A stretch of 64,000 nucleotides of DNA from Bacteroides cellulosilyticus (lineage in GTDB: Bacteria > Bacteroidota > Bacteroidia > Bacteroidales > Bacteroidaceae), in the NCBI RefSeq assembly GCF_020091405.1, contig NZ_CP081903.1, positions 2,976,501 through 3,040,500 on the forward strand, in the 5' to 3' direction. The notes under the pieces are model-generated. The model was not told the origin of the DNA, did not search any database, and saw only the letters and a list, made by a program, of their open reading frames with translations. The position numbers and the translations under genes are program-made. Below, piece by piece: positions 1 to 64,000 of this stretch (the first letter of the stretch is position 1; every line of letters begins with the position of its first letter).

Positions 1-334
1 GATCTCCATCCAATACATTTAGAAACTCCTGATAGTGGTTGAACTTGAAATGATACTTGTCGATCATTCCATTTCCAATGGCTACCTTGTCTATAAGTAT
101 CTGTCCCAAACGATAATAGTTGTTCAGCAATAGTCCCACCGACTGTATGCGGTTTCGTTTTAAAATACGACGGGCATATTGCCAGATACTCTTTGTTGCT
201 TTCGGAGCGAACGGAATAAAATAAAGAACAATCAGAGACAGAAAACCATAAGCGGCTTTTACACCACAATACCTGATCAGGTAAATGAAAAACAGGTATC
301 CGGATACACCGCCACGGGTTTTACCTTTCCACAT
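1..334 (-). CDS. LpxL/HtrB-like acyltransferase, N-terminal part (partial)
   Basis: This reading frame starts at an ATG at 334 and stays open on the minus strand to the window edge, giving 111 residues. The N-terminus reads MWKGKTRGGVSGYLFFIYL and has a hydrophobic segment at about residues 12-42, then a basic stretch (YARRILKRNRIQ). This is the usual beginning of the lipid A acyltransferase (LpxL/HtrB) family, whose HxxxxD active site would lie beyond the edge. It begins 5 bases after the stop of the acyl carrier protein gene, in the same operon. Such acyltransferases are standard members of aryl-polyene clusters, where they are thought to attach the polyene acid to a membrane lipid. The family call rests on the N-terminus and the context only. 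Confidence 0.6.
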   Translation of the reverse strand, partial: MWKGKTRGGVSGYLFFIYLIRYCGVKAAYGFLSLIVLYFIPFAPKATKSIWQYARRILKRNRIQSVGLLLNNYYRLGQILIDKVAIGNGMIDKYHFKFNHYQEFLNVLDGD

Positions 335-339
335 CTTGT

Positions 340-597
340 TTATTCGTTTTTGTTTTCGGCCATACGTGTGATGACGAGATTATAGAAGTCCTGGAACGTT
401 TTGATTCCGACAAAATCTTGCCCGGTTACATTAAAACCGAAGTTCTTTTCAATCAACACTACCATATCTACCAAGTCCAGACTGTCTAACTCAAGGGTTT
501 GCATGAGCGGAGCATCAGGCTGGATAAGATCGATATCTACTTCAAATTCCTCGGATAAGGTTTCTCTTATCTTTTCAATGATTTCTTCGTGGGTCAT
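340..597 (-). CDS. Acyl carrier protein of the polyene cluster
   Basis: An 85-residue acyl carrier protein. The phosphopantetheine attachment motif is LELDSLDLVDMVV, with Ser39 as the modified serine. It should carry the growing aryl-polyene chain between the ketosynthase, the ketoreductase and the acyltransferase. It lies 7 bases downstream of the ketosynthase gene and 5 bases upstream of the acyltransferase, so the genes are probably co-transcribed. It is not the housekeeping fatty-acid ACP by context: there is no fabF/fabD housekeeping neighbourhood, and an ammonia-lyase sits in the same operon. Confidence 0.88.
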   Translation of the reverse strand: MTHEEIIEKIRETLSEEFEVDIDLIQPDAPLMQTLELDSLDLVDMVVLIEKNFGFNVTGQDFVGIKTFQDFYNLVITRMAENKNE

Positions 598-604
598 ACT
601 TATA

Positions 605-1825
605 TTACTTTACTTTTTTAATAATTAATGTAGAATTGGTTCCTCCGAATCCGAATGAGTTTGAGAGGAATGTATCAAATTCCATATTTACTCGTTGGGC
701 GGGGATATTAAGTTGGGCAGATGCTTCATCCGGCTCTTCGAAATTCAGATTGGGAGCAATGAAGTTATTTTGCATCATTAAAGTAGAATAGATTACTTCA
801 CTGGCACCTGCCATCCACATTTCGTGACCGGTCATAGACTTGGTGGACGTCACGTATGGGCGATGTCCTTCAAATACCTCTGCTATGGCTTTTGCTTCAT
901 TCAAGTCACCTATTGGTGTAGAAGTGGCGTGCGCATTGATGTATTTAATTTCATCCAATGCGATTCCGGCATTCCGGATGGCCATTTCCAATGAACGCTT
1001 TGGCCCGTCTATATTAGGAACAGATATGTGATCTCCGTTGGATGAAAAACCGTAGCCGATAATTTCTGCCAGTATGGGGGCTCCTCGCCTGACAGCTGAT
1101 TCATAACTTTCCAGTACCAGGCTGGCGCCACCTCCGCTGGGTACAAGCCCGTCCCTGTTTTTATCAAAAGGTCTGGATGCTTTCTGGGGTTCAGCTTCAC
1201 GGTTGGAAAATGCACTTAACCCGTCGAAGCTACCCACAGAGAATGGATTAACTTCCTGTGCGCCACCACAAAGAATGCAGTCCTGCAATCCCGATTTGAT
1301 AAGCAGATATCCCATGCCAATGGCGTGGGAACCGCTTGCACAAGCACCGGAGATTGTGAAGTTTACTCCTCTGAGTTTAAAGATGACTGACAGGTTCATC
1401 GACACAGTTGAATTCATCGACTGGAAGATAGAACCGGAACCTACCAGGACGGTATTCTTCTTTTCCCGGATAATATCCACAGCATTAATAATCGGTGCAG
1501 TGCTACTATCATTTCCATAGAGTACTCCTACTTCGTTCGCTTCCAGGAATGCTTCATCGATACCTGCATTTTTGAAGGCTTCCACACTTGCCAGATAGGC
1601 ATATTCTCCTTGTTCAGGCAGGCAGAGACGTTTTCGTCTGTCCAGCATCTTTTTGAGATCAGGGCGCTCCAATAAGCCGGTCAGTGCAGACAGATATCCC
1701 ATCTCTTTCCGTTGAGGATCAATGCCGATGCCCGATTTACCGTTATATAATGAGTCTGTTACTTCGCTCAGGTTTTTGCCGATGCATGAGTAAATCCCCA
1801 TTCCTGTAATGACAACTCTTCTCAT
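605..1825 (-). CDS. Beta-ketoacyl-ACP synthase (FabF-like) of the polyene cluster
   Basis: A 406-residue condensing enzyme of the FabF/KAS II family. The Cys-His-His triad is visible: Cys162 in SGACASGSHAIG, His299 in NAHATSTPIGD and His334 in KSMTGHEMWMAG. It should extend an aryl starter (cinnamate or 4-hydroxycinnamate) with malonyl units. Its start codon overlaps the end of the upstream ketoreductase gene by 4 bases, indicating translational coupling. The adjacent ammonia-lyase, reductase and ACP support a role in aryl-polyene or flexirubin-type pigment synthesis rather than general fatty-acid synthesis. Confidence 0.85.
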   Translation of the reverse strand: MRRVVITGMGIYSCIGKNLSEVTDSLYNGKSGIGIDPQRKEMGYLSALTGLLERPDLKKMLDRRKRLCLPEQGEYAYLASVEAFKNAGIDEAFLEANEVGVLYGNDSSTAPIINAVDIIREKKNTVLVGSGSIFQSMNSTVSMNLSVIFKLRGVNFTISGACASGSHAIGMGYLLIKSGLQDCILCGGAQEVNPFSVGSFDGLSAFSNREAEPQKASRPFDKNRDGLVPSGGGASLVLESYESAVRRGAPILAEIIGYGFSSNGDHISVPNIDGPKRSLEMAIRNAGIALDEIKYINAHATSTPIGDLNEAKAIAEVFEGHRPYVTSTKSMTGHEMWMAGASEVIYSTLMMQNNFIAPNLNFEEPDEASAQLNIPAQRVNMEFDTFLSNSFGFGGTNSTLIIKKVK

Positions 1826-2550
1826 GTATGCAGTCCTCCATTGATTGAAATAACCTCACCTGTAATGTAAGAGGCATTGGGAGATACTATGAAACTTACG
1901 AGATCAGCTACTTCTTCCGGTTCGCCGAAGCGTCCGGCAGGGATATGTTTTTTCCATTCGTTCTCGTTGATATCTTCGGTCATTTCCGTGCGGATGAATC
2001 CGGGAGCCACCGCATTGACGGTCACGTGCTTCTTTGCAACTTCCTGAGCTAATGCCTTGGTAGCAGCAATGACACCTCCTTTGGCGGCAGAATAATTGGT
2101 CTGCCCGGGCATGCCTTTGATCCCCGATAATGAGACGATGTTGACAATACGTCCGAAGCGTTTGACAAGCATGTTCTTAAGCAATGCCTGGGTGACATAA
2201 AAGAAGCCGTTCAGGCTGGTGTTCAGTACCCCGCTCCATTCTGCTTCGGTCATCCAAAGCATCAGGTTATCTTTGCGGATGCCTGCATTATTTATCAGCA
2301 CCTCGATATATTCATCCGGATGTTGTTCGCTCCAGTTATTTAAAGCTTCGGATACTGCCTTTGGATCAGTAACATCGAACTTCGATAGTTCTCCATCACC
2401 TCCTTTTTCACGAACTAATTGCAGTGTGTTTGCCGCTTCCTTATCGTTGCTTTGATAATTTATCAGCACGGTATATCCCATTGCTGCCAACCTGATGCTG
2501 ACAGAACGTCCTATGCCCCGGCTTCCGCCTGTTATTAATGCGTATTTCAT
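1822..2550 (-). CDS. 3-oxoacyl-ACP reductase (FabG-like SDR)
   Basis: A 242-residue classical short-chain dehydrogenase. The nucleotide-binding motif TGGSRGIG is at residues 7-14, NNAG at about 87-90, and the catalytic Ser140, Tyr153 and Lys157 lie in IVSLSG and YSAAK. The C-terminus ends with the usual GEVISINGG segment. It should reduce the 3-keto group formed by the neighbouring ketosynthase, using NADPH. It abuts the ammonia-lyase gene directly (lyase stop 2551, reductase start 2550) and overlaps the ketosynthase by 4 bases. This tight packing marks a dedicated pathway enzyme of the polyene operon. Confidence 0.87.
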   Translation of the reverse strand: MKYALITGGSRGIGRSVSIRLAAMGYTVLINYQSNDKEAANTLQLVREKGGDGELSKFDVTDPKAVSEALNNWSEQHPDEYIEVLINNAGIRKDNLMLWMTEAEWSGVLNTSLNGFFYVTQALLKNMLVKRFGRIVNIVSLSGIKGMPGQTNYSAAKGGVIAATKALAQEVAKKHVTVNAVAPGFIRTEMTEDINENEWKKHIPAGRFGEPEEVADLVSFIVSPNASYITGEVISINGGLHT

Positions 2551-4107
2551 TTATAAATTGAATTTCTTATTTTTCAAGTATCCACTCATAGCCTCTATTT
2601 CCTTGTACTTGGGAGTATCCTGGGTAAATACAGGGAAAAATGCCCGGATCTCATTGTATACGCAACGCGATTCCGTACTGAGCTTTTCCTGTATCTTTAA
2701 GTAATCTACAGCCTGTACGATACCCATAAACAGGATGCTCATAACCTGGAAAGAATTCTCTATGACTGTTTTGGCTATTAACGCAGAATTAGTTCCCATG
2801 CTTACAATATCCTGATTATCATTGTTGTTTGGGATACTGTGTATATACATGGGATTAGATAACGTCTGACACTCGGCTGTTGTGGAAGTAGCAGTAAATT
2901 GTGAGGCTTGTAACCCATAATTCAATCCTAATACTCCCAAATTGACAAATGGAGGAAGTATTCCGTTGATGCGATCATGGAACAGATAATTCAATTGGCG
3001 TTCACTTAGCATTGTCAGTTTCGTTATGGCTATTTTCAGTTTGTCCATTTCAAAAGAGACGTAATCACCATGAAAGTTTCCGCCGTGATATACGTTTTGG
3101 GTTTCCGGATCAACAATCGGGTTGTCGCAAGCTGAGTTAATTTCGTTTATCAATACTTCTTCCGTATTTATAAGGGTGTCATAAACCGGTCCCAATATTT
3201 GTGGAGTACATCTTAACGAGTAATAAGGCTGCACTTTATGTTCAAAAATCTTTTCTTCATGTTTCTGTCCGTACAGTTCATTCTCTCTTTTGAGAGTACA
3301 TTTACTGTCGGACATCCAGACTCTCATCATTTCAGCTATCTTTTGCTGCCCTTTATGAAGTTTGGCATCATTTAGCGGTTGAGAAACGAAATCATCATAC
3401 GATGCGGCAATTTCATTCATCATTACCGAGGCGCATACGGACCAGTTGAGCAATTGGCGGGCATAAATCAAGTTAACAATGCCAATGCCTGTCATAACAG
3501 AAGTGCCGTTTGTTACTGAAAGCCCTTCACGGATATGTATGGAGAAAGGTTTGAGATGATTCTTCTCAAGTACCTGGGCGGTGGGTTGTAGCTGCCCTTG
3601 ATAGAACACTTCTCCTTCACCGATCAGCGTCAACGCTATATGCGCCAATTGCACTAAATCGCCACTGGCACCTACACTGCCATGCTCCGGTATATACGGA
3701 AAAATATCCAGGTTAATGAACTTGACGAGTAGTTCGACCAGCTCTGTATGTATACCTGATTTCCCTTGAAGAAAAGTGAATAATCTGGCAATCATTGCTG
3801 CTTTCACATAAAGAGGAGGCAATGGCTTTCCCGCTCCGGTAGAGTGGCTCCTGATGATGTTGTATTGTAATTCCGTTAATGATTTATCTTCAATCCTATA
3901 TTGAGCCATAGGACCGAACCCTGTATTAATTCCGTAAATAATTTTATCACTGGAGAAATCCTTCAAGAAACGAAAACTCTTATCTACTTCTTGAATACAT
4001 TCATCGGAAATAATTACTTTTTCATCATCAAACAGTAGCTTTTGGAGCGTTCCCAAATTTATATATTTGCCGACTATCATAGTATACTTCATTGATATAG
4101 ACTGCAA
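2551..4107 (-). CDS. Aromatic amino-acid ammonia-lyase (HAL/TAL family)
   Basis: A 518-residue member of the histidine/tyrosine/phenylalanine ammonia-lyase family. The Ala-Ser-Gly triplet that cyclises to the MIO cofactor is at 147-149 (HGSVGASGDLVQLAH). The catalytic-tyrosine loop YGINTGFG is at 58-65. It probably deaminates tyrosine or phenylalanine to give the aryl starter acid of the pigment. Histidine is less likely because the downstream genes are polyketide-type and no hut genes are near. It is the first gene of the minus-strand operon. Starts at residues 6 or 10 (MKYTMIVGK) are also possible, since no strong ribosome site decides. Confidence 0.82.
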   Translation of the reverse strand: MQSISMKYTMIVGKYINLGTLQKLLFDDEKVIISDECIQEVDKSFRFLKDFSSDKIIYGINTGFGPMAQYRIEDKSLTELQYNIIRSHSTGAGKPLPPLYVKAAMIARLFTFLQGKSGIHTELVELLVKFINLDIFPYIPEHGSVGASGDLVQLAHIALTLIGEGEVFYQGQLQPTAQVLEKNHLKPFSIHIREGLSVTNGTSVMTGIGIVNLIYARQLLNWSVCASVMMNEIAASYDDFVSQPLNDAKLHKGQQKIAEMMRVWMSDSKCTLKRENELYGQKHEEKIFEHKVQPYYSLRCTPQILGPVYDTLINTEEVLINEINSACDNPIVDPETQNVYHGGNFHGDYVSFEMDKLKIAITKLTMLSERQLNYLFHDRINGILPPFVNLGVLGLNYGLQASQFTATSTTAECQTLSNPMYIHSIPNNNDNQDIVSMGTNSALIAKTVIENSFQVMSILFMGIVQAVDYLKIQEKLSTESRCVYNEIRAFFPVFTQDTPKYKEIEAMSGYLKNKKFNL

Positions 4108-4203
4108 AAATAGCTATTTTATATCAATAATAGATGTCTATGCAAAATAAAACTTTTTTTTGCAAGGTGGTTTTTGACGGACCTGAATATATTGTAAATA
4201 ATG

Positions 4204-4596
4204 TTATTCGGTAACAGCTTCCAATAATTTTATCTCATGGCTGGTATCATTCGTATTGCAGCTTCCATTGAATTTAGCCTGTGATTCTATTTCCAATTTT
4301 GTGGTATAGATATTGCCCTGCATCACACAGTTGGCTTTCAGGGTGAGTTCTTCCTTCACGTATGCATCACCGATGATAGTTCCGTGAAGGCAAGCGTGTG
4401 TACAAGACAGGTTGCCGTGTATTTTTCCTTCCGGACCGATGACTATTTTCCCGGTACACCGGATATTTCCTTCTACAGTTCCGTCGATACGCATATCTCC
4501 ATCGATGGAACAATCACCTTTAATTAAACTTTGACTGGAAAGCGTGGTTAATTTATTGCTTACCTTATCTTCTATTCCTTTTTTTGAGTTAAACAT
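4204..4596 (-). CDS. Bactofilin
   Basis: A 130-residue bactofilin (polymer-forming cytoskeletal protein, formerly DUF583). The centre is a right-handed beta-helix of short hydrophobic-Gly rungs (DGDMRIDGTVEGNIRCTG, IGPEGKIHGNLSC, KANCVMQGNIYTTKLEIES), flanked by a polar N-terminus (MFNSKKGIEDKV) and an acidic C-terminus. Bactofilins self-assemble into membrane-associated filaments that place cell-wall or shape factors. It lies 22 bases beyond the stop of the RSH gene in the same direction. The 96-base gap to the ammonia-lyase gene holds no gene. Confidence 0.88.
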   Translation of the reverse strand: MFNSKKGIEDKVSNKLTTLSSQSLIKGDCSIDGDMRIDGTVEGNIRCTGKIVIGPEGKIHGNLSCTHACLHGTIIGDAYVKEELTLKANCVMQGNIYTTKLEIESQAKFNGSCNTNDTSHEIKLLEAVTE

Positions 4597-4618
4597 ACTA
4601 GTGTGCTTTTATAGTTTT

Positions 4619-6877
4619 TTATCCTTCTACGCGGGTTACTTGCTTGATGTTCTGTATCTGTTTCAGATTATTGCAGATGGTTTTCACATCATCCACATCA
4701 TGCACGTACAATTGGATGTTTCCTTCAAAAATACCGTCTGTTGTTTCAATGGACAACTTACGGATATTTACATTCAGCTGACGCGAAATCACCTGTGTTA
4801 CTTCGTTCAGCAATCCCATGGCATCTATACCTTTTATATATATATTCACCAGGAAGGAGAGTTCCTTATGGGTATCCCACTCTGTAGCCAGAATACGGTT
4901 TCCGTAACTGCTCTTCAAACGTGCGGCGACGGGACACTGGCGTTTGTGGATAATGATACGGTCGTTTTCGTCCATATATCCCAGTACATCGTCACCCGGA
5001 ATGGGGTGGCAACATTCTGCCATGATATAATTCTTCTGGATATTCTCTTCCGTCAGTTTCAGGATTTGCTTCGTATTGATTTTCTCCTTTTCTTGCAGTG
5101 GTTTTTCTTCAATCGGTTCTTTGTTGTCCTTGTTACCGCCGAACGAGAAGGTGAGAAACTTCTTCCAGTTGGTTCCTTGTTTCTCTTTCAGGGCATTTTT
5201 ATCCAGGTCGCCCAATACGATCTTTTTATTGCCGATGGCTATCAGAAACTCGTCCCGGTTCTTCATATTATGGGCTTTCACCAACTTGTCTATCAACAGG
5301 TCGTCCAGTCGCAGCTCTTCTTTTTTGAAGAATTCATTCAGAAGGGTTTCGCCTTCTTTCTGGCTGTTCCTTTGCTCTTTGCGCAGGATGGCGGCTATCT
5401 TGGCACGGGCACGGGCAGTAGTGGCAAATACTTCCCATTCCGGCTGTACGCGTTGTGATTTGGAAGTCAGAACTTCCACCTGGTCACCACTTTGAAGCTT
5501 GTGGCTCAGAGGGACAAGCTTATGGTTTACTTTTGCGCCGATACAGTGGCTACCGATGTCAGTGTGCAGGGAGAATGCAAAATCCAGTGCCGTAGAGTTC
5601 TGCGGCATAGTCTTGATTTCGCCTTTGGGAGTAAACACAAATATTTCCGATGCAAACAAGTTCAGCTTGATGGTATCGAGGAAGTCAATGGCATCCGGTT
5701 GAGGGTCATCAAGTATTTCTTTGATGGTGCGCAGCCATTTATCCAATTCGCCTTCATCTTCGCCACCTCCGCCTTCTTTATATTTCCAGTGGGCGGCGAA
5801 ACCTTGTTCGGCTACGTCATTCATCCGTTCACTGCGGATTTGTACTTCAATCCATTGCCCGTTGTTTCCCATAAGGGTGACGTGCAAGGCCTGGTAACCG
5901 TTGGCTTTGGGATGACTCACCCAGTCGCGCAGACGGTCGGGGTGGGGTTTGTATATTTTGGAGATGGAGACATAGATATCAAAACAATCGTTCAGTTCTT
6001 CGTCCGCATTTCGTGGTTCAAAGATAATACGTACGGCAAGTAAGTCATAGATTTCTTCAAACGGTACATGCTTGGTCTGCATCTTGTTCCAGATGGAATA
6101 GATGGATTTAACACGCGCGAGAATACGGAATTTCAGCCCCATTTTGTCCAGCTGGGCACGTATCGGAGCAGTGAAATCATTGAATACTTTATCACGTTCG
6201 GTTGCTGTGGCTGCCAGCTTTTCTTCGATTTCCTGATACTCTTCGGGATGTTCGTACTTGAAACTCAGATTCTCCAGTTCTGTCTTTATCTTGTACAGTC
6301 CCAGGCGATTGGCGAGGGGAGCATAGATATACAATGTCTCGCCTGCAATTTTGAATTGCTTGTTGGGAAGCATCGAACCTAACGTGCGCATATTGTGCAG
6401 CCGGTCGGCTATCTTGATCAGAATTACGCGTATATCATCGGACATCGTCAGCAGCAACTTCTTGAAGTTCTCTGCCTGTGCCGAAGCACGGTCACCGAAA
6501 ATACCACCGGATATTTTGGTCAGCCCGTCTACAATCTGGGCGATTTTCGGGCCGAATATGTTTTCTATGTCTTCTACGGTATAGTCCGTATCTTCTACCA
6601 CATCGTGCAGCAAGGCGGCACAAATGGATGTAGAACCAAGACCTATTTCGTTGCATACAATTTGTGCCACAGCGAGGGGGTGCATAATGTAAGGTTCGCC
6701 CGAACGGCGTTTGATGCCCTTATGCGCCTGATTGGCAAAGTTGAATGCCTTTGTTATGATCTCAATACGCTTGCGGTGTTTGGTTGCCAAGTAGTCGTTT
6801 AACAGTTGCTGGAAAGCCTGTTCAATCATTTCTTCTTCGACTTTTTCTTTATCTTTCTGGCCCACATTCTCTTCCAT
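4619..6877 (-). CDS. Bifunctional (p)ppGpp synthetase/hydrolase (RelA/SpoT family, RSH)
   Basis: A 752-residue long RSH enzyme of the stringent response. An N-terminal HD hydrolase domain is intact, with the metal-binding region reading ALLHDVVEDTDYT. It is followed by the RelA synthetase domain, a TGS domain (FTPKGEIKTMPQNSTALDFAF), a conserved Cys/His zinc-finger-like region (AECCHPIPGDDVLGY) and a C-terminal ACT domain. The frame is open to 6934, but the ATG at 6877 is preceded by AAAGGAGAACAGG, a good ribosome site, and gives the usual family N-terminus (MEENVGQ). With both catalytic domains conserved it is probably the main ppGpp hydrolase and synthetase of the cell. Confidence 0.92.
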   Translation of the reverse strand: MEENVGQKDKEKVEEEMIEQAFQQLLNDYLATKHRKRIEIITKAFNFANQAHKGIKRRSGEPYIMHPLAVAQIVCNEIGLGSTSICAALLHDVVEDTDYTVEDIENIFGPKIAQIVDGLTKISGGIFGDRASAQAENFKKLLLTMSDDIRVILIKIADRLHNMRTLGSMLPNKQFKIAGETLYIYAPLANRLGLYKIKTELENLSFKYEHPEEYQEIEEKLAATATERDKVFNDFTAPIRAQLDKMGLKFRILARVKSIYSIWNKMQTKHVPFEEIYDLLAVRIIFEPRNADEELNDCFDIYVSISKIYKPHPDRLRDWVSHPKANGYQALHVTLMGNNGQWIEVQIRSERMNDVAEQGFAAHWKYKEGGGGEDEGELDKWLRTIKEILDDPQPDAIDFLDTIKLNLFASEIFVFTPKGEIKTMPQNSTALDFAFSLHTDIGSHCIGAKVNHKLVPLSHKLQSGDQVEVLTSKSQRVQPEWEVFATTARARAKIAAILRKEQRNSQKEGETLLNEFFKKEELRLDDLLIDKLVKAHNMKNRDEFLIAIGNKKIVLGDLDKNALKEKQGTNWKKFLTFSFGGNKDNKEPIEEKPLQEKEKINTKQILKLTEENIQKNYIMAECCHPIPGDDVLGYMDENDRIIIHKRQCPVAARLKSSYGNRILATEWDTHKELSFLVNIYIKGIDAMGLLNEVTQVISRQLNVNIRKLSIETTDGIFEGNIQLYVHDVDDVKTICNNLKQIQNIKQVTRVEG

Positions 6878-6946
6878 ATCCTGTTCTCCTTTCTTCAGTT
6901 GCTGCAAAAATAAGCAATTTTCAACATCACGCAAGCATTTGTGCCT

Positions 6947-8254
6947 TTATTTATATATCTTCAATTGCTTTCCGGCAGAAATGTTGGTATTGCGCAATCC
7001 ATTCCAACTCTGAAGTTGTTTGACGGTGACGCCATAACGACCTGCAATGGCACCCAGTGTTTCGCCACTCCGTATCTTGTGGTAAGTCAGCTTCCCGTTG
7101 CCCGTTGTAGCGCGTCTTGCTGTAGAGCGGGTTTCGGGGATGGCTACAGTACGGCGGTTTTTGAATAATTCATTAGAACGGTGGGCGTAGATGGTGTCCT
7201 GGCTGTCGATAAATGTACTGATGTAATTCATTGGCAGGCGGAGGGTTTGCGCCTTGCTTTCACCGGGAATTATATTCTTTTTATATTGAGGATTAAGACT
7301 TTTGATCTCTTCCATACTCACGCTACAGATATCGGCAAGCTGTTCGAAATGTAAGTTTTTTGTTACCTGTACTGTGTCTGTTGCGTCGGGAATGTTGGTT
7401 TCCATGGGGCAGATGTTGTGCTTGCAGTAGTAGGTCATCACATAGTTGGCGGCGATAAACGCGGGCACATATCCACGGGTTTCTTTCGGCAAGAAGTTAT
7501 AGATTTCCCAATAATCCGTTTTCCCTCCGGCACGGCGGATGGCTTTGTTGATGGTGCCCGGACCGCAATTGTAGGCGGCAATCACCAGATTCCAGTCTTG
7601 GTAAATGGCATACAGATCCTTCAGATAGCGCGCGGCAGCCCAGGTAGCCTTGATTGGATCGCAGCGTTCGTCAACGAGACTGTTGCTTTCCAGGCCATAC
7701 ATTTTCCCGGTAGCCAGCATGAACTGCCACAGTCCGCGAGCTCCTGCGCGCGAACGGGCGGAAGGGTTGAGAGCGGATTCGATAATGGGCAAGTATCTGA
7801 GTTCGAAGGGCAGTCCGTAAGTATCGAGTGCCTCTTCAAAGATAGGCATGTAGAAATTGCAGGCGCTCAGCATGAACGATACATTATTGCGTAAGCGTCC
7901 TGTGTACATATCTATGAATTTACGTACAATTTCATTGTATGGCATTTCCATCACGGCAGGGATGCGGCTGAGACGGTCGATGTAGACGGAATCACTGAAA
8001 AACGGATTCTCGGTGGAGGTACTGCAATCTTTGCCTAAATCAATATAATTCTTTGCTTTCCAGTCGTTGAGCAGGCTGTCCAGCGGATAGGTCATACTTG
8101 GAGGAAGTTCGATGCTTTCCTTCCTTTCCGTCCCGTTGTCGCGGATGAGTACATCCACGCTTTCTTGCGCTTGCACCTGGAAGGTGAAGAGTGACAGACA
8201 AAACAGGAACGGAGTGGCGATAAACTTCTTCATATTTACAGATTTATTCTTCAT
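6947..8254 (-). CDS. Membrane-bound lytic transglycosylase (MltD-like) with LysM
   Basis: A 435-residue exported peptidoglycan lyase. There is a signal peptide (FIATPFLFCLSLFTFQVQAQ). A transglycosylase SLT domain at about 125-260 has its catalytic Glu in IIESALNPSARS, then GARGLWQFM and the YNCGPGTINKAIRRAGG loop. The C-terminus carries one degenerate and one clear LysM module (TYHKIRSGETLGAIAGRYG). It should cleave glycan strands from the periplasmic side. It shares the minus strand with parA, parB and the DUF5683 gene upstream. An ATG at residue 8 (8233) is an alternative start that would suit the signal peptide better. Confidence 0.88.
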   Translation of the reverse strand: MKNKSVNMKKFIATPFLFCLSLFTFQVQAQESVDVLIRDNGTERKESIELPPSMTYPLDSLLNDWKAKNYIDLGKDCSTSTENPFFSDSVYIDRLSRIPAVMEMPYNEIVRKFIDMYTGRLRNNVSFMLSACNFYMPIFEEALDTYGLPFELRYLPIIESALNPSARSRAGARGLWQFMLATGKMYGLESNSLVDERCDPIKATWAAARYLKDLYAIYQDWNLVIAAYNCGPGTINKAIRRAGGKTDYWEIYNFLPKETRGYVPAFIAANYVMTYYCKHNICPMETNIPDATDTVQVTKNLHFEQLADICSVSMEEIKSLNPQYKKNIIPGESKAQTLRLPMNYISTFIDSQDTIYAHRSNELFKNRRTVAIPETRSTARRATTGNGKLTYHKIRSGETLGAIAGRYGVTVKQLQSWNGLRNTNISAGKQLKIYK

Positions 8255-8288
8255 GTGTGATTATTCTTTGGTATGGCTTTATTCTCAT

Positions 8289-9134
8289 TTAAAAACGGAA
8301 ACTGCATTGCAGTCCGACGGATTTATTGGAGGTACCGGTGCTATATTGGTTGTTGATAACAGCCGGTTCTATTCTCATACTGAGGTCGGGCGTTATATCG
8401 AAATTAGATAATTCCGCATCTACATACGCATCGATAACCGATATCAGATAAACGCCGATAAAAGCGAAGATACTCAGGTCGCGATATCGACGGTATGTAT
8501 CCTTTCGTTTTCGGAGCGTTTCTACTATTTGTGTCTGGGGAACCTTTTTGACATATCCCGGGGGGAGCAGGTCGTTGATACTGCTGGCATCCCAGTTGCC
8601 TTTGGAGGCATCCTTGTACGCTTGCATGTAGTCTTTATACATTTTCCCGTTCCAGGTCAGTGCATATGCACATCCGGCAAAGCCACCATATATAATAGGT
8701 AGTTTCCAGTATTTCCGGTTGTAGATCTGTCCCCCTCCCGGAATTACCAAAGCAAGCCATGTCGCTTTGGTCGGATTGGGAATAAAAACTTTTTTATTGA
8801 GTTCTTTGTTCAGACTGTCCGTTGGCGTATCGGGCACTTGCGGGGTGGGGGCGGAGGTCATCTCCAACAAACGCTTTTTATTTTCGGCAGCAATACTGTC
8901 GGCTACTGCGAGGCTATCAGCGGTTGAAACCCGTTGCAGAATAGGATCGCTTAGTGCATCCAGGCTATCCGGTACAATTTGCGATATCTTCCGCAATGTG
9001 TCCGCAAGCTCTTTTTGCTGTCGTTTGGCAGCGGCACGCGGACGGTCCTGCCCATACATAGCAATCCCTGCCGTCTGCACGAGGCAAAGCAGCAGGGCGA
9101 TACACCATTGATATGTTTTAGTTCCTTTCGTCAT
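8289..9134 (-). CDS. DUF5683 domain protein, exported
   Basis: A 281-residue protein with an N-terminal signal peptide (WCIALLLCLVQTAGIAMYGQ). A low-complexity Ala/Asp/Ser region to about residue 115 follows, then the DUF5683 core LVIPGGGQIYNRKYWKLP with two hydrophobic membrane segments near 138-155 and 222-240. DUF5683 proteins are common in Bacteroidota and have no agreed function. Its start codon lies immediately after the parB stop (9135), so it is in the parA-parB operon, upstream of the lytic transglycosylase. An envelope role is an inference from location and signal peptide only. Confidence 0.75.
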   Translation of the reverse strand: MTKGTKTYQWCIALLLCLVQTAGIAMYGQDRPRAAAKRQQKELADTLRKISQIVPDSLDALSDPILQRVSTADSLAVADSIAAENKKRLLEMTSAPTPQVPDTPTDSLNKELNKKVFIPNPTKATWLALVIPGGGQIYNRKYWKLPIIYGGFAGCAYALTWNGKMYKDYMQAYKDASKGNWDASSINDLLPPGYVKKVPQTQIVETLRKRKDTYRRYRDLSIFAFIGVYLISVIDAYVDAELSNFDITPDLSMRIEPAVINNQYSTGTSNKSVGLQCSFRF

Positions 9135-10022
9135 TTATTTTTTTAGAGTATCGAGTATGCCGATAATACGTTCTAAATCCTCTTCGTTATTGAACGGGAT
9201 ACTGATTTTACCTTTTCCTTTCTCCGAACAGGTCAGCTGCACTTTGGTGCTGAAGAAGCCGGATAGCTGTTGTTTCAGCATATTAAATTCTTCGGGCAAC
9301 TTGGCTCGTTTGGGAGCTATCTTGCGTCCGCCGCTTTTCACGGTTTCGCCTTCGCTCAGAGATTTTACTAATTCTTCCACCTTGCGTACGGAGTATCCGT
9401 GCTCGATGATTTCTTCGAATATCTTCACTTGCAGCTTCGGATCGGCCAGAGTGACGAGTGCACGGGCATGCCCCATGTCAATCTGCTTGTTTTGTATGGC
9501 CATCTGAATAGGTGCAGGCAGCTTCAACAGGCGCAGGTAGTTTGCGATGGTAGTGCGCTTTTTACCTACACGTTCGCTGAGGCGTTCCTGCGTCAGGCCG
9601 TATTGTTCCAACAGGTGCTGGTAGGCAAGAGCGATTTCCACAGAATTCAGGTCTTCGCGCTGTATGTTCTCGATAAGCGCCATTTCCATGACGTTTTCGT
9701 CGTCGGCGGTGCGGATATAGGCGGGGATACTTGTCAGTCCGGCAAGTTGCGAGGCGCGGAAGCGGCGTTCTCCGGCAATGATCTGATATTCATCGTCCGA
9801 GAGCTTACGCAAGGTGATGGGCTGAATGATACCTATTTCAGAGATTGAGTCGGCAAGTTCCTGAAGTGCCGTTTCGTCAAATTCATGACGTGGCTGATTC
9901 GGGTTGACGACAATCTTCGACAACTCTATTTCGTTGATGGAAGAAGAGCCTTCGGTCTGCACTTCGTCCATTGAGAGCAGAGCGTCGAGCCCGCGTCCTA
10001 ATGCATTTCTTTTTTGTGCCAT
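9135..10022 (-). CDS. parB: Chromosome-partitioning protein ParB
   Basis: A 295-residue ParB/Spo0J. It opens with the family signature MAQKRNALGRGLDALL. The CTPase region includes NPNQPRHEFDE and the GERRFRASQ motif at about 85-93. A helix-turn-helix follows (LTQERLSERVGKKRTTIANYLRLLKLP), with a C-terminal dimerisation domain. It binds parS sites and spreads on DNA as a CTP-dependent clamp, working with the ParA encoded 17 bases upstream. No parS site was recognised by eye in the window. Confidence 0.95.
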   Translation of the reverse strand: MAQKRNALGRGLDALLSMDEVQTEGSSSINEIELSKIVVNPNQPRHEFDETALQELADSISEIGIIQPITLRKLSDDEYQIIAGERRFRASQLAGLTSIPAYIRTADDENVMEMALIENIQREDLNSVEIALAYQHLLEQYGLTQERLSERVGKKRTTIANYLRLLKLPAPIQMAIQNKQIDMGHARALVTLADPKLQVKIFEEIIEHGYSVRKVEELVKSLSEGETVKSGGRKIAPKRAKLPEEFNMLKQQLSGFFSTKVQLTCSEKGKGKISIPFNNEEDLERIIGILDTLKK

Positions 10023-10039
10023 GGTTCTTCGTTTTTAAG

Positions 10040-10804
10040 TTAATTGTTGCGACTAATCAGTTCTTTGGCAAGTGCCATGTGGTTTTTGGCTCCTGTGGAG
10101 TCTGCATCATACAAGATGGTAGGCAGACCATAACTGGGGGCTTCACTCAGTTTGACGTTGCGTTGCACCACGGTTTCGAACACCAGTTCCTGGAAGTGGC
10201 GTTTCACTTCATCATAAATCTGGTTGGCCTGGCGCAGGCGTGAGTCGTACATGGTCAGCAGGAAACCTTCGATTTCGAGTGCCGGGTTCAGTTTCGACTT
10301 GATAATTTTGATTGTATTCAGCAACTTACTGATGCCTTCCAATGCAAAGTATTCCGCTTGTACGGGGATAATCACAGAGTCGGCTGCGGTCAGTGCGTTG
10401 ATGGTAATCAGTCCCAGTGAGGGCGAGCAGTCTATCAAGATATAATCAAACTCTTCCTTCAGCGGGGCAAGTACTTCTTTCAATATCTTTTCCCTGTTTT
10501 TCAGATTGAGCATCTCTATCTCGGCGCCCACCAAGTTTATGTGTGAGGATATCACTTTCAGTGTATCAATCTCGGTGTCATGGATGGCTTCGCGGACATC
10601 AGCCCGGTCGATAATGCATTCGTAAATAGTGCATTCCGACTGCTTGATGTCGACACCCAAACCGGAAGAGGCGTTTGCCTGCGGGTCTGCGTCCACAACG
10701 AGCACTTTCTTTTCCAGGGTGGCGAGTGAGGCTGCGAGGTTAATCGTAGTCGTTGTTTTTCCTACACCACCTTTTTGATTTGCCAAAGCAATAATTTTTC
10801 CCAT
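10040..10804 (-). CDS. parA: Chromosome-partitioning ATPase ParA (Soj)
   Basis: A 254-residue ParA-type ATPase. The deviant Walker A box NQKGGVGKTTTTINLA begins at residue 9, VVDADPQANASSGLG contains the A' motif, and IDCSPSLG is the Walker B region. It forms ATP-dependent dimers on the nucleoid and moves ParB-parS complexes during chromosome segregation. It is the first gene of the parA-parB-DUF5683 operon. A TATATTTG -7 box on the minus strand at 10974-10981 is a plausible promoter element for the operon. Confidence 0.95.
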   Translation of the reverse strand: MGKIIALANQKGGVGKTTTTINLAASLATLEKKVLVVDADPQANASSGLGVDIKQSECTIYECIIDRADVREAIHDTEIDTLKVISSHINLVGAEIEMLNLKNREKILKEVLAPLKEEFDYILIDCSPSLGLITINALTAADSVIIPVQAEYFALEGISKLLNTIKIIKSKLNPALEIEGFLLTMYDSRLRQANQIYDEVKRHFQELVFETVVQRNVKLSEAPSYGLPTILYDADSTGAKNHMALAKELISRNN

Positions 10805-11181
10805 AATCTTAGTGTTTATTGGCAGCGAAATAAGTGATAATTCCGTATTGCGCCTACTAAAAAAGAGAAAGATTGCAAAATCTGTTGATAAGTCGCCTTT
10901 TTTGTTAATAACTCAAAGCCGTTTTATTTCATTTCGACCTGTTCCGGCACTTTTCGTTCTCTTGTTCAGCTTGCAAATATACGTAATTATCTTGAAATGA
11001 AATATCTTTTTTGTCTCGCTTGCAGAAGATTAAGATTTGTTTTAAGTGCCTGTCCGCATTTGGGGCGTGGTTTGTGCGAATAATCATGCGTTCTGCACTT
11101 TCATCTCTTTCAGCGGCTTTAGGCCGTTGTGTGTAAGGTGTTTAGACTGAAATCTCCGGTCGGGGACGGCTTTCAGTGCTT
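10805..11181 (-). promoter_or_regulatory. Intergenic region with probable parA promoter
   Basis: This 377-base stretch separates parA from the HU-like gene; both are on the minus strand. I see no convincing gene. A minus-strand TATATTTG (10974-10981) fits the Bacteroides -7 element TAnnTTTG and would start transcription about 165 bases before parA. No matching -33 TTTG at 19-21 bases was found, so the promoter call is partial. Confidence 0.35.
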
Positions 11182-11691
11182 TCAGCCTGTTACCGTATCA
11201 ATATCCTTTGCTTCGTCTTCCGGCTTATTTTTGGTCTGTACCCGTTCGCGTTCCAGCGTTTCGGGGCGCAGCATTTCGTGGGGGAAGTACTTGCTTAGCG
11301 GGTAACGGAAGAAATCCATGTCTTGGCGTAGCCTTCCCACCAACGTGCGATCCGGTTTGAAGTAGATGCGTGAAACCCGCACCTTGCCCGGCATCACGTC
11401 ATCGGGATGTTCGAAGCCTTCGCTCGTTATGGCGAGGTTGAAGGAGCCGAGTCCTCTGATGGTGACGGACTCGCCCTCTCTGAGCGCTTCTTCTATGTAT
11501 TTGGGCAGGTCCACCAGTACACTTTGCACGTCGCCTTCGCTCATGCCTTTACGGCTGGCCATGCGCTGTGCCAGCTTTTCGGTAGTTACTCCGCCGCGTG
11601 GTTGCAGGGTGCGCTGCACAGCGTAATACAGTTGCTTCATTCCTTCCTTGGAGCGGAAGAGTTTCTTCCTTACTAAATAAATCATTCCCAT
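11182..11691 (-). CDS. HU-like DNA-binding protein with C-terminal tail
   Basis: A 169-residue member of the enlarged HU/IHF-like family typical of Bacteroides. The N-terminus MGMIYLVRKKLFRSKEGMKQLYYAV precedes an HU fold at about 30-120, with the helix KLAQRMASRKGMSEGDVQSVL and the strand-turn GESVTIRGLGSFNLAI. The arm region includes VMPGKVRVSRIYFKP. A polar, charged tail (residues 130-169) replaces the usual short C-terminus. It probably binds DNA in nucleoid or regulatory roles. It stands alone between parA and a repeat-rich intergenic region. Confidence 0.8.
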   Translation of the reverse strand: MGMIYLVRKKLFRSKEGMKQLYYAVQRTLQPRGGVTTEKLAQRMASRKGMSEGDVQSVLVDLPKYIEEALREGESVTIRGLGSFNLAITSEGFEHPDDVMPGKVRVSRIYFKPDRTLVGRLRQDMDFFRYPLSKYFPHEMLRPETLERERVQTKNKPEDEAKDIDTVTG

Positions 11692-11806
11692 ATCTTTGTT
11701 CTTGTTGATTGATGTTGCTGATGAGGCCTATGCTTCTCAATGTTAGCAGCATAGTACCCTAATGCTTGGAACTCATATTCCTATGGATTGTAGCTCCCTT
11801 TGTTTA

Positions 11807-11877
11807 GCCGCTCAAGATGGCATCTTGTGTAGTATGAGATGCTATCTTGAACAACACAAGATGCCATCTTGAGCGGC
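11807..11877. repeat. Perfect 24-bp inverted repeat with nested palindromes
   Basis: Two exact 24-base arms, 11807-11830 and 11854-11877, are separated by a 23-base loop. Each arm contains CAAGATGGCATCTTG or its complement, which is itself a near-perfect palindrome. A third, imperfect copy (GAGATGCTATCTTGA) sits in the loop. The structure lies between the starts of two divergent genes. It could form a long cruciform, be a REP-like element, or be a set of operators. No poly-T tract follows, so it is not a simple terminator. Confidence 0.8.
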
Positions 11878-12013
11878 AAAGGTAATCATGCTTCAGTAGA
11901 TATGCAAGCTTTTTGCGGGGGAAAGGTAAGGGAGATGTGCGTGATGGGGAGGGGAGGCTGCAGCGCGGACGTTAAATAACCGAAACTTCTCCTCCTTTTA
12001 GCCGCTTAAAGCG

Positions 12014-12060
12014 GGAAACTCCTCCTGAAAATGTGATTGGATGGAGGAAACTCCTCCTGA
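12014..12060. repeat. 15-bp direct repeats GGAAACTCCTCCTGA
   Basis: The 15-mer GGAAACTCCTCCTGA occurs at 12014-12028 and again at 12046-12060, and a related ACTTCTCCTCC lies about 30 bases earlier. A short hairpin (CCGCTT-A-AAGCGG) lies just before the first copy. Together with the 24-bp inverted repeat this fills the 512-base gap between the HU-like gene and the ATPase. No gene is visible in the gap. Confidence 0.6.
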
Positions 12061-12115
12061 TTTTTGTGAACGTGCCTCTTTATGCGGTGGGAAGTTTCTT
12101 TCGTTAGGTTGTATT

Positions 12116-12197
12116 GTATATGAAATAAAAATATAGGGATTTTGTGTCGTATATGAAACAAAAATCCTATATTTGTGTTGCGTATATAAAACAAATA
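12116..12197 (+). promoter_or_regulatory. Three 33-bp-spaced repeats around a -7 box (putative operator/promoter)
   Basis: GTATATGAAATAAAAA (12116), GTATATGAAACAAAAA (12149) and GTATATAAAACAAATA (12182) recur every 33 bases. Between copies two and three lies TATATTTG (12168-12175), a match to the Bacteroides -7 element. Transcription would begin near 12182, about 20 bases before the ATPase start codon. Evenly phased copies on either side of a promoter are what a cooperative DNA-binding regulator would use. The regulator is unknown. Confidence 0.5.
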
Positions 12198-12203
12198 AAG
12201 AAG

Positions 12204-13487
12204 ATGGATCAAGAACTGATAAAACAGATTATAGGTGAAAATCAGGAGTTTGTTCAGAATGTGAAGTTGCTGCAACGTCCTTTCAAGTTTGAAGACAACG
12301 GGAACTATGTCTTTTTAGGCATTCGCCGTGCCGGAAAGTCTTATCTTATGTTTCAACGGATCCATGAGCTGATGAAAAGGGGAGTTGATATAGAAGAAAT
12401 TCTCTATCTTAATTTTGAAGACGAACGTTTCATAGGACTGAAGTCGGAAGATTTGGATGAGATAAAGCGGGTGTATGAAGAAACATTTTCTTTTCGTCCA
12501 ATTTTCTTTCTGGATGAGATACAGATTGTGCCAGGCTGGGAAAAATTTGTTCGTCGACTGGCAGATAAGAGCTATCGGGTATTTGTTACGGGAAGCAATG
12601 CTAAAATGCTGAGTTCTGAGATTGCTACGACCTTGGGCGGGCGTTTCCTGATACAGAATGTATATCCATTCTCCTTTAGGGAATTTTTAAAATTCGAAGG
12701 ATTTGAATTGAAATCAAATTGGCTTTATACACCGGGTACTAGAAATGGGGTGGTGCGTAGTTTTGATACTTATTTCTATAATGGCGGTTTTCCGGAACTA
12801 CTTTCTTTTGAAGATAAGCGTTCATGGTTGAGCGGATTGTATCAGAAGATATTTTTCGGCGATTTAGTTGCCCGTTATTCTTTGCGTAATTCGGATTCAA
12901 TGCGGTTGTTGGTGAAAAAATTGGCGGAGAGCGTGATGCAACCTTCTTCTTATAATCGTTTGAAGAATATAGTTTCTTCAGCGGGAGAAAGTGTGGGGGT
13001 GCGTACCATTATTGATTATGTGGGCTATCTGCAAGAGACTTGGCTTATATTCAGTTTGGAAAACTATGCTGCGAGGTTCGCAGAGCGTGAGAGTAACCGT
13101 AAATATTACTTTATTGATAATGGAATCTTGAATTTGTTTATTTTCCGGCCGGAAACTTTATTGTTGGAGAATCTTGTTGCGATAACCTTGCATCGTCAGT
13201 TTGGAGAAAAGGTTTATTTCTACAATCAGCATATAGAAGTTGACTTCTATATACCGGAGGAAAGTTGGTTGATTCAGGTTTCATATAATATTTCGGATGT
13301 GCAGACTTTTGAGCGTGAAGTCAATGGAATTGTGAAGGCGGCTAAGTTCCTGAATGCGGAAAGACTTCAGATTGTGACTCGTAATGATGAACGGGTAATA
13401 GAAAAGGATGGGCTTTCAATAGAGGTGTTGCCTATCTGGAAATGGCTTATTCAGATTGGTAAAAGCCGGAGCGGTAACACATATTAA
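12204..13487 (+). CDS. AAA-family ATPase with DUF4143-type C-terminus
   Basis: A 427-residue P-loop ATPase of the AAA_14/DUF4143 family, abundant in Bacteroidota. Walker A is in GIRRAGKSYLMFQ and Walker B in FFLDEIQIVPGWE, followed by the sensor-like FVTGSNAKML and the membrane-independent GGRFLIQNVYPFSFREFL segment. The C-terminal half (YNGGFPELL onward, ending with VDFYIPEESWLIQVSYN) resembles a degenerate PD-(D/E)XK nuclease fold. The role of the family is unsettled. The ATG at 12204 follows AATAAAGAAG and gives the usual start MDQELIKQIIG; in-frame ATGs further upstream lie within the repeat/promoter region and are unlikely. Confidence 0.8.
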   Translation: MDQELIKQIIGENQEFVQNVKLLQRPFKFEDNGNYVFLGIRRAGKSYLMFQRIHELMKRGVDIEEILYLNFEDERFIGLKSEDLDEIKRVYEETFSFRPIFFLDEIQIVPGWEKFVRRLADKSYRVFVTGSNAKMLSSEIATTLGGRFLIQNVYPFSFREFLKFEGFELKSNWLYTPGTRNGVVRSFDTYFYNGGFPELLSFEDKRSWLSGLYQKIFFGDLVARYSLRNSDSMRLLVKKLAESVMQPSSYNRLKNIVSSAGESVGVRTIIDYVGYLQETWLIFSLENYAARFAERESNRKYYFIDNGILNLFIFRPETLLLENLVAITLHRQFGEKVYFYNQHIEVDFYIPEESWLIQVSYNISDVQTFEREVNGIVKAAKFLNAERLQIVTRNDERVIEKDGLSIEVLPIWKWLIQIGKSRSGNTY

Positions 13488-13496
13488 GTACCAGAG

Positions 13497-13528
13497 TTTG
13501 CGTTTTTAGCCAGAGATACATATCTTCG
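13497..13528 (+). promoter_or_regulatory. Promoter of the metal-uptake operon
   Basis: TTTG at 13497-13500 and TATCTTCG at 13521-13528 are separated by 20 bases, matching the Bacteroides -33/-7 pattern with one change in the -7 box. Transcription would begin near 13535, just ahead of the His-rich small protein. I could not recognise a Fur/Zur-type operator. Confidence 0.5.
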
Positions 13529-13559
13529 CAGCCTATTCAAATACTTGTCGATTAAGAAA

Positions 13560-13874
13560 GTGAATAACAGCGGAAAGAAGAGAGTAGTTATAGCATGGGT
13601 GCTGATGATGGCACTTCTGCCGTTCTTCGTGGTGAAGGCTTTTCACCATCACGAGGACGAGCATGCGGCTTCCTGTTCCCATGCAGATCATCCGCGCCAT
13701 TCGTCCGATGATTGTGCTATCTGTCACTTTTCTCTTTCTCTTTTCACGGAAGCGCAGTCTGTTGACTTCCGTTGCATCTTAACGCCCATCACATTTGAGC
13801 AGGTTGTTCATCAGGATAAGATTGTTTATACACTGTCTTATTCACATTATCTACGCGCACCTCCCATAGCTTGA
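13560..13874 (+). CDS. Small exported His-rich protein (putative metal-related)
   Basis: About 104 residues from a GTG at 13560; a TTG at 13545 would add five. A signal-like segment VVIAWVLMMALLPFFVVKAF is followed at once by a His/Cys/Asp-rich region, AFHHHEDEHAASCSHADHP and DDCAICHF, which suits zinc or copper binding. There is no upstream ATG. The next gene is a TonB-dependent receptor and the one after is another His-rich exported protein, so all three probably act in capture and import of a metal. The exact family was not recognised. Confidence 0.6.
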   Translation: MNNSGKKRVVIAWVLMMALLPFFVVKAFHHHEDEHAASCSHADHPRHSSDDCAICHFSLSLFTEAQSVDFRCILTPITFEQVVHQDKIVYTLSYSHYLRAPPIA

Positions 13875-13955
13875 TTACATAATTTACATTCATGTGGAGA
13901 CGGGCTTTCTGTAGCTTGCCTCTCATTGTTTTATTCTAAATTAAGATTGTAATCA

Positions 13956-16115
13956 ATGCGTATAGGAATTATTCCGGGCGTGATGGGAATGTTGTGTACA
14001 ACCCTTTCCGTCCATGCGCAGGAATCTGATTCAGTCCGTAATGTAGCTTTGCCTGAAGTCGTGATAGCGGAAACCTATCAACAGCTTCAGAACAAAAAGA
14101 CTGCACTTACGCTCGAAGTGGCTGACAGGGATTTCTTGCGGAAACATTTCACGGGTAACTTCATGCAGGCTATGGAAAATATCCCCGGCGTGCAGGCTAT
14201 GGATATCGGTTCGGGATTCTCCAAGCCGATGATTCGTGGCATGGGCTTTAATCGGGTGGCTGTATTGGAGAATGGCATCAAACAGGAAGGGCAGCAGTGG
14301 GGTGCAGACCACGGTCTGGAGCTGGATGCTTTCAATGTGGATGCCGTGAATGTAATGAAAGGTCCTGCTTCGCTGCTTTACGGCAGTGACGCCATGGGCG
14401 GAGTGATTGACATTGCTCCGGTGCAGGTGCCGGCAGAGAATATGTTGTTTGGCGACGTGACGCTGTTGGGTAAGTCTGTGAACGGAACCATAGGCGCTTC
14501 ACTGATGTTGGGTATCAAAAGAAATGCCTGGTATACGCGGTTGCGTTACTCGGAACAGCGCTTTGGAGATTACCGTATCCCGGCAGATACGATTGTTTAT
14601 CTGACTCAGAAGATGCCGGTCTACGGTCGTCGGCTGAAAAATACGGCGGGATGGGAACGTAACGTCAATTTCTTTACCCAATATCAGAAGAAGGGATATA
14701 AGTCGAATCTCGCTGTGTCCAATGTTTTTCAGAAGACAGGGTTCTTCCCCGGAGTACATGGAGTTCCCGACTTGTCACGTCTGGAAGACGACGGTGACAG
14801 CCGGAACATCGATCTTCCTTACAGTAAGGTAAATCACCTGAAAGTAACCACTCATCAGCAGTATGCCTGGGAGAAGTTTATTCTGTCGGGTGATATCGGT
14901 TATCAGAACAATCACCGCGAGGAATGGAGTGCGTTTCATACCCATTACGGAACACAACCTCTGCCGGAAACTGATCCTGACAAAGAACTGGCCTTTAATC
15001 TGAATACTTTCAGTTTTTCGGCAAAAGGACGGTGGATCGGCTCTTCTTCTTGGGAACATCGGATGGGGTGGGACTCTCAATTCCAGCGAAATACGATTTC
15101 CGGTTATTCTTTCTTGTTGCCGGAATATGATCGTTTTACTACCGGTATATCCTGGCTTACGACGTATCGTCCGGATAATACATTATCCGTCAGTGGAGGT
15201 GTACGGTATGACTATGGTCGCATGCGTGTCTTTGCCCATGATGATCCTTACCTGGCTACTTATTTGCAGGAACAGGGGTATGATGAAGAGCAGGTGGAGT
15301 TCTACCGGTGGAACAGTCGTCGGGTAAACAGGAGCTTTGGCGACTATTCTTTATCATTGGGTGTGGTATGGACGCCCTCGACGCGGCATCAGTTGAAGGT
15401 AAATGTCGGGCGGAGTTTTCGTCTTCCGGGAGCTAATGAACTGGCTTCGAATGGTGTGCATCACGGCACATTCCGTCATGAACAGGGAGATGCTACACTT
15501 TCGTCCGAACAGGGTTGGCAGATGGATGCTTCTTATCAGTTGAAGTACGGGAGATGGTCCGTATATGTTTCTCCTTTCGTCAATTGGTTTAGCAATTATA
15601 TCTTTCTGCGGCCTACGGGGGAATGGTCTGTTTTACCCCATACGGGACAGATTTACCGTTATACGCAGACGGAAGCCTTGTTTGCCGGAGCGGAGGCGAG
15701 TGTGGAACTGACTATTTTGCCCACTCTCAACTACCGTCTATCCGGTGAGTATGTCTATACCTACAATTGTGATGAACGTATTCCTTTGAGCTTTTCTCCA
15801 CCTGCCACGCTGCGCAACACGCTCATCTGGCAAAGGAAGCGGTATATGCTTTATGCCGAATGGCAGAGCATAGCCAAGCAAAATCGTGTGGATCGCAACG
15901 AAGACCGCACGCCGGGTGCAAACCTCTTTCATATAGCTGGCTCTCTTGATTTACCCGTTGCCGGAACGGAAGTGGAGATTACTTTGACTGTCCGTAATCT
16001 ATTCAATACGCGGTATTACAATCATCTCAGTTTTTATCGGAAAGTGGAGATTCCCGAACCGGGGCGAAACTTTCAATTATTAATTAAAGTACCATTTAAA
16101 AAATTATTCAAATGA
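13956..16115 (+). CDS. TonB-dependent outer-membrane receptor
   Basis: A 719-residue TonB-dependent receptor. After a signal peptide ending at about VHAQ, a TonB-box-like region (LPEVVIAETYQ) leads into the plug domain (about 45-150), with the conserved IRGMGFNRVAVLENGIKQEGQQWG and GPASLLYGSDAMGGVI motifs. The rest forms a 22-strand barrel ending in the usual aromatic region. SusC-like extension domains are absent, so this is a siderophore/metal/vitamin-type receptor, not a SusC. Flanking His-rich proteins suggest a divalent metal, with zinc most likely, but that is inference. Confidence 0.88.
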   Translation: MRIGIIPGVMGMLCTTLSVHAQESDSVRNVALPEVVIAETYQQLQNKKTALTLEVADRDFLRKHFTGNFMQAMENIPGVQAMDIGSGFSKPMIRGMGFNRVAVLENGIKQEGQQWGADHGLELDAFNVDAVNVMKGPASLLYGSDAMGGVIDIAPVQVPAENMLFGDVTLLGKSVNGTIGASLMLGIKRNAWYTRLRYSEQRFGDYRIPADTIVYLTQKMPVYGRRLKNTAGWERNVNFFTQYQKKGYKSNLAVSNVFQKTGFFPGVHGVPDLSRLEDDGDSRNIDLPYSKVNHLKVTTHQQYAWEKFILSGDIGYQNNHREEWSAFHTHYGTQPLPETDPDKELAFNLNTFSFSAKGRWIGSSSWEHRMGWDSQFQRNTISGYSFLLPEYDRFTTGISWLTTYRPDNTLSVSGGVRYDYGRMRVFAHDDPYLATYLQEQGYDEEQVEFYRWNSRRVNRSFGDYSLSLGVVWTPSTRHQLKVNVGRSFRLPGANELASNGVHHGTFRHEQGDATLSSEQGWQMDASYQLKYGRWSVYVSPFVNWFSNYIFLRPTGEWSVLPHTGQIYRYTQTEALFAGAEASVELTILPTLNYRLSGEYVYTYNCDERIPLSFSPPATLRNTLIWQRKRYMLYAEWQSIAKQNRVDRNEDRTPGANLFHIAGSLDLPVAGTEVEITLTVRNLFNTRYYNHLSFYRKVEIPEPGRNFQLLIKVPFKKLFK

Positions 16116-16603
16116 AAACAAGATTTTATTTCCCGATGATTATTTCCCTTTTAGTGATAAGTGTCTCATTACTTACTGCTTGCGGAGACAGCGACAATCC
16201 GCTTAGTGATACTACAAAACCGGTGATTGATCTTAAATCACCTGCCGAAGGCGGAGTGCTGGCAATAGGCAGTGAACACGGAGTACATTTTGAGATGGAC
16301 TTATCGGATGATGTCATGTTGAAATCGTACAAGATAGAGATTCACAATAATTTCGACCATCATTCGCATGATACCCGCACTGCTGAGACGACTGTTGATT
16401 TCACCTTTAATAAGTCTTACGATGTTTCGGAACAAAGGACGGCTCATATCCATCATCATGATATCGTGATACCGGTTAATGCCACTCCGGGAGATTATCA
16501 CCTGATGGTTTACTGTACGGATGCTGCCGGAAATGAGGCGCATGTCGCACGCAATATCGTGTTGAGTGCGACGGGAGGAGATGACGGGCATCACGAAGAA
16601 TAA
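16112..16603 (+). CDS. His-rich lipoprotein, DUF4625-like
   Basis: A 163-residue lipoprotein: signal sequence with lipobox LLTACGDSD, then an Ig-like beta domain that begins TTKPVIDLKSPAEGGVLAIGSEHGVHFEMDL, typical of DUF4625. Metal-ligand clusters stand out: NNFDHHSHD, AHIHHHD and the C-terminal GHHEE. Its ATG overlaps the TonB receptor stop by 4 bases (ATGA), so the two are translationally coupled. It probably sits in the outer membrane or on the surface and delivers or buffers a metal for the receptor. Its family name is given from memory of the motif pattern. Confidence 0.75.
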   Translation: MKTRFYFPMIISLLVISVSLLTACGDSDNPLSDTTKPVIDLKSPAEGGVLAIGSEHGVHFEMDLSDDVMLKSYKIEIHNNFDHHSHDTRTAETTVDFTFNKSYDVSEQRTAHIHHHDIVIPVNATPGDYHLMVYCTDAAGNEAHVARNIVLSATGGDDGHHEE

Positions 16604-16621
16604 CGGTTTACGCTGGTTTTA

Positions 16622-16669
16622 TTCGATATATCGAACAATATTGTATTATTTTTATTCGATATATCGAAT
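16622..16669. repeat. Two copies of palindrome TTCGATATATCGAA
   Basis: TTCGATATATCGAA, a perfect 14-bp palindrome, occurs at 16622-16635 and again at 16655-16668; the second extends to 16 bp (16654-16669). Their centres are 33 bases apart, about three helical turns. They lie between the metal-uptake operon and surE. A TACTTTTG -7-like box (16733-16740) for surE lies downstream. They look like a pair of operator sites for a dimeric regulator rather than a terminator, because no T-tract follows. Confidence 0.7.
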
Positions 16670-16754
16670 GAAACGCAAACTTTGGGACAACAAAAGCAAA
16701 GTATTGTATTAGGTGCTTTCTTTATTTTTGCCTACTTTTGCATAGAAAATAAAG

Positions 16755-17525
16755 ATGAATATGGAAAATCAGAGACCTTTGATATTGGTTTCCAATGACG
16801 ATGGTGTCATTGCAAAAGGCATTAGTGAGTTGGTTAAGTTTCTTCGTCCGCTGGGAGAAATAGTTGTGATGGCGCCGGATGCGCCGCGTTCGGGTAGTGC
16901 AAGTGCGCTGACTGTAACGGAACCCATTCATTACCAGTTGGTTCGTAAAGATGTAGGGCTGACAGTTTATAAATGCTCCGGTACTCCGGTAGACTGCATA
17001 AAACTTGCTTTACATACGGTGCTCGATCGCAAACCCGATCTGATAGTCGGTGGTATCAATCACGGCGATAACTCTGCCGTGAATGTGCATTATTCCGGTA
17101 CGATGGGAGTGGTAATTGAAGGTTGCCTGAAAGGTGTGCCTTCCATTGGTTTCTCTCTTTGCTGTCATGATCCGAATCCTGATTTTGAGCCTTCTGGTCC
17201 TTATATCCGTGAGATAGCCCGTCAGGTTTTGGAAAAGGGGCTGCCTCCGTTGACTTGCCTTAATGTAAACTTCCCCAATGTACAGGAACTCAAGGGAGTT
17301 AAAGTCTGCGAACAGTCCAAAGGACAGTGGACCAATGAATGGGAGAATTTCGCGCATCGCGGTGATACCCATTACTACTGGCTGACCGGTGAGTTCCAGA
17401 ATACCGATTCCGATAATGAAAAGAATGATCATTGGGCACTTGATAACGGGTATGTAGCTATTACTCCGACCAAGGTGGATGTTACGGCTTACGAACTTAT
17501 AGATGAACTGCAAAGCTGGTTCTAA
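16755..17525 (+). CDS. surE: 5'/3'-nucleotidase SurE
   Basis: A 256-residue SurE nucleotidase. The metal-site motif [12 protein letters not shown] is at residues 9-20, and the second signature [25 protein letters not shown] is at about 96-120. It dephosphorylates nucleoside monophosphates, particularly under stress or in stationary phase. It is followed after 11 bases by lpxB, a common arrangement in Bacteroidota. A second in-frame ATG at 16761 ([15 protein letters not shown]) is an equally plausible start. A -7-like TACTTTTG lies just upstream. Confidence 0.93.
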
Positions 17526-17536
17526 TCTGATTTGAT

Positions 17537-18673
17537 ATGAAGTATTACTTGATTGTCGGTGAAGCTTCCGGTGACTTACACGCGTCTCACCTGATGGCTG
17601 CTTTGAAGTTTGAAGACCCGCAGGCGGAATTCCGTTTCTTCGGGGGCGACCTGATGGCAGCAGTGAGTGGAACGATGGTGAAGCACTATAAGGAACTGGC
17701 TTATATGGGCTTTATCCCGGTGTTACTGCATTTGCGCACAATCTTTGCCAACATGAAACGATGTAAAGAGGATATCGTGGCATGGCAGCCGGATGTAGTG
17801 ATACTGGTGGATTATCCCGGTTTTAACCTGAATATTGCCAAGTTCCTGCGGGCTAAGACGCAAATCCCGGTCTATTATTATATCTCTCCGAAGATATGGG
17901 CGTGGAAAGAATACCGTATCAAGAATATCAAGCGGGATGTGGATGAATTGTTTTCCATTCTGCCGTTCGAGGTGGAGTTTTTCGAAGGCAAGCATCATTA
18001 TCCGATACATTATGTAGGCAATCCTACGGTAGATGAAGTGACTGCTTTTCGTGCGGAACATCCTGAAACGTACGATGATTTTATTCGTGAGACCGGATTG
18101 GAGTCTAAGCCGATCATCGCTTTACTGGCGGGTAGCCGGAAGCAGGAGATAAAAGATAATTTGCCCGATATGCTTCGTGCAGCTTCTGCTTTTCCTGAGT
18201 ACCAATTGGTTTTGGCCGGTGCGCCCGGTATTTCTCCTGACTATTATTATGAATATATAGGCGGTGCGAAAGTAAAGATCCTTTTCGGACAAACCTATCG
18301 TTTGCTGCAACAGGCTGAAGCTGCATTGGTAACTTCGGGAACTGCTACGCTGGAAACGGCCTTGTTTCGGGTGCCGCAGGCTGTTTGCTATCATACGCCG
18401 ATAGGGAAGGTCATTTCGTTCCTGCGCCGTCATATACTGACGGTAAAGTATATTTCATTGGTGAATCTTATTGCAAACCGTGAGGTGGTGAAAGAGCTCG
18501 TGGCTGATACGATGACAGTAGAGCAGGCCCGTGCCGAACTGGAACGTATCTTATATAATAAGGAGTATCGGCAACGGATGCTCGAAGGTTATGAGTATAT
18601 GGCATCGCGTCTGGGAGATGCCGGTGCACCGAAGCATGCTGCGCAAGAGATGATACGCCTGTTGCGAAAATGA
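17537..18673 (+). CDS. lpxB: Lipid-A-disaccharide synthase
   Basis: A 378-residue LpxB glycosyltransferase (GT19). It starts with MKYYLIVGEASGDLHASHL, the family signature, and contains FGGDLMAA, YISPKIWAWKEYRI and LLAGSRKQEI. It joins UDP-2,3-diacylglucosamine with lipid X to form the lipid A disaccharide at the inner face of the inner membrane. It is co-oriented with surE 11 bases upstream and ends before a terminator hairpin. The length is normal for the family. Confidence 0.95.
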   Translation: MKYYLIVGEASGDLHASHLMAALKFEDPQAEFRFFGGDLMAAVSGTMVKHYKELAYMGFIPVLLHLRTIFANMKRCKEDIVAWQPDVVILVDYPGFNLNIAKFLRAKTQIPVYYYISPKIWAWKEYRIKNIKRDVDELFSILPFEVEFFEGKHHYPIHYVGNPTVDEVTAFRAEHPETYDDFIRETGLESKPIIALLAGSRKQEIKDNLPDMLRAASAFPEYQLVLAGAPGISPDYYYEYIGGAKVKILFGQTYRLLQQAEAALVTSGTATLETALFRVPQAVCYHTPIGKVISFLRRHILTVKYISLVNLIANREVVKELVADTMTVEQARAELERILYNKEYRQRMLEGYEYMASRLGDAGAPKHAAQEMIRLLRK

Positions 18674-18733
18674 AATTCCTAACATAATGAAAGTCTTTTT
18701 GCTTCAAAAGGATATAAAATAGTTAAAAGAGAT

Positions 18734-18768
18734 AAAGCCGGTGCAGTAAATGCCCGGCTTTCGTATTT
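18734..18768 (+). terminator. Terminator after surE-lpxB
   Basis: AAAGCCGG (18734-18741) pairs with CCGGCTTT (18754-18761) across a 12-base loop, followed by a T-rich run. It lies 60 bases beyond the lpxB stop and ends the surE-lpxB unit. Confidence 0.7.
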
Positions 18769-18836
18769 TATAGTCAGAATACACGAAAGATTATGAACTA
18801 ACAATTTTTACGAAAACAAGCAAAAGGACTTTGATT

Positions 18837-19598
18837 ATGAAGAGATTACATTGGCTATTTTTTATGATGTGCTTGGCAGTACTACCTGCGTTGCAATCAT
18901 GCGATGATTTAGATGACGGATACTCTATCGGTGATTTTTCTTATCCGAATTGGAGCACCGTACGCGTGAAGGGGAATACTTTCTATCTGGAAAGTGACAC
19001 TTGGGGAACGCTTTGGCCTATTAATACTAATATGGGTTGGTATCAGCCTGTAGACGGGCAGCGTATAATAACAATCTTTAATCCCATCTATGATAATTAT
19101 GAAGGATATGATCATGCCGTGAAGATTGAGAAGATCTGGCATGCCCTGACGAAAAGTGTGGAACCGCTGACATCGGAGAATGATGAGGAATATGGTAATG
19201 ATCCGGTATTTATCTATAAAGGGGATATCACCATCAGTGGGGGATATATGAACGTTATCTTTATGCAGAATCTGCCGAAGAATTCGGGTACGAAACATCG
19301 CATCAGTCTGGTACAACGTGCAGAAGATGCCGAGGTTCCTTTAGCAGAAGAAGGTAATGATGACGGATATATTCATCTGGAACTTCGATACAATGATTAT
19401 GATGACCTGAGTGGAGTTCGTGCTCCCGGATTAGTGTCATTCAATCTGAAAGAATTGAATATAACTTCTGAAACGAAAGGTATCAAGTTGAAACTGAATT
19501 CAGAAGTGAACGATGAAGTCGAAATTACCTTTGAAAAACAATCGGATAATTCCCAAAAAGCTTCTAGCTTAGATTTCTCAAAGATGCAATTGAAATAA
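18837..19598 (+). CDS. NigD-like lipoprotein
   Basis: About 253 residues from the ATG at 18837 (MKRLHWLFFMMCLAVLP). The lipobox LPALQSCDD marks a lipoprotein; the residues after the cysteine (DDLDDG) are acidic, as in surface-exported Bacteroides lipoproteins. The following region (YPNWSTVRVKGNTFYLESDTWGTLWP) is the OB-fold N-terminal domain of the NigD family, with a second beta domain behind it. NigD was first noted in a bacteriocin locus, but most members, like this one, stand alone with unknown function. It is a single-gene unit between lpxB and convergent cdsA. Confidence 0.82.
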   Translation: MKRLHWLFFMMCLAVLPALQSCDDLDDGYSIGDFSYPNWSTVRVKGNTFYLESDTWGTLWPINTNMGWYQPVDGQRIITIFNPIYDNYEGYDHAVKIEKIWHALTKSVEPLTSENDEEYGNDPVFIYKGDITISGGYMNVIFMQNLPKNSGTKHRISLVQRAEDAEVPLAEEGNDDGYIHLELRYNDYDDLSGVRAPGLVSFNLKELNITSETKGIKLKLNSEVNDEVEITFEKQSDNSQKASSLDFSKMQLK

Positions 19599-19617
19599 AG
19601 TAAAGTGTTTTGTGTAG

Positions 19618-19650
19618 GGTCGGGTGAATGTGAATTCCTCCGGCCTTTTT
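19618..19650 (+). terminator. Probable terminator between NigD-like gene and cdsA
   Basis: GGTCGG pairs with CCGGCC (one G-T pair) across a 16-base loop and is followed by six T residues. It lies between the converging NigD-like and cdsA genes. The stem is short, so the call is moderate. Confidence 0.5.
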
Positions 19651-20492
19651 TATTTCATCAACATTAAAACGTAGAGGTAAACCACTGCTGCGGGGATTGC
19701 CAGTAAAGCACTGTCGAAACGGTCGAGCATTCCACCGTGGCCGGGTAGGATGTGACCCGAATCTTTGATACCTAACTGGCGCTTCATTAACGACTCCGTC
19801 AGATCACCCCAAGTACCGAAGATGACAACAACCAGTGCCAGTCCCGCCCATTCCCAAACAGACAGGAATGAGAAGTAGTGGGCGAATACGAATGAAGAAG
19901 CAATAGAGAACACACCACCACCGATGCTTCCTTCCCATGATTTCTTGGGGGAAATACGTTCGAACAAACGATGCTTGCCGATTAACGAGCCTACACAATA
20001 TGCTCCAGTATCACTCAGCCATATAAATACAAAGATGGAAAGTGGTAGGATGGGATTGTAGGTCACGCTGCTTTCTGCCGGGTTATATTGGAAAGCCAAT
20101 ACGTTGAGCAGCGCAAACGGTAATGCTACATACAGCTGGCTTAACATGGAAAAGGCCCAGTTGCCAATGGGATTTTTCTTTTTCAGATACAGTTCTGTAA
20201 TTATCAGGTAAAGCAGTAATGCCAGATAAGGCAGAAATACCTGGGCTCCGATAGTAGATTGACAAAAGCCCATTACGGCCAAGAAGAGATAAGCGCCTCC
20301 TAAAGCGGTAATTGTTTTATTGATTTGTACTTCACCGTTTTGGTTTATCAGGTGGGCAAATTCGTGTACGCTCAGTGCACCGATAATGGTGAACAGGATA
20401 CCGAATGAAAGGGGGCTGTATAGGATACAGCCCACCAATACTACTACGAATAACACACCTGTGATGGCGCGTTTTAAGAAATTGCTTTTCAC
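19650..20492 (-). CDS. cdsA: Phosphatidate cytidylyltransferase
   Basis: A 280-residue polytopic membrane enzyme with about eight hydrophobic segments. The C-terminal CDS signature is present: SPKKSWEGSIGGGVFS, then DLTESLMKRQLGIKDSGHILPGHGGMLDRFDS. It converts phosphatidic acid and CTP to CDP-diacylglycerol, the branch point of phospholipid synthesis. It follows ftsH by 21 bases on the minus strand, and rsfS-ftsH-cdsA is a common Bacteroidota order, so it is probably co-transcribed with them. Confidence 0.95.
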   Translation of the reverse strand: MKSNFLKRAITGVLFVVVLVGCILYSPLSFGILFTIIGALSVHEFAHLINQNGEVQINKTITALGGAYLFLAVMGFCQSTIGAQVFLPYLALLLYLIITELYLKKKNPIGNWAFSMLSQLYVALPFALLNVLAFQYNPAESSVTYNPILPLSIFVFIWLSDTGAYCVGSLIGKHRLFERISPKKSWEGSIGGGVFSIASSFVFAHYFSFLSVWEWAGLALVVVIFGTWGDLTESLMKRQLGIKDSGHILPGHGGMLDRFDSALLAIPAAVVYLYVLMLMK

Positions 20493-20513
20493 GGTAATTC
20501 CGTTTTTAGTTCT

Positions 20514-22610
20514 TTATTCTTTTGCGGGTCGTTCTACAGAAACTTTGGTACCTTCTGCTGAAACCTTTGTTTTGCCGGTTTCTGTTCCGCCTTCAACATT
20601 GTTTTCTTCTTCCGCTTTTACTTCTTTTTCGCTCTCCACGGCTTCTTTGGCAGCTGCTTCTTCGGCTTTCTTAAGGTCTTCCGAAATCTTGTTTGCACTG
20701 ATTTCTTCAGAACGGGAAGCCCAAGGACGTTTTCCGAAGATTTCCTCTACGTCTTCTGCGAAGATAACTTCTCTGTCTATCAGCAACTGTGACAGTTTGG
20801 CGTGCCCATCCTTATGATCGGAAAGTATTTTCTTTGCACGTTCATACTGTTCGTTCACCATATTCTTCACTTCTTCGTCAATCAGTTCAGCTGTTTTTTC
20901 GCTGTACGGGCGATTGAAAGAATATTCATCGTTGCTGTAATAACAGAGGTTGGGCAGCTTTTCGCTCATTCCGAGGTAGGCGATCATGCCGAAAGCCTGT
21001 TTTGTAACACGTTCCAGGTCATTCATGGCACCGGTCGAAATACGTCCCAGGAACAAATCCTCAGCGGCACGTCCACCCAATGTGGCGCACATCTCATCAA
21101 GCATTTGTTCTTTGGTGGTAATCTGGCGTTCCTCGGGCAAATACCAGGCAGCGCCCAGCGCACGTCCGCGTGGAACAATCGTTACTTTAATCAGCGGATT
21201 GGCATATTCCAGCAACCAGGAGATGGAGGCATGTCCTGCCTCGTGGATAGCGATGGAACGACGTTCCGCTTCCGTAGTGATTTTCGTTTTCTTTTCCAGG
21301 CCACCAACAATACGGTCTACAGCATCGAGGAAATCTTGTTTGCCTACGAACTTTTTGCCGTGGCGGGCAGCGATCAGTGCAGCCTCATTGCAGACATTGG
21401 CGATATCGGCACCGGAGAAGCCCGGGGTCTGGCGTGCCAACAGGTCTACGTCTACCGTATTATCTATTTTGATGGGGCGTAAGTGTACGCCGAATACTTC
21501 CTTACGTTCATTGAGGTCGGGAAGGTCTACATGAATCTGGCGGTCAAAACGTCCGGCACGCAATAAGGCTTTATCCAAAACGTCTACACGGTTGGTAGCA
21601 GCCAGGATAATTACACCGCTGTTGGAACCGAAACCATCCATTTCTGTCAATAACTGGTTCAATGTGTTTTCGCGTTCATCATTTCCACCCATTGCGGCAG
21701 CTTTGGCGCGGGCACGACCTACGGCGTCAATTTCATCAATGAACACGATACAGGGGGCTTTTTCTTTGGCTTGGCGGAACAAGTCACGTACACGTGATGC
21801 ACCTACACCGACAAACATTTCCACAAAGTCGGAACCAGCCAGTGAGAAGAACGGTACGTTGGCCTCGCCTGCCACAGCTTTGGCAAGCAGGGTCTTACCG
21901 GTTCCCGGAGGGCCTACCAGCAATGCGCCCTTGGGTATCTTACCTCCCAGGTCTGTATATTTTTGCGGTTCTTTCAGGAATTCCACAATTTCCTCTACTT
22001 CCTGTTTGGCCTCGGCAAGTCCGGCTACATCTTTGAATGTCACTTTTACGGGAGTCCCCTTCTCAAACAGTTGGGCACGCGATTTACCGACATTGAAAAT
22101 GCCGCCACCGCCTGCACCGCCACCACCGCTCAGACGGCGTGACATGAATATCCAGAAACCTATAAGGAAGGCAATAGGCAGAATCTGCCACAGTACGACC
22201 CCGAAATAATTGCGTTTCTTTTCGTAGTTGATAGAACCGTCAAAGTGCAGTTCATCTTTTTCCTTTTGCAGGAAGTTTCCCAAGCTTTCACGAGATGGTG
22301 CTTCAGTCGTAATCATGGGATTTTTACCCACTTTACTAGAGTCTGCCTGAAATACGTTTTTAACGTATTGCGGCTTGATATATGCTTCTACAGAGTTATC
22401 ATCATAACCGATGATTTTGCTCATATAGCCGTCACGTACGTATTGCTGGAATTCGTCATAAGAGACACTTTTGATTCCGGTACTGTTTTCATTGGTGATG
22501 TACAAGCCCAGAAGCATCATAGCTATGATCATATACAGCCAGTTCAGGTTGAACTTGGGCATATTTACCTTATTGGGCTTTTTGTTAGCGTTATTATTAT
22601 TGTTGTCCAT
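20514..22610 (-). CDS. ftsH: ATP-dependent zinc metalloprotease FtsH
   Basis: A 698-residue membrane AAA+ protease. An Asn-rich N-terminus leads into a transmembrane helix at about 23-40, then a periplasmic domain and a second helix at about 137-157. Walker A GPPGTGKT is at 233-240, Walker [10 protein letters not shown] at about 290, and the zinc motif HEAGH is at 456-460. The C-terminus is a long Glu/Lys/Ala-rich tail (about 640-698). It degrades misfolded or short-lived membrane and cytosolic proteins. It lies 8 bases after rsfS and upstream of cdsA. Confidence 0.96.
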
Positions 22611-22618
22611 AGGGCTTA

Positions 22619-22978
22619 TTAATCAATGTCAGGTATTTGGGTTAATTTGGCGTCGGCCCAGAGATTTTCCAGATTGTAGAAGTCTCTCGTTTCGGGTAGA
22701 AACACATGGACCAGTATGTCGGAGTAATCCATTGCTACCCATTCGGCATTGCGCAATCCGTCTATTGCAAAAGGTTTGCTGTTAGCGCCTTTGCGGGTGA
22801 ATTCCTTTACGGACTCTACAATGGCGGTCACCTGGCTTGGGGAGTTTCCCTGACAAATGACGAGATAGTTGCAGATAGTATCGCCAATTTTAGAAAGATC
22901 TGCTATTACAATATTTTTTCCTTTTTTATCTTGTATACCTTCGGTTATTTGTTGAATGAGTTTCTTTGATTCGTTCAT
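22619..22978 (-). CDS. rsfS: Ribosomal silencing factor RsfS (Iojap)
   Basis: A 119-residue RsfS/Iojap protein. Conserved segments include GKNIVIADLSKIGDTICNYLVICQGNSPSQVTAI, EWVAMDYSDILVHVFLPETRDFYNLENLWADA. It binds ribosomal protein uL14 and blocks 30S-50S joining when nutrients are short. It is the first gene of an rsfS-ftsH-cdsA operon. A minus-strand TATATTTG at 23006-23013 is a likely -7 promoter element about 28 bases upstream. Confidence 0.93.
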   Translation of the reverse strand: MNESKKLIQQITEGIQDKKGKNIVIADLSKIGDTICNYLVICQGNSPSQVTAIVESVKEFTRKGANSKPFAIDGLRNAEWVAMDYSDILVHVFLPETRDFYNLENLWADAKLTQIPDID

Positions 22979-23005
22979 TACTTATTATTAAAATTAAACA
23001 GTTGA

Positions 23006-23013
23006 CAAATATA
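23006..23013 (-). promoter_or_regulatory. -7 element upstream of rsfS
   Basis: CAAATATA on the plus strand reads TATATTTG on the minus strand, an exact Bacteroides -7 element 28 bases before the rsfS start. A TTTG (23030-23033) lies only 16 bases further upstream, closer than the usual 19-21, so the -33 element is uncertain. Confidence 0.45.
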
Positions 23014-23196
23014 CGCTGAATTCTTGTATCAAACACCTAAAAGGGAAAAAGTCTTTCAATTTTTGATTTTTTTTAGGTATATATTTCTTTGGCATACGGC
23101 ATCTTAGCAGATTTTAGAGAAAAAAACACGAGAAATTGTTTTGGATTATCAAATTCTTTGTATCTTTGCAACCGCAAAACAGGAACGACCTGTTAT

Positions 23197-23267
23197 TGGG
23201 CTATGGTGTAATGGTAACACTACAGATTCTGGTCCTGTCATTCCTGGTTCGAATCCAGGTAGCCCAA
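23197..23267 (+). tRNA. tRNA-Gln (anticodon CTG)
   Basis: A 71-base cloverleaf. The acceptor arm is TGGGCTA with TAGCCCA and discriminator A, the D-loop contains GGTGTAATGGTAACAC, and the T-arm is CCTGGTTCGAATCCAGG. The anticodon loop TTCTGGT holds CTG at 23229-23231, reading CAG (Gln). The lowest anticodon-stem pair is A-C rather than a Watson-Crick pair. CCA is not encoded. A TATCTTTG -7 box lies at 23161-23168, about 29 bases upstream. Confidence 0.95.
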
Positions 23268-23270
23268 CTA

Positions 23271-23307
23271 AAAAAAGCTGCGAATGTAATAAGTTCGTAG
23301 CTTTTTT
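23271..23307 (+). terminator. Terminator after tRNA-Gln
   Basis: AAAAAAGCTGCGAA (from 23271) pairs with TTCGTAGCTTTTTT (to 23307) with one G-T pair, around a 9-base loop, and ends in a T-tract. It starts 4 bases after the tRNA. Confidence 0.85.
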
Positions 23308-23346
23308 GCTTTTTCTCCCTAAGTCTATTAACGTCTAATACAAATA

Positions 23347-23979
23347 ATGGAGCTTATGAAGAGATTCATTCAGTTTCTGCTGCTATTTTTCTTTATTTTA
23401 GGATCAGAGGGTAGAGCATGTGTCAAATGTAGTGAAGGCATTACGGTAAATGCTGTCGATCATCAACGTCTGAAATCGAAAGCGCATGAAGCAAAGGCAT
23501 ATTGCGTTAGTAAGGGATTCAGTACGAATTATTGTTTCTTAGTAGATTTCAGCATACATTCTGGTAAAAAGCGTTTCTTTGTTTGGGATTTTAAAGGAGA
23601 TTCCATTAAGTATGCAAGTCTTTGTGCCCATGGCTATGGGAAAGATAGTACACCTTCTAAACCTGTCTTTAGCAATACGCCGGGAAGTCTTTGCTCTTCT
23701 CTGGGAAAATACAAAGTAGGTATTCGGGCTTATAGCAAATGGGGAATCAATGTCCATTATAAATTGCATGGTCTGGAACCCACTAATGATAATGCTTTCA
23801 AACGTATTGTCGTATTACATTCTTATACTCCTTTGCCTGCGACAGAAGTTTATCCTTCACATCTTCCATTGGGTATGAGTCAGGGATGTCCGGTGATTTG
23901 CAATGAAACGATGAGGCAAATTGATGTGTTGTTAAAGGCTGAAACCAAGCCTGTGCTGTTGTGGATTTATAATGATTGA
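23347..23979 (+). CDS. Exported L,D-transpeptidase-like protein (YkuD_2 family)
   Basis: A 210-residue protein with a signal peptide (MKRFIQFLLLFFFILGSEG), preferably from the ATG at residue 4 (23356). The body matches the YkuD_2 murein L,D-transpeptidase-like family: SKGFSTNYCFLVDFSIHSGKKRFFVWD, HGYGKDSTPSKPVFSNTPGSLCSSLGKYKVG and the catalytic-type motif MSQGCPVI with Cys181. His158 in VVLHSY may complete the site. It may modify peptidoglycan crosslinks, though members of this subfamily are little studied. It stands alone between tRNA-Gln and the AICAR transformylase. Confidence 0.8.
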   Translation: MELMKRFIQFLLLFFFILGSEGRACVKCSEGITVNAVDHQRLKSKAHEAKAYCVSKGFSTNYCFLVDFSIHSGKKRFFVWDFKGDSIKYASLCAHGYGKDSTPSKPVFSNTPGSLCSSLGKYKVGIRAYSKWGINVHYKLHGLEPTNDNAFKRIVVLHSYTPLPATEVYPSHLPLGMSQGCPVICNETMRQIDVLLKAETKPVLLWIYND

Positions 23980-24035
23980 TCATACTTTATGTTTTAAGTA
24001 ATAATGTAGCAATTCTATTCAAAATAATTAAAACT

Positions 24036-25214
24036 ATGGCAAAAGAGTTAGAACTCAAATACGGCTGTAACCCTAATCAGAAGCCGGCCCGCATTTTTAT
24101 GCAGGAGGGGGAGTTACCTATCGAAGTCCTGAACGGACGTCCGGGATACATCAATTTCATGGATGCACTGAACGGTTGGCAGTTGGTGAAGGAGTTGAAA
24201 GAGGCTACCGGAATGCCGGCTGCGACTTCATTCAAACATGTTAGCCCTGCAGGTGCTGCTATTGGTCTGGAATTGGATGAGACAATGAAGCAGATTTATT
24301 TTGTTGATAACTTGCCGCTTTCTCCTCTGGCCAGTGCATATGTGCGTGCCCGTGGTGCGGACCGTATGTCATCTTACGGAGATTTTATAGCTTTGAGTGA
24401 TGTCTGTGATGAGGCGACTGCCCGTTTTATTAACCGCGAAGTGTCCGATGGTGTTATTGCTCCGGGATATACGGACGATGCACTCGAAATTCTGAAGAAC
24501 AAGCGTAAGGGTACTTATAATGTGATTAAGATCGATCCTTCGTATAAACCTGTACCGGTTGAGCGTAAGGATGTGTTCGGAATAACTTTTGAACAGGGAC
24601 GCAACGAGATTCAGTTGAATGGCAGCGAATTGTTCGCTAATATCCCTACCCGGAATAAGACTTTTCCGGATGCTGCAAAGCGTGATTTAATGATAGCACT
24701 TATTACTTTGAAATATACGCAGTCCAATTCTGTATGTTATGTGAAAGACGGACAAGCGATTGGTATCGGATCAGGGCAGCAAAGCCGTATCCACTGTACC
24801 CGTTTAGCTGGGAATAAAGCTGATATCTGGTATCTTCGCCAGCATCCAAAAGTATTGAACTTACCTTGGGTAGAGAAAATCCGCCGTGCCGACCGTGATA
24901 ATACGATTGATATTTATATCAGTGATAACCATGATGATGTGTTGGCTGACGGTATTTGGCAGCAGTTCTTTACAGAAAAACCGGAAGTGCTGACCCGTGA
25001 GGAAAAGCGTGAATGGCTGAATACTCTGAAAGGAGTAGCTTTGGGTTCAGATGCTTTCTTCCCGTTTGGAGATAATATAGAGCGTGCTCATAAGACTGGT
25101 GTGGAATACATTGCCCAGGCAGGAGGTTCAGTACGTGATGATCATGTTATTGAAACTTGCGATAAATACGGTATCGCTATGGCATTTACAGGTATTCGTC
25201 TGTTCCATCATTAA
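24036..25214 (+). CDS. Stand-alone AICAR transformylase (PurH-type, no cyclohydrolase domain)
   Basis: A 392-residue phosphoribosylaminoimidazolecarboxamide formyltransferase. The start MAKELELKYGCNPNQKPARI and the catalytic Lys-His in TSFKHVSPAGAA are typical, as are RGADRMSSYGDF, IGIGSGQQSRIHCTRLA and GSDAFFPFGDNIERA. It transfers a formyl group from 10-formyl-THF to AICAR, the penultimate purine step. The N-terminal IMP cyclohydrolase half of PurH is absent, and the family motifs begin at residue 1, so this is a one-domain enzyme rather than a truncation. An in-frame upstream start is possible, but ATG 24036 is the natural one. Confidence 0.9.
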   Translation: MAKELELKYGCNPNQKPARIFMQEGELPIEVLNGRPGYINFMDALNGWQLVKELKEATGMPAATSFKHVSPAGAAIGLELDETMKQIYFVDNLPLSPLASAYVRARGADRMSSYGDFIALSDVCDEATARFINREVSDGVIAPGYTDDALEILKNKRKGTYNVIKIDPSYKPVPVERKDVFGITFEQGRNEIQLNGSELFANIPTRNKTFPDAAKRDLMIALITLKYTQSNSVCYVKDGQAIGIGSGQQSRIHCTRLAGNKADIWYLRQHPKVLNLPWVEKIRRADRDNTIDIYISDNHDDVLADGIWQQFFTEKPEVLTREEKREWLNTLKGVALGSDAFFPFGDNIERAHKTGVEYIAQAGGSVRDDHVIETCDKYGIAMAFTGIRLFHH

Positions 25215-25230
25215 TAAGATATAAATAACG

Positions 25231-25268
25231 AAGAGGGTGTTTCAAAAACGTTGAAGCACCCTCTTTGT
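25231..25268. terminator. Bidirectional terminator
   Basis: AAGAGGGTGTTTCA (25231-25244) pairs with TGAAGCACCCTCTT (25252-25265), leaving a short loop, with A- and T-rich flanks. It lies between the convergent AICAR transformylase and DUF349 genes and should serve both. Confidence 0.8.
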
Positions 25269-25283
25269 ATATATAGGCTTAAA

Positions 25284-27140
25284 TTATTCGGCGCTACGAA
25301 TGGAATCGTCGATAACTTTAATTTTTTGTTTTACCAACTCGATGTCTGCCTTCAGTTTTTCTACTTTGCGGTTTAGTTCCGTCAGCAGGCTGTTGCCTTT
25401 CTTTGAAGAAGCTGTCAGGAAGCCAAGATTATTCTCATAAGTCTGCAATTCGTTCTTCATGGCATCTGCTGCACGTACCAGTTTCTCGCGTTCGCGATAG
25501 AGTGACTGCGGGCTACCTTCCTGAATACTGCTGATGTTGGATTTGAAGTTACTCAACTTCTTATTGGCTGCGCTGATGTTGAAGTGGTCGAACAATTTAT
25601 CCACTTGTCCGTGGTATTGCTTATACAAACGGTCTTTTTCCTTGAAAGGTACATGCCCGATGTTGTTCCATTCCTTCATTAATTCGCGTACCAATTGAGT
25701 CGCTTCATCCGTATCCATATTTTCATCAATGGCACCCAACTTCTCAATGATTTCCTTCTTCTTATTCAGGTTGTCTATCTCAACGGAACGTTGGGAAGAA
25801 GTAGCCTTGTTCTTCTGTTCGAAGAAGTAGTCGCAAGCGGAAATAAACCGTTTCCATATTGCATCAGAATATTTTTTTGCTACCGGACCGATAGTCTTCC
25901 ATTCTTTTTGCAGTTTGGTTAGTTCGTCAGCGGTTGCTTTCCAGTCGGTACTGTCTTTCAGAGCTTCGGCTTTCTCGCAAAGAGCACGTTTTTTATCCAA
26001 ATTTGCATTCATACCCTCTTTCAGGGCTTTAAAGAATTCACCTTTTTTGCGGAAGAATTCATCACACGCTTTACGGAAACGCTCGAATATCTTCACATTC
26101 ATCTTTTGCGGTGCGAAGCCGATGGTCTTCCACTTGTTCTGCAGGGCAATGATTTCCTGTGTTTTATTATCCCAGGCAGCAAAATTGGTCAGCTCATTGT
26201 AGTCTATTGCTTCAATGATTTCACAAATCACTGTTTTCTGGTCAAGATTATGCTGCTCTACTTCCTTCAATGATTCGAAGTGCTGCTGATGACGGCGATT
26301 TACGGCTGTGGAAGCAGCTTTAAATCGGTTCCATACTTCGTCACGCAGTTCCTTGGCAACCGGACCCGTGTCGCGGAATTCCTGATGTAGCTTTTGTAAC
26401 TGATGGAAAGCCGACACTACATCCGCTTCATCTGCCAGTTTTTCAGCGGCCTCGCATAGATGTGTCTTGATTTCCAGGTTTTTTTTGAAGTCATATTCGC
26501 GGAATTCATTATTCAGCTTCAACAGATCGTAGAACTTCTCCACATAGAGTTGATAACTCTTCCACAGTTCGTTGACTTTGGCTTGCGGAATAAGTTTCAC
26601 TTCATTCCACTGTTGCTGTAATTTCTTGAATTCTGAGTAGGATTTGTTGGCATCGTCGGGTGACTCTACGAGTTCTTTCAGTTCCTCGATAATGGAAAGT
26701 TTGATTTGCAGATTCAGCTCTTTTTGTTGTTCCTGTTCAGCTGACAATGCACCTCTCTTTTCTTTAATGACGGACATGATATTTTTGAATTCCTCTTCAA
26801 CGGTATCCGTTGTCGGAATGAAATTCTCTGCTATTCCCCCGTTTTCGATAAACAGCTTCTTTGTCGCTTCTTGTTCGGCATTATGAAGCTTATAGAAAGC
26901 CTGTTTCAGACTATCTATTTCCTGCTTGCCGGCATTTTCCACATCCGCGGAAATCTCTTTCAATTTAGCCAGGATATCTTCCTTGCTTAGCTTTTGTGCG
27001 GCTTCTACCGGCTGTTCTTCCTGCGTTGCTTCTTCAGCCGGAGTTTCCGTCAGAGCCGGTTCTGAAACCTCAGCTGCTTTCTTTTCTTCTTCTAATTCCA
27101 CCGCCTTTTCGGGGAGATTAGTGTCATGAGTGTCCATCAT
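25284..27140 (-). CDS. DUF349 repeat protein
   Basis: A 618-residue soluble protein. A Glu/Ala-rich N-terminus (about 1-50) is followed by at least five DUF349 repeats, each with the pattern LxxxWKxIGPVxK: QQQWNEVKLIPQ, HQEFRDTGPVAK, QNKWKTIGFAPQ, QKEWKTIGPVAKK, MKEWNNIGHVPFKEK. A C-terminal coiled coil (about 555-618) ends the chain. The domain is widespread in Bacteroidota and Actinobacteria but has no established activity. It is a single-gene unit; MMDTHDTN has two adjacent ATGs as possible starts. Confidence 0.85.
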   Translation of the reverse strand: MMDTHDTNLPEKAVELEEEKKAAEVSEPALTETPAEEATQEEQPVEAAQKLSKEDILAKLKEISADVENAGKQEIDSLKQAFYKLHNAEQEATKKLFIENGGIAENFIPTTDTVEEEFKNIMSVIKEKRGALSAEQEQQKELNLQIKLSIIEELKELVESPDDANKSYSEFKKLQQQWNEVKLIPQAKVNELWKSYQLYVEKFYDLLKLNNEFREYDFKKNLEIKTHLCEAAEKLADEADVVSAFHQLQKLHQEFRDTGPVAKELRDEVWNRFKAASTAVNRRHQQHFESLKEVEQHNLDQKTVICEIIEAIDYNELTNFAAWDNKTQEIIALQNKWKTIGFAPQKMNVKIFERFRKACDEFFRKKGEFFKALKEGMNANLDKKRALCEKAEALKDSTDWKATADELTKLQKEWKTIGPVAKKYSDAIWKRFISACDYFFEQKNKATSSQRSVEIDNLNKKKEIIEKLGAIDENMDTDEATQLVRELMKEWNNIGHVPFKEKDRLYKQYHGQVDKLFDHFNISAANKKLSNFKSNISSIQEGSPQSLYREREKLVRAADAMKNELQTYENNLGFLTASSKKGNSLLTELNRKVEKLKADIELVKQKIKVIDDSIRSAE

Positions 27141-27256
27141 TGTAGATACATTTTAAGAAACGGTTTTACCCGTTCGGGTTACATTAGGTCACAAATTAAT
27201 GAAATAAAACAATTACTTCATACTTTTTTCATCAGTTTTTTTTCATTTTTCTTCAT

Positions 27257-28597
27257 TTAGGCGAGTAGCACGGTTATTCCCATGTACAACATCATGCCTA
27301 TAATGTCGTTGGTAATCGCTATAAACGGTCCGGTAGCAATGGCTGGGTCTACCTTCAACTTTTCCAGTGTCATAGGTACCAGTGTGCCGAAGATAGATGC
27401 GAACATCACTACGGCGAACAGGCTGATGGAAACGGAATAGGTGACGGTGGCGGTGGCGCCGAACCGGACAAAATTATAGATATATACTACTAAAGAAATG
27501 ATAGTGGCATTGATGAGGGCTACTACGGATTCTTTGGTGATTTGCTTGAAAATATCTTTGGCATCCAGCGAATTGTTGGCGAGGCCTTGCACGATGATAG
27601 CCGAAGATTGTGTTCCGACGTTTCCACCCGTACCACCGATCAGCGGAATATAGAGCGCCATTTCGGGATGGGCGGCGAAGGTTGCGTCGAAGTTTCCCAG
27701 AATCATGGAATTGCCGATACCGCCCAGCATACCGATGATAAGCCATGGTAAGCGGGCACTGGTCTGGCGCATTACATTATCATCCGTTTCCACATCTTGG
27801 GAAAGACCGGATGCCAACTGGTAATCACGTTCCGATTGCTCACGAACTTCATCCATGACATCGTCTACGGTGATTTGTCCCACAAGCCGTCCGATGCTAT
27901 CGATAACAGGAACGGCTACCAAGTCATATTTTTCAATGATCTGTACCACGTCGTCCACGGATGTATCCACATGTACGGAAATCGGGTCTTTCCGCATCAC
28001 GTGTTTAACCTTGGATACAGAAGGGGAGGTGATCATCTTTTTCAGTGGAAACACACCTTGCAGACGGTTCTCGTCATCGATGACATAGACGTAGTAGATT
28101 TCGTCCAACTGTTCAGCTTGCTGGCGCATCTCTTTCAGACATTCCGGCATACTCCAATTCTCGTTCACGACCACCATTTCGGTACCCATCAAACCGCCGG
28201 CGGTGTCTTCGTCGTACTTCAACAGGTCTACGATGTCTCCTGCCTGCTCGATGTCTTCAATGTGTGAGAGGATTTCTTCCTGTTTCTCTTCATCCAGCTC
28301 ACGCATCAGGTCTACGGCATCATCCGTATCCATATAGTCCACAAAGCGTTTGGCAATGGTTTCTGACGGGAGTATTTCCAGGAATTCCTTACGGACGTCT
28401 TCGTCCATTTCCATCAATACATCTGCCGCAGTCTCATTGTCCAGCAAGCGATATACAAAACGGGCCTCTTCCGGACTCAGGTCGTTGCAGAGTTCGGCAA
28501 TATCCGCAGGATGCAGGTCTATAAGGAGCGATTTGACGTTCTCTGCGTCTTTCTGCTCTATGAGGTTTTTGACATTGTCAATGTAGGTTTCGTCCAT
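27257..28597 (-). CDS. mgtE: Magnesium transporter MgtE
   Basis: A 446-residue MgtE channel. The N domain (about 1-125) has the helical repeats LLIDLHPADIAELCNDL and LVDYMDTDDAVDLMRELDEEKQ. Two CBS domains (about 125-255; VDTSVDDVVQIIEKYDLVAVPVID, GQITVDDVMDEV) follow, then a five-helix membrane domain with the GGTGGNVGTQSSAIIVQGLA selectivity-filter motif and the C-terminal NDIIGMMLYMG. The cytosolic domains sense magnesium and close the channel when it is plentiful. It lies downstream of rsmA, from which it is separated by an inverted repeat. Confidence 0.94.
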   Translation of the reverse strand: MDETYIDNVKNLIEQKDAENVKSLLIDLHPADIAELCNDLSPEEARFVYRLLDNETAADVLMEMDEDVRKEFLEILPSETIAKRFVDYMDTDDAVDLMRELDEEKQEEILSHIEDIEQAGDIVDLLKYDEDTAGGLMGTEMVVVNENWSMPECLKEMRQQAEQLDEIYYVYVIDDENRLQGVFPLKKMITSPSVSKVKHVMRKDPISVHVDTSVDDVVQIIEKYDLVAVPVIDSIGRLVGQITVDDVMDEVREQSERDYQLASGLSQDVETDDNVMRQTSARLPWLIIGMLGGIGNSMILGNFDATFAAHPEMALYIPLIGGTGGNVGTQSSAIIVQGLANNSLDAKDIFKQITKESVVALINATIISLVVYIYNFVRFGATATVTYSVSISLFAVVMFASIFGTLVPMTLEKLKVDPAIATGPFIAITNDIIGMMLYMGITVLLA

Positions 28598-28616
28598 AAT
28601 TAATTAGTTTTTAGTT

Positions 28617-28711
28617 ACAAGCTACGAGCTACAAGAGCTGTGTGGCATACTCGCAACTTATAACAATATAACTGTCAACCATAAATCTGTCATTCGTAGC
28701 TCGTAGCTTGT
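28617..28711. repeat. 16-bp inverted repeat between rsmA and mgtE
   Basis: ACAAGCTACGAGCTAC (28617-28632) is repeated in inverted form at 28696-28711 across a 63-base loop, and a partial extra copy (CTCGTAGCT) follows. Both genes are on the minus strand. The arms are built from the short unit 'CTACGAG/CTCGTAG', a look typical of dispersed intergenic repeats. Confidence 0.7.
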
Positions 28712-28720
28712 CACTCGTAG

Positions 28721-29512
28721 CTAACTCATCTTTTTTAACGCCTGCTCCACTTGGTTGGTCAAGTTGATGAACTCCTGTACGGACAGCTGTTCCGGCCTTT
28801 TGTTGAACACGGCATCTTCCGTCAGCGGACAGTCTTTGCCGAGTATCGGCTTTATCGAGTTTCGCAGCGTCTTGCGTCGTTGGTTGAAAGTGGTTTTTAC
28901 TACTTGCTTGAACAGTTTCTCGTCACAGCCCAAGTCTTTAGTCTCGTTTCGCGTCATGCGGATGACGGCGCTTTTCACCTTTGGCGGTGGGTTAAACACA
29001 TGTTCGTGCACGGTGAAAAGGTATTCCACGCGATACCATGCTTGTATCAATATGCTTAAAATACCATATGTCTTGCTACCGGGACCGGCAGCGATACGTT
29101 CAGCTACTTCCTTCTGTATCATGCCGGTGCAGCAAGGTATCAGTTCTTTGTTATCCAACATCTTGAAAAAAATCTGGCTGGATATGTTATAAGGATAGTT
29201 TCCTGTCAGCACAAACGGCTGTCCACCGAACAGGCGTTGCAGGTTCATTTTCAGAAAATCGTCTTCGATGATGTTGTCTTCCAATGACGGATATTCTTCG
29301 CGCAGATAGGCTACGGACTCATAATCCAGTTCCACTACCTTTACCTGACGTTCTTTCTTTACCAGAAACTGGGTTAATACACCCATACCCGGGCCTACTT
29401 CCAATATAGGAAGTCCGGGACATGCGTCTACGGTGTCGGCTATGTCCTGTGCCACTTTCAGGTCTTTCAGGAAGTGTTGGCCGAGAAACTTTTTAGGTTT
29501 TACTAGTCTCAT
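28721..29512 (-). CDS. rsmA: 16S rRNA dimethyladenosine transferase
   Basis: A 263-residue RsmA/KsgA methyltransferase. Motifs include KKFLGQHFLKD at the N-terminus, LEVGPGMGVLTQFLV (SAM binding), GNYPYNISSQIFFKML (the NxPY-type catalytic motif) and FNPPPKVKSAVIRM. It dimethylates two adjacent adenosines in the 3' helix of 16S rRNA during 30S maturation. It is divergent from the flippase-like gene and precedes mgtE on the minus strand. Confidence 0.95.
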   Translation of the reverse strand: MRLVKPKKFLGQHFLKDLKVAQDIADTVDACPGLPILEVGPGMGVLTQFLVKKERQVKVVELDYESVAYLREEYPSLEDNIIEDDFLKMNLQRLFGGQPFVLTGNYPYNISSQIFFKMLDNKELIPCCTGMIQKEVAERIAAGPGSKTYGILSILIQAWYRVEYLFTVHEHVFNPPPKVKSAVIRMTRNETKDLGCDEKLFKQVVKTTFNQRRKTLRNSIKPILGKDCPLTEDAVFNKRPEQLSVQEFINLTNQVEQALKKMS

Positions 29513-29606
29513 TTATCAACTGAATCGTTACTTTTGAACAATCTTTGCACTATCTTTGCTTCGCGAAGACAGACTGCACCTCGGCATTAAAAATAAGCGA
29601 GCTTCT

Positions 29607-29637
29607 TTTGTACTGCTCTTGGTTTGCACTATCTTTG
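29607..29637 (+). promoter_or_regulatory. Promoter of the flippase-like gene
   Basis: TTTG (29607-29610), 19 bases, then TATCTTTG (29630-29637): an exact Bacteroides -33/-7 pair. Transcription would start about 40 bases before the ATG at 29684. The segment GCACTATCTTTGC around the -7 box also occurs about 80 bases upstream, apparently a partial duplication. Confidence 0.65.
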
Positions 29638-29683
29638 CAGCTCGCAAAGGTAATCCTTTTCGACGAAGAATAACGAATTCTGC

Positions 29684-30676
29684 ATGAATAAACTATTAAA
29701 AAAGACACTGAAAATCCTTTTGCCGCTCGCTTTGGGCGGTTTTATTCTTTATTGGGTGTATCGTGATTTTGACTTTACACGTGCCAAGGAAGTGCTTTTG
29801 TATGGCACTAATTGGGGGTGGATGTTGTTTTCATTATTTTTTGGTGTAATGAGCCATGTGTTCCGTGGCTGGCGCTGGAAGCAGACGCTTGCGCCATTGG
29901 GTGCCTATCCGAAAACAGGTGATTGTGTGGATGCCATCTTTGTTTCTTACGCCGCTAATCTTGTTTTGCCCCGTGTGGGTGAAGTTTCCCGTTGTGGGGT
30001 GCTTGCCAAATATGATGATGTGTCTTTTACCAAATCGCTTGGTACGGTGGTGACGGAACGTTTGATAGATACGCTTACCATTCTTTTGATTACAGGAATT
30101 ACCTTTTTGATGCAGATGCCCGTTTTCCTGCGTTTTTTTGAAGAGACGGGAACAAAAATTCCTTCGTTGCTGCATTTGGTGACGTCTCCCTGGTTTTATG
30201 TTGTACTTTTTTGTGTGATAGGGGTATTGGTGTTGCTCTATTTTCTTTTGCGTATGCTTTCTTTCTTCGAGAAAGTGAAGGGGGTGGTACTCAATGTGTG
30301 GGAAGGTGTGATGTCATTGAAGGGAGTGAAGAACATCCCGCTTTTCATTCTCTATACATTGCTTATCTGGATATGTTATTTTTATCACTTTTATATTACT
30401 TTCTATTGTTTTTCTTTTACCGGGCATCTTAGCTTTTTGGCCGGATTGGTTATGTTCGTAGGCGGAACCTTTGCGGTGATTGTTCCTACTCCCAACGGGG
30501 CGGGATCCTGGCACTTTGCCGTCATCACGATGATGATGTTATACGGTATCAACGCTACCGATGCGGGAGTTTTTGCTTTGATTGTGCACGGTATACAGAC
30601 ATTACTGGTTATTGTGCTGGGGCTTTATGGATGGCTGCATCTTTCGCTGGTGAACCGTACGAGGCAGAATTCATGA
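29684..30676 (+). CDS. Flippase-like membrane protein (UPF0104/LPG synthase TM family)
   Basis: A 330-residue polytopic protein with about eight transmembrane segments, resembling the lysylphosphatidylglycerol synthase transmembrane/YbhN family. Recognisable segments are FRGWRWKQTLAPLG, ISYAANLVLPRVGEVSRCGVLAKY, TVVTERLIDTLTIL and the C-terminal VPTPNGAGSWHFAVITMMMLYG. The soluble aminoacyl-transfer domain of MprF is absent, so lipid flipping or glycolipid transport is more likely than lipid lysylation. It is a single-gene unit with a clear promoter. Confidence 0.82.
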   Translation: MNKLLKKTLKILLPLALGGFILYWVYRDFDFTRAKEVLLYGTNWGWMLFSLFFGVMSHVFRGWRWKQTLAPLGAYPKTGDCVDAIFVSYAANLVLPRVGEVSRCGVLAKYDDVSFTKSLGTVVTERLIDTLTILLITGITFLMQMPVFLRFFEETGTKIPSLLHLVTSPWFYVVLFCVIGVLVLLYFLLRMLSFFEKVKGVVLNVWEGVMSLKGVKNIPLFILYTLLIWICYFYHFYITFYCFSFTGHLSFLAGLVMFVGGTFAVIVPTPNGAGSWHFAVITMMMLYGINATDAGVFALIVHGIQTLLVIVLGLYGWLHLSLVNRTRQNS

Positions 30677-30822
30677 ACTTATTGCTACAGTTTTCTGATT
30701 TTTATAATACTTTGCTGGTATTCTTGATGATAAATGCGTATCTTTGTCAGGCATTAAAAGTCCTCATTATAGGGATATTATAATGTATAAAGTACATATT
30801 TGCATTTAAAATTAGATGAATT

Positions 30823-31743
30823 ATGAAATATTTGAATCCTAAAGCAGACTTGACCTTTAAGCGGGTCTTTGGCGAACATCCCGATTTGGTGATGAGTCTC
30901 CTGAATGCCTTGCTGCCACTGACTGCCGATCAGGAAATAGCTGATATTGAATATCTCCCTTCGGAGATGGTTCCCGAAAATCCGTTACGTAAGAACAGTA
31001 TTGTTGACGTCCGTTGCAAGGACAAGCAGGGCAGACAGTTCATTGTGGAAATGCAGATGATTTGGTCACCGGAGTTTAAACAACGTGTGTTGTTCAATGC
31101 TTCTAAGGCCTATGTCCGCCAGATGAATGTTGGCGAAGAGTATGAGTTGCTACAACCCGTGTATTCATTGAATCTGGTAAATGAGATATTTGAACCGGAA
31201 CTGGAAGGGTATTATCATCATTATCAGATGATTCATGTGGAAAACTCTGATAAAGTGATTGATGGCCTCCAACTGATTTTTGTAGAGCTACCCAAATTCA
31301 CCCCGCATTCGTATTCTGAAAAGAGGATGCAGGTGCTTTGGTTACGATACCTGACTGAAATCAATGATGAGACCCGTGAAGTGCCGGAAGAACTAATGGC
31401 CAATCCCGAAGTAAAAAAAGCTGTTGATGCCTTGGAAGTATCGGCTTTTACGGATGCGCAATTGGCCGGTTATGAAAAATTCTGGGATATTATCAGTGTG
31501 GAAAAAACGCTGTATAATAGTGCGGAACGCAGAGGAATAGCTGCAGGAATGGCTGCAGGAATGGCCGCAGGAAAGGCTGAAGGAAAGGCGGAAGGGAAGG
31601 CTGAAGGATTAGCTGAAGGATTAGCTGAAGGGATGACAAAAGAGCGACATCTCATAGCCCTTAATATGAAAAAACAAGGTGTTTCTTTCGACCTAATTTC
31701 TCAGTGTACCGGATTATCTATAAAAGAAATAGAACTCTTGTAA
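30823..31743 (+). CDS. Rpn/PD-(D/E)XK nuclease family transposase-like protein
   Basis: A 306-residue protein of the Rpn/PDDEXK_2 family, annotated as recombination-promoting nuclease or 'PD-(D/E)XK nuclease family transposase'. It begins MKYLNPKADLTFKRVFGEHPD. The active-site residues are Asp62 in SIVDVRCKD and Glu76-x-Gln78 in FIVEMQM. The C-terminus has eight four-residue repeats (AAGM/AEGK/AEGL) and a KKQGVSFDLISQCTGLSIKEI helix-turn-helix-like end. Such genes are numerous in Bacteroides, and related Rpn proteins cut DNA. It is followed by a strong terminator. Confidence 0.85.
   Translation: MKYLNPKADLTFKRVFGEHPDLVMSLLNALLPLTADQEIADIEYLPSEMVPENPLRKNSIVDVRCKDKQGRQFIVEMQMIWSPEFKQRVLFNASKAYVRQMNVGEEYELLQPVYSLNLVNEIFEPELEGYYHHYQMIHVENSDKVIDGLQLIFVELPKFTPHSYSEKRMQVLWLRYLTEINDETREVPEELMANPEVKKAVDALEVSAFTDAQLAGYEKFWDIISVEKTLYNSAERRGIAAGMAAGMAAGKAEGKAEGKAEGLAEGLAEGMTKERHLIALNMKKQGVSFDLISQCTGLSIKEIELL
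31540..31635 (+). repeat. 12-bp tandem repeat inside the Rpn-like gene
   Basis: Eight 12-base units (GCTGCAGGAATG, GCTGAAGGATTA and variants) encode A-A/E-G-M/K/L tetrapeptides. The unit length is a multiple of three, so slippage would change the length of this helical linker without breaking the frame. Confidence 0.85.
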
Positions 31744-31796
31744 TATCACACATATTGTACATTGATGCTTAAAAGTTAAGCGTCGCCCCCTATTTT

Positions 31797-31856
31797 AATC
31801 ATTCCAACATGTCAAACTAGCTTTCGTACTTTGACATATTGGAATGATTTTTTTTT
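31797..31856 (+). terminator. Strong terminator after the Rpn-like gene
   Basis: Two 20-base arms (31797-31816 and 31830-31849) pair with one mismatch around a 13-base loop and run into a T-tract. The outer stem is AATCATTCCAA with TTGGAATGATT. Confidence 0.85.
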
Positions 31857-31886
31857 GAAATTCCCTCCCCATGTCTCAATTATTAG

Positions 31887-32153
31887 ATTCATTACCCCCT
31901 TGCTTTATCTCGCAGTGATATGGAAGTACATACTTCCTGCGGTCATGTGGATATAGTGATGCGTACTTTAGCGACTCTCTATGTTGTAGGGTTGAAACTT
32001 GACGAGAGTGCTGGTGTTGCCATGCGGCAGATTGACCTTAAAAATTATCCTGAACGTTTTGCACAGTGTGGTCTTCCGGTGGTGAAAGTTGGAATGAATT
32101 TCGATAGTGAGCGTCATATATTGGGAGATTGGAAAATAGAAAAACAGAATTAA
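31887..32153 (+). pseudogene. 3' remnant of an AAA-ATPase/PD-(D/E)XK (DUF1703-type) gene
   Basis: A short frame whose product (about 88 residues, stop at 31884-31886 upstream) matches only the C-terminal nuclease-like part of the large 'AAA-ATPase-like plus PD-(D/E)XK' proteins that are very common in Bacteroides. It reads SDMEVHTSCGHVDIVMRT, LYVVGLKLDESAGVAMRQID and VKVGMNFDSERHILGDW. The usual E-L/F-K of the nuclease motif is GLK here, so the Glu is missing. The complete protein should be about 500-580 residues, and nothing of the ATPase part is present. This is a decayed fragment, part of the scar that continues to gmd. Confidence 0.65.
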
Positions 32154-32172
32154 ATTACAAGGATGCAATACC

Positions 32173-32242
32173 TTGTCGACAAAAAGTTAGGAGTTTGTCA
32201 ACAAGAAGTTAACTCCTTGTCGACAGGAAGTTAACTTCTTGT
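32173..32242. repeat. 22-bp tandem repeat (three copies plus 4 bases)
   Basis: Units start at 32173, 32195 and 32217, each reading TTGTCRACAnnAAGTTAnnnnn, followed by a final TTGT. GTTAAC and GTCGAC palindromes lie inside each unit. It directly follows the nuclease remnant. There are no spacers of unique sequence, so it is not a CRISPR. Confidence 0.8.
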
Positions 32243-32290
32243 AAGAGGCTGATAATCAGTGCTTGCCTTTCGCGCTTGATTTCCGGGCTT

Positions 32291-32512
32291 TTACCCTTGT
32301 TTTCGTGTCTTGTTCAGCGCTCCGATAACGTATTTCCCATTGTTGTTTACCATACTCCACTTGGTGTTATGTATTATTTTCCAGACTTCATTTCCCAAAC
32401 GTCCGTAATCTGACAGTTTTAATATTGCTTTTACCTCGTCCGGGTCTTTGATATGCAGATTTTCCAGTGAGAGCAGCAGACATTCCAGGTTATAGGTATT
32501 TTTGGTATGCAA
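32291..32512 (-). pseudogene. Unrecognised minus-strand fragment
   Basis: A 73-residue minus-strand frame ending at 32291. Its C-terminal two thirds look like real protein sequence (IKDPDEVKAILKLSDYGRLGNEVWKIIHNTKWSMVNNNGKYVIGALNK), but the first residues run into the plus-strand gmd fragment at about 32509. The gene has therefore probably lost its 5' end where it was joined to gmd. I do not recognise the family. It could also be chance, but the composition argues against that. Confidence 0.4.
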
Positions 32513-32892
32513 AGGATTATGTGGAATGTATGTGGTTGATTCTACAGCATGACATTCCAGAGGATTTTGTGATAGCTACCGGGGAGATGCATACGGTTCG
32601 TGAGTTCGCAACTTTAGCTTTTAAAGAGGTTGGCATTGAACTACGTTGGGAAGGTGAAGGTGTGAGTGAAAAAGGAATTGATGTAAAGACTGGTAAATCA
32701 TTGGTTGAGGTTGATCCTAAGTATTTCCGTCCTTGTGAAGTTGAACAGTTGTTGGGTGATCCGACAAAAGCGAAAACGTTACTTGGTTGGAATCCGATAA
32801 AAACGAGTTTTTCTGAATTAGTAAAGATTATGGTGACACATGATATGCGGTTTGTAAAGAAGCTATATATCAAGAGCCAAGTGACAGAATAA
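32506..32892 (+). pseudogene. gmd: 3' fragment of GDP-mannose 4,6-dehydratase
   Basis: About 128 residues match the C-terminal third of GDP-mannose 4,6-dehydratase: YAKDYVECMWLILQHD, DFVIATGEMHTVREFA, LVEVDPKYFRPCEVEQLLGDPTKAKTLLGWNP and MVTHDMRFVKKL. The NAD-binding domain and the catalytic Tyr/Lys region are missing; the full protein is about 355-360 residues. Homology begins abruptly at about 32506, the point shared with the minus-strand fragment. It is therefore a deletion or insertion scar of a surface-glycan locus, and a complete gmd is expected elsewhere in the genome. Confidence 0.85.
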
Positions 32893-32907
32893 TAACGGGG
32901 CAAATTG

Positions 32908-33126
32908 ATGGATGTGAATTATAAGATTATCGATACCCAGCGAATCATCGATTATATTGCTTCTTTTCCTGAAGGTCTTCCCGTGGAAGAGATTATTCAG
33001 AACTCCGGTGCTGAAAAGTTACGGGTATATCCCGCTCTTTTTGAATTGGAACAAAGTGGATTTTTGGAAGTACTGGAGAGGGAGGAACTTGGAGCACCAT
33101 TGATAGTACGTAAGAGGGGGCATTAA
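32908..33126 (+). CDS. Small winged-helix-like protein
   Basis: A 72-residue protein from ATG 32908, preceded by AACGGGG as ribosome site. The sequence DYIASFPEGLPVEEIIQNSGAEKLRVYPALFELEQSGFLEV has the helix-turn-helix-wing pattern of small winged-helix domains such as the DprA C-terminus. It may bind DNA, but nothing more can be said. It starts 15 bases after the gmd fragment and ends before a terminator hairpin. Confidence 0.6.
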   Translation: MDVNYKIIDTQRIIDYIASFPEGLPVEEIIQNSGAEKLRVYPALFELEQSGFLEVLEREELGAPLIVRKRGH

Positions 33127-33166
33127 AAGAAACGACAGGTAACAGCGGTTATTTTGTTTTAGGCAG

Positions 33167-33208
33167 CAGCCGGGATTACTCTAGAAAAGGAGTGGTTCCG
33201 GCTGTTTT
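33167..33208 (+). terminator. Terminator after the winged-helix gene
   Basis: CAGCCGG (33167-33173) pairs with CCGGCTG (33198-33204), with CTC/GAG pairing inside, followed by TTTTA. The 280 bases to the next gene contain this terminator and one promoter, and no gene. Confidence 0.65.
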
Positions 33209-33310
33209 ATTTAATTGTGTATCTTGGTTATAATGAGTCTGTAGATAAGTGGTTTATTCATAGTACTTTATGATAAACTCTGAAATAACCGTCTTGGTTA
33301 TTCTGTTTTC

Positions 33311-33342
33311 TTTGGCTATTCCTGAATATATCCTCACCTTTG
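33311..33342 (+). promoter_or_regulatory. Promoter and strong ribosome site of the HU-like gene
   Basis: TTTG (33311-33314), 20 bases, then CACCTTTG (33335-33342), one base off the TAnnTTTG consensus. The gene itself has an unusually good ribosome site, AAAGGAGGAAGA at 33391-33402. Confidence 0.5.
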
Positions 33343-33406
33343 CATCGTTGGCCAACACAAGAATAAGTAAAACGAAGTTGAACTAAAATGTAAAAGGAGG
33401 AAGATT

Positions 33407-33910
33407 ATGCCTTTATTGTATTATGCGAGACAATCGCAGTTGAAAACGAAAGCCGGTGTTAAGCAATGGCACCTGACATTGAAGAAAGTAGGACGTGCTG
33501 TAAGTTTACAGCAGTTGGGGGAGATGGTAGCAGAGAAGTGCTCGGCAACGCCGGGTGATGTGCACAACGTAATCAGAAACCTGATGTCAGTGATGCGGAT
33601 GCAATTGTTAAACAGCCGTACTGTTCGTCTGGATGGTTTGGGGACATTTACCGTGATTGCGCGGACACGCGGTAAAGGGGTGGATAATGAGAAGGATGTG
33701 AATCCGAATCAGGTGACATCCCTGCATTTCATGTTTACTCCCGAATATACGCGTCCGGCGGCATTGGGAACTACACGTACATTGTGGCAAGGCGTTGAAT
33801 TTGAAAAGTGGACGGGTGGAACTGCTACTGATGGAAATGAAGGTTCCGATGATGGTAACGGAGGAAATACCGGTGGCGGCGGAGGCCTCGATGAGAATCC
33901 TTTGGGATAG
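33407..33910 (+). CDS. HU-like DNA-binding protein with Gly-rich tail
   Basis: A 167-residue HU/IHF-like protein of the Bacteroides type. Typical features are MPLLYYARQSQLKTKAGVKQWHLTLKK at the N-terminus, LQQLGEMVAEKCSATPGDVHNVIRNL, and TVRLDGLGTFTVIARTRGKG. A disordered Gly/Asp/Asn-rich tail covers residues 140-167. In Bacteroides this gene type is normally followed by the smalltalk micro-ORF and an N-acetylmuramoyl-L-alanine amidase. Here the micro-ORF is present and the next wall enzyme is the GH108 lysozyme of the eCIS locus. Confidence 0.85.
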   Translation: MPLLYYARQSQLKTKAGVKQWHLTLKKVGRAVSLQQLGEMVAEKCSATPGDVHNVIRNLMSVMRMQLLNSRTVRLDGLGTFTVIARTRGKGVDNEKDVNPNQVTSLHFMFTPEYTRPAALGTTRTLWQGVEFEKWTGGTATDGNEGSDDGNGGNTGGGGGLDENPLG

Positions 33911-33944
33911 GTTCTGAAGCTTATGATTAAAAACACAAAATGAC

Positions 33945-34040
33945 ATGAAAAAAACGGTTTGGAATAAGATTCTGAAAATTGTAATAGCAGTGGCTTCGGC
34001 TATATTAGGAGCTTTGGGAGCTAATGCGATGAATATGTAA
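33945..34040 (+). CDS. Smalltalk-family micro-protein
   Basis: A 31-residue protein (MKKTVWNKILKIVIAVASAI then LGALGANAMNM). It has two lysines, a Trp and one hydrophobic membrane-type helix ending in small residues. This is the 'smalltalk protein' of Bacteroides, found just after HU-like genes and before an amidase. Function is unknown. It lies 34 bases after the HU-like stop and just before a terminator, so the two genes form one unit. Confidence 0.75.
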   Translation: MKKTVWNKILKIVIAVASAILGALGANAMNM

Positions 34041-34064
34041 TAAAAGTATCGTGATTAAAAAATG

Positions 34065-34109
34065 AACGGTGGGAATATGGTTTGATGGACTATATCTCAC
34101 CGTTTTTTT
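34065..34109 (+). terminator. Terminator after HU-smalltalk
   Basis: AACGGTG (34065-34071) pairs with CACCGTT (34098-34104), followed by a T-tract. It isolates the HU-smalltalk unit from the eCIS block. Confidence 0.7.
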
Positions 34110-34279
34110 GATTTCGGGGTGATATTTGTCTTTGCTAATTCGTCAAAATTAACACTAAAACGTAAAAAACAGTTTGAATTATAGTCTCTTTTTATGATTT
34201 AAAATATTGATAAATAGTTTATTGCACAATTCGTAAATCAAAATACTGAATTCGAAATGTATATTGCCTTTTTTTCCTC

Positions 34280-34287
34280 TACTTTTG
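34280..34287 (+). promoter_or_regulatory. -7 element upstream of the eCIS block
   Basis: TACTTTTG matches the Bacteroides -7 element 41 bases before the lectin-like gene. No -33 TTTG at the right spacing was found, which could mean a weak or activator-dependent promoter. The region 34110-34328 is otherwise AT-rich and empty. Confidence 0.4.
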
Positions 34288-34328
34288 AACAGTAGATAAC
34301 TACTATTATTAATTAATACTTTTATATT

Positions 34329-35414
34329 ATGGAAACTAAAAATAATCCGGAGCCTATTTATTATGAAAGAATAGACATGGGAAAAGAATCGAATTTTGTT
34401 CGTATTTCGAAGGAGGGAGTATATGTTGTTACAGGTACGAACCTGCAACATGGAATTACGGTATCTGCAAAAACTAATGCGACGATTGTTTTACGTGATG
34501 CCAATTTATGCGACCCGGGAAATATGGGAGTTGCATTCCATATTGCAGAAGATTGTTATATCACTGTGGTTCTTGAAGGAAAGAACATTTTGCAAAGTGG
34601 ACGTGAAATGGCTGCTATTCAAACCAGGCAGAACTCTGTTTTGACAATTAAAGGTGATGGTGCCTTGATTGCATATGGTGGAGAAGGTGCTGCCGGCATA
34701 GGATGCGGATATGCTACCGAATGTGGTGATATAATTATCGAAGGGGGAACTATAGAAGCTTATGCAGGTTATCAGCACGAAACCTCCTGGCGTGCCGGAT
34801 CTGCCGGAATAGGTGGTGCCGGACAATATGCCGGGCGAAAAAGTAAATGTGGAAATATAACGATCACAGGAGGAAAAGTCACGGCTAAACATGACAAAGG
34901 CATTTGGGATATTGGACCGGGTGATGCAGGGACCTGTGGTACTGTGCAGGTTAATGAAGGTACAATAACTCCCGGAGTACGGGTATATGATTCTGCTTCA
35001 GCTTCGGAACCTGTTCCGGCTCCTGAAGTTACTCCTTCTTCCAATATCAGAAAGATTGTGCAAATCAGACCGAATATACCTTGGCAAAATTCTGGTATAA
35101 GAGTAAAAAAAGGCCAAAGAGTACACATTGACTATATGGTTGGCAGATGGACATTTTCACGGGAATCCCGTCCGTGTACTACTGAGGGAGATCCCAGGAT
35201 GATTGCTAAACCCGGTTATACTTATCCTGGAGGATATGAAGGTGAATTAATCGGCCGTATTGGAAATTCAATGTTCAGAGTTGGTACTCAGTGGAATGGA
35301 GTAGCTGCATGCGATGGCGATCTTGAATTCTGTATAAATGATGACCTTGAAGGAAGGTATGGAGCTGGATTATCTGATAATTTAGGAGTTGTAGCGATGG
35401 AAGTGCGAGTTTAA
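34329..35414 (+). CDS. Beta-solenoid protein with C-terminal LecA-like lectin domain
   Basis: A 361-residue protein without a signal peptide. Residues about 30-215 form a Gly-rich beta-solenoid with repeated GxGxITITGG-type rungs (GAAGIGCGYATECGDIIIEGGTIEAYAG, SKCGNITITGGKVTA), as in bacterial carbohydrate-binding/adhesin solenoids. A Ser/Pro/Glu linker follows at about 221-240. Residues 248-361 resemble the galactose lectin LecA (PA-IL): VKKGQRVHIDYMVGRW, EGELIGRIGNSMFRVGT and INDDLEGRYGAGLSDNLG, which parallels the calcium/sugar loop of LecA. It is the first gene of the eCIS block. It may be a particle-borne receptor-binding fibre or a cargo protein. Absence of a signal peptide fits both. 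Confidence 0.65.
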   Translation: METKNNPEPIYYERIDMGKESNFVRISKEGVYVVTGTNLQHGITVSAKTNATIVLRDANLCDPGNMGVAFHIAEDCYITVVLEGKNILQSGREMAAIQTRQNSVLTIKGDGALIAYGGEGAAGIGCGYATECGDIIIEGGTIEAYAGYQHETSWRAGSAGIGGAGQYAGRKSKCGNITITGGKVTAKHDKGIWDIGPGDAGTCGTVQVNEGTITPGVRVYDSASASEPVPAPEVTPSSNIRKIVQIRPNIPWQNSGIRVKKGQRVHIDYMVGRWTFSRESRPCTTEGDPRMIAKPGYTYPGGYEGELIGRIGNSMFRVGTQWNGVAACDGDLEFCINDDLEGRYGAGLSDNLGVVAMEVRV

Positions 35415-35474
35415 GAATTCTTTATAATTTCCTTTATCATTAATAAATCAATAGTTAAACTAAAAAAAAGTATT

Positions 35475-35996
35475 ATGGCAGATGTCAAGAAATTAGCACC
35501 ATTCATCCTGAAGTGGGAGGGTGGTTTCGTAAATGATCCCGATGATTTGGGAGGAGCAACCAATATGGGTATTACTATAGCAACCTACAGGGTATATCGC
35601 AAACGGAAAGGACTCCCCGAACCTACAGTAGACGATTTGAAACATCTATCGAATGATGAGTGGATTGATGTCCTGAAAAGTCTGTATTGGGATAAGTGGA
35701 AAGCCGACCAGATAAAAAATCAATCTGTTGCCAATATTTTGGTAGACTGGGTATGGGCTTCGGGAAACTACGGTATTGCGATACCACAAGAACTGCTTGA
35801 AGTTACAGCCGACGGCATTGTTGGAAAAAATACCCTTGCCGCTGTCAATAACTATCCTTTACAGGACGAACTCTTTGACAGGATAAGACGGGCACGCTTG
35901 GATTACATTGACCGTATCTGCAAGAGCCGCCCAAAGAACGAGAAATACAGACGTGGCTGGTGTAACCGTATCAATGACCTCCATTTCGAAGAATAA
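35475..35996 (+). CDS. GH108 peptidoglycan hydrolase (lysozyme-like) of the eCIS locus
   Basis: A 173-residue glycoside hydrolase of family 108 (phage-lysozyme-like). The signature WEGGFVNDPDDLGGATNMGIT holds the catalytic Glu15. A C-terminal peptidoglycan-binding-like segment ends the chain (GIVGKNTLAAVN). There is no signal peptide. Its stop overlaps the next gene start (35996), tying it to the structural operon. In contractile systems such enzymes help the needle cross peptidoglycan or release particles by lysing the producer. Which applies here cannot be told from sequence. Confidence 0.85.
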   Translation: MADVKKLAPFILKWEGGFVNDPDDLGGATNMGITIATYRVYRKRKGLPEPTVDDLKHLSNDEWIDVLKSLYWDKWKADQIKNQSVANILVDWVWASGNYGIAIPQELLEVTADGIVGKNTLAAVNNYPLQDELFDRIRRARLDYIDRICKSRPKNEKYRRGWCNRINDLHFEE

Positions 35997-36532
35997 TGAT
36001 AAGGCGAATCCTTACATATTATGCAGCCTCTCTGGACGAGTACTTGCACCATAAGTTCCCGCAGCCCGAAGGTATGGCAGAAGTAGGATTCATTGGTAGT
36101 AGTGCGGGCGAAAAGCCTTGCAAACTGATTGTTTCACTTGTCAACATTGAGCGTGAAACGGCAGGAGGCATCTCGGCAGGTATCAATCGAAATAGTTCGG
36201 ACTATATGCGGACGTTTGCGCCGTTATTGCTGAACCTTGACTTGATGCTTGCTGCTGTATATGACGAGAAACGATACGCCGAGTCGCTTTCCGTACTGTA
36301 CGAATCGTTACTTTTTATCCAGTCGCATCCCTATTTTGAACTGGACGGGCAGAAATATACGGTAGAGATCGTCACACTTTCGGCACAGGATATTAATAAT
36401 ATCTGGACCACACTGGGCGGACAATATTATCCGTCGGTGATGTGCAAGCTGCGCAGGCTTGCGGTGGATGCGGAGGAAGCCGTCAGCAGTGGTGGTATTG
36501 CCCGTGAACCGTCGGTCAGCGTAACAAAATAG
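35996..36532 (+). CDS. DUF4255/Pvc16-like tube-terminator protein
   Basis: A 178-residue protein of the DUF4255 (Pvc16/Afp16 N-terminal) family. Typical features are RILTYYAASLDEYLHHKFPQ, CKLIVSLVNIERE, TFAPLLLNLDLMLAAVYDEKRYAESL and LSAQDINNIWTTLGGQYYPSVMCKLR. In Afp/PVC particles this protein caps the distal end of the tube and sheath. It overlaps the GH108 gene by one base and precedes an unknown gene and the sheath. It is one of the genes that separates eCIS from phage tails. Confidence 0.85.
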   Translation: MIRRILTYYAASLDEYLHHKFPQPEGMAEVGFIGSSAGEKPCKLIVSLVNIERETAGGISAGINRNSSDYMRTFAPLLLNLDLMLAAVYDEKRYAESLSVLYESLLFIQSHPYFELDGQKYTVEIVTLSAQDINNIWTTLGGQYYPSVMCKLRRLAVDAEEAVSSGGIAREPSVSVTK

Positions 36533-36548
36533 AAAGGAGAAAAAACAG

Positions 36549-37421
36549 ATGAGCCGATATATAAACATAGCTACGATACGTATCGAACATAATTATTACA
36601 ATCCGCCCGTAAACAGCTTTGTAAGCTTGGAACCGACACCTGAAACCAAAAAGTTGATGAAACAGCGAGGGGTGATGTTGAGACAAAGTCGTGGAAATGA
36701 GTGGCAATGGATCATGTCCGATGATGCTTCAGGATTTGCAGATAAGGATGTACTGGAGTTGTCTATGATTGTGAAGGACCCTTGTTTTCTGCAACAGATA
36801 GAGAGCGACGGATATGATCCTGACAGCTTTTATAAATTCAACATGGAAAACGGATTGGTGGAAGTGAATGACGGCTTTGTATGGAGAAAGGAAACGAACG
36901 GGCAGAAGCTGAAAAATGAGTTTTGCCGGATTGCGATGAAACCGGTAGAAACGGTGTCGGAGAGGTTACGAATACTCTATACGAAAGTAGAGCAATTGGG
37001 AGAGGGTCGGGAAGAAAACTGTGTACAGTTCGAGGCTATAAAACAAGAAATAAGGCAGTTGCAGGAAAGTTGTTGTCTGAAATTCACTATCCGGTTTTGT
37101 TCCTATGCTTATTATTGGGAGTATCTGTGTGTATTTAAGGATGAGAATGACATGCGGGGAAAAGACCTCATCTTGCGGACTCGCGAAAACATAGTGGCTT
37201 TCGGTCCGCCGGAAAAGTGTGAAAAAACAAGCCTGGGAACCAATGTTTGGAGACTGGCTTCTACTGGGCGGATTAAGGTGAAGGAACGGTACGACATAAC
37301 GATGCAGCTTTACATCGGCAGAATGTTGGAAAGCCGGTTCATCTCACCACCGCAAATAGGGAAATTCCAGTCGGATTCTCCGCATACCCTAAGAGAGGTG
37401 TGCTATATTAAAGAACAATAA
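36549..37421 (+). CDS. Unknown protein of the eCIS operon
   Basis: A 290-residue cytosolic protein that I do not recognise. It has no signal peptide or membrane segment. Residues 145-180 form an amphipathic helical stretch (ERLRILYTKVEQLGEGREENCVQFEAIKQEIRQLQE split by charged residues). The C-terminal half looks like alternating beta strands (CLKFTIRFCSYAYYWEYLCVF, WRLASTGRIKVKERYDITMQLYIG). It is tightly packed between DUF4255 (17-base gap) and the first sheath gene (25-base gap). A structural or assembly role in the particle is therefore likely, for example in the cap or a specific sheath chaperone. This is inference from position only. Confidence 0.7.
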   Translation: MSRYINIATIRIEHNYYNPPVNSFVSLEPTPETKKLMKQRGVMLRQSRGNEWQWIMSDDASGFADKDVLELSMIVKDPCFLQQIESDGYDPDSFYKFNMENGLVEVNDGFVWRKETNGQKLKNEFCRIAMKPVETVSERLRILYTKVEQLGEGREENCVQFEAIKQEIRQLQESCCLKFTIRFCSYAYYWEYLCVFKDENDMRGKDLILRTRENIVAFGPPEKCEKTSLGTNVWRLASTGRIKVKERYDITMQLYIGRMLESRFISPPQIGKFQSDSPHTLREVCYIKEQ

Positions 37422-37445
37422 TTGTAAATTTTAAAACTAATAATT

Positions 37446-39491
37446 ATGGGAAGCATGAAAACTCCCGGCGTTTATATCATAGAGAAGAACGCCTTTCCGA
37501 ACTCGGTGGTGGAAGCGCCAACCGCTATTCCGGCTTTTATCGGCTATACCGAGCGGGCTGTGAATGGGAATGATGACCTGACGAATGTGCCGTGGAAAAT
37601 TTCGTCGATGACGGAGTATATACAGTATTTCGGTGGAGGGCCTGACTTGAAGTTCGAGGTAGATATAAAGGATGGCTCACTCTGTATTGAAGGGAAGAAT
37701 AGTTATACATTATACTACAACATGATGCTGTTCTTTGCTAACGGTGGTGGTGCATGTTACATTGTTTCAGTGGGCAGTTATAAGGATGCATTGAAAAAGG
37801 ACTCTATGATCACTGGATTGGGAAAGCTGACGCTTGAACAGGAGATTACGCTGGTGGCCATACCTGAAGCTGTGAATCTGAGTAGTAGCGAAGAGTTTAA
37901 GGATATTCAGCAACAGATGCTTTCTCATTGTGGTAACACAATGAAAAACCGTTTCGCGCTGCTTGATATCTATCCGAAAGCGAATGAGAAGACAAAAATA
38001 GAAGACCAAGTAAATTTCTTTTGTGATAATATAGGTTCCAGCTTCCTCTCCTACGGTGCAGCCTATTTCCCTTGGCTGAATACTTCGATAGTGGGAGAGC
38101 GAGACTTGAAGGGTGATATGTTTACATGGACTGATAATGCATACATTCACAGGACACAGCTAGATGCAGGTTTTGCTGAGATAGTGGAATCCCTTTTTGT
38201 TGAGGAGTTTGAAATAAAAGAAAATGTAGTAAAGAACGGTCATACTTTCAAACTTGAAGAAGTTGTTGAGGGTGATATTTATGCTGACAGTGACACGGAA
38301 AAAACAAAAGTAATAGGTCGGATAGAAAGTATAAAAGATATCAAGGAGGACGGGAATGAAGAAGTCATAAAAAAGAATGTGAAGGTAGTATGGCTATTTT
38401 CTAGTTTTATAGAGGAGCTTGAAATAAAAGAAGATGTAGTAAAGAATGGTCATACTTTCAAACTTGAAGAAGTTGTTGAGGGTGATATTTATGCTGACAG
38501 TGACACGGAAAAAACAAAAGTAATAGGTCGGATAGAAAGTATAAAAGACATCAAGGAGGCTGAGACTGGAAAAGTCATAAAAAAAGATGTGAAGGTAGTA
38601 TGGCTATTTTCTAGTTTTACAGAGGAGTTTGAAATAGAAGGTAGTGTATTAAAGGACAATCATACTTTCAAACTTGAAGAAGTTGTTGAGGGTGATATTT
38701 ATGCTGACAGTGACACGGAAAAAACAAATGTAATAGGTCGGATAGAAAGTATAAAAGACATCAAGGAGGCTGGGAATGAAAAAGTCATAAAAAAGAATGT
38801 GAAGGTAGTATGGCTATTTCCTAATAATGTAGATAAACAGGCGCTCCATCAAGCGTTGTACAATGTCTCATCCGTTTACAAGCAGGCTATAAAAGGTGTG
38901 CTGAAAAACTTGAATCTGTTTCCTCCGTCTGCTGCTATGGCAGGTATTTACACTATGGTGGATAATAGTCGCGGTGTATGGAAAGCTCCTGCTAATGTAA
39001 CATTGAACTATGTGGGCAGTACGGTGGAAGACATTGACGATGAGCAGCAGGCCGAACTGAACGTCCCTATTCATGGAAAAGCCGTTAATGTGATACGCCT
39101 GTTCCGTGGCGAAGGTATCAAAGTATGGGGAGCACGTACATTGGATGGAAATTCCTTGGATTGGAGGTACGTGAATGTACGCCGCACCTTGCTATTCCTG
39201 GAAGAATCGATAAAGAATGCTGCCCGCGCTTATGTATTTGAGCCGAATGATGCAGGTACATGGATCAACATGAAGTGCATGATAGATAGTTTCTTGCGGA
39301 GTGTATGGAAACGTGGCGGACTGGCGGGCGCGACACCTGAAGATGCCTTCGAGGTGCATATAGGCTTGGGTGATACCATGACTGCTGAAGATATATTGGA
39401 TGGTATCATGCGCATTACAGTACTTGTGGCTGTTACCCATCCTGCCGAGTTCATTGAGATAACATTCCAACAGCAGGCACAAAAGAGTTGA
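37446..39491 (+). CDS. Contractile sheath protein 1 with triple-repeat insertion
   Basis: A 681-residue tail-sheath protein. The N-terminus (MKTPGVYIIEKNAFPNSVVEAPTAIPAFIGYT) and C-terminus (KVWGARTLDGNSLDWRYVNVRRTLLFLEESI, then HPAEFIEITFQQQAQKS) are typical of Afp2-4/PVC sheaths. Between them, residues 253-462 consist of three tandem 70-residue repeats. These are absent from the neighbouring 510-residue sheath, which otherwise aligns over its whole length. The insertion sits where sheaths carry surface-exposed variable domains. The remaining core is about 470 residues, close to the usual family length. It is followed after 33 bases by sheath 2. Confidence 0.93.
   Translation: MGSMKTPGVYIIEKNAFPNSVVEAPTAIPAFIGYTERAVNGNDDLTNVPWKISSMTEYIQYFGGGPDLKFEVDIKDGSLCIEGKNSYTLYYNMMLFFANGGGACYIVSVGSYKDALKKDSMITGLGKLTLEQEITLVAIPEAVNLSSSEEFKDIQQQMLSHCGNTMKNRFALLDIYPKANEKTKIEDQVNFFCDNIGSSFLSYGAAYFPWLNTSIVGERDLKGDMFTWTDNAYIHRTQLDAGFAEIVESLFVEEFEIKENVVKNGHTFKLEEVVEGDIYADSDTEKTKVIGRIESIKDIKEDGNEEVIKKNVKVVWLFSSFIEELEIKEDVVKNGHTFKLEEVVEGDIYADSDTEKTKVIGRIESIKDIKEAETGKVIKKDVKVVWLFSSFTEEFEIEGSVLKDNHTFKLEEVVEGDIYADSDTEKTNVIGRIESIKDIKEAGNEKVIKKNVKVVWLFPNNVDKQALHQALYNVSSVYKQAIKGVLKNLNLFPPSAAMAGIYTMVDNSRGVWKAPANVTLNYVGSTVEDIDDEQQAELNVPIHGKAVNVIRLFRGEGIKVWGARTLDGNSLDWRYVNVRRTLLFLEESIKNAARAYVFEPNDAGTWINMKCMIDSFLRSVWKRGGLAGATPEDAFEVHIGLGDTMTAEDILDGIMRITVLVAVTHPAEFIEITFQQQAQKS
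38202..38831 (+). repeat. Three 210-bp tandem repeats in sheath 1
   Basis: Exactly phased 210-base units start at 38202, 38412 and 38622. They are almost identical: the stretches coding GHTFKLEEVVEGDIYADSDT and KVIGRIESIKDIKE barely change. Differences cluster at the unit junctions (EEFEIKENVV, EELEIKEDVV, EEFEIEGSVL) and at EDGNEE/AETGKV/AGNEKV. Near-identity points to recent duplication and possible copy-number change. Confidence 0.95.
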
Positions 39492-39524
39492 TAACTGATT
39501 GTTGAACTTTAAATTATAAGAATC

Positions 39525-41057
39525 ATGGGAGAATATAAGACCCCCGGTGTTTACATCAAAGAGAAGAATGCCTTCGGTAATTCCATAGTGGAAGTTGAAA
39601 CCGCTGTTCCGGTCTTTATCGGACTTACAGAGGTAGCTCTGGATGGAACCTCATCTTTGCTGAATAAGCCGGTACGAATTTCATCAATGACGGAGTACAA
39701 CACGTATTTCGGAGGTGCACCTACACCTCAGTTCATGCTTTCCTCTGAAGATATTAAGGCGGATGACAAGGATAAATTTTTGTTTTGTTTTCCTGATAGT
39801 GAAAAGAAAACGGCTTTGAAATGCGGAGTACTGGGGCATATTTGTACCTTGTATTATCATATGGTGCTGTTTTTCGCCAATGGCGGCGGAACGTGCTATG
39901 TAGTTTCATTGGGTGGATATAACGCTGATTTTTGTGAGTTGTATTCGGCCAATAAGGACACAGTGTTTGCCAATATCAAAAAAGAACAGGACATCACAAT
40001 GGTAGTAGTGCCGGAAGCGGTAAACTCGGCCAACTGCATGAATGTTTATACCGATTTGCTGAAGGAGTTGTGCGACAAGCAAAAATATTTTGCCTTGTTG
40101 GATGTGCCAATGGAAGCGGGCGCTAAGACAGAGGATATATCGGATTCGTTTGGGACAGGTATAGGCACTACAAACCTGCAATACGCGGCAGCCTATTATC
40201 CCTGGCTGGAAACCTCGGTGTTATCGGATGCTGACATTGATAGTAGAGTGCTGGTCTGGAACTATAATGCAGAAACCACTCCAAGCACCTTTAGTGGTGA
40301 TTCGAAGGTGGACGAGTATATCAAAAAGTGTATTACTATGATAAGCACATCGAAAGATGCAGCTGGTAAGGAACTGAAAGCGGACGATATTCAACAAGTT
40401 AAGACCGATCTTCATAATGCCTTGTTGCAGAACTGGCCGCAATATAAGTCGCTGGCGAAGAAAGTGAAAGACTATTTGAACCTGCTGCCTCCCTCGGCTG
40501 CAATGGCTGGAGTTTATACGATGGTAGACAATACACGTGGCGTGTGGAAAGCCCCAGCCAATGTATCTTTGAACTACGTGAACAAGCCTGCTGTTCCTAT
40601 TACGGGCAAAGACCAGGAAGTATTGAATATGCCGATGACCGGAAAGGCTATTAATGCCATCCGTACCTTCCCCGGCGAAGGTATCAAGGTATGGGGTGCC
40701 CGTACACTGGACGGCAATTCGCAGGACTGGCGTTACATCAATGTGCGTCGCACGATGATTTTTCTGGAACAGTCGATAAAGAATGCCGCTCGTGCCTATG
40801 TGTTCGAACCGAACGATGCCAATACATGGATCAACATGAAGTGCATGATTGAGAATTTCCTGCGTAGTGTATGGAAACGTGGGGGACTTGCGGGCTCAAC
40901 ACCTGAAGATGCCTACGAAGTACATGTCGGCCTGGGTGATACCATGACAAGTGATGATATTTTGGAAGGGATTATGCGTATCACAGTGCTGGTAGCTGTT
41001 GTTCACCCGGCAGAGTTTATCGAAATCACTTTCCAACAGCAGGCGCAAAAGAGCTGA
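39525..41057 (+). CDS. Contractile sheath protein 2
   Basis: A 510-residue tail-sheath protein, paralogous to the preceding gene: the first 110 and last 190 residues are nearly the same (KTPGVYIKEKNAFGNSIVE; TMTSDDILEGIMRITVLVAVVHPAEFIEITFQQQAQKS). The variable centre (about 85-115 and 245-310) differs and lacks the 70-residue repeats. Afp and PVC particles also have several sheath paralogues, with one forming the bulk and others the baseplate-proximal or distal rings. Which is the main sheath here is not decided by sequence. Confidence 0.94.
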   Translation: MGEYKTPGVYIKEKNAFGNSIVEVETAVPVFIGLTEVALDGTSSLLNKPVRISSMTEYNTYFGGAPTPQFMLSSEDIKADDKDKFLFCFPDSEKKTALKCGVLGHICTLYYHMVLFFANGGGTCYVVSLGGYNADFCELYSANKDTVFANIKKEQDITMVVVPEAVNSANCMNVYTDLLKELCDKQKYFALLDVPMEAGAKTEDISDSFGTGIGTTNLQYAAAYYPWLETSVLSDADIDSRVLVWNYNAETTPSTFSGDSKVDEYIKKCITMISTSKDAAGKELKADDIQQVKTDLHNALLQNWPQYKSLAKKVKDYLNLLPPSAAMAGVYTMVDNTRGVWKAPANVSLNYVNKPAVPITGKDQEVLNMPMTGKAINAIRTFPGEGIKVWGARTLDGNSQDWRYINVRRTMIFLEQSIKNAARAYVFEPNDANTWINMKCMIENFLRSVWKRGGLAGSTPEDAYEVHVGLGDTMTSDDILEGIMRITVLVAVVHPAEFIEITFQQQAQKS

Positions 41058-41103
41058 GAATAACAAAAAAAAATGAAAGTTAACAATTAAAAAATAGAAT
41101 ATT

Positions 41104-41568
41104 ATGGCAGATAATGGATCAGCACAGAGTCAGGACACTAAGATGTGGCCGTTACCGAGTTTTCATTTCAAAGTGACATTGGGAAGTGTGGGTGAAATAT
41201 CTTTCAGTGAAGTATCGGGCCTTGAAACCGAATTCGAAGAAATCACCTATCGTGCCGGTGACAGTAATGATTTCACGAAGTTGAAGATGCCCGGCTTAAA
41301 GAAAGTGAGTGACATTACCTTGAAAAAAGGCATGTTCGTTTCTGACTCCCAACTATGGAAATGGATTGGCAATGTGAACATGAATATCATCCAACGCGAA
41401 AACGTAACCATCAGTTTGCTGGATGAGTCGCATTCAGCCGTAAAGACCTGGTCATTGATAAATGCTTGGCCGAAGAAGATTACGGTGGAAGGTTTCAAGG
41501 CCGATGGTAATTCAGTAGCTATGGAAACATTGATTCTGGCACATGAAGGAATACAGATTACTGAATAA
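41104..41568 (+). CDS. Inner tube protein 1 (gp19/Afp1-like)
   Basis: A 154-residue tube protein of the T4 gp19 family. Characteristic text is WPLPSFHFKVTLGSVGEISFSEVSGLETEFEEITYRAGDSND, then KLKMPGLKKVSDITLKKGMFVSDSQLWKW and the C-terminal LINAWPKKITVEGFKADGNSVAMETLILAHEG. Hexamer rings of this protein build the needle propelled by the sheath. It lies 46 bases after sheath 2. Cargo may travel inside the tube or at the spike. Confidence 0.93.
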   Translation: MADNGSAQSQDTKMWPLPSFHFKVTLGSVGEISFSEVSGLETEFEEITYRAGDSNDFTKLKMPGLKKVSDITLKKGMFVSDSQLWKWIGNVNMNIIQRENVTISLLDESHSAVKTWSLINAWPKKITVEGFKADGNSVAMETLILAHEGIQITE

Positions 41569-41580
41569 TTTCTATAGATT

Positions 41581-42057
41581 ATGATTGAGAACCTTGCATG
41601 GAAATTTCTGCCGCCCTATGAATTCTATTTTCGGGTGTGTTTTATGGAGAGACTTGTCTCACTGTTTTACGCCTCGTTTACAGAAGTCAGCGGTTTAGGG
41701 TGGAACTATGAGAAACAGACACAGACGGGGTCGGAGAATACTGCCCAAGAATTGCCCAAAGCAATCAAATACGGCAAAATAACTTTGAAATCACCGCTTG
41801 TGCCTTTAGTTGCACCGTTTGAACTCTGGGTGAACGACTGTTGTGACAGTTTGAACATGAAAAATGCCAAAGATCAAATTGTAGCTCTGGATATGGTCGT
41901 TACGCTACAAAGTCAGGCCAATGTTCCGGTTGCAGCTTGGCTGTGTTCGCATTGTTATCCGGTAGGATGCTCGCTCAGTGGATTGGATGCCGCAAGAAGT
42001 GGACTTGCAATGGAAACTGTCATTTTGAATTGTAATCGGTTGGAACGTAAACTGTAG
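41581..42057 (+). CDS. Inner tube protein 2 (gp19-like, Afp5-type)
   Basis: A 158-residue second member of the gp19 tube family: PPYEFYFRVCFMERLVSLFYASFTEVSGLGWNYEKQTQTG, KAIKYGKITLKSPLVPLVAPFELWVNDC and CSLSGLDAARSGLAMETVILNCNRLE. It is more divergent than tube 1. In Afp/PVC the equivalent protein forms the ring joining the tube to the spike/baseplate. It starts 12 bases after tube 1. Confidence 0.88.
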   Translation: MIENLAWKFLPPYEFYFRVCFMERLVSLFYASFTEVSGLGWNYEKQTQTGSENTAQELPKAIKYGKITLKSPLVPLVAPFELWVNDCCDSLNMKNAKDQIVALDMVVTLQSQANVPVAAWLCSHCYPVGCSLSGLDAARSGLAMETVILNCNRLERKL

Positions 42058-42062
42058 AAATT

Positions 42063-42245
42063 ATGCCTGTTGTTATAAAAGAAATACGTATCCGGACTGT
42101 TGTTGAAAAACGAATCGTTGCGGAGACGGAAATTTCGGAAGAGCTTATCCGAAAGGTTGGAAACCGCGTAAGGGACAGACTGGATGCCGAAGATAGTGTC
42201 CGGCCTGCCACCCGGCGGTGGCAGAGAAAGAAGAATGAACGTTAG
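42063..42245 (+). CDS. DUF5908-like small eCIS protein
   Basis: A 60-residue basic protein (PVVIKEIRIRTVVEKRIV, then AETEISEELIRKVGNRVRDRLDAED). A short beta-strand start and an amphipathic helix are predicted by eye. Similar 50-65 residue proteins, named DUF5908, lie at this place between the tube genes and the LysM gene in many eCIS loci. The role is unknown. It starts 5 bases after tube 2 and ends 22 bases before the LysM gene. Confidence 0.72.
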   Translation: MPVVIKEIRIRTVVEKRIVAETEISEELIRKVGNRVRDRLDAEDSVRPATRRWQRKKNER

Positions 42246-42267
42246 TAATGCATAGAAGTAAGACAAA

Positions 42268-42927
42268 ATGGGACGGATGACCATAGTAGCCTATACGGAT
42301 GAGAATTTCAACAGCGAATATAAATCTGCACTGGAACTTCCCATCAATCCGGACAAGGTGAAGTTCACGAAAGGAGTCCGATATGCGGAGGATAAGCAGT
42401 TGGGGAGCCTGAACGGGTCGAACGTGTATGTGCGTTATCGTCCGGAAACCCTTTACTTTGAGTGCTTGCTCGATATGACCAATGCCATGGAGGACGATTG
42501 TGGGAAGAAACCCGTTCATGATGTGGTGAACGATCTGGAACAGCGACTCTATTGCTATAATAGTGAAGGGCATCGTCCTTCGTTCGTTAAGGTGCAATAT
42601 GGCGACATTCTTTTTTTCGGGCAACTCAAGACGCTTGAAACGGAATATACTTTGTTCGACTTGGATGGCATACCTCTCCGCGCCGAATTGAAAGTGACAC
42701 TGACGGGCTATTGCAGCCAGAAGGAGGAAAACAAACGATTTCCAAAACGTTCGCCCGATGTATCCCGGTTGGTTACGCTAAAGGAAGGGCAAACACTGGC
42801 AGCCCTATGTAATGAAGTTTATGGTGACCCGCTCCTCGTGGGCGAAGTTGCCCGATTTAATAACCTGAACGGTTACAGGAGCGTGCCCAGTGGTACAAAA
42901 ATCCTGTTGCCGATGTTAAAAAAATAA
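42268..42927 (+). CDS. LysM-containing tube/baseplate adaptor (Afp7/gp53-like)
   Basis: A 219-residue protein. The N-terminal domain (about 20-150; LPINPDKVKFTKGVRYAED, YVRYRPETLYFECLLDMT, FVKVQYGDILFFGQLKTLETEYTLFD) is the CIS tube-baseplate adaptor fold. The C-terminal LysM module is at about 165-219 (LVTLKEGQTLAALCNEVYGDPLLVGEVARFN). The LysM domain here binds other baseplate parts rather than acting as a wall anchor in the usual sense. It lies 8 bases before the spike gene. Confidence 0.88.
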   Translation: MGRMTIVAYTDENFNSEYKSALELPINPDKVKFTKGVRYAEDKQLGSLNGSNVYVRYRPETLYFECLLDMTNAMEDDCGKKPVHDVVNDLEQRLYCYNSEGHRPSFVKVQYGDILFFGQLKTLETEYTLFDLDGIPLRAELKVTLTGYCSQKEENKRFPKRSPDVSRLVTLKEGQTLAALCNEVYGDPLLVGEVARFNNLNGYRSVPSGTKILLPMLKK

Positions 42928-42935
42928 TTGAGATT

Positions 42936-44711
42936 ATGGCTGAATCGCCTTCTGTACACAAAGACCGCGTACTAGCTTGTTCCGTTTATTGTAACGGAAG
43001 CAAACTGAAAGATGAGTACGCTTTAGTTGCCGCTACGGTGCATCAGGAACTGAACCGTATTGGCAAAGCAACATTGAAGTTTAATGCCGGAAATATAGGC
43101 AATCAAACCTTTGACGAGAGTGATGCCGACCTTTTCAAACCGGGCAATGCTATCCGTCTGGACGCAGGCGATACGGAAAAGGAAGATACGCTGTTCGATG
43201 GAGTGATTATCGGGTTACGCATTATCATTGATAAGGATTTTCGTTCCTATATGTTGGTGGAGTGTCGTGACCATGCCTATTCCGCCACGCAAGGACGTAA
43301 GAATTGTATTTTTGAGAAGAGGAAGGACTGTGACATCATTAAGGAAGTATTGTCTGCCTACGGTAGTGTGGAAGTAGATTCCACAACCTATCAGCACCCC
43401 ACGCTGGTACAGTATTATTGTTCCGATTGGGACTTTGCCCTTTCGCGTGCCGATGCCAACGGCTTGTTTGTCTTCACTGATGGTAGTAAGATAAAGGTGA
43501 AGAAGCCCGATGTGAGTGCGTCGCCTGTACTGACTGTAACTTGTGGTGTTGACCTGACTGCTTTTGACCTCGAACTATCCGCTAACGACCAGTTTACGAA
43601 ATATGAAGCGATGTCGTGGGATCCAGTTACACAGAAAGCTGTGAAAGTGTCCGCTACCTCCCCCTCGCTCAACAAGCAGGGTGACTTGCAGCCGAAGAGT
43701 ATTGCCACGGGTGATAGCTTTCTGTTGCAAACCGATGCGCCTACAGACGAAAAAGCGTTGAAACAATGGGCGGATGGTATGGCACTGAAAGCTGGATTGG
43801 CACGTTATCAAGGATCATGCAGCTTTTATGGTTCCGCCAAGGTGGTACCCGGTTGCATCATCGAACTGAAAGGCTTGGGTAAACGATTCAACGGCAATCT
43901 GTTTGTCGGATCAGTGACGCATACTATCGAGAACAACGAATGGATAACCGAAGCGGGTGCAGGTGTTTCATCTCTGAACATTACTGATGAAACTGATGTG
44001 GTATGCCCTTCCGCTTCCGGCTTTCTGCCCGGTTTGCAGGGACTCCATGCGGCGGTAGTGACGAAACTGGACGGTGATCCGCTGAAAGAATGCCGTATCC
44101 AGATAGAATTGCCATGGATGGATGGGAAGAACAAACTGCTTTGGGCAAGGCTCTCCACTATGTATGCCACAAATGCATCAGGTAACTTCTTCCTGCCCGA
44201 ACCGAATGATGAAGTGGTGGTGGGCTTTATGAATGAAGACCCCGGACATCCTATCATATTGGGTGGGGTGTATGGTGCAAAGCACAAACCGCCTTATGAA
44301 TACGAGGCGAAAAATAATACGAAAGCCATTGTCACCCGTGAGAAGATGCGGATAGAATTCAATGAGGAAAAGAAGGTGATAACGGTTTCCACTCCTGGAA
44401 AAAACACAGTGGAAATCAGCGATGACGACAAGCATATTAAGTTGACCGACCAGCACAAGAATGAGATTGTGATGGATAGCAGTGGTATTTCCCTTTCGTC
44501 GGCAAAAGATATCAAACTGAAAGCGAAAGGTACCATCACAATGGATGCCACTTCAAAAATCAGCGCCACCGCCAAGCAGGATGTCAGTTTGGAAGGGCTG
44601 AACGTGAAAGTGCAGGCTAAAGTGGGAGCAACCGTTAAAGGCAATGCCACAGCGGAACTTTCAGCTTCGGGCCAAACTACCGTCAAAGGTGCAATGGTCA
44701 TGATAAACTAA
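42936..44711 (+). CDS. VgrG/Afp8-like spike protein
   Basis: A 591-residue central spike. The gp27/gpD-like hub is at about 1-350, the gp5-like OB domain at about 365-450 (HAAVVTKLDGDPLKECRIQIELPW, NFFLPEPNDEVVVGFMNEDPGHPIILGGVYG), and a C-terminal triple-stranded beta-helix at about 470-591 (VEISDDDKHIKLTDQHKNEIVMDSSGISLSSAKDIKLKAKG). No enzymatic domain is fused to the end. It trimerises below the tube and carries the PAAR tip encoded next. This gene and the LysM gene are nearly contiguous. Confidence 0.94.
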   Translation: MAESPSVHKDRVLACSVYCNGSKLKDEYALVAATVHQELNRIGKATLKFNAGNIGNQTFDESDADLFKPGNAIRLDAGDTEKEDTLFDGVIIGLRIIIDKDFRSYMLVECRDHAYSATQGRKNCIFEKRKDCDIIKEVLSAYGSVEVDSTTYQHPTLVQYYCSDWDFALSRADANGLFVFTDGSKIKVKKPDVSASPVLTVTCGVDLTAFDLELSANDQFTKYEAMSWDPVTQKAVKVSATSPSLNKQGDLQPKSIATGDSFLLQTDAPTDEKALKQWADGMALKAGLARYQGSCSFYGSAKVVPGCIIELKGLGKRFNGNLFVGSVTHTIENNEWITEAGAGVSSLNITDETDVVCPSASGFLPGLQGLHAAVVTKLDGDPLKECRIQIELPWMDGKNKLLWARLSTMYATNASGNFFLPEPNDEVVVGFMNEDPGHPIILGGVYGAKHKPPYEYEAKNNTKAIVTREKMRIEFNEEKKVITVSTPGKNTVEISDDDKHIKLTDQHKNEIVMDSSGISLSSAKDIKLKAKGTITMDATSKISATAKQDVSLEGLNVKVQAKVGATVKGNATAELSASGQTTVKGAMVMIN

Positions 44712-44761
44712 TTGACAATTAGGAAACGGATTTTTAATTTATAACTTTTAATTTGAAAACT

Positions 44762-45064
44762 ATGCCTCCAGCAGCAAGAATAACTGATATGCACACCTGC
44801 CCCATGCAAACCCCGGCGTTTCCCTCGCCGATACCGCATGTGGGCGGACCGATAACCGGTCCATGTGTGCAGAATGTTTTGATAGGGAAAATGCCGGCAG
44901 CCGTCGTAGGCGATATGTGCGTCTGCGTGGGACCTCCGGATACAATAGTAAAAGGTTCATCCACTGTAATGATAGGTGGCAGACCTGCAGCTCGTATGGG
45001 TGACAGCACCGCGCATGGTGGCACAATAGTCATTGGATGTCCAACAGTGATGATAGGAGGATAA
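44762..45064 (+). CDS. PAAR-repeat spike tip
   Basis: A 100-residue PAAR protein from ATG 44762 (MPPAARITDMHTCPMQT). It has the PAAR motif (PAARMGDSTAHGG, MIGGRPAARMGD) and the conserved His/Cys residues that hold the metal ion at the apex. It forms the sharpened point of the needle. Length is minimal, with no C-terminal toxin extension, so cargo is not fused here. It overlaps no gene, and its last codons contain the ribosome site of gp25. Confidence 0.93.
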   Translation: MPPAARITDMHTCPMQTPAFPSPIPHVGGPITGPCVQNVLIGKMPAAVVGDMCVCVGPPDTIVKGSSTVMIGGRPAARMGDSTAHGGTIVIGCPTVMIGG

Positions 45065-45069
45065 AGAAT

Positions 45070-45489
45070 ATGAGCAAAAAGAACAATGTATTAGACAACG
45101 ATGCCTTTTTGGGCAAAGGCTGGAGCTTTCCGCCTACGCTGACAGAAGACGGTGTAGATATGGTGGCTTATGAGCAGGATATTGAGCAAAGCTTGTATGT
45201 TCTGTTGAGTACATCGCCCGGCGAACGGGTAAACCGCTATGACTATGGTTGTCCGCTCCGTAAGTATACTTTTGAGGTGATGGATACGGAAATAGTAACG
45301 CAGATGCGGAATGACATCACAAGGGCAATCCTTCTCTTCGAGCCACGCATCACGCTGGAAGAAGTTTCCTTTGAAAAAAGGGAGGAGGAAGGGGTGCTGC
45401 TGATAAAGCTGGTATATACCATTGTGAGGACGAATAATCGAAGTAATATGGTTTATCCGTTCTATTTTAATGAAGGGACAAGTATATGA
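45070..45489 (+). CDS. gp25-like baseplate protein (Afp9-like)
   Basis: A 139-residue protein of the GPW/gp25 family: GKGWSFPPTLTEDGVDMVAYEQDIEQSLYVLLSTSPGERVNRYDYGCPLRKYTFEVMD is the characteristic core. The ATG at 45070 follows AGGAGGATAAAGA and is preferred over an earlier in-frame ATG inside the PAAR gene. It links the baseplate wedges to the sheath. After it the tight operon packing stops and an AT-rich region with a candidate cargo gene begins. Confidence 0.93.
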   Translation: MSKKNNVLDNDAFLGKGWSFPPTLTEDGVDMVAYEQDIEQSLYVLLSTSPGERVNRYDYGCPLRKYTFEVMDTEIVTQMRNDITRAILLFEPRITLEEVSFEKREEEGVLLIKLVYTIVRTNNRSNMVYPFYFNEGTSI

Positions 45490-45636
45490 TGCATGATGTG
45501 TGGATTTAATAATGACTTATAATATTTACTAATAGATTGCGAGTATGAAGTATTTTACTTTTCCTATAAAACGTACCTCATATGCAATAAGTGAGGTAAA
45601 CAGATAAAATAGCAACAACATTAAAAATGAGCAACT

Positions 45637-46545
45637 ATGTATACAGATCAACGACATAAAGACATCATCAGTCGGGTATTACGCCAAGTCGATGGGAAAA
45701 GAACGCAGCAATTTCGAATGGGGGATAAACGAGGGAGTAGTATGATGCAAAAAAGAACAATACGGTCTGTCAACAAACAAACTTGTGGTATAAATGCAGA
45801 AAGAAAGGTTTTGCAAGCAACAATAGATAATCAGATAAGTTGTTATAATTCTATAATTCAAAGAGTTGTATATCCCAAGACAAAAGATTGGCTTGATGAT
45901 CAATGGAATAATCTTTGTATAGGTATTGATAATTATAACAAGGGGTATTACCTAAGCAATACTTCGGATATCATGAAATATATTAAAAATAGAGAAGAAG
46001 TTTGGTATCAAACTCGCGGACATCCAATGATAAAAGAATTACGAGTAAGGAGACTAGCACAACTTGTACGAGATGGACTACCAATATCAGCCAATTCAAT
46101 AAAGCAATATAATTCTTTAATTAACGACATAATTTCATATCTTAATTCAGATATAGCTCCTACCAAAACAGAAGAGTTAAGTGAGTATTTTAATTGTTTT
46201 CCACATCTTGCAGGTGAGGTAAATTCAAATGAGAAGTTAGTAGGAGGGCATTTGTTAATATCCATGCAAGAAAAATGGGGCAAAAACGAGTTGCTTTTTT
46301 CTCGTCAAAAAGATGGTCCTCTTGAAGATATAGGGAGCATAAAGAAGGACTATATGCCTTGGAGAGCATATTGGTCTAATGGTGAAAAATGGAAAAATGA
46401 AGAGTCTACGTTTTTTCCTGCAACTTGGACTTTAGGCAGATTAAATAGAGAACTGGACTACTCTACGCTAATTGGTAGTAATAGGACCTTAGAGAGCCAA
46501 ATAGTAGTAAGAAGAACTGATGATACATTTTATCCTGTAATTTAA
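45637..46545 (+). CDS. Candidate eCIS cargo, EndoU RNase-like C-terminus
   Basis: A 302-residue protein encoded in visibly AT-rich DNA, unlike the flanking baseplate genes. There is no signal peptide. Residues 1-175 are basic and helical and match nothing I know. The C-terminal part has the layout of bacterial EndoU nucleases: His190 in FPHLAGE, His205 in LVGGHLL 15 residues later, and the late FFPATWTLGRLNREL block like the family's FPxxW...I pattern. A catalytic Lys is expected after the second His; Lys213, 216 and 225 are candidates. Position between gp25 and the large baseplate gene, with 147- and 633-base gaps, makes it a likely insertion and the best candidate payload. The EndoU call is by pattern only. 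Confidence 0.5.
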   Translation: MYTDQRHKDIISRVLRQVDGKRTQQFRMGDKRGSSMMQKRTIRSVNKQTCGINAERKVLQATIDNQISCYNSIIQRVVYPKTKDWLDDQWNNLCIGIDNYNKGYYLSNTSDIMKYIKNREEVWYQTRGHPMIKELRVRRLAQLVRDGLPISANSIKQYNSLINDIISYLNSDIAPTKTEELSEYFNCFPHLAGEVNSNEKLVGGHLLISMQEKWGKNELLFSRQKDGPLEDIGSIKKDYMPWRAYWSNGEKWKNEESTFFPATWTLGRLNRELDYSTLIGSNRTLESQIVVRRTDDTFYPVI

Positions 46546-46653
46546 CTTGTCTATTACAGAGGATGTTATTGATCTGATTACAAGCATATTTATTTATCTG
46601 GAAGTAATGTTTGATATGTTGTAAATATTATTAAGCAGGTAAGGCTTGTTCCG

Positions 46654-46670
46654 TCAGATTTTTAATCTGA
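46654..46670. repeat. Short perfect hairpin downstream of the candidate cargo gene
   Basis: TCAGATT-TTT-AATCTGA forms a 7-bp stem with a 3-base loop about 110 bases past the cargo gene. It may be a weak terminator. The whole 46546-47178 gap is AT-rich and contains only this hairpin and a transposase-like relic. Confidence 0.5.
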
Positions 46671-46952
46671 TAAAAATAATATGTAGCCCTACATTTGCAA
46701 GTTGACGACAAGAGGAACATAAAATAGTGACTGGATCTCTCAGATATTAGCATGGATAATACTGAATATGAAGTCAGAATATATAATAATGAGTTTGTTC
46801 TTTTATACTGAGGTTTTCCTGTAGCGTTAAATGTCCGTCTTGGTGAGTTTGTAATTTGATGGTCATTGGTGTCAGGATTTTTGATCTGAAATAATATAGT
46901 AAAAACAAACAATGTAAGTCGGGTCGTAAATTCGATTGAATGCAAAGATTGA

Positions 46953-47033
46953 ACGAAGATAGGTCTGAAAGTTTATGTGTGGGTGTTGATGAGCAATCAT
47001 CTTTATGCGATTGTGAGCGCAGGTGAGATATAA
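46953..47033 (+). pseudogene. Possible relic of an IS200/REP-type (Y1) transposase
   Basis: A stop-to-stop frame of 26 residues reads TKIGLKVYVWVLMSNHLYAI then VSAGEI. It resembles the AYVIMSNHxHxII segment (HUH-like metal site) of Y1 transposases, with the second His replaced by Tyr. No terminal hairpins or other parts of the gene were found, so this is a small decayed piece at best. It suggests past insertions in the gap downstream of the cargo gene. Confidence 0.35.
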
Positions 47034-47178
47034 CTAAGCTATCTGTATAGTTGCAGATAGTGCGGGAGATAAGTGGTTATTGGAGGTGATGGTGATATGA
47101 TATATATAGGCTAAATGGGAGTTGGAGTAAATGGGAACCAGCCTGAACGGGTTTTACTGTATAGTTTAAGAGGACGAA

Positions 47179-50100
47179 ATGATGATAGAAAGAATGCCAT
47201 ATGAACTGAAAGGTATGCTCTGCATGGACTTTGAAACAGACTGTGCAGAGCTGGACGACTTTCCGGTACTGGAAAGCGACTGGAATAGGCTATTACATCG
47301 TTTGATCAAGGCAGGTGCTTCTCCACGCTATGGTGACGGAGAGGAGGACATATTGCGCCCCCTACTGGAGAATCAGGTGCTGACCGTATTTGTCGACATT
47401 GTCCGTAAGAAGTTGTCGGACTATGGCAATAACTTTGCTAATGTGCAAGGTACAGCCATGCAGACTGTTTATGTTCAGAAATTGCGGCATGACATCGACC
47501 GATGGATAACCCGGTTGGACAGCTATCTGCATAACACTTGGCAAGCAGGAAATAACAGCAGCCTTGCCGCTGAAACCGCCCGCTGGTTGAAGGATCGTCT
47601 GGAACAGTCATTGTCTGCCGATGATCTAGATGGAAACAATAACTATTACCGGATGCTCCGCACCGTGACCGCTATTCAGGAGAATGTCGATTACTATCTA
47701 AATCAAATAAAGGACAGTGGCGATATGAATCCTGCACTGTCCCTGCTCATTGTCTATCTGAAAAACTATGGTAGCATTGCTGAGGCTTTCAACCGCCGCC
47801 TTGCCACGTTGCCAGAACTCTATCGTAAGGATATCCTGCATGCCACACCACAGGAGGCGGTACAAGACAACGTTTACGTCATTATCACACCTACAGAAGG
47901 TCTCGGAGGTTTTACCTTGCCTAAGGATGAGTCATTCCCCGCCGGCCAAAATGCCACAGGAGAAGAACTTATTTATCGGACTGAAAAAAAAGAATATATC
48001 AGCCCCATGCAGTGTGTGGAAGCGGATGCACTGTACGGTTTTTCCAATCCTTCTTGTGGAGGAGCTTTGGAACTCTATAAACAAACTATACAACTTCAAG
48101 ATACAACCGATGCCCAAACCCTGTTCACACATGGTGAAGAATTACGCATAGGCTGGCAAGTGGAGTCCCCTATGTTTGTGTTGAACGAAGGAGAACGGAA
48201 TATTAGTATCTATTTCCACCTTACAGCCGATAGTTCTATACCCAACAATACAAAAGGTTTTGTCCTACAACTGAGCGGAGCGGAAGGCTGGATGGAGCAA
48301 ACTAGCGAGTGTTATATTGAATCCGGTCGGTTATGTTTCAGCTTCAGCTTGGCATACGATGCAGTTGCTCCTGCATCCTGTATGGAAGAAGTGCATGGCA
48401 CAACAACAGAATATCCTGTCATCCGTATCCTGACAGATAATGCGAGCTGTTCTTACAAGTGGGCAAAACAACTCATTTTCGACAGCGTGGAAATAAAGAC
48501 GGAAGTGAACGGTATTCGCAACTTCAGCTTCTATAATGATCAGGGTGAAGTAGATACTACACAGCCCTTCCACCCCTTCGGTATACAGGCAGAGTGTGGC
48601 GCCTGTTTTCTTTTCGGTAACGAAGAAATGAGCCTGAAAAACTTGCAGGAAGTCCGTTTGAAAGGCATATGGAAGAAGCTACCCGGAACTGAAGCAGAAT
48701 TCAACAAAATATATAAGGAATACGGAATCAATGCGGACGAGTTCAAAGTTTCCACCGAATACCAGAAAGGTGGCAGGTGGAAAAAATGCGGTGATGAGCA
48801 AAAGCTATTCAGCTTTAATGAAAACGGAGATCTGAATCCTGCCGAGATGGTATTTAGCTTTACAGTGCAGCCACAATCCATTTCCAGCGATGAAGCTGCC
48901 GTTCCTTACGAATACAGCCGTGACAAAGACGGTTTCTTCCGTATCACCTTGGGGGCCCCTTCCATCGGCTTTGGCACAAAAGCCTACCGCACCTTATTTT
49001 CTGAAACGATGGTACACAACAGTGGTTGTAAGGAAAAGAAACGTAAAGACTTACCTTCCGAACCGGTTATTCCTGTGATGGCGGATGTAGAACTTTCCTA
49101 TATCGCTACGGAAGAGACGACTTTAAGTGATATGGAACGTTCGTTCATTCGACTAAGTCGTATTACGGCATTATCCCGGCAGGAACCATTCCCCATCGCT
49201 AAAGGAGAGAAGCAACCGTTTCTGCCTTCTGTCCCGGCTGAAAATCTGTTGTATTTCGGTTTACTTCACGCACTGGGAGAGCAGAACCTGCGGTTGTACT
49301 TCGATATGGTATTACCTCAGGAAAAGATCCCATTCTATGACCCGCAACCGGGCAGGCAGGTAACTTTGGCATGGGAATATTGGAGCGGAAATGAATGGCA
49401 TCCCATTACCATAGAATCCGTCCTTGCCGAAGAAACGCTAGGACTAACGCAAAGCGGATTTATAGAAATCAAGTTGCCGGAGAAAATAAGCGGCAGCCAT
49501 ATGGATAAACAAGGCAAGGCATGGATACGTGCCGCCGTGACAGGCGACTTGTCTTCCTGTCTTGCCGTACGAGGTATCCGGACAAACTGTATCCGTCTCA
49601 TCTCCCAAAATGGAGATGGTACTCCGTTGCCTGCCGGAACGATACAAGGTATAAAGGAACTGGATGAACGGATTGAAAGTGTCACCCAGCCCTTGAGTGG
49701 CTTCGGAGGCAAGCCTGCCGAAACAGCAACTGAGTTGGCTGTGCGACAAAGTTCACGCATCAGTAACCGTCATCGTGCCCTCATGATAAAGGACTACGAG
49801 CATCTTATGCTGGAATTTTTCCCCGAAGTGGATAAGATACAGTGCATTCCCATCCCGCAGAATAAGGGAGCATCGAAAATATGCCTGGTGGTATTCAGCC
49901 GTGCGGAAGACAGCCGTTATTTCCTCTCTCCGGCATGGAAACTGGCGGAAATACAGCAGCTTGTCCGGCAATATGCATCTCCGTTTGCTTCTTTGCGTGT
50001 AATTAATCCCGTTTACGAACGTGTGAATGTTCACTGCAAGGCAATCCTGTGGGACAGCGTGCCGGATAAAGGCAAGGCAGTCCGGCAACTTGTCGTTTTG

Positions 50101-50394
50101 GCACAGAACTATATCGCACCGTGGTATCGGAAAAAAGAAATTCCAATACTTAGGCAACGTTACTCCTACAAGGAACTTCATACCCGAATGGTGAATCATG
50201 AGGATCTGATGCGGCTGGTCACGTTGGAAGTGAACGGTAAGAGTTTGCCGCGTATAGATGTTGATACCGTGGACTTCACTTTCGAAGGCAAGCACCCTTG
50301 GAATGTATTGCTTCCGGTAATAAAAATAGAACTTCTTTCTCCCCACGACGGCATAGAGAAAGCCGAAGTCGGGAGTAACTTCATAATAGGATAG
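47179..50394 (+). CDS. Large baseplate protein (gp6/Afp11-like)
   Basis: A 1071-residue baseplate wedge protein. The C-terminal 220 residues carry baseplate-J-like features: TELAVRQSSRISNRHRALMIKDYEHLMLEFFPEVDKIQCIPIP, LVVFSRAEDS and YERVNVHCKAILW. The large N-terminal part is specific to the eCIS type. It corresponds by order to Afp11/Pvc11. The ATG at 47179 follows AGAGGACGAA. It resumes the tight operon after the cargo gap and is followed after 6 bases by the next gene. Confidence 0.85.
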   Translation: MMIERMPYELKGMLCMDFETDCAELDDFPVLESDWNRLLHRLIKAGASPRYGDGEEDILRPLLENQVLTVFVDIVRKKLSDYGNNFANVQGTAMQTVYVQKLRHDIDRWITRLDSYLHNTWQAGNNSSLAAETARWLKDRLEQSLSADDLDGNNNYYRMLRTVTAIQENVDYYLNQIKDSGDMNPALSLLIVYLKNYGSIAEAFNRRLATLPELYRKDILHATPQEAVQDNVYVIITPTEGLGGFTLPKDESFPAGQNATGEELIYRTEKKEYISPMQCVEADALYGFSNPSCGGALELYKQTIQLQDTTDAQTLFTHGEELRIGWQVESPMFVLNEGERNISIYFHLTADSSIPNNTKGFVLQLSGAEGWMEQTSECYIESGRLCFSFSLAYDAVAPASCMEEVHGTTTEYPVIRILTDNASCSYKWAKQLIFDSVEIKTEVNGIRNFSFYNDQGEVDTTQPFHPFGIQAECGACFLFGNEEMSLKNLQEVRLKGIWKKLPGTEAEFNKIYKEYGINADEFKVSTEYQKGGRWKKCGDEQKLFSFNENGDLNPAEMVFSFTVQPQSISSDEAAVPYEYSRDKDGFFRITLGAPSIGFGTKAYRTLFSETMVHNSGCKEKKRKDLPSEPVIPVMADVELSYIATEETTLSDMERSFIRLSRITALSRQEPFPIAKGEKQPFLPSVPAENLLYFGLLHALGEQNLRLYFDMVLPQEKIPFYDPQPGRQVTLAWEYWSGNEWHPITIESVLAEETLGLTQSGFIEIKLPEKISGSHMDKQGKAWIRAAVTGDLSSCLAVRGIRTNCIRLISQNGDGTPLPAGTIQGIKELDERIESVTQPLSGFGGKPAETATELAVRQSSRISNRHRALMIKDYEHLMLEFFPEVDKIQCIPIPQNKGASKICLVVFSRAEDSRYFLSPAWKLAEIQQLVRQYASPFASLRVINPVYERVNVHCKAILWDSVPDKGKAVRQLVVLAQNYIAPWYRKKEIPILRQRYSYKELHTRMVNHEDLMRLVTLEVNGKSLPRIDVDTVDFTFEGKHPWNVLLPVIKIELLSPHDGIEKAEVGSNFIIG

Positions 50395-50400
50395 TGGCTT

Positions 50401-51144
50401 ATGGAAATGAATAATAACAGACGCAACCGAAGTGTGCTGAAAAGCTACTTTCAGAAAGGTGATGTACCCACAGAACAACAGTTTGCTGAACTGATAGATT
50501 CCGTGTCGAACATTGTGGAGGATGGACAGGTGATGAGAACCCCCAGTGGATGGGCGTTTTTCCCTGGACAAGCCGGTCACTTGGATATCGGGCTTTACAC
50601 GGAAGAACCTCTCACAGAAGTGGATATGCCCGCATGGACTCTCGCTGTCACATCCGAAAAGAAGCTGACTGTCAGGAATGCGAAGGGAGAAGCGGTGATG
50701 GAAGCATCGCAAGACAAATCGATAGTATTGTATGGTAGTCTGAAGGTGGAAGACGAAATTACCGCAACGGCTTACCGGACGACAGGCGGAGGAGGAATCA
50801 CACCCAGCGGTGAAGGCTATCTGACTGTCCCTGCCGACAAACAGTGGCATGATCTGCCAATCGATGTGTCGCGTGAAGGTTTCGGTTGCCGTGTATACTC
50901 TGTATATGCCTCTTTTCGTGAACAGGGTACGGGGCTTTGCCAACTGACACGTGTTACCGCGCTTTGGCTTAACTTTATGCAACAGCGAATTGAATCACCC
51001 CAGAAGCACTGGTGGGGATGGACGGGCAGCGTCCGCTTCCGTTGGCAGATGCGGGAAAAGAATATATACCTGCAAATGCGTACCAAAAAGCAACTCCCAT
51101 CCGGTGAGATACATTGCCGAGTGGTGGAAATGTATAAAGGATAA
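50401..51144 (+). CDS. eCIS baseplate-associated protein, fibre-like N-terminus
   Basis: A 247-residue protein. The N-terminus RNRSVLKSYFQKGDVPTEQQFAELIDSVSN is a motif often seen at the start of tail-fibre and adhesin-type proteins of Bacteroidota phages and contractile systems. Residues 50-130 are repetitive beta strands (AGHLDIGLYTEEPL, KKLTVRNAKGEAVMEAS, KSIVLYGSLKVEDEI). Residues 140-247 form a compact Trp-rich domain (NFMQQRIESPQKHWWGWTGSVRFRWQM). It lies between the two large baseplate genes. A short fibre, a fibre-attachment protein or a plug are possible; I favour a fibre-related part. Confidence 0.6.
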   Translation: MEMNNNRRNRSVLKSYFQKGDVPTEQQFAELIDSVSNIVEDGQVMRTPSGWAFFPGQAGHLDIGLYTEEPLTEVDMPAWTLAVTSEKKLTVRNAKGEAVMEASQDKSIVLYGSLKVEDEITATAYRTTGGGGITPSGEGYLTVPADKQWHDLPIDVSREGFGCRVYSVYASFREQGTGLCQLTRVTALWLNFMQQRIESPQKHWWGWTGSVRFRWQMREKNIYLQMRTKKQLPSGEIHCRVVEMYKG

Positions 51145-51148
51145 GCTG

Positions 51149-53413
51149 ATGGGAAAAGACAATAATGGACCCTATATCAGGCAGTTGGCGGAAAACGAAA
51201 ATCTGTACTCATACCTGCAAAGGCAGACGCTTGAAGAAGTGCACCGCCTCTCGGGAAAGGTATGGACGGATTTCAATGCCCATGATCCCGGGGTGACTCT
51301 GGCAGATATCGCCAACTATGCGCTGACAGAAATGGACTACAAGCTCGGTTTCGGTACGGTGGATTACTTGACCGGGGAAGATGGAATCTTCGAACCTGAA
51401 CGTTTCGGACTCTTTCCACCCGAAAAGGTGTATACCACTGCCCCTGTTACACCGGAGGATTATCGAAGACTGTTCTTCGCCCGCATTCCGGAACTGGAAA
51501 ACGTATGGGTGGAATGTAATGCGGCAACCGGCGGCTACACTGTCAAGATTGCTCTTTCCCCCTTTGAAGAAGAGGATAACGGAAAAACGGTGGTAAAGCA
51601 GGTTGCGAAGATTTACAACAGCCACCGTAATCTGTGCGAATACCTCGACAAGGTAATCATCGTACGGTCCGCAGAATTGGAATTTCATGCAGAATTTGAG
51701 ATAGAGCCGGGCAAAGATGCATCTATTGTGCTGGCGAAGCTCTATGAAACCATCTTGCATTATCTTTCCGGCGGAGTGTACGTCTGTGCACCGGAAGGGC
51801 TGGAAACCTCTGGCTTGTCACCCGAAGAGTGGTTGGAAGGGTCGGAAAGCATTGTGCGTGTGGTAATCCCCATGCAAAAGAATACCGAATATGAGCTATA
51901 TAAGAAACTTTGTCAGGTGGAAGGCATCCGGTCGTTCAGCACCTGCTACCTGATGAAGGATGGAAAGCCACAGACCGACTTCTCCGAAGGGTTCAGCTTG
52001 AAAATTCCATGTATGGAGAAAGAACTGAAAGTGCGTATCCGTCAGGGGCGCTCTGTTATGCGAGTCGATATGGAGAAGTTCGCAAGATATCTGAAAACCT
52101 TTTATTATGCTCAGAGGCGTATCAGCACGAATGAAAGCGACATAAAAGGAATTGGCTGGGGAAATATGACAGGAACATACCGCAACATTTTCACCTATTC
52201 CCCCATAGCCGGAGAATTCCCCGCATGTTACCGTCTCTCACCCGGACAGGAAACTCATGCTTCCTTTGAGGCATACTTGAAACTGTATGACCGAACAATA
52301 CAACAAGGATTGCAGGAAGTGAAGGAACTTCCGAACGTGCTTTCCATTGACGAGAAAGACATGGATTGTCATTCTTCCTTTCGGAATATCTATGCACTGA
52401 AAAGTCGTTATCTGGACTTTCTTGACCATCTGTACGGGGTAGAGAGCCAGCCCGAATGGTTGGAAGAGTCAAACTGCTATGGTGAAATGGAGAGTGAGAC
52501 GATTGGGCGGCGAATGTCATTCTTGCGCCATGTTGCCTATCTGATAAAAAATAGAGCAAAGGCGCGGGACATTACGATGTCGGAGGGAGAGCATAACGCC
52601 CCCATAGCGAAGGAGTGGTTTTGTAGGTTGTTGGGCATTAACGGAAACGAGGAACATACCGTGGGCAATGTTCTTCCCGGGCATAATCTACAACTGATAG
52701 AGAAGAAACCCGGCCGCCCCCTGGCGGACCGACTGGATGCTCTACTTATTGATGAACGTATACTGGAACCGGAGAACGTGACGACCGTAACTTATGAGCA
52801 ACTGGCAACGGATGAGGAAGGAAAGCATAAAGAATATAGTCAGTTAAGAGCGGAATTGCCGATATTCAACCGGAATAGAATAAGCGGCGACTTATTCCGC
52901 CACGGCATTTCTCTTGGTAACTACCGGATTGTAGAAGCTAAAAAGGATGAGTATCTGTTGGTGTTCCACAATAAGGAGAAAGGCGGATGGACCAATCTTG
53001 GACGTACCGATGACAAAAAGAGGTTGAATACGCTGGCGAACATCCTGCGGAGATATTTACTGGAATTGAACCGGGAGTGTGAAACGGTTTACGTATTGGA
53101 ACCGGTATTGGTGAGAAAAACGGAACCTTTCCGGCTACTGATTGTGCTCCCGATGTGGACGCTTCGTTTCCACTCGCCGCGCTTCAGGGAGATGTGCAGG
53201 GAATTATTGCGCTCTATTATTCCCGCTCACCTGGCAGGCCGGATATACTGGATGGATGAGATAAGTATGCAAGGTTTTGAACATTGTTACAAGTTATTAA
53301 TGAGGGCTTTGACCAACAGTGACTTGGCGGATTACAGCGCCCAATTGCTGGAAGTCATATACGAGTTGCTGGGCAAAGCGGTAGAAATACAGACATTGGA
53401 TGATACGAATTGA
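51149..53413 (+). CDS. Baseplate wedge protein (Afp12-like)
   Basis: A 754-residue baseplate assembly protein. The ATG at 51149 gives MGKDNNGPYIRQLAENENLYSYL; the frame is open further upstream but overlaps the previous gene. The motif VWTDFNAHDPGVTLADIANYALTEMDYKLGF is the standard 'DPGVTLLEL..YLTE' opening of the TIGR02243/Afp12 and TssF-like families. It forms the second wedge component with the 1071-residue protein. Its last 14 bases overlap the tape-measure gene. Confidence 0.83.
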   Translation: MGKDNNGPYIRQLAENENLYSYLQRQTLEEVHRLSGKVWTDFNAHDPGVTLADIANYALTEMDYKLGFGTVDYLTGEDGIFEPERFGLFPPEKVYTTAPVTPEDYRRLFFARIPELENVWVECNAATGGYTVKIALSPFEEEDNGKTVVKQVAKIYNSHRNLCEYLDKVIIVRSAELEFHAEFEIEPGKDASIVLAKLYETILHYLSGGVYVCAPEGLETSGLSPEEWLEGSESIVRVVIPMQKNTEYELYKKLCQVEGIRSFSTCYLMKDGKPQTDFSEGFSLKIPCMEKELKVRIRQGRSVMRVDMEKFARYLKTFYYAQRRISTNESDIKGIGWGNMTGTYRNIFTYSPIAGEFPACYRLSPGQETHASFEAYLKLYDRTIQQGLQEVKELPNVLSIDEKDMDCHSSFRNIYALKSRYLDFLDHLYGVESQPEWLEESNCYGEMESETIGRRMSFLRHVAYLIKNRAKARDITMSEGEHNAPIAKEWFCRLLGINGNEEHTVGNVLPGHNLQLIEKKPGRPLADRLDALLIDERILEPENVTTVTYEQLATDEEGKHKEYSQLRAELPIFNRNRISGDLFRHGISLGNYRIVEAKKDEYLLVFHNKEKGGWTNLGRTDDKKRLNTLANILRRYLLELNRECETVYVLEPVLVRKTEPFRLLIVLPMWTLRFHSPRFREMCRELLRSIIPAHLAGRIYWMDEISMQGFEHCYKLLMRALTNSDLADYSAQLLEVIYELLGKAVEIQTLDDTN

Positions 53414-56400
53414 CCATATATCGTTTGAGTTCGCTGCTGCGGACGAACGGTTCGTACACGACTTGTATGCGGACTGGGATGGCTTTTGCCGTAACTGTTT
53501 TGAAAAAACGGTGGATGAATGCTTTTCTCCTTTGGATAAGGACAGGGTGTTGCGTGAAATAGAATTGTTGGAACTGGATTTGGGTGGTATCCTCGAGGAG
53601 GACTTCTACCGTGAGTTTCCCCGGCGCCTCAAAGCGGAACTGCTGAAAGTGTTGCCTTCATGGGGCATACCGACAGAGAGCGAACGGAAAAAGACGGATG
53701 CTTCGCGCCTGGAAAATCTACTGTTCTATCTGGAACACGGTTATCAGAAGGTGGAATGGGACGACAGTGCTTTCGGCCTGACGGAAGAATTGGATTGGGC
53801 CGTTTCACAACAGGCACTTCATGCAGAGAGTATCGTATCTCTTTGTATGAAAAAAAATCACGCCTTGCGCCGTCTGTTATGGCAGACAAGTGATGACAAG
53901 GCTCTTATTCGGCTCTATGCCGACTTGCTTTCCACGTCATCGTTCGGCTTGCACGAGAAACGTCGTTTCCTTGCAATACTTCTGGAGATGAAACCCGGTA
54001 TACCCGTGCGTTTCATTCATGAGGATACTGATGATAACAGGCTGCAAGGTATGGCGGAACTACTCGATACGCTGTCCGTCCGTCGGATAATGGAAACTGA
54101 AACAGAAGAACATGCTGAAGTCGATCTGCCCCCATACTGGCATTATTTGTATGAATGGCTTATCAATTATTATCCCTTTAACGGGATTGCTATCTTCGGA
54201 GGCAAAGGAGATTTTATCTGTCATCTGCACCATCGGTTGCTCACATTCATCCGTAAGCGGAACTACTCTTTCTACCTCTCCAAACAAGAACTGACAGTCA
54301 ACTTCCTGCTTGAAGTCTTCGGGACTGATTACTATAGGGATGTATTAAATGCTATCTATGACCTCCAGCCGCACTATGCAGACGGTTCACCTGTGTATGA
54401 CGGATATTTAAACCGGGAGTTGTATCGTATCTTTTTACAACTTTCTCTACTTCGTCTGCCGATGGCGGGAGAAAGTCCGAAAGAGAAACTGGATTCCGGG
54501 TGGAAGCAAACGGCATATTCTACAGATATGGAAATGGTGGCAGAATATCTAAATGATACGCAGAAAAGTATAGCGGACAAACGAAGTTTATTCAGACTAC
54601 TGACAAAGGAAAAGCCGGAAATACTGATGGATTGGTTACAATCGGAGGCTGCCAAAGACAACGCTCTACTTAGTGTTATAGCTAATATGGTTGATACTGA
54701 TCTTCTCAACCGTCTGCTTTCTTCCGTTTCTTTCATGGCGATGGAAGTGGTTGACCAGGTAAGAACCTATCTACTGAACCATATATCGAAAACAGAATGG
54801 CTAAAAGGGATTTCCGAAACTCAGTTTAACTTTATTTTTTGCAAAGCAGTGTTACTTTGGATAGAAAACGAACACTGCGGTCTTTCGGAGTCGGAACGCA
54901 TCGAACAACTTCTGCATCAGTTCTATCAGGAGATTTCAAGTGGTAGTAATGAGTCTTCTATCAAAATATTATCTGAAAAATTGTACTTGTCGGAAGATGT
55001 TTGGAAGCAAGATGCAGGAAATGGTAAAATACGTGTTGACATTCTGAAACTTCGACAGATATTAGCCGACAAGAGTATACCGGAACTTGTAAAACGTAGA
55101 ATGACGGCATTGTTCTTGGAGCAATCCATAGAAAATGAAGAGAATGCCATATGGCTGTTACACGAGCATGAAGTATTGGAGTATACACTTACTTTAATAA
55201 GTGAGCCCGTTTTAGAAGAAATTATCAGGCAGTCGGTTGTGCGGATGAACGGTATATCCCATATTACAGAATTGTTATCCCTGTTTGATTGGCTGGTAAC
55301 TAACGAACAGGCCCTCTCAGCATATTTGAAGGATAGGACATCCGGACTGAAGGTACAGATGGTTTTATGGCTGGCAAAAGTTTCCCAATCGTCAATTAAG
55401 ATGGAGGGCACTGCGAGAGAAATTCTTTATTTACTTCTTATGGCATTGTTTGGCAAGGAAAATATACCGGTTGTCATTAAACAGATATTTCAAGGAAGTA
55501 TTAGGGAGACAGAAACCAGGAATGAGGAATATGATGATATGGAAGCAGTACTGGACTTGCTGATGACTATCGAGGCCGGTAACGGGAATCCTGCAAAAGT
55601 AAGGTTTGAGGAATGGGTACGGAAAACCAAAAAAGATTCCGACATCCTTCCCATACTGTTGGAAAACCGTTGGAGCGCTGGAAATGGCTTTACCGATTGG
55701 CTGGAAGACGCTACCATTTCTACAGATGGTAAGCGTGAGTTGTTACAGAGAATGGTTGTCGAAAAAGTACATGAATGGGTAGGTCTGCTACGTAGGCAAC
55801 CCGAAGAAAGCAAGGCTGTAATGTTTGTTGCAACCTATTTGTCAGCCCCTCTTCTTCTGCAAAGCGTGGCACAAGCGGACTTCCGTCAAGCAGCGGTATT
55901 GTCGGAAACGATTGAATGGCTGCAATGTAAAGCTGATAGGATTCCATTCCTTACCGGAAATGACAGGCTTCTTTCAACGGCTCTTTCTGAAGCATTGCTG
56001 TTCTTTATGCAAGATAGAGATACATTAGGTGGAAGATCCTTAACGGAAAAGGAGGTGGTAAAAAAATTCCTGGCTCATTTGTATTTTGTCTATACCGGAA
56101 AGACTGATTTCCAAAGCGATACGGAATGGACGAATTTACCGGTCAATCTGGCTGTTGACTTGGAAATGGAGGTATGGCAAGATGTACGGGAGGACGAGTT
56201 TGCTGATGTATTGTTACAAAAGAATATAAGCAATACCATATTCAGTCATCATATTGTTTCCGTTCTGGAAAAGTATCCGGAGAAATTTTTGGCATGGCTG
56301 GAGAAGGATGCTGATCTGGTTTTGATAAAACGGATTGTCGATGTATCGGATATAACCATACTGGGACAATTGAGTCTGTTTTTGTCTGCCATTGCAGGAT

Positions 56401-57599
56401 TTGAATATCCTGATGATTTCAGGCGGTTGACAGGCTGGCTCAGCCGATTCGCCAATGATCGGATATTTACTTCGGATATAACCAGAGTATTGCTGTTATG
56501 GGTAAGGGAAACAAATTGGAAAAAACAAACGCCGGAACAAATGGAAGATTATTTCATTTCCCGCCTGTTCGGTAAAAACGTAGCCCGATTACCGATAGAG
56601 TGGATTGCAGACAATACTTTGCCGGAAAGTGTACGAAAAAGAATGCTCTACAACCATATCTTCTTCCGACCGAAAGAACTGTTGGATTACATTCGTCAGT
56701 CTGTGGTACGGAATACATTGCATACAGATAAATGGTTGGAATGGATGAATACCGGAGAATGGCTGCGGCTGGTTGCAAGTCTGTCTCTTTCGCAAGCAGA
56801 ACTGTTGCAGCAAGTTATGGATTACATATTGATAAGTTATCCGGTTCAAAAGGAACATTTAGAGACGGCTCTGGCAACCTATATCATTGAAAATCCTTCG
56901 GAAGAATGGGCGTACAATAGCAGGGAAGAGAAAATCCGCTCATTTGTGAAATCACTTCCTATCCTGCAAGAAAAAACAGAAAATGAATTTAAAAACATAG
57001 TGAATATGATAAGTGAAAAATTAATGCCGGAAGAGGAAAAGAATTGGTTAACCGGCGAACCGATGTCTGACCCTAAAATATTCTTTATTGATAATGCAGG
57101 TCTCTGTCTGCTGTCTGCGTGGTTTCTCCGATTGCTGAGTATGCTCGATTATCTGAACGAGGCAAGGAAAGATATCAAAGATACGAAATCAAGAATTCGT
57201 GCCATATTCTTGCTACAATACCTCACTTACCAAGAAGAAAAGGAATACCGGGAAACAGAATTGGTGTTCAATCGTCTGCTTGTTGGGTTGCCGATGCATA
57301 TCCCGTTGCCAAAACGGCTGGAACTGACTGCCGAGGAAAAACAAATCGCTGACAGCTTACTATCGGCAGTAAAAGCGCACTGGTCCAAGATGAACGGAAC
57401 ATCGATGAAAGGATTTCTGCAAAGCTTTGTTACCCGTACAGGTCGCTTGGAGGAACAGGACGAAAAATGGGTACTTACCGTGGACGACAAGGCGTTTGAC
57501 ATCCTACTCGATTCCATCCCCTGGGGATTCCGGCAGATACGTTTACCGTGGCTGAAGAAATATATACAAGTAAAATGGCACGAGAAGCAGGAGTTCTGA
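53400..57599 (+). CDS. Contractile injection system tape-measure protein (Afp14-like)
   Basis: A 1399-residue, highly helical protein rich in Leu, Glu and Lys without membrane segments. The N-terminus (IRIDHISFEFAAADERFVHDLYADW, LREIELLELDLGGILEEDFYREFPRRLKAEL) matches the CIS tape-measure family of Bacteroidota eCIS loci. The C-terminus contains the conserved YLNEARKDIKDTKSRIRAIFLLQYLTYQEEKEYRETELVFNRLLVG in pieces and the PWGFRQIRLPWLKKYIQVKW ending. It sets sheath/tube length and probably fills the tube during assembly. It overlaps the Afp12-like gene by 14 bases. Confidence 0.8.
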   Translation: MIRIDHISFEFAAADERFVHDLYADWDGFCRNCFEKTVDECFSPLDKDRVLREIELLELDLGGILEEDFYREFPRRLKAELLKVLPSWGIPTESERKKTDASRLENLLFYLEHGYQKVEWDDSAFGLTEELDWAVSQQALHAESIVSLCMKKNHALRRLLWQTSDDKALIRLYADLLSTSSFGLHEKRRFLAILLEMKPGIPVRFIHEDTDDNRLQGMAELLDTLSVRRIMETETEEHAEVDLPPYWHYLYEWLINYYPFNGIAIFGGKGDFICHLHHRLLTFIRKRNYSFYLSKQELTVNFLLEVFGTDYYRDVLNAIYDLQPHYADGSPVYDGYLNRELYRIFLQLSLLRLPMAGESPKEKLDSGWKQTAYSTDMEMVAEYLNDTQKSIADKRSLFRLLTKEKPEILMDWLQSEAAKDNALLSVIANMVDTDLLNRLLSSVSFMAMEVVDQVRTYLLNHISKTEWLKGISETQFNFIFCKAVLLWIENEHCGLSESERIEQLLHQFYQEISSGSNESSIKILSEKLYLSEDVWKQDAGNGKIRVDILKLRQILADKSIPELVKRRMTALFLEQSIENEENAIWLLHEHEVLEYTLTLISEPVLEEIIRQSVVRMNGISHITELLSLFDWLVTNEQALSAYLKDRTSGLKVQMVLWLAKVSQSSIKMEGTAREILYLLLMALFGKENIPVVIKQIFQGSIRETETRNEEYDDMEAVLDLLMTIEAGNGNPAKVRFEEWVRKTKKDSDILPILLENRWSAGNGFTDWLEDATISTDGKRELLQRMVVEKVHEWVGLLRRQPEESKAVMFVATYLSAPLLLQSVAQADFRQAAVLSETIEWLQCKADRIPFLTGNDRLLSTALSEALLFFMQDRDTLGGRSLTEKEVVKKFLAHLYFVYTGKTDFQSDTEWTNLPVNLAVDLEMEVWQDVREDEFADVLLQKNISNTIFSHHIVSVLEKYPEKFLAWLEKDADLVLIKRIVDVSDITILGQLSLFLSAIAGFEYPDDFRRLTGWLSRFANDRIFTSDITRVLLLWVRETNWKKQTPEQMEDYFISRLFGKNVARLPIEWIADNTLPESVRKRMLYNHIFFRPKELLDYIRQSVVRNTLHTDKWLEWMNTGEWLRLVASLSLSQAELLQQVMDYILISYPVQKEHLETALATYIIENPSEEWAYNSREEKIRSFVKSLPILQEKTENEFKNIVNMISEKLMPEEEKNWLTGEPMSDPKIFFIDNAGLCLLSAWFLRLLSMLDYLNEARKDIKDTKSRIRAIFLLQYLTYQEEKEYRETELVFNRLLVGLPMHIPLPKRLELTAEEKQIADSLLSAVKAHWSKMNGTSMKGFLQSFVTRTGRLEEQDEKWVLTVDDKAFDILLDSIPWGFRQIRLPWLKKYIQVKWHEKQEF

Positions 57600-57625
57600 T
57601 ATTGAATATTAAATAAAGAAATCGT

Positions 57626-58219
57626 ATGGAAGCAGAGAAAGTACATCAGGAAAAAGTAGCACGTACCATACAGCAAAAGCAGGATGGCGGCGGTGCATTA
57701 CAATTTGTTGATAACCGTATGGTGAACACGCTTTTGCAACGTGTTGGCTTAGAGGATGAAGAAGGATTTCAGATGAAAACTGCCCAGTTACAGTCTGATG
57801 AGGAAGAAGATACCTTGCAGGGTAAATTTGAACCTACTGTTCAGCGTGCGGAAGACGATGAAGAGGGCTTGCAAATGAAAGCGGATACTGTATTCCAACA
57901 GAAACCGAATAATACCGGTCTGCCTGATAATCTGAAAGCTGGGGTCGAAAGTCTTTCGGGGTTTTCAATGGATGATGTAAAGGTACATTATAATTCTTCA
58001 CAGCCTGCCACTGTCCAGGCACTAGCTTATACGCAAGGAACGGACATCCATGTGGCACCCGGCCAAGAGAGGCATCTGCCCCATGAGGCATGGCATGTAG
58101 CCCAACAGCTGGCAGGACGTGTTGAACCTACTACGGAAGTGGGTGGTATGCCGGTCAACGACAATATAGGTTTGGAACATGAGGCAGACGTAATGGGTGC
58201 CAGAGCGAATAGCTTGTAA
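57626..58219 (+). CDS. DUF4157 (eCIS core) metallopeptidase-like protein
   Basis: A 197-residue DUF4157 protein. A charged, repeat-like N-terminus (DEEGFQMKTAQLQ, DDEEGLQMKADTVFQQ) covers about 1-95. The domain proper reads GLPDNLKAGVESLSGFSMDDVKVHYNSSQPATVQALAYTQGTDIHVAPG, then HEAWHVAQQ, with a true HExxH zinc motif at 153-157, and LEHEADVMGARA as the possible third ligand (Glu186 region). DUF4157 is a hallmark of eCIS loci and is found on particles or fused to cargo. Proteolytic activity is plausible but unproven. Confidence 0.88.
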   Translation: MEAEKVHQEKVARTIQQKQDGGGALQFVDNRMVNTLLQRVGLEDEEGFQMKTAQLQSDEEEDTLQGKFEPTVQRAEDDEEGLQMKADTVFQQKPNNTGLPDNLKAGVESLSGFSMDDVKVHYNSSQPATVQALAYTQGTDIHVAPGQERHLPHEAWHVAQQLAGRVEPTTEVGGMPVNDNIGLEHEADVMGARANSL

Positions 58220-58230
58220 AAGAATAGTCT

Positions 58231-59523
58231 ATGAATGAATTTATCGGATGGTTCAATCAAGTTCTGACTATTTCTATCCAGCTTTATTTCCAACAGGAGT
58301 GTGAATACTCCTCGCTGGAAGAAGTAAAACCACCTGTAAACGGATGGTTGGAAAAGGTGACTGGCATTCCTGACTTGACATTTGACGAACGGATGGTGGT
58401 CATGTTGGCGTTGATGCCGCATGTCTGTCCGCAGATACTGGACATCTTTTTTGTACAAAACAAGAACTTCGACCGACAATATACGGAATTCGGCGGTTGG
58501 AAAGGCTTGTCACATGGAGGTTTTCTGCCAACTGGTGAGACTGCCTCTTTTATCCTTGCCGGAGAAGATACGGAAAAACGGAAAGGGGTGATCCGGTTCT
58601 TCCAAAAGGATCACTGGTTCTACACAAAGAATATCCTCCGTCTGGAAGGTGCCGGAGAAAGTGAACCCTTTCTCAGTGGGCAATTGCGTGTATCGGAAGA
58701 ATTCCTAAGCCGTGTCTTGCTGGACAAGGAATATAAACCTGATTATAACATCGGCTTTCCCGCCAAACGCATTACCACTCAGCTGGAATGGGAAGATATG
58801 GTACTGGATTATCAGGTAGCTACCGAATTGGAAGAAATCAATGTATGGATTTCCTCCGGTAAGACTGTCATGGAGGATTGGGGACTGTCCCGTATTCTGA
58901 AAGCTGGATACCGTTCGCTGTTTTATGGGCCTCCGGGTACGGGAAAAACATTGGCTGCGACTCTTTTGGGCAAGAAGAACGAGATGGACGTGTACCGGAT
59001 AGACTTGTCCATGATTGTATCCAAGTATATCGGCGAAACGGAAAAGAACTTGGCAAAGGTATTCGACCTTGCCGAGAACCGGAACTGGATTCTGTTTTTT
59101 GATGAAGCGGATGCTTTGTTTGGCAAGCGTACATCCACCAATACATCCAATGACCGGCATGCTAACCAGGAAGTGGCTTACCTGCTGCAACGGATTGAGG
59201 ATTTTCCCGGCATGGTCATTCTGGCTACAAATCTACGCTCGAATATAGATGAGGCATTCTCCCGCCGTTTCCAGTCGGTGATTTATTTTCCGATGCCGAC
59301 GGAGGAACAACGGGCTGAGTTATGGCGGAATATGCTTCCAAGGAAATGGTTGGGAAAGGATGCAGAAGAGTTGATAACTATGGCAGCGGAAATGGAGCTT
59401 TCCGGTGGGTCTATTACGAATGTGGTGAGGCGGTGTGCATTACGTATGATCCAATCAAAGAAGAAACTGCTGGATAAAGTAATGTTGAAAGAGGCATTGC
59501 AGAAAGAAAAAATAAAATGTTGA
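58231..59523 (+). CDS. AAA+ ATPase of the eCIS (Afp15-like)
   Basis: A 430-residue AAA+ protein. An N-terminal helical domain (about 1-200) is specific to the Afp15/PVC15 type. Walker A GPPGTGKT is at 233-240, Walker B ILFFDEADALFG is at 287-298, and the arginine-finger/sensor region FSRRFQSVIYFPMP follows. These ATPases are needed for particle assembly or cargo loading in Afp-type systems; they are not sheath-recycling ClpV enzymes, which are much larger. It closes the eCIS operon 11 bases after DUF4157. Confidence 0.92.
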   Translation: MNEFIGWFNQVLTISIQLYFQQECEYSSLEEVKPPVNGWLEKVTGIPDLTFDERMVVMLALMPHVCPQILDIFFVQNKNFDRQYTEFGGWKGLSHGGFLPTGETASFILAGEDTEKRKGVIRFFQKDHWFYTKNILRLEGAGESEPFLSGQLRVSEEFLSRVLLDKEYKPDYNIGFPAKRITTQLEWEDMVLDYQVATELEEINVWISSGKTVMEDWGLSRILKAGYRSLFYGPPGTGKTLAATLLGKKNEMDVYRIDLSMIVSKYIGETEKNLAKVFDLAENRNWILFFDEADALFGKRTSTNTSNDRHANQEVAYLLQRIEDFPGMVILATNLRSNIDEAFSRRFQSVIYFPMPTEEQRAELWRNMLPRKWLGKDAEELITMAAEMELSGGSITNVVRRCALRMIQSKKKLLDKVMLKEALQKEKIKC

Positions 59524-59567
59524 ATGTAAGTATACTTTTTTGATAGATTTAATTCATACAGTATTTA

Positions 59568-59599
59568 TTGCATGGTTTAAGAATAAAAATGTATATTTG
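59568..59599 (+). promoter_or_regulatory. Promoter of pepD
   Basis: TTG (59568-59570), 21 bases, then TATATTTG (59592-59599), an exact -7 element. It lies 22 bases ahead of pepD and directly after the eCIS operon, so pepD has its own promoter. Confidence 0.6.
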
Positions 59600-59621
59600 C
59601 GAAAACTAACTTTTAAACGTT

Positions 59622-61079
59622 ATGAGTACAATTTTGCAATTAGCTCCACAGAATGTGTGGAAGCATTTTTATTCGCTGACTCAAATTCCCCGTCCGTCCG
59701 GACATATGGAGAAAATAACAGAGTTCCTTGTAAACTTTGGAAAAGGCTTGGGCTTGGAATCATTTGTCGATGAAATAGGCAATGTTATCATTCGTAAGGC
59801 AGCTACTCCGGGTATGGAAAACCGCAAAGGCGTCATTCTTCAGGCACACATGGATATGGTGCCTCAGAAGAACAATGATACTGTTCACGATTTTACAAAA
59901 GATCCTATTGAAACCTATATCGATGGCGATTGGGTAAAAGCTAAAGGTACAACTCTGGGAGCTGATAATGGTCTGGGTGTTGCTGCTATCATGGCAGTGC
60001 TGGAAGATAATGGCTTGAAGCACGGTCCGCTGGAGGCTTTGATTACGAAGGATGAAGAAACAGGTATGTATGGTGCTTTCGGTTTGAAACCGGGGACACT
60101 GAAGGGGGAAATTTTGCTGAATCTTGACTCGGAAGATGAAGGCGAACTTTATATCGGTTGTGCCGGAGGTATTGACCTGACGGCTACACTGGAATATAAG
60201 GAAGAAGCGCCCGCTGCTGATTCTGTGGCCCGTAAGATTACCTTGAAAGGTTTGCGTGGCGGACATTCCGGTCTGGAAATAAATCAGGGACGTGGTAATG
60301 CCAATAAACTTTTGGCTCGCGTGGCACATGATGTGCTGATTGAATTTGATTCTCAGCTGGCAAGTTTCGAAGGTGGAAATATGCGTAATGCCATTCCTCG
60401 CGAAGCGTGTGCTGTATTGGTGTTCAATCCGGAAGATACGGAAGGGCTGGAAGAGTATATTAAAGAATATGAGGCGCAAATCAATGCGGAATATGCTCCA
60501 ATTGAAAGTGGCATTACTTTGACGATAGAGCCGGTTGAACTTCCTGCAGCTATTGTACCAGCTGAAATTCAGGACAATATGATTAATGTGCTGATGGCTT
60601 GTCAGGATGGCGTGATGCGTATGATTCCTACAGTGCCTGATACCGTGGAAACTTCATCTAATCTGGCAATAGTTATCATTGGTGGTGGTAAAGCGGAAGT
60701 ACGTATTCTGGCACGCAGTTCTTGCGATACGATGAAAGAATTCCTGGCAGACAGTTTGACGGCTTGTTTTGCCATGGCAGGTATGAAGGTAGAACTAAGT
60801 GGAGGATATTCCGGCTGGCAGCCTAATGTGGATTCTCCGATTTTACATGCTATGAAGCTGTCTTACAAGCAACAGTTTGGAGTAGAACCTGCTGTGAAAG
60901 TAATCCATGCAGGTTTGGAATGTGGTATTATTGGTGCTAATTGTCCGGGCTTGGATATGATTTCCTTCGGACCTACACTGCGTTCTCCGCATTCACCGGA
61001 TGAACGTGCATTAATTCCTACAGTTTCTAAATTCTACGATTTTCTGGTAGCAACACTGGAACAGACACCTGAGAAATAG
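59622..61079 (+). CDS. pepD: Cytosol non-specific dipeptidase (beta-alanyl-histidine dipeptidase family)
   Basis: A 485-residue M20-family metallopeptidase. Metal-site motifs are LQAHMDMVPQKN, TLGADNGLGVAAIMAV, ITKDEETGMYGAFGL and the late IHAGLECGIIGANCPGLDMISFGPTLRSPHSPDE. The LRGGHSGLEINQGRGNANKLLAR segment lies in the dimerisation lid domain. It hydrolyses a broad range of dipeptides in the cytosol. It is a housekeeping gene marking the end of the accessory block. It has its own promoter and a strong terminator. Confidence 0.95.
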   Translation: MSTILQLAPQNVWKHFYSLTQIPRPSGHMEKITEFLVNFGKGLGLESFVDEIGNVIIRKAATPGMENRKGVILQAHMDMVPQKNNDTVHDFTKDPIETYIDGDWVKAKGTTLGADNGLGVAAIMAVLEDNGLKHGPLEALITKDEETGMYGAFGLKPGTLKGEILLNLDSEDEGELYIGCAGGIDLTATLEYKEEAPAADSVARKITLKGLRGGHSGLEINQGRGNANKLLARVAHDVLIEFDSQLASFEGGNMRNAIPREACAVLVFNPEDTEGLEEYIKEYEAQINAEYAPIESGITLTIEPVELPAAIVPAEIQDNMINVLMACQDGVMRMIPTVPDTVETSSNLAIVIIGGGKAEVRILARSSCDTMKEFLADSLTACFAMAGMKVELSGGYSGWQPNVDSPILHAMKLSYKQQFGVEPAVKVIHAGLECGIIGANCPGLDMISFGPTLRSPHSPDERALIPTVSKFYDFLVATLEQTPEK

Positions 61080-61098
61080 AGAAATATCTATAGATTTT

Positions 61099-61145
61099 AA
61101 AAGCGGGGAGAATGTTTTTTAGAACATTCTCCCCGCTTTTTTTAT
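61099..61145. terminator. Strong bidirectional terminator after pepD
   Basis: Two 18-base arms (61099-61116 and 61123-61140) pair perfectly around a 6-base loop; the core is AGCGGGGAGAATGTT. T-runs follow on the plus strand, and A/T flanks allow action on the minus strand. It would stop pepD transcripts and also transcripts leaving the invertible segment leftwards. Confidence 0.92.
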
Positions 61146-61169
61146 TTGATATTTTTATTTAAAAAAATG

Positions 61170-61190
61170 CCGTTACTTTATAGGTAACGG
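61170..61190. repeat. Left inverted repeat (recombinase site) of the invertible segment
   Basis: A 21-base site of the form CCGTTAC-TTTATAG-GTAACGG, itself a palindrome with a 7-base asymmetric core. Its exact reverse complement lies at 62590-62610. The flanks are not shared, so the repeat is exactly 21 bases. Confidence 0.93.
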
Positions 61191-61204
61191 CACAAAATAT
61201 GGTG

Positions 61205-61236
61205 CAAACATAAGTGTTTTTCCATAAATGTGCAAA
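61205..61236 (-). promoter_or_regulatory. Outward-facing promoter inside the invertible segment
   Basis: On the minus strand TTTG (61236-61233), 20 bases, then TATGTTTG (61212-61205) match the Bacteroides -33/-7 consensus exactly. The start point would be near 61198, only about 8 bases from the left inverted repeat. No equally good promoter on the plus strand faces the lipoprotein gene. Confidence 0.75.
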
Positions 61237-61301
61237 TAAAGCTGTTCTTTTTTCTATAATTCTTTAAAAAAAGAGTAATTGTATTCAAAAAACATTCAAT
61301 T

Positions 61302-62246
61302 ATGAAACAAAAATTATTATTGGAGATGCTATCCTCCACTATTCTGGAACTTCGTGCAAATGGCCAGTGGGGCACTGCACATGTATACCGGAGCGCGCGG
61401 AATTCTTTCTTTGCATTTAATAATAAGGATATACCGTTCTGCAAATTGAATTCGAACCTTTTGAAACGTTTCGAAATTTATTTGCGCCAGCGAAGATGTA
61501 GCTGGAATACGGTATCTACTTATATGAAGGTGCTCCGGGCGGTTTATAACCGGGCAGTAGATAATGGTTATGCCTTATACATACCAAGGCTTTTCAGACA
61601 TGTGCATACAAGTGTGTGTGCTGATCAGAGGAGATCTTTGGATGCTTCTGATATTGGTAACTTACTTTGTGAAACGGAGAAAGTACCCATTAATGGCACT
61701 TTGCCTTTAGATGTACAAAAAACAAAGATACTATTCGCACTTATGTTTTTGCTGCGGGGAATTCCATTTGTTGATCTGGTGTATTTGCGTAAGGCGGATA
61801 TTCAGGATAATATTCTGAGATACCGTCGGCGGAAAACCGGTCGACCATTGACGGTGGCGTTGACGCCTGAGGCTATGAGGTTGATTCGGATGGTGGCTAA
61901 TACAGATCAGAATTCTCCTTACTTATTCTCTTTCTTATCCAGTCCTGAAGGCACTGAAACGGCCTATCATGAATATCAATCGGCATTGAGGGCTTTCAAT
62001 TATAAATTGTCTGTATTGAAGAGATGGATGGGAAGTCATGCCCATCTAAGTACGTATACTATTCGTCATACGTGGGCAACAATGGCTTATCATTGTGAAA
62101 TACATCCGGGTATCATATCAGAAGCAATGGGACATTCATCTATCAAGGTTACGGAAACTTATTTGAAGCCTTTTCAAAATCAAAGGATAGATCAAGCCAA
62201 TCAAGAAGTTATCTCTTTTGTGAAAGGGCATGCTGCTGTCTGCTAA
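61302..62246 (+). CDS. Tyrosine site-specific recombinase (probable DNA invertase)
   Basis: A 314-residue phage-integrase-family recombinase of the short Bacteroides type. The N-terminal SAM-like DNA-binding domain is at about 1-105 (FEIYLRQRRCSWNTVSTYMKVLRAVYNRAVDNGY). The catalytic domain has Arg in LRGIPFVDLVYLRKADI, Lys near RRKTGRPLTVAL, the TYTIRHTWATMAYH box and EAMGHSSIKVTETYL with the nucleophile Tyr. The linked inverted repeats at both ends and the absence of other mobile-element genes suggest a Tsr/Mpi-like invertase, not an element integrase. Its own promoter is not clear. Confidence 0.88.
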   Translation: MKQKLLLEMLSSTILELRANGQWGTAHVYRSARNSFFAFNNKDIPFCKLNSNLLKRFEIYLRQRRCSWNTVSTYMKVLRAVYNRAVDNGYALYIPRLFRHVHTSVCADQRRSLDASDIGNLLCETEKVPINGTLPLDVQKTKILFALMFLLRGIPFVDLVYLRKADIQDNILRYRRRKTGRPLTVALTPEAMRLIRMVANTDQNSPYLFSFLSSPEGTETAYHEYQSALRAFNYKLSVLKRWMGSHAHLSTYTIRHTWATMAYHCEIHPGIISEAMGHSSIKVTETYLKPFQNQRIDQANQEVISFVKGHAAVC

Positions 62247-62589
62247 AGATTGGGGCGGATTTTATAGAGTTTCATTATAAAACGCTGATATTTGACTGTT
62301 CTAGAAATACAAATAATCAGCTAATTTCCTGGGATATTTTCTCCGGTTGTTTTTCCTATTTCCTTTCTTATAGCTTATGTGTCGCGTGTATGTTATTGTA
62401 TATCAGTAAAATATTGTATTTTTCTTTAGTGGGTTTTATCAAATATTCCTCTTTCTCACTCTATTCTATGTACTCTTTTCTTACAAATTAGTTTGATAGG
62501 TAATCTCTCCCATGTTTCGACATATTATTTGACTAATAAAAGACTTTTCCTGGAGTTTTTTCATACTTTTTTCTTTTTATTCAACAATT
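62247..62589. other. AT-rich non-coding part of the invertible segment
   Basis: This 343-base stretch between the recombinase stop and the right repeat holds no convincing gene. It contains several partial promoter-like motifs, for example TATTTTTC and TACTTTTT, but none with a correctly spaced -33 pointing at the lipoprotein gene. In the inverted state it would lie next to pepD. Confidence 0.5.
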
Positions 62590-62610
62590 CCGTTACCTAT
62601 AAAGTAACGG
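62590..62610. repeat. Right inverted repeat (recombinase site) of the invertible segment
   Basis: The site reads CCGTTAC-CTATAAA-GTAACGG and is the exact reverse complement of 61170-61190. It lies 80 bases upstream of the collagen-like lipoprotein start codon. Confidence 0.93.
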
Positions 62611-62660
62611 TATATAATGAGATGAGGATTATTGATTAGACTATTATTATTCTTTATTTT

Positions 62661-62680
62661 TTTAAATTTATAAATTTAAA
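62661..62680. repeat. Perfect 20-bp A/T palindrome in the lipoprotein leader
   Basis: TTTAAATTTA followed by TAAATTTAAA forms a perfect palindrome ending 10 bases before the ATG at 62691. It could fold in the mRNA leader and affect translation. No purine-rich ribosome site is visible, as is common in Bacteroides. Confidence 0.7.
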
Positions 62681-62690
62681 GTTTTTTATT

Positions 62691-64000
62691 ATGAACAAAA
62701 AATTTCTAAGTGCAATCCTGTTCGGGGCTTTAATGGTTGGCTCTGCGGGGACATTTACGTCTTGTAAAGACTACGATGACGACATTGACAGTTTAGATCA
62801 GCGAGTAACTGCTGTTGAGAAGCTTGTTAGTGATCTTCAAGCACAGATTAAGGATGGTGCTGTTATAACAGATGTATCATCTACTGCAACCGGAGTTACT
62901 GTAACTTTAAGTAACGGAAAGACATTTAATTTGACTAATGGTACTAATGGCACTAATGGTACTAATGGTGCAGATGGTGCACCTGGTTCTGTTGTGACAA
63001 TCGGTGATAATGGTAATTGGTATATTGATGGTGCCGATACAGGAAAACCTGCTCGTGGTGAGAAGGGTGATAAAGGCGACCAAGGCGATAAGGGTGACCA
63101 GGGTGATAAAGGCGACCAAGGTGATAAGGGTGACCAAGGTGATAAGGGTGACCAAGGTGATAAAGGTGACCAAGGTGATCCGGGGGTATCAGCGCCTACT
63201 ATCTACTATTATCCTGGAACTGAAGGTGCAGAGGCTGGCTATTGGGTAAAAGTAACTATTACTCCTGATGGTACAGAAAGTAAATCTGTCACTTCAGAAA
63301 CATGTTTGCCAAAGGGGACGGTTACTGCTATATGGGATACAGAAAACGGCTATTTGATTCTTAATAATGTAGCTGGTACTGACGAGCCGGTTAAAATAAA
63401 GTTAGTTGATACCTTGCGTTCTCTAGCTTTTGTGCCACAAGTCATAGATAAAGGTTTAGGTATGGGCGTTATTGATTTTTATTCAATATTAGTTCCCGAT
63501 AAAACAGTTGCTGGTAAAATGAATTTTGTTGCTACCAATACTCCGATTGTTACTTACCGCCTGAATCCTCATAATGCAGATGTGAAAAATGTAGAATGGT
63601 CTTTCATTAATCGTGTAGTAACGACTCGTGTTGCTGGTGATAATACTAATTTACTTTCTATTGTGAGCAAAGAAGCTGGTGATAAAGGTGGCTGGAATTT
63701 TGTGGTGAAGGCTAACAATAACTTGGCAAGCTTGGCCGCTAATCAAGAAGCTATTGTTGCTTTACAGGCATACAATAAGGATAATATGTCTGAAATTGTT
63801 TCAGACTATGCAGTAGCTAATATTAAGGATTTGAAAGATTTTAGTATTGCAAAGAAACATTTACTGGGAACAGGGGTTTCTTATTATACTACAATAAAGA
63901 GTTCTGCAATAGTAGACTATAAATTAGTATATAACAAATCTGTTAAATTGAAAGATTTGGTAGAAGCTTGGGAAACTAAAGAGGTGATGAAGAGTCTTGT
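62691..64000 (+). CDS. Collagen-like surface lipoprotein (partial)
   Basis: The frame starts at 62691 and is open to the window end (436 residues). The signal sequence MNKKFLSAILFGALMVG leads to a lipobox FTSC, followed by KDYDDDID, the acidic tract that sends Bacteroides lipoproteins to the cell surface. A short coiled coil (LDQRVTAVEKLVSDLQAQIKD) follows, as in DUF4988/PL29-N-type lipoproteins. Then come NGT triplets and a collagen-like stretch with six GDKGDQ units. The rest, beta-rich, is unrecognised. It lies just outside the right inverted repeat, so its expression probably depends on inversion. Confidence 0.85.
   Translation, partial: MNKKFLSAILFGALMVGSAGTFTSCKDYDDDIDSLDQRVTAVEKLVSDLQAQIKDGAVITDVSSTATGVTVTLSNGKTFNLTNGTNGTNGTNGADGAPGSVVTIGDNGNWYIDGADTGKPARGEKGDKGDQGDKGDQGDKGDQGDKGDQGDKGDQGDKGDQGDPGVSAPTIYYYPGTEGAEAGYWVKVTITPDGTESKSVTSETCLPKGTVTAIWDTENGYLILNNVAGTDEPVKIKLVDTLRSLAFVPQVIDKGLGMGVIDFYSILVPDKTVAGKMNFVATNTPIVTYRLNPHNADVKNVEWSFINRVVTTRVAGDNTNLLSIVSKEAGDKGGWNFVVKANNNLASLAANQEAIVALQAYNKDNMSEIVSDYAVANIKDLKDFSIAKKHLLGTGVSYYTTIKSSAIVDYKLVYNKSVKLKDLVEAWETKEVMKSL
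63066..63173 (+). repeat. 18-bp tandem repeat coding (GDKGDQ)6
   Basis: Six 18-base units (GGTGATAAGGGTGACCAA and variants) encode Gly-x-y triplets. Silent differences exist between units. The repeat is preceded by GEK and followed by GDPG, extending the Gly-x-y run. A shorter NGT repeat lies at about 62937-62972. Confidence 0.95.

Follow-up and report, generated by a model that had tools for sequence, protein, structure and literature searches.

A putative self-contained promoter-inversion switch carrying its own tyrosine recombinase, next to a surface lipoprotein gene in Bacteroides cellulosilyticus, and related loci in Bacteroidales

A 1,441-bp segment bounded by inverted repeats at positions 61170–62610 very probably constitutes a self-contained phase-variation switch, in which a tyrosine recombinase encoded inside the segment flips the promoter of a neighboring surface lipoprotein gene. 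This interpretation was reached from the DNA sequence of the locus and its relatives. In this paper, "the window" refers to the whole 64,000-nt stretch of the Bacteroides cellulosilyticus genome that was analyzed. The features of the locus are as follows.

59622–61079, plus strand: aminoacyl-histidine dipeptidase (M20) gene, a bystander gene on the blind side
61099–61140, no strand: strong hairpin terminator separating the switch from the dipeptidase gene, able to serve either side, with an 18-bp perfect stem
61159–61193, minus strand: predicted OFF-state exit terminator, formed by the hairpin of the left site and a T-run just outside the segment, from terminator scoring on the exit strand
61170–61190, plus strand: left recombination site, CCGTTAC-TTTATAG-GTAACGG, with 7-bp half-sites and a 7-bp asymmetric spacer
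61205–61236, minus strand: predicted Bacteroides-type promoter, TTTG-N20-TATGTTTG, by motif match, pointing left, out of the segment and away from the lipoprotein gene
61302–62246, plus strand: tyrosine recombinase of 314 aa with the Pfam domains Phage_int_SAM_5 and Phage_integrase
62247–62589, no strand: non-coding part from the recombinase stop codon to the right site, with a single weak terminator-like stem of 5 pairs at 62329–62346
62590–62610, minus strand: right recombination site, a perfect inverted copy of the left site
62691–64000, plus strand, continuing past the window (889 aa in the genome): target gene, a surface lipoprotein with a signal peptide, SCKDYDDDI, DUF4988, collagen-like repeats and a beta-rich Ig-like body

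In the proposed mechanism, the recombinase would recombine the two perfect 21-bp sites and thereby invert the segment. The window is predicted to hold the OFF state, as a preliminary description of this DNA had suggested, with the promoter motif facing the dipeptidase side instead of the lipoprotein gene. Transcription would start near 61198, run toward the dipeptidase side, and be stopped by the site hairpin with its T-run and then by the 18-bp hairpin. After inversion, the start would lie at about 62582, and the lipoprotein gene would be driven from there; the distance to its ATG, calculated from the positions of the sites, is 109 nt, in agreement with the earlier estimate of about 110 bases. 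In the ON state, the site hairpin would stay in the leader without the T-run, and the terminators of the dipeptidase side would now lie ahead of the recombinase gene.

The perfect 21-bp inverted repeats on which the preliminary description was built are present at 61170–61190 and 62590–62610, and the other elements that it placed around them were also recovered: the intact open reading frame of a tyrosine recombinase between the repeats, with its family domains and catalytic residues; the outward-firing promoter just inside the left repeat, at the motif level; the strong terminator beyond that repeat, at 61099–61140; and the surface lipoprotein gene beyond the right repeat, with its ATG at 62691. 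Each site is a composite of CCGTTAC, a 7-nt non-palindromic spacer and GTAACGG. Apart from these two sites, no exact inverted repeat in the 64-kb window combines arms of ≥ 15 nt with a spacing of 100–3,000 nt. Among 20 Markov-resampled controls, no arm exceeded 16 nt, and two of the 20 contained a single pair whose arms reached ≥ 15 nt. The exact 21-mer is found at just these two places in the whole genome (6.94 Mb); four more places resemble it, with three mismatches each, and near-matching sites adjoin three other recombinases, where the half-site or the spacer differs from that of the window. The preliminary description noted paired GTTAC and GTAAC half-sites as recurrent in such sites, and the window site fits the consensus CCGTTACCTABVRAGTAAC that PMC12118408 gives for the S-layer switches of B. 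theta.

Related loci were collected by scanning named genomes, which yielded 54 loci; 158 genomes of the genus, with matches in 110; and 393 genomes of the order, 6 of which had strong matches (E up to 1e-90). The examination covered all of these named loci except L064, a 47-residue match (53 of 54), together with 40 regions fetched from relatives. In at least 24 of the examined loci, the recombinase lies inside a segment bounded by inverted repeats (the window, L012–L018, L020–L022, L025, L035, L039, L043, L123, L124, L126, L155, L158, L159, L161, L168, and L170), and the named hosts of this inside type belong to the Bacteroidaceae, Rikenellaceae, Odoribacteraceae, and Muribaculaceae. In most of the 24 loci, a lipoprotein of the SCKDYDDDI type or similar adjoins the segment, with the promoter motif pointing out. 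The spacers vary among loci (CTATAAA, CTGCGAA, CTACAAA, CTCTAAA, CAACGAA, CTACGGA, and others) and are shared by both sites of one locus, which is what recombination would need; this agreement is partly selected for, because most loci were found through exact inverted repeats.

A tree was constructed from 90 recombinases after rows shorter than 270 aa or with a query alignment span of < 230 residues had been dropped and identical proteins merged. In 50 of the 90 rows, the recombinase was of an outside type, standing beside a promoter-sized inverton with 223–402 nt between its arms; the target of such an inverton can be a lipoprotein of the same kind as in the window, as at L141. Eighteen rows were unlabelled, some of them from contig ends or with imperfect or missing sites; among them was L161, which proved on inspection to belong to the inside type. 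A group of 28 rows comprised 20 inside, 8 unlabelled and no outside recombinases, with moderate support (91/79), and a neighboring group of 30 rows comprised 28 outside and 2 unlabelled recombinases (99/97). The other two of the 22 labelled inside rows, the SusC-linked L043 and L170, branch nearby, in an order that the tree leaves unresolved. The inside and outside states required two changes among the labelled rows, and a single inside clade was not rejected (p-AU 0.444). Self-contained recombinase segments were also observed before SusC/SusD-type genes at L169:7449–8546 and L170:5696–6788, one in each orientation. Three recombinases of the inside group (L127:8418–9371, L132:1385–2314, and L136:1473–2402) had one site or none and no promoter motif; these loci, together with the second unit of L125 described below, are apparently decayed switches.

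The promoter motif lies 14 nt inside the left site. A match to TTTG-N20-TATGTTTG alone is not rare, as 1.0 is expected per window and 2 were found. Its position, on the other hand, is conserved: all 17 aligned loci have, without variation, CAAA-N-ATA and CAAA on the recombinase strand, which are the −7 and −33 boxes when read from the opposite strand. This alignment covered 17 of the 24 loci and left out the near-copies L012 and L123 as well as L159, L161, L168, L043, and L170. The motif is present too in L161, L043/L169, and L170, and in L159 the −7 box is kept with no exact −33 box.

In the window, the site within the predicted leader forms, in both orientations, a hairpin with a folding energy of about −14 kcal/mol. 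CA and seven T come after this hairpin in the OFF state, whereas TATATAATG would come after it in the ON state. The hairpin at 61099–61140 folds at about −30 kcal/mol on either strand. The asymmetry of the T-run extends to the relatives: the longest T-run was greater on the blind side than on the gene side in 16 of the 18 one-sided loci (nominal p = 0.0013, in a test that counts related loci separately, although the loci of one lineage are not independent). When the loci were grouped by hand into 11 sets, nine were for the pattern, one was against it and one was mixed, the gene side being unseen in one of the nine (L158). T-runs of ≥ 5 occurred on the blind side in 11 of the 18 loci and on the gene side in none. 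The pattern is reversed in L039 and L170, and in L018, which has a surface gene on each side, a run of six T lies on both sides. The site hairpin may thus terminate transcription on the blind side. Earlier work cited in PMC4747536 associates lower transcription in B. fragilis with a larger number of inverted repeats between the promoter and the gene.

The residues R152, K178, R255, H278, and Y287 are invariant in all 15 aligned recombinases (that of the window and 14 relatives), and Y252 occupies the H position of the HxxR motif. The dN/dS of the recombinase against three relatives is about 0.05–0.08, which indicates purifying selection.

The target protein begins with a lipobox-like start (SCKDYDDDI). 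The predicted model of residues 182–889 is beta-rich, with a mean pLDDT of 88 and a pTM of 0.51, and its structural matches are generic and cadherin-like, with weak matches to cadherins and Sap S-layer chains. The next downstream ORF of ≥ 120 aa encodes an alpha-2-macroglobulin family protein. Outside the lipoprotein body, the DNA of the locus is 95–100% identical to that of B. timonensis AP1, the last block being cut by the end of the fetched locus. The start of the lipoprotein gene is conserved between the two and the flanks are well matched, whereas the identity of the gene body falls to about 55–68% between about 62.75 and 65.3 kb. One version of the lipoprotein is shared by the window and B. 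cellulosilyticus DSM 14838 (L013; 98% identity), and a second, about 29% identical to the first, by B. timonensis (L012) and L123 (99.5%). With the lipoprotein of L124 as a third, three versions occupy one locus in five close genomes. The recombinases pair crosswise to the lipoproteins, i.e., that of the window with B. timonensis (99.7% identity, against 96% with DSM 14838) and that of DSM 14838 with L123 (98.4%). Because of this crosswise pairing among close genomes, the surface part of the lipoprotein looks to have been swapped as a unit, or cassette.

The orientation of the segment was then compared among relatives, as the preliminary description had proposed. Opposite orientations were found between L017 and L035, where three flanking proteins are 97–100% identical, a fourth flanking ORF 70% and the lipoprotein 82%, and between L015 and L155, where the flanking protein is 91% and the lipoprotein 70% identical. 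Between L169 and L170, the recombinase is oriented oppositely relative to a 90%-identical SusC gene, the only flank that the two have in common. In contrast, the four nearest relatives at the locus of the window (L012, L013, L123, and L124) all have its orientation; at this locus, the comparison thus gives half of the outcome that the preliminary description had named as speaking against a switch. B. oleiciplenus L014, which lies beside the same dipeptidase gene and has surface genes on both sides, is also in the orientation of the window. Among the 18 one-sided loci with a visible gene, 15 are predicted to be OFF and 3 (L015, L017, and L170) ON.

Five of the 24 loci (L014, L016, L018, L159, and L168) are two-headed, with an outward surface gene on both sides, and a flip in these loci would swap which surface protein is made. 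In L018, the two lipoproteins are 41% identical, and 392 nt of identical DNA adjoin the site; those of L016 share mainly their first 60 residues (72%), and those of L159 are alike over the first 63–79 residues (42%) and a further stretch at 28%. In L168, the two target lipoproteins are 87% identical to each other; a scan of one of them identified a TIG domain, and the recombinase is spread over two ORFs. The two lipoprotein copies of B. oleiciplenus (L014/L125) are identical and lie in a perfect 3,193-bp inverted duplication. Beside this switch there are a third lipoprotein, a second recombinase, which is diverged and about 5 kb away, and a single site with the same spacer, the whole arrangement lying at L125:4048–17705; this second unit has no promoter motif. 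Recombination among the three sites could reach the third gene. A third SCKDYDDDI lipoprotein, of 1,249 aa, was also observed beyond the two-headed switch of an Odoribacter MAG (L154:13920–17669).

Other accounts of the segment have to be weighed against a switch flipped by its own recombinase. A different recombinase encoded in the genome could flip the promoter segment in trans, which would make the one inside a passenger. Sixteen further stretches of the genome (L096–L111) match the window recombinase; among the ten next-best matches, eight (L096–L103) were labelled by script as adjoining a promoter-sized inverted repeat of about 280–400 nt, and PMC4747536 describes the B. fragilis invertase BF2766 as acting on both a local and a distant site. 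Nevertheless, we regard flipping in trans as quite unlikely: the exact site occurs only here, the near-matching sites beside other recombinases differ in half-site or spacer, and the inside recombinase is under purifying selection and has been kept within the segment in loci of four families. We infer that the sites are acted on by the window recombinase rather than by any of these 16 other stretches. The segment could also be a small mobile element that landed by chance before the lipoprotein gene, because a recombinase between inverted repeats describes many such elements as well, and the second, diverged recombinase of B. oleiciplenus is of the same kind and close by. This explanation is highly improbable in view of the single site pair in the genome, where the next-best recombinase is 45% identical, and of the lipoprotein and outward promoter motif that adjoin the segment in most of the 24 loci; moreover, the sites have the composite form of half-site, spacer and half-site, and relatives that do not belong to this group of loci adjoin promoter-sized invertons.

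A further explanation concerns the present state of the locus rather than its nature, i.e., the switch may be inactive here and fixed in its present orientation. In favor of this, all four of its nearest relatives have the orientation of the window, and apparently decayed forms exist among the relatives (L127, L132, L136, and the second unit of L125). The perfect sites and the intact recombinase with its low dN/dS argue against fixation, which we consider unlikely, and the excess of predicted OFF states among the one-sided loci would also fit a biased switch. In cultures of B. theta, for comparison, about one cell per 1,000 is reported to have BT1927 switched ON (PMC12548429).

The proposed self-flipping switch resembles the known invertible-promoter switches of Bacteroidales (the BT1927 S-layer and capsule loci, and BF2766/Tsr19 of B. 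fragilis) in its related recombinase, its GTTAC-N7-GTAAC sites, the position of the promoter in the flipped segment and a target that is a surface structure. In those systems, however, the recombinase lies outside a segment of mostly 250–300 bp, whereas in the window it lies inside a 1.4-kb segment, divergent from the promoter. The switch segments of B. xylanisolvens, for example, are given as 289–290 bp (PMC12118408). The BT1927 S-layer switch also differs in having an OmpA-like barrel gene downstream, and the window target lacks the OmpA-like partner seen at L135. Lipoproteins with such a partner align with that of the window over the first ∼50 residues only, with a probability of 22%.

The Hin segment has an outward promoter, and the system also includes a co-expressed repressor and a Fis-type enhancer. 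The Salmonella Hin gene lies within the segment that it inverts (PMC5903667), and the recombinase of the window likewise lies inside a segment bounded by inverted repeats, which it would invert itself; Hin is a serine recombinase, whereas that of the window is, by its domains, a tyrosine recombinase. The two-headed loci L016, L018, and L159 resemble the sap locus of Campylobacter fetus, in which one promoter flips between opposed S-layer genes with shared 5′ ends; the window locus has a gene on one side only. The sap inversion depends on homologous recombination over long shared 5′ regions, and its segment carries transport genes and is not known to carry a site-specific recombinase. For a defined gut community with B. 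cellulosilyticus DSM 14838 among its members, an inverton survey states that nearby recombinases are generally not driven by the promoter of the inverton, with one possible exception, and it pools recombinases that overlap an inverton with those within 5 kb (PMC11892184). The parts are known from the promoter switches of Bacteroides, and a recombinase inside its own segment is known from Hin; the loci described here would be a tyrosine-recombinase variant found across Bacteroidales, with a two-headed form.

We tentatively propose, as a view to which we give slightly less than an even chance, that these loci represent a lineage of self-carrying cassettes that extends across Bacteroidales and has so far gone undescribed, each cassette having a tyrosine recombinase that inverts its own gene along with one promoter, the one-headed forms turning a gene on or off and the two-headed forms choosing between two proteins. 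In this proposal, the site would be a terminator on the blind side only, and would thus serve as crossover site, leader hairpin and insulator. The location of the recombinase inside the segment makes it testable whether the switch sets its own flipping rate by orientation, because each flip would give the recombinase a new downstream region, the lipoprotein gene in the predicted OFF state and the terminators in the ON state. In gut symbionts, the two-headed forms would select one of two surface proteins, with possible consequences for the encounters of commensals with phages and complement. A cassette of about 1.4 kb with all of its parts is also a compact candidate genetic toggle for Bacteroides.

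Upstream of the dipeptidase gene, an ORF containing a DUF4157-like stretch (HEAWHVAQQ) and, after it, one for an AAA+-like ATPase occupy the window region 57626–59523, an arrangement that resembles extracellular contractile injection system clusters. These are preceded by an ORF of 1,399 aa at 53400–57599.
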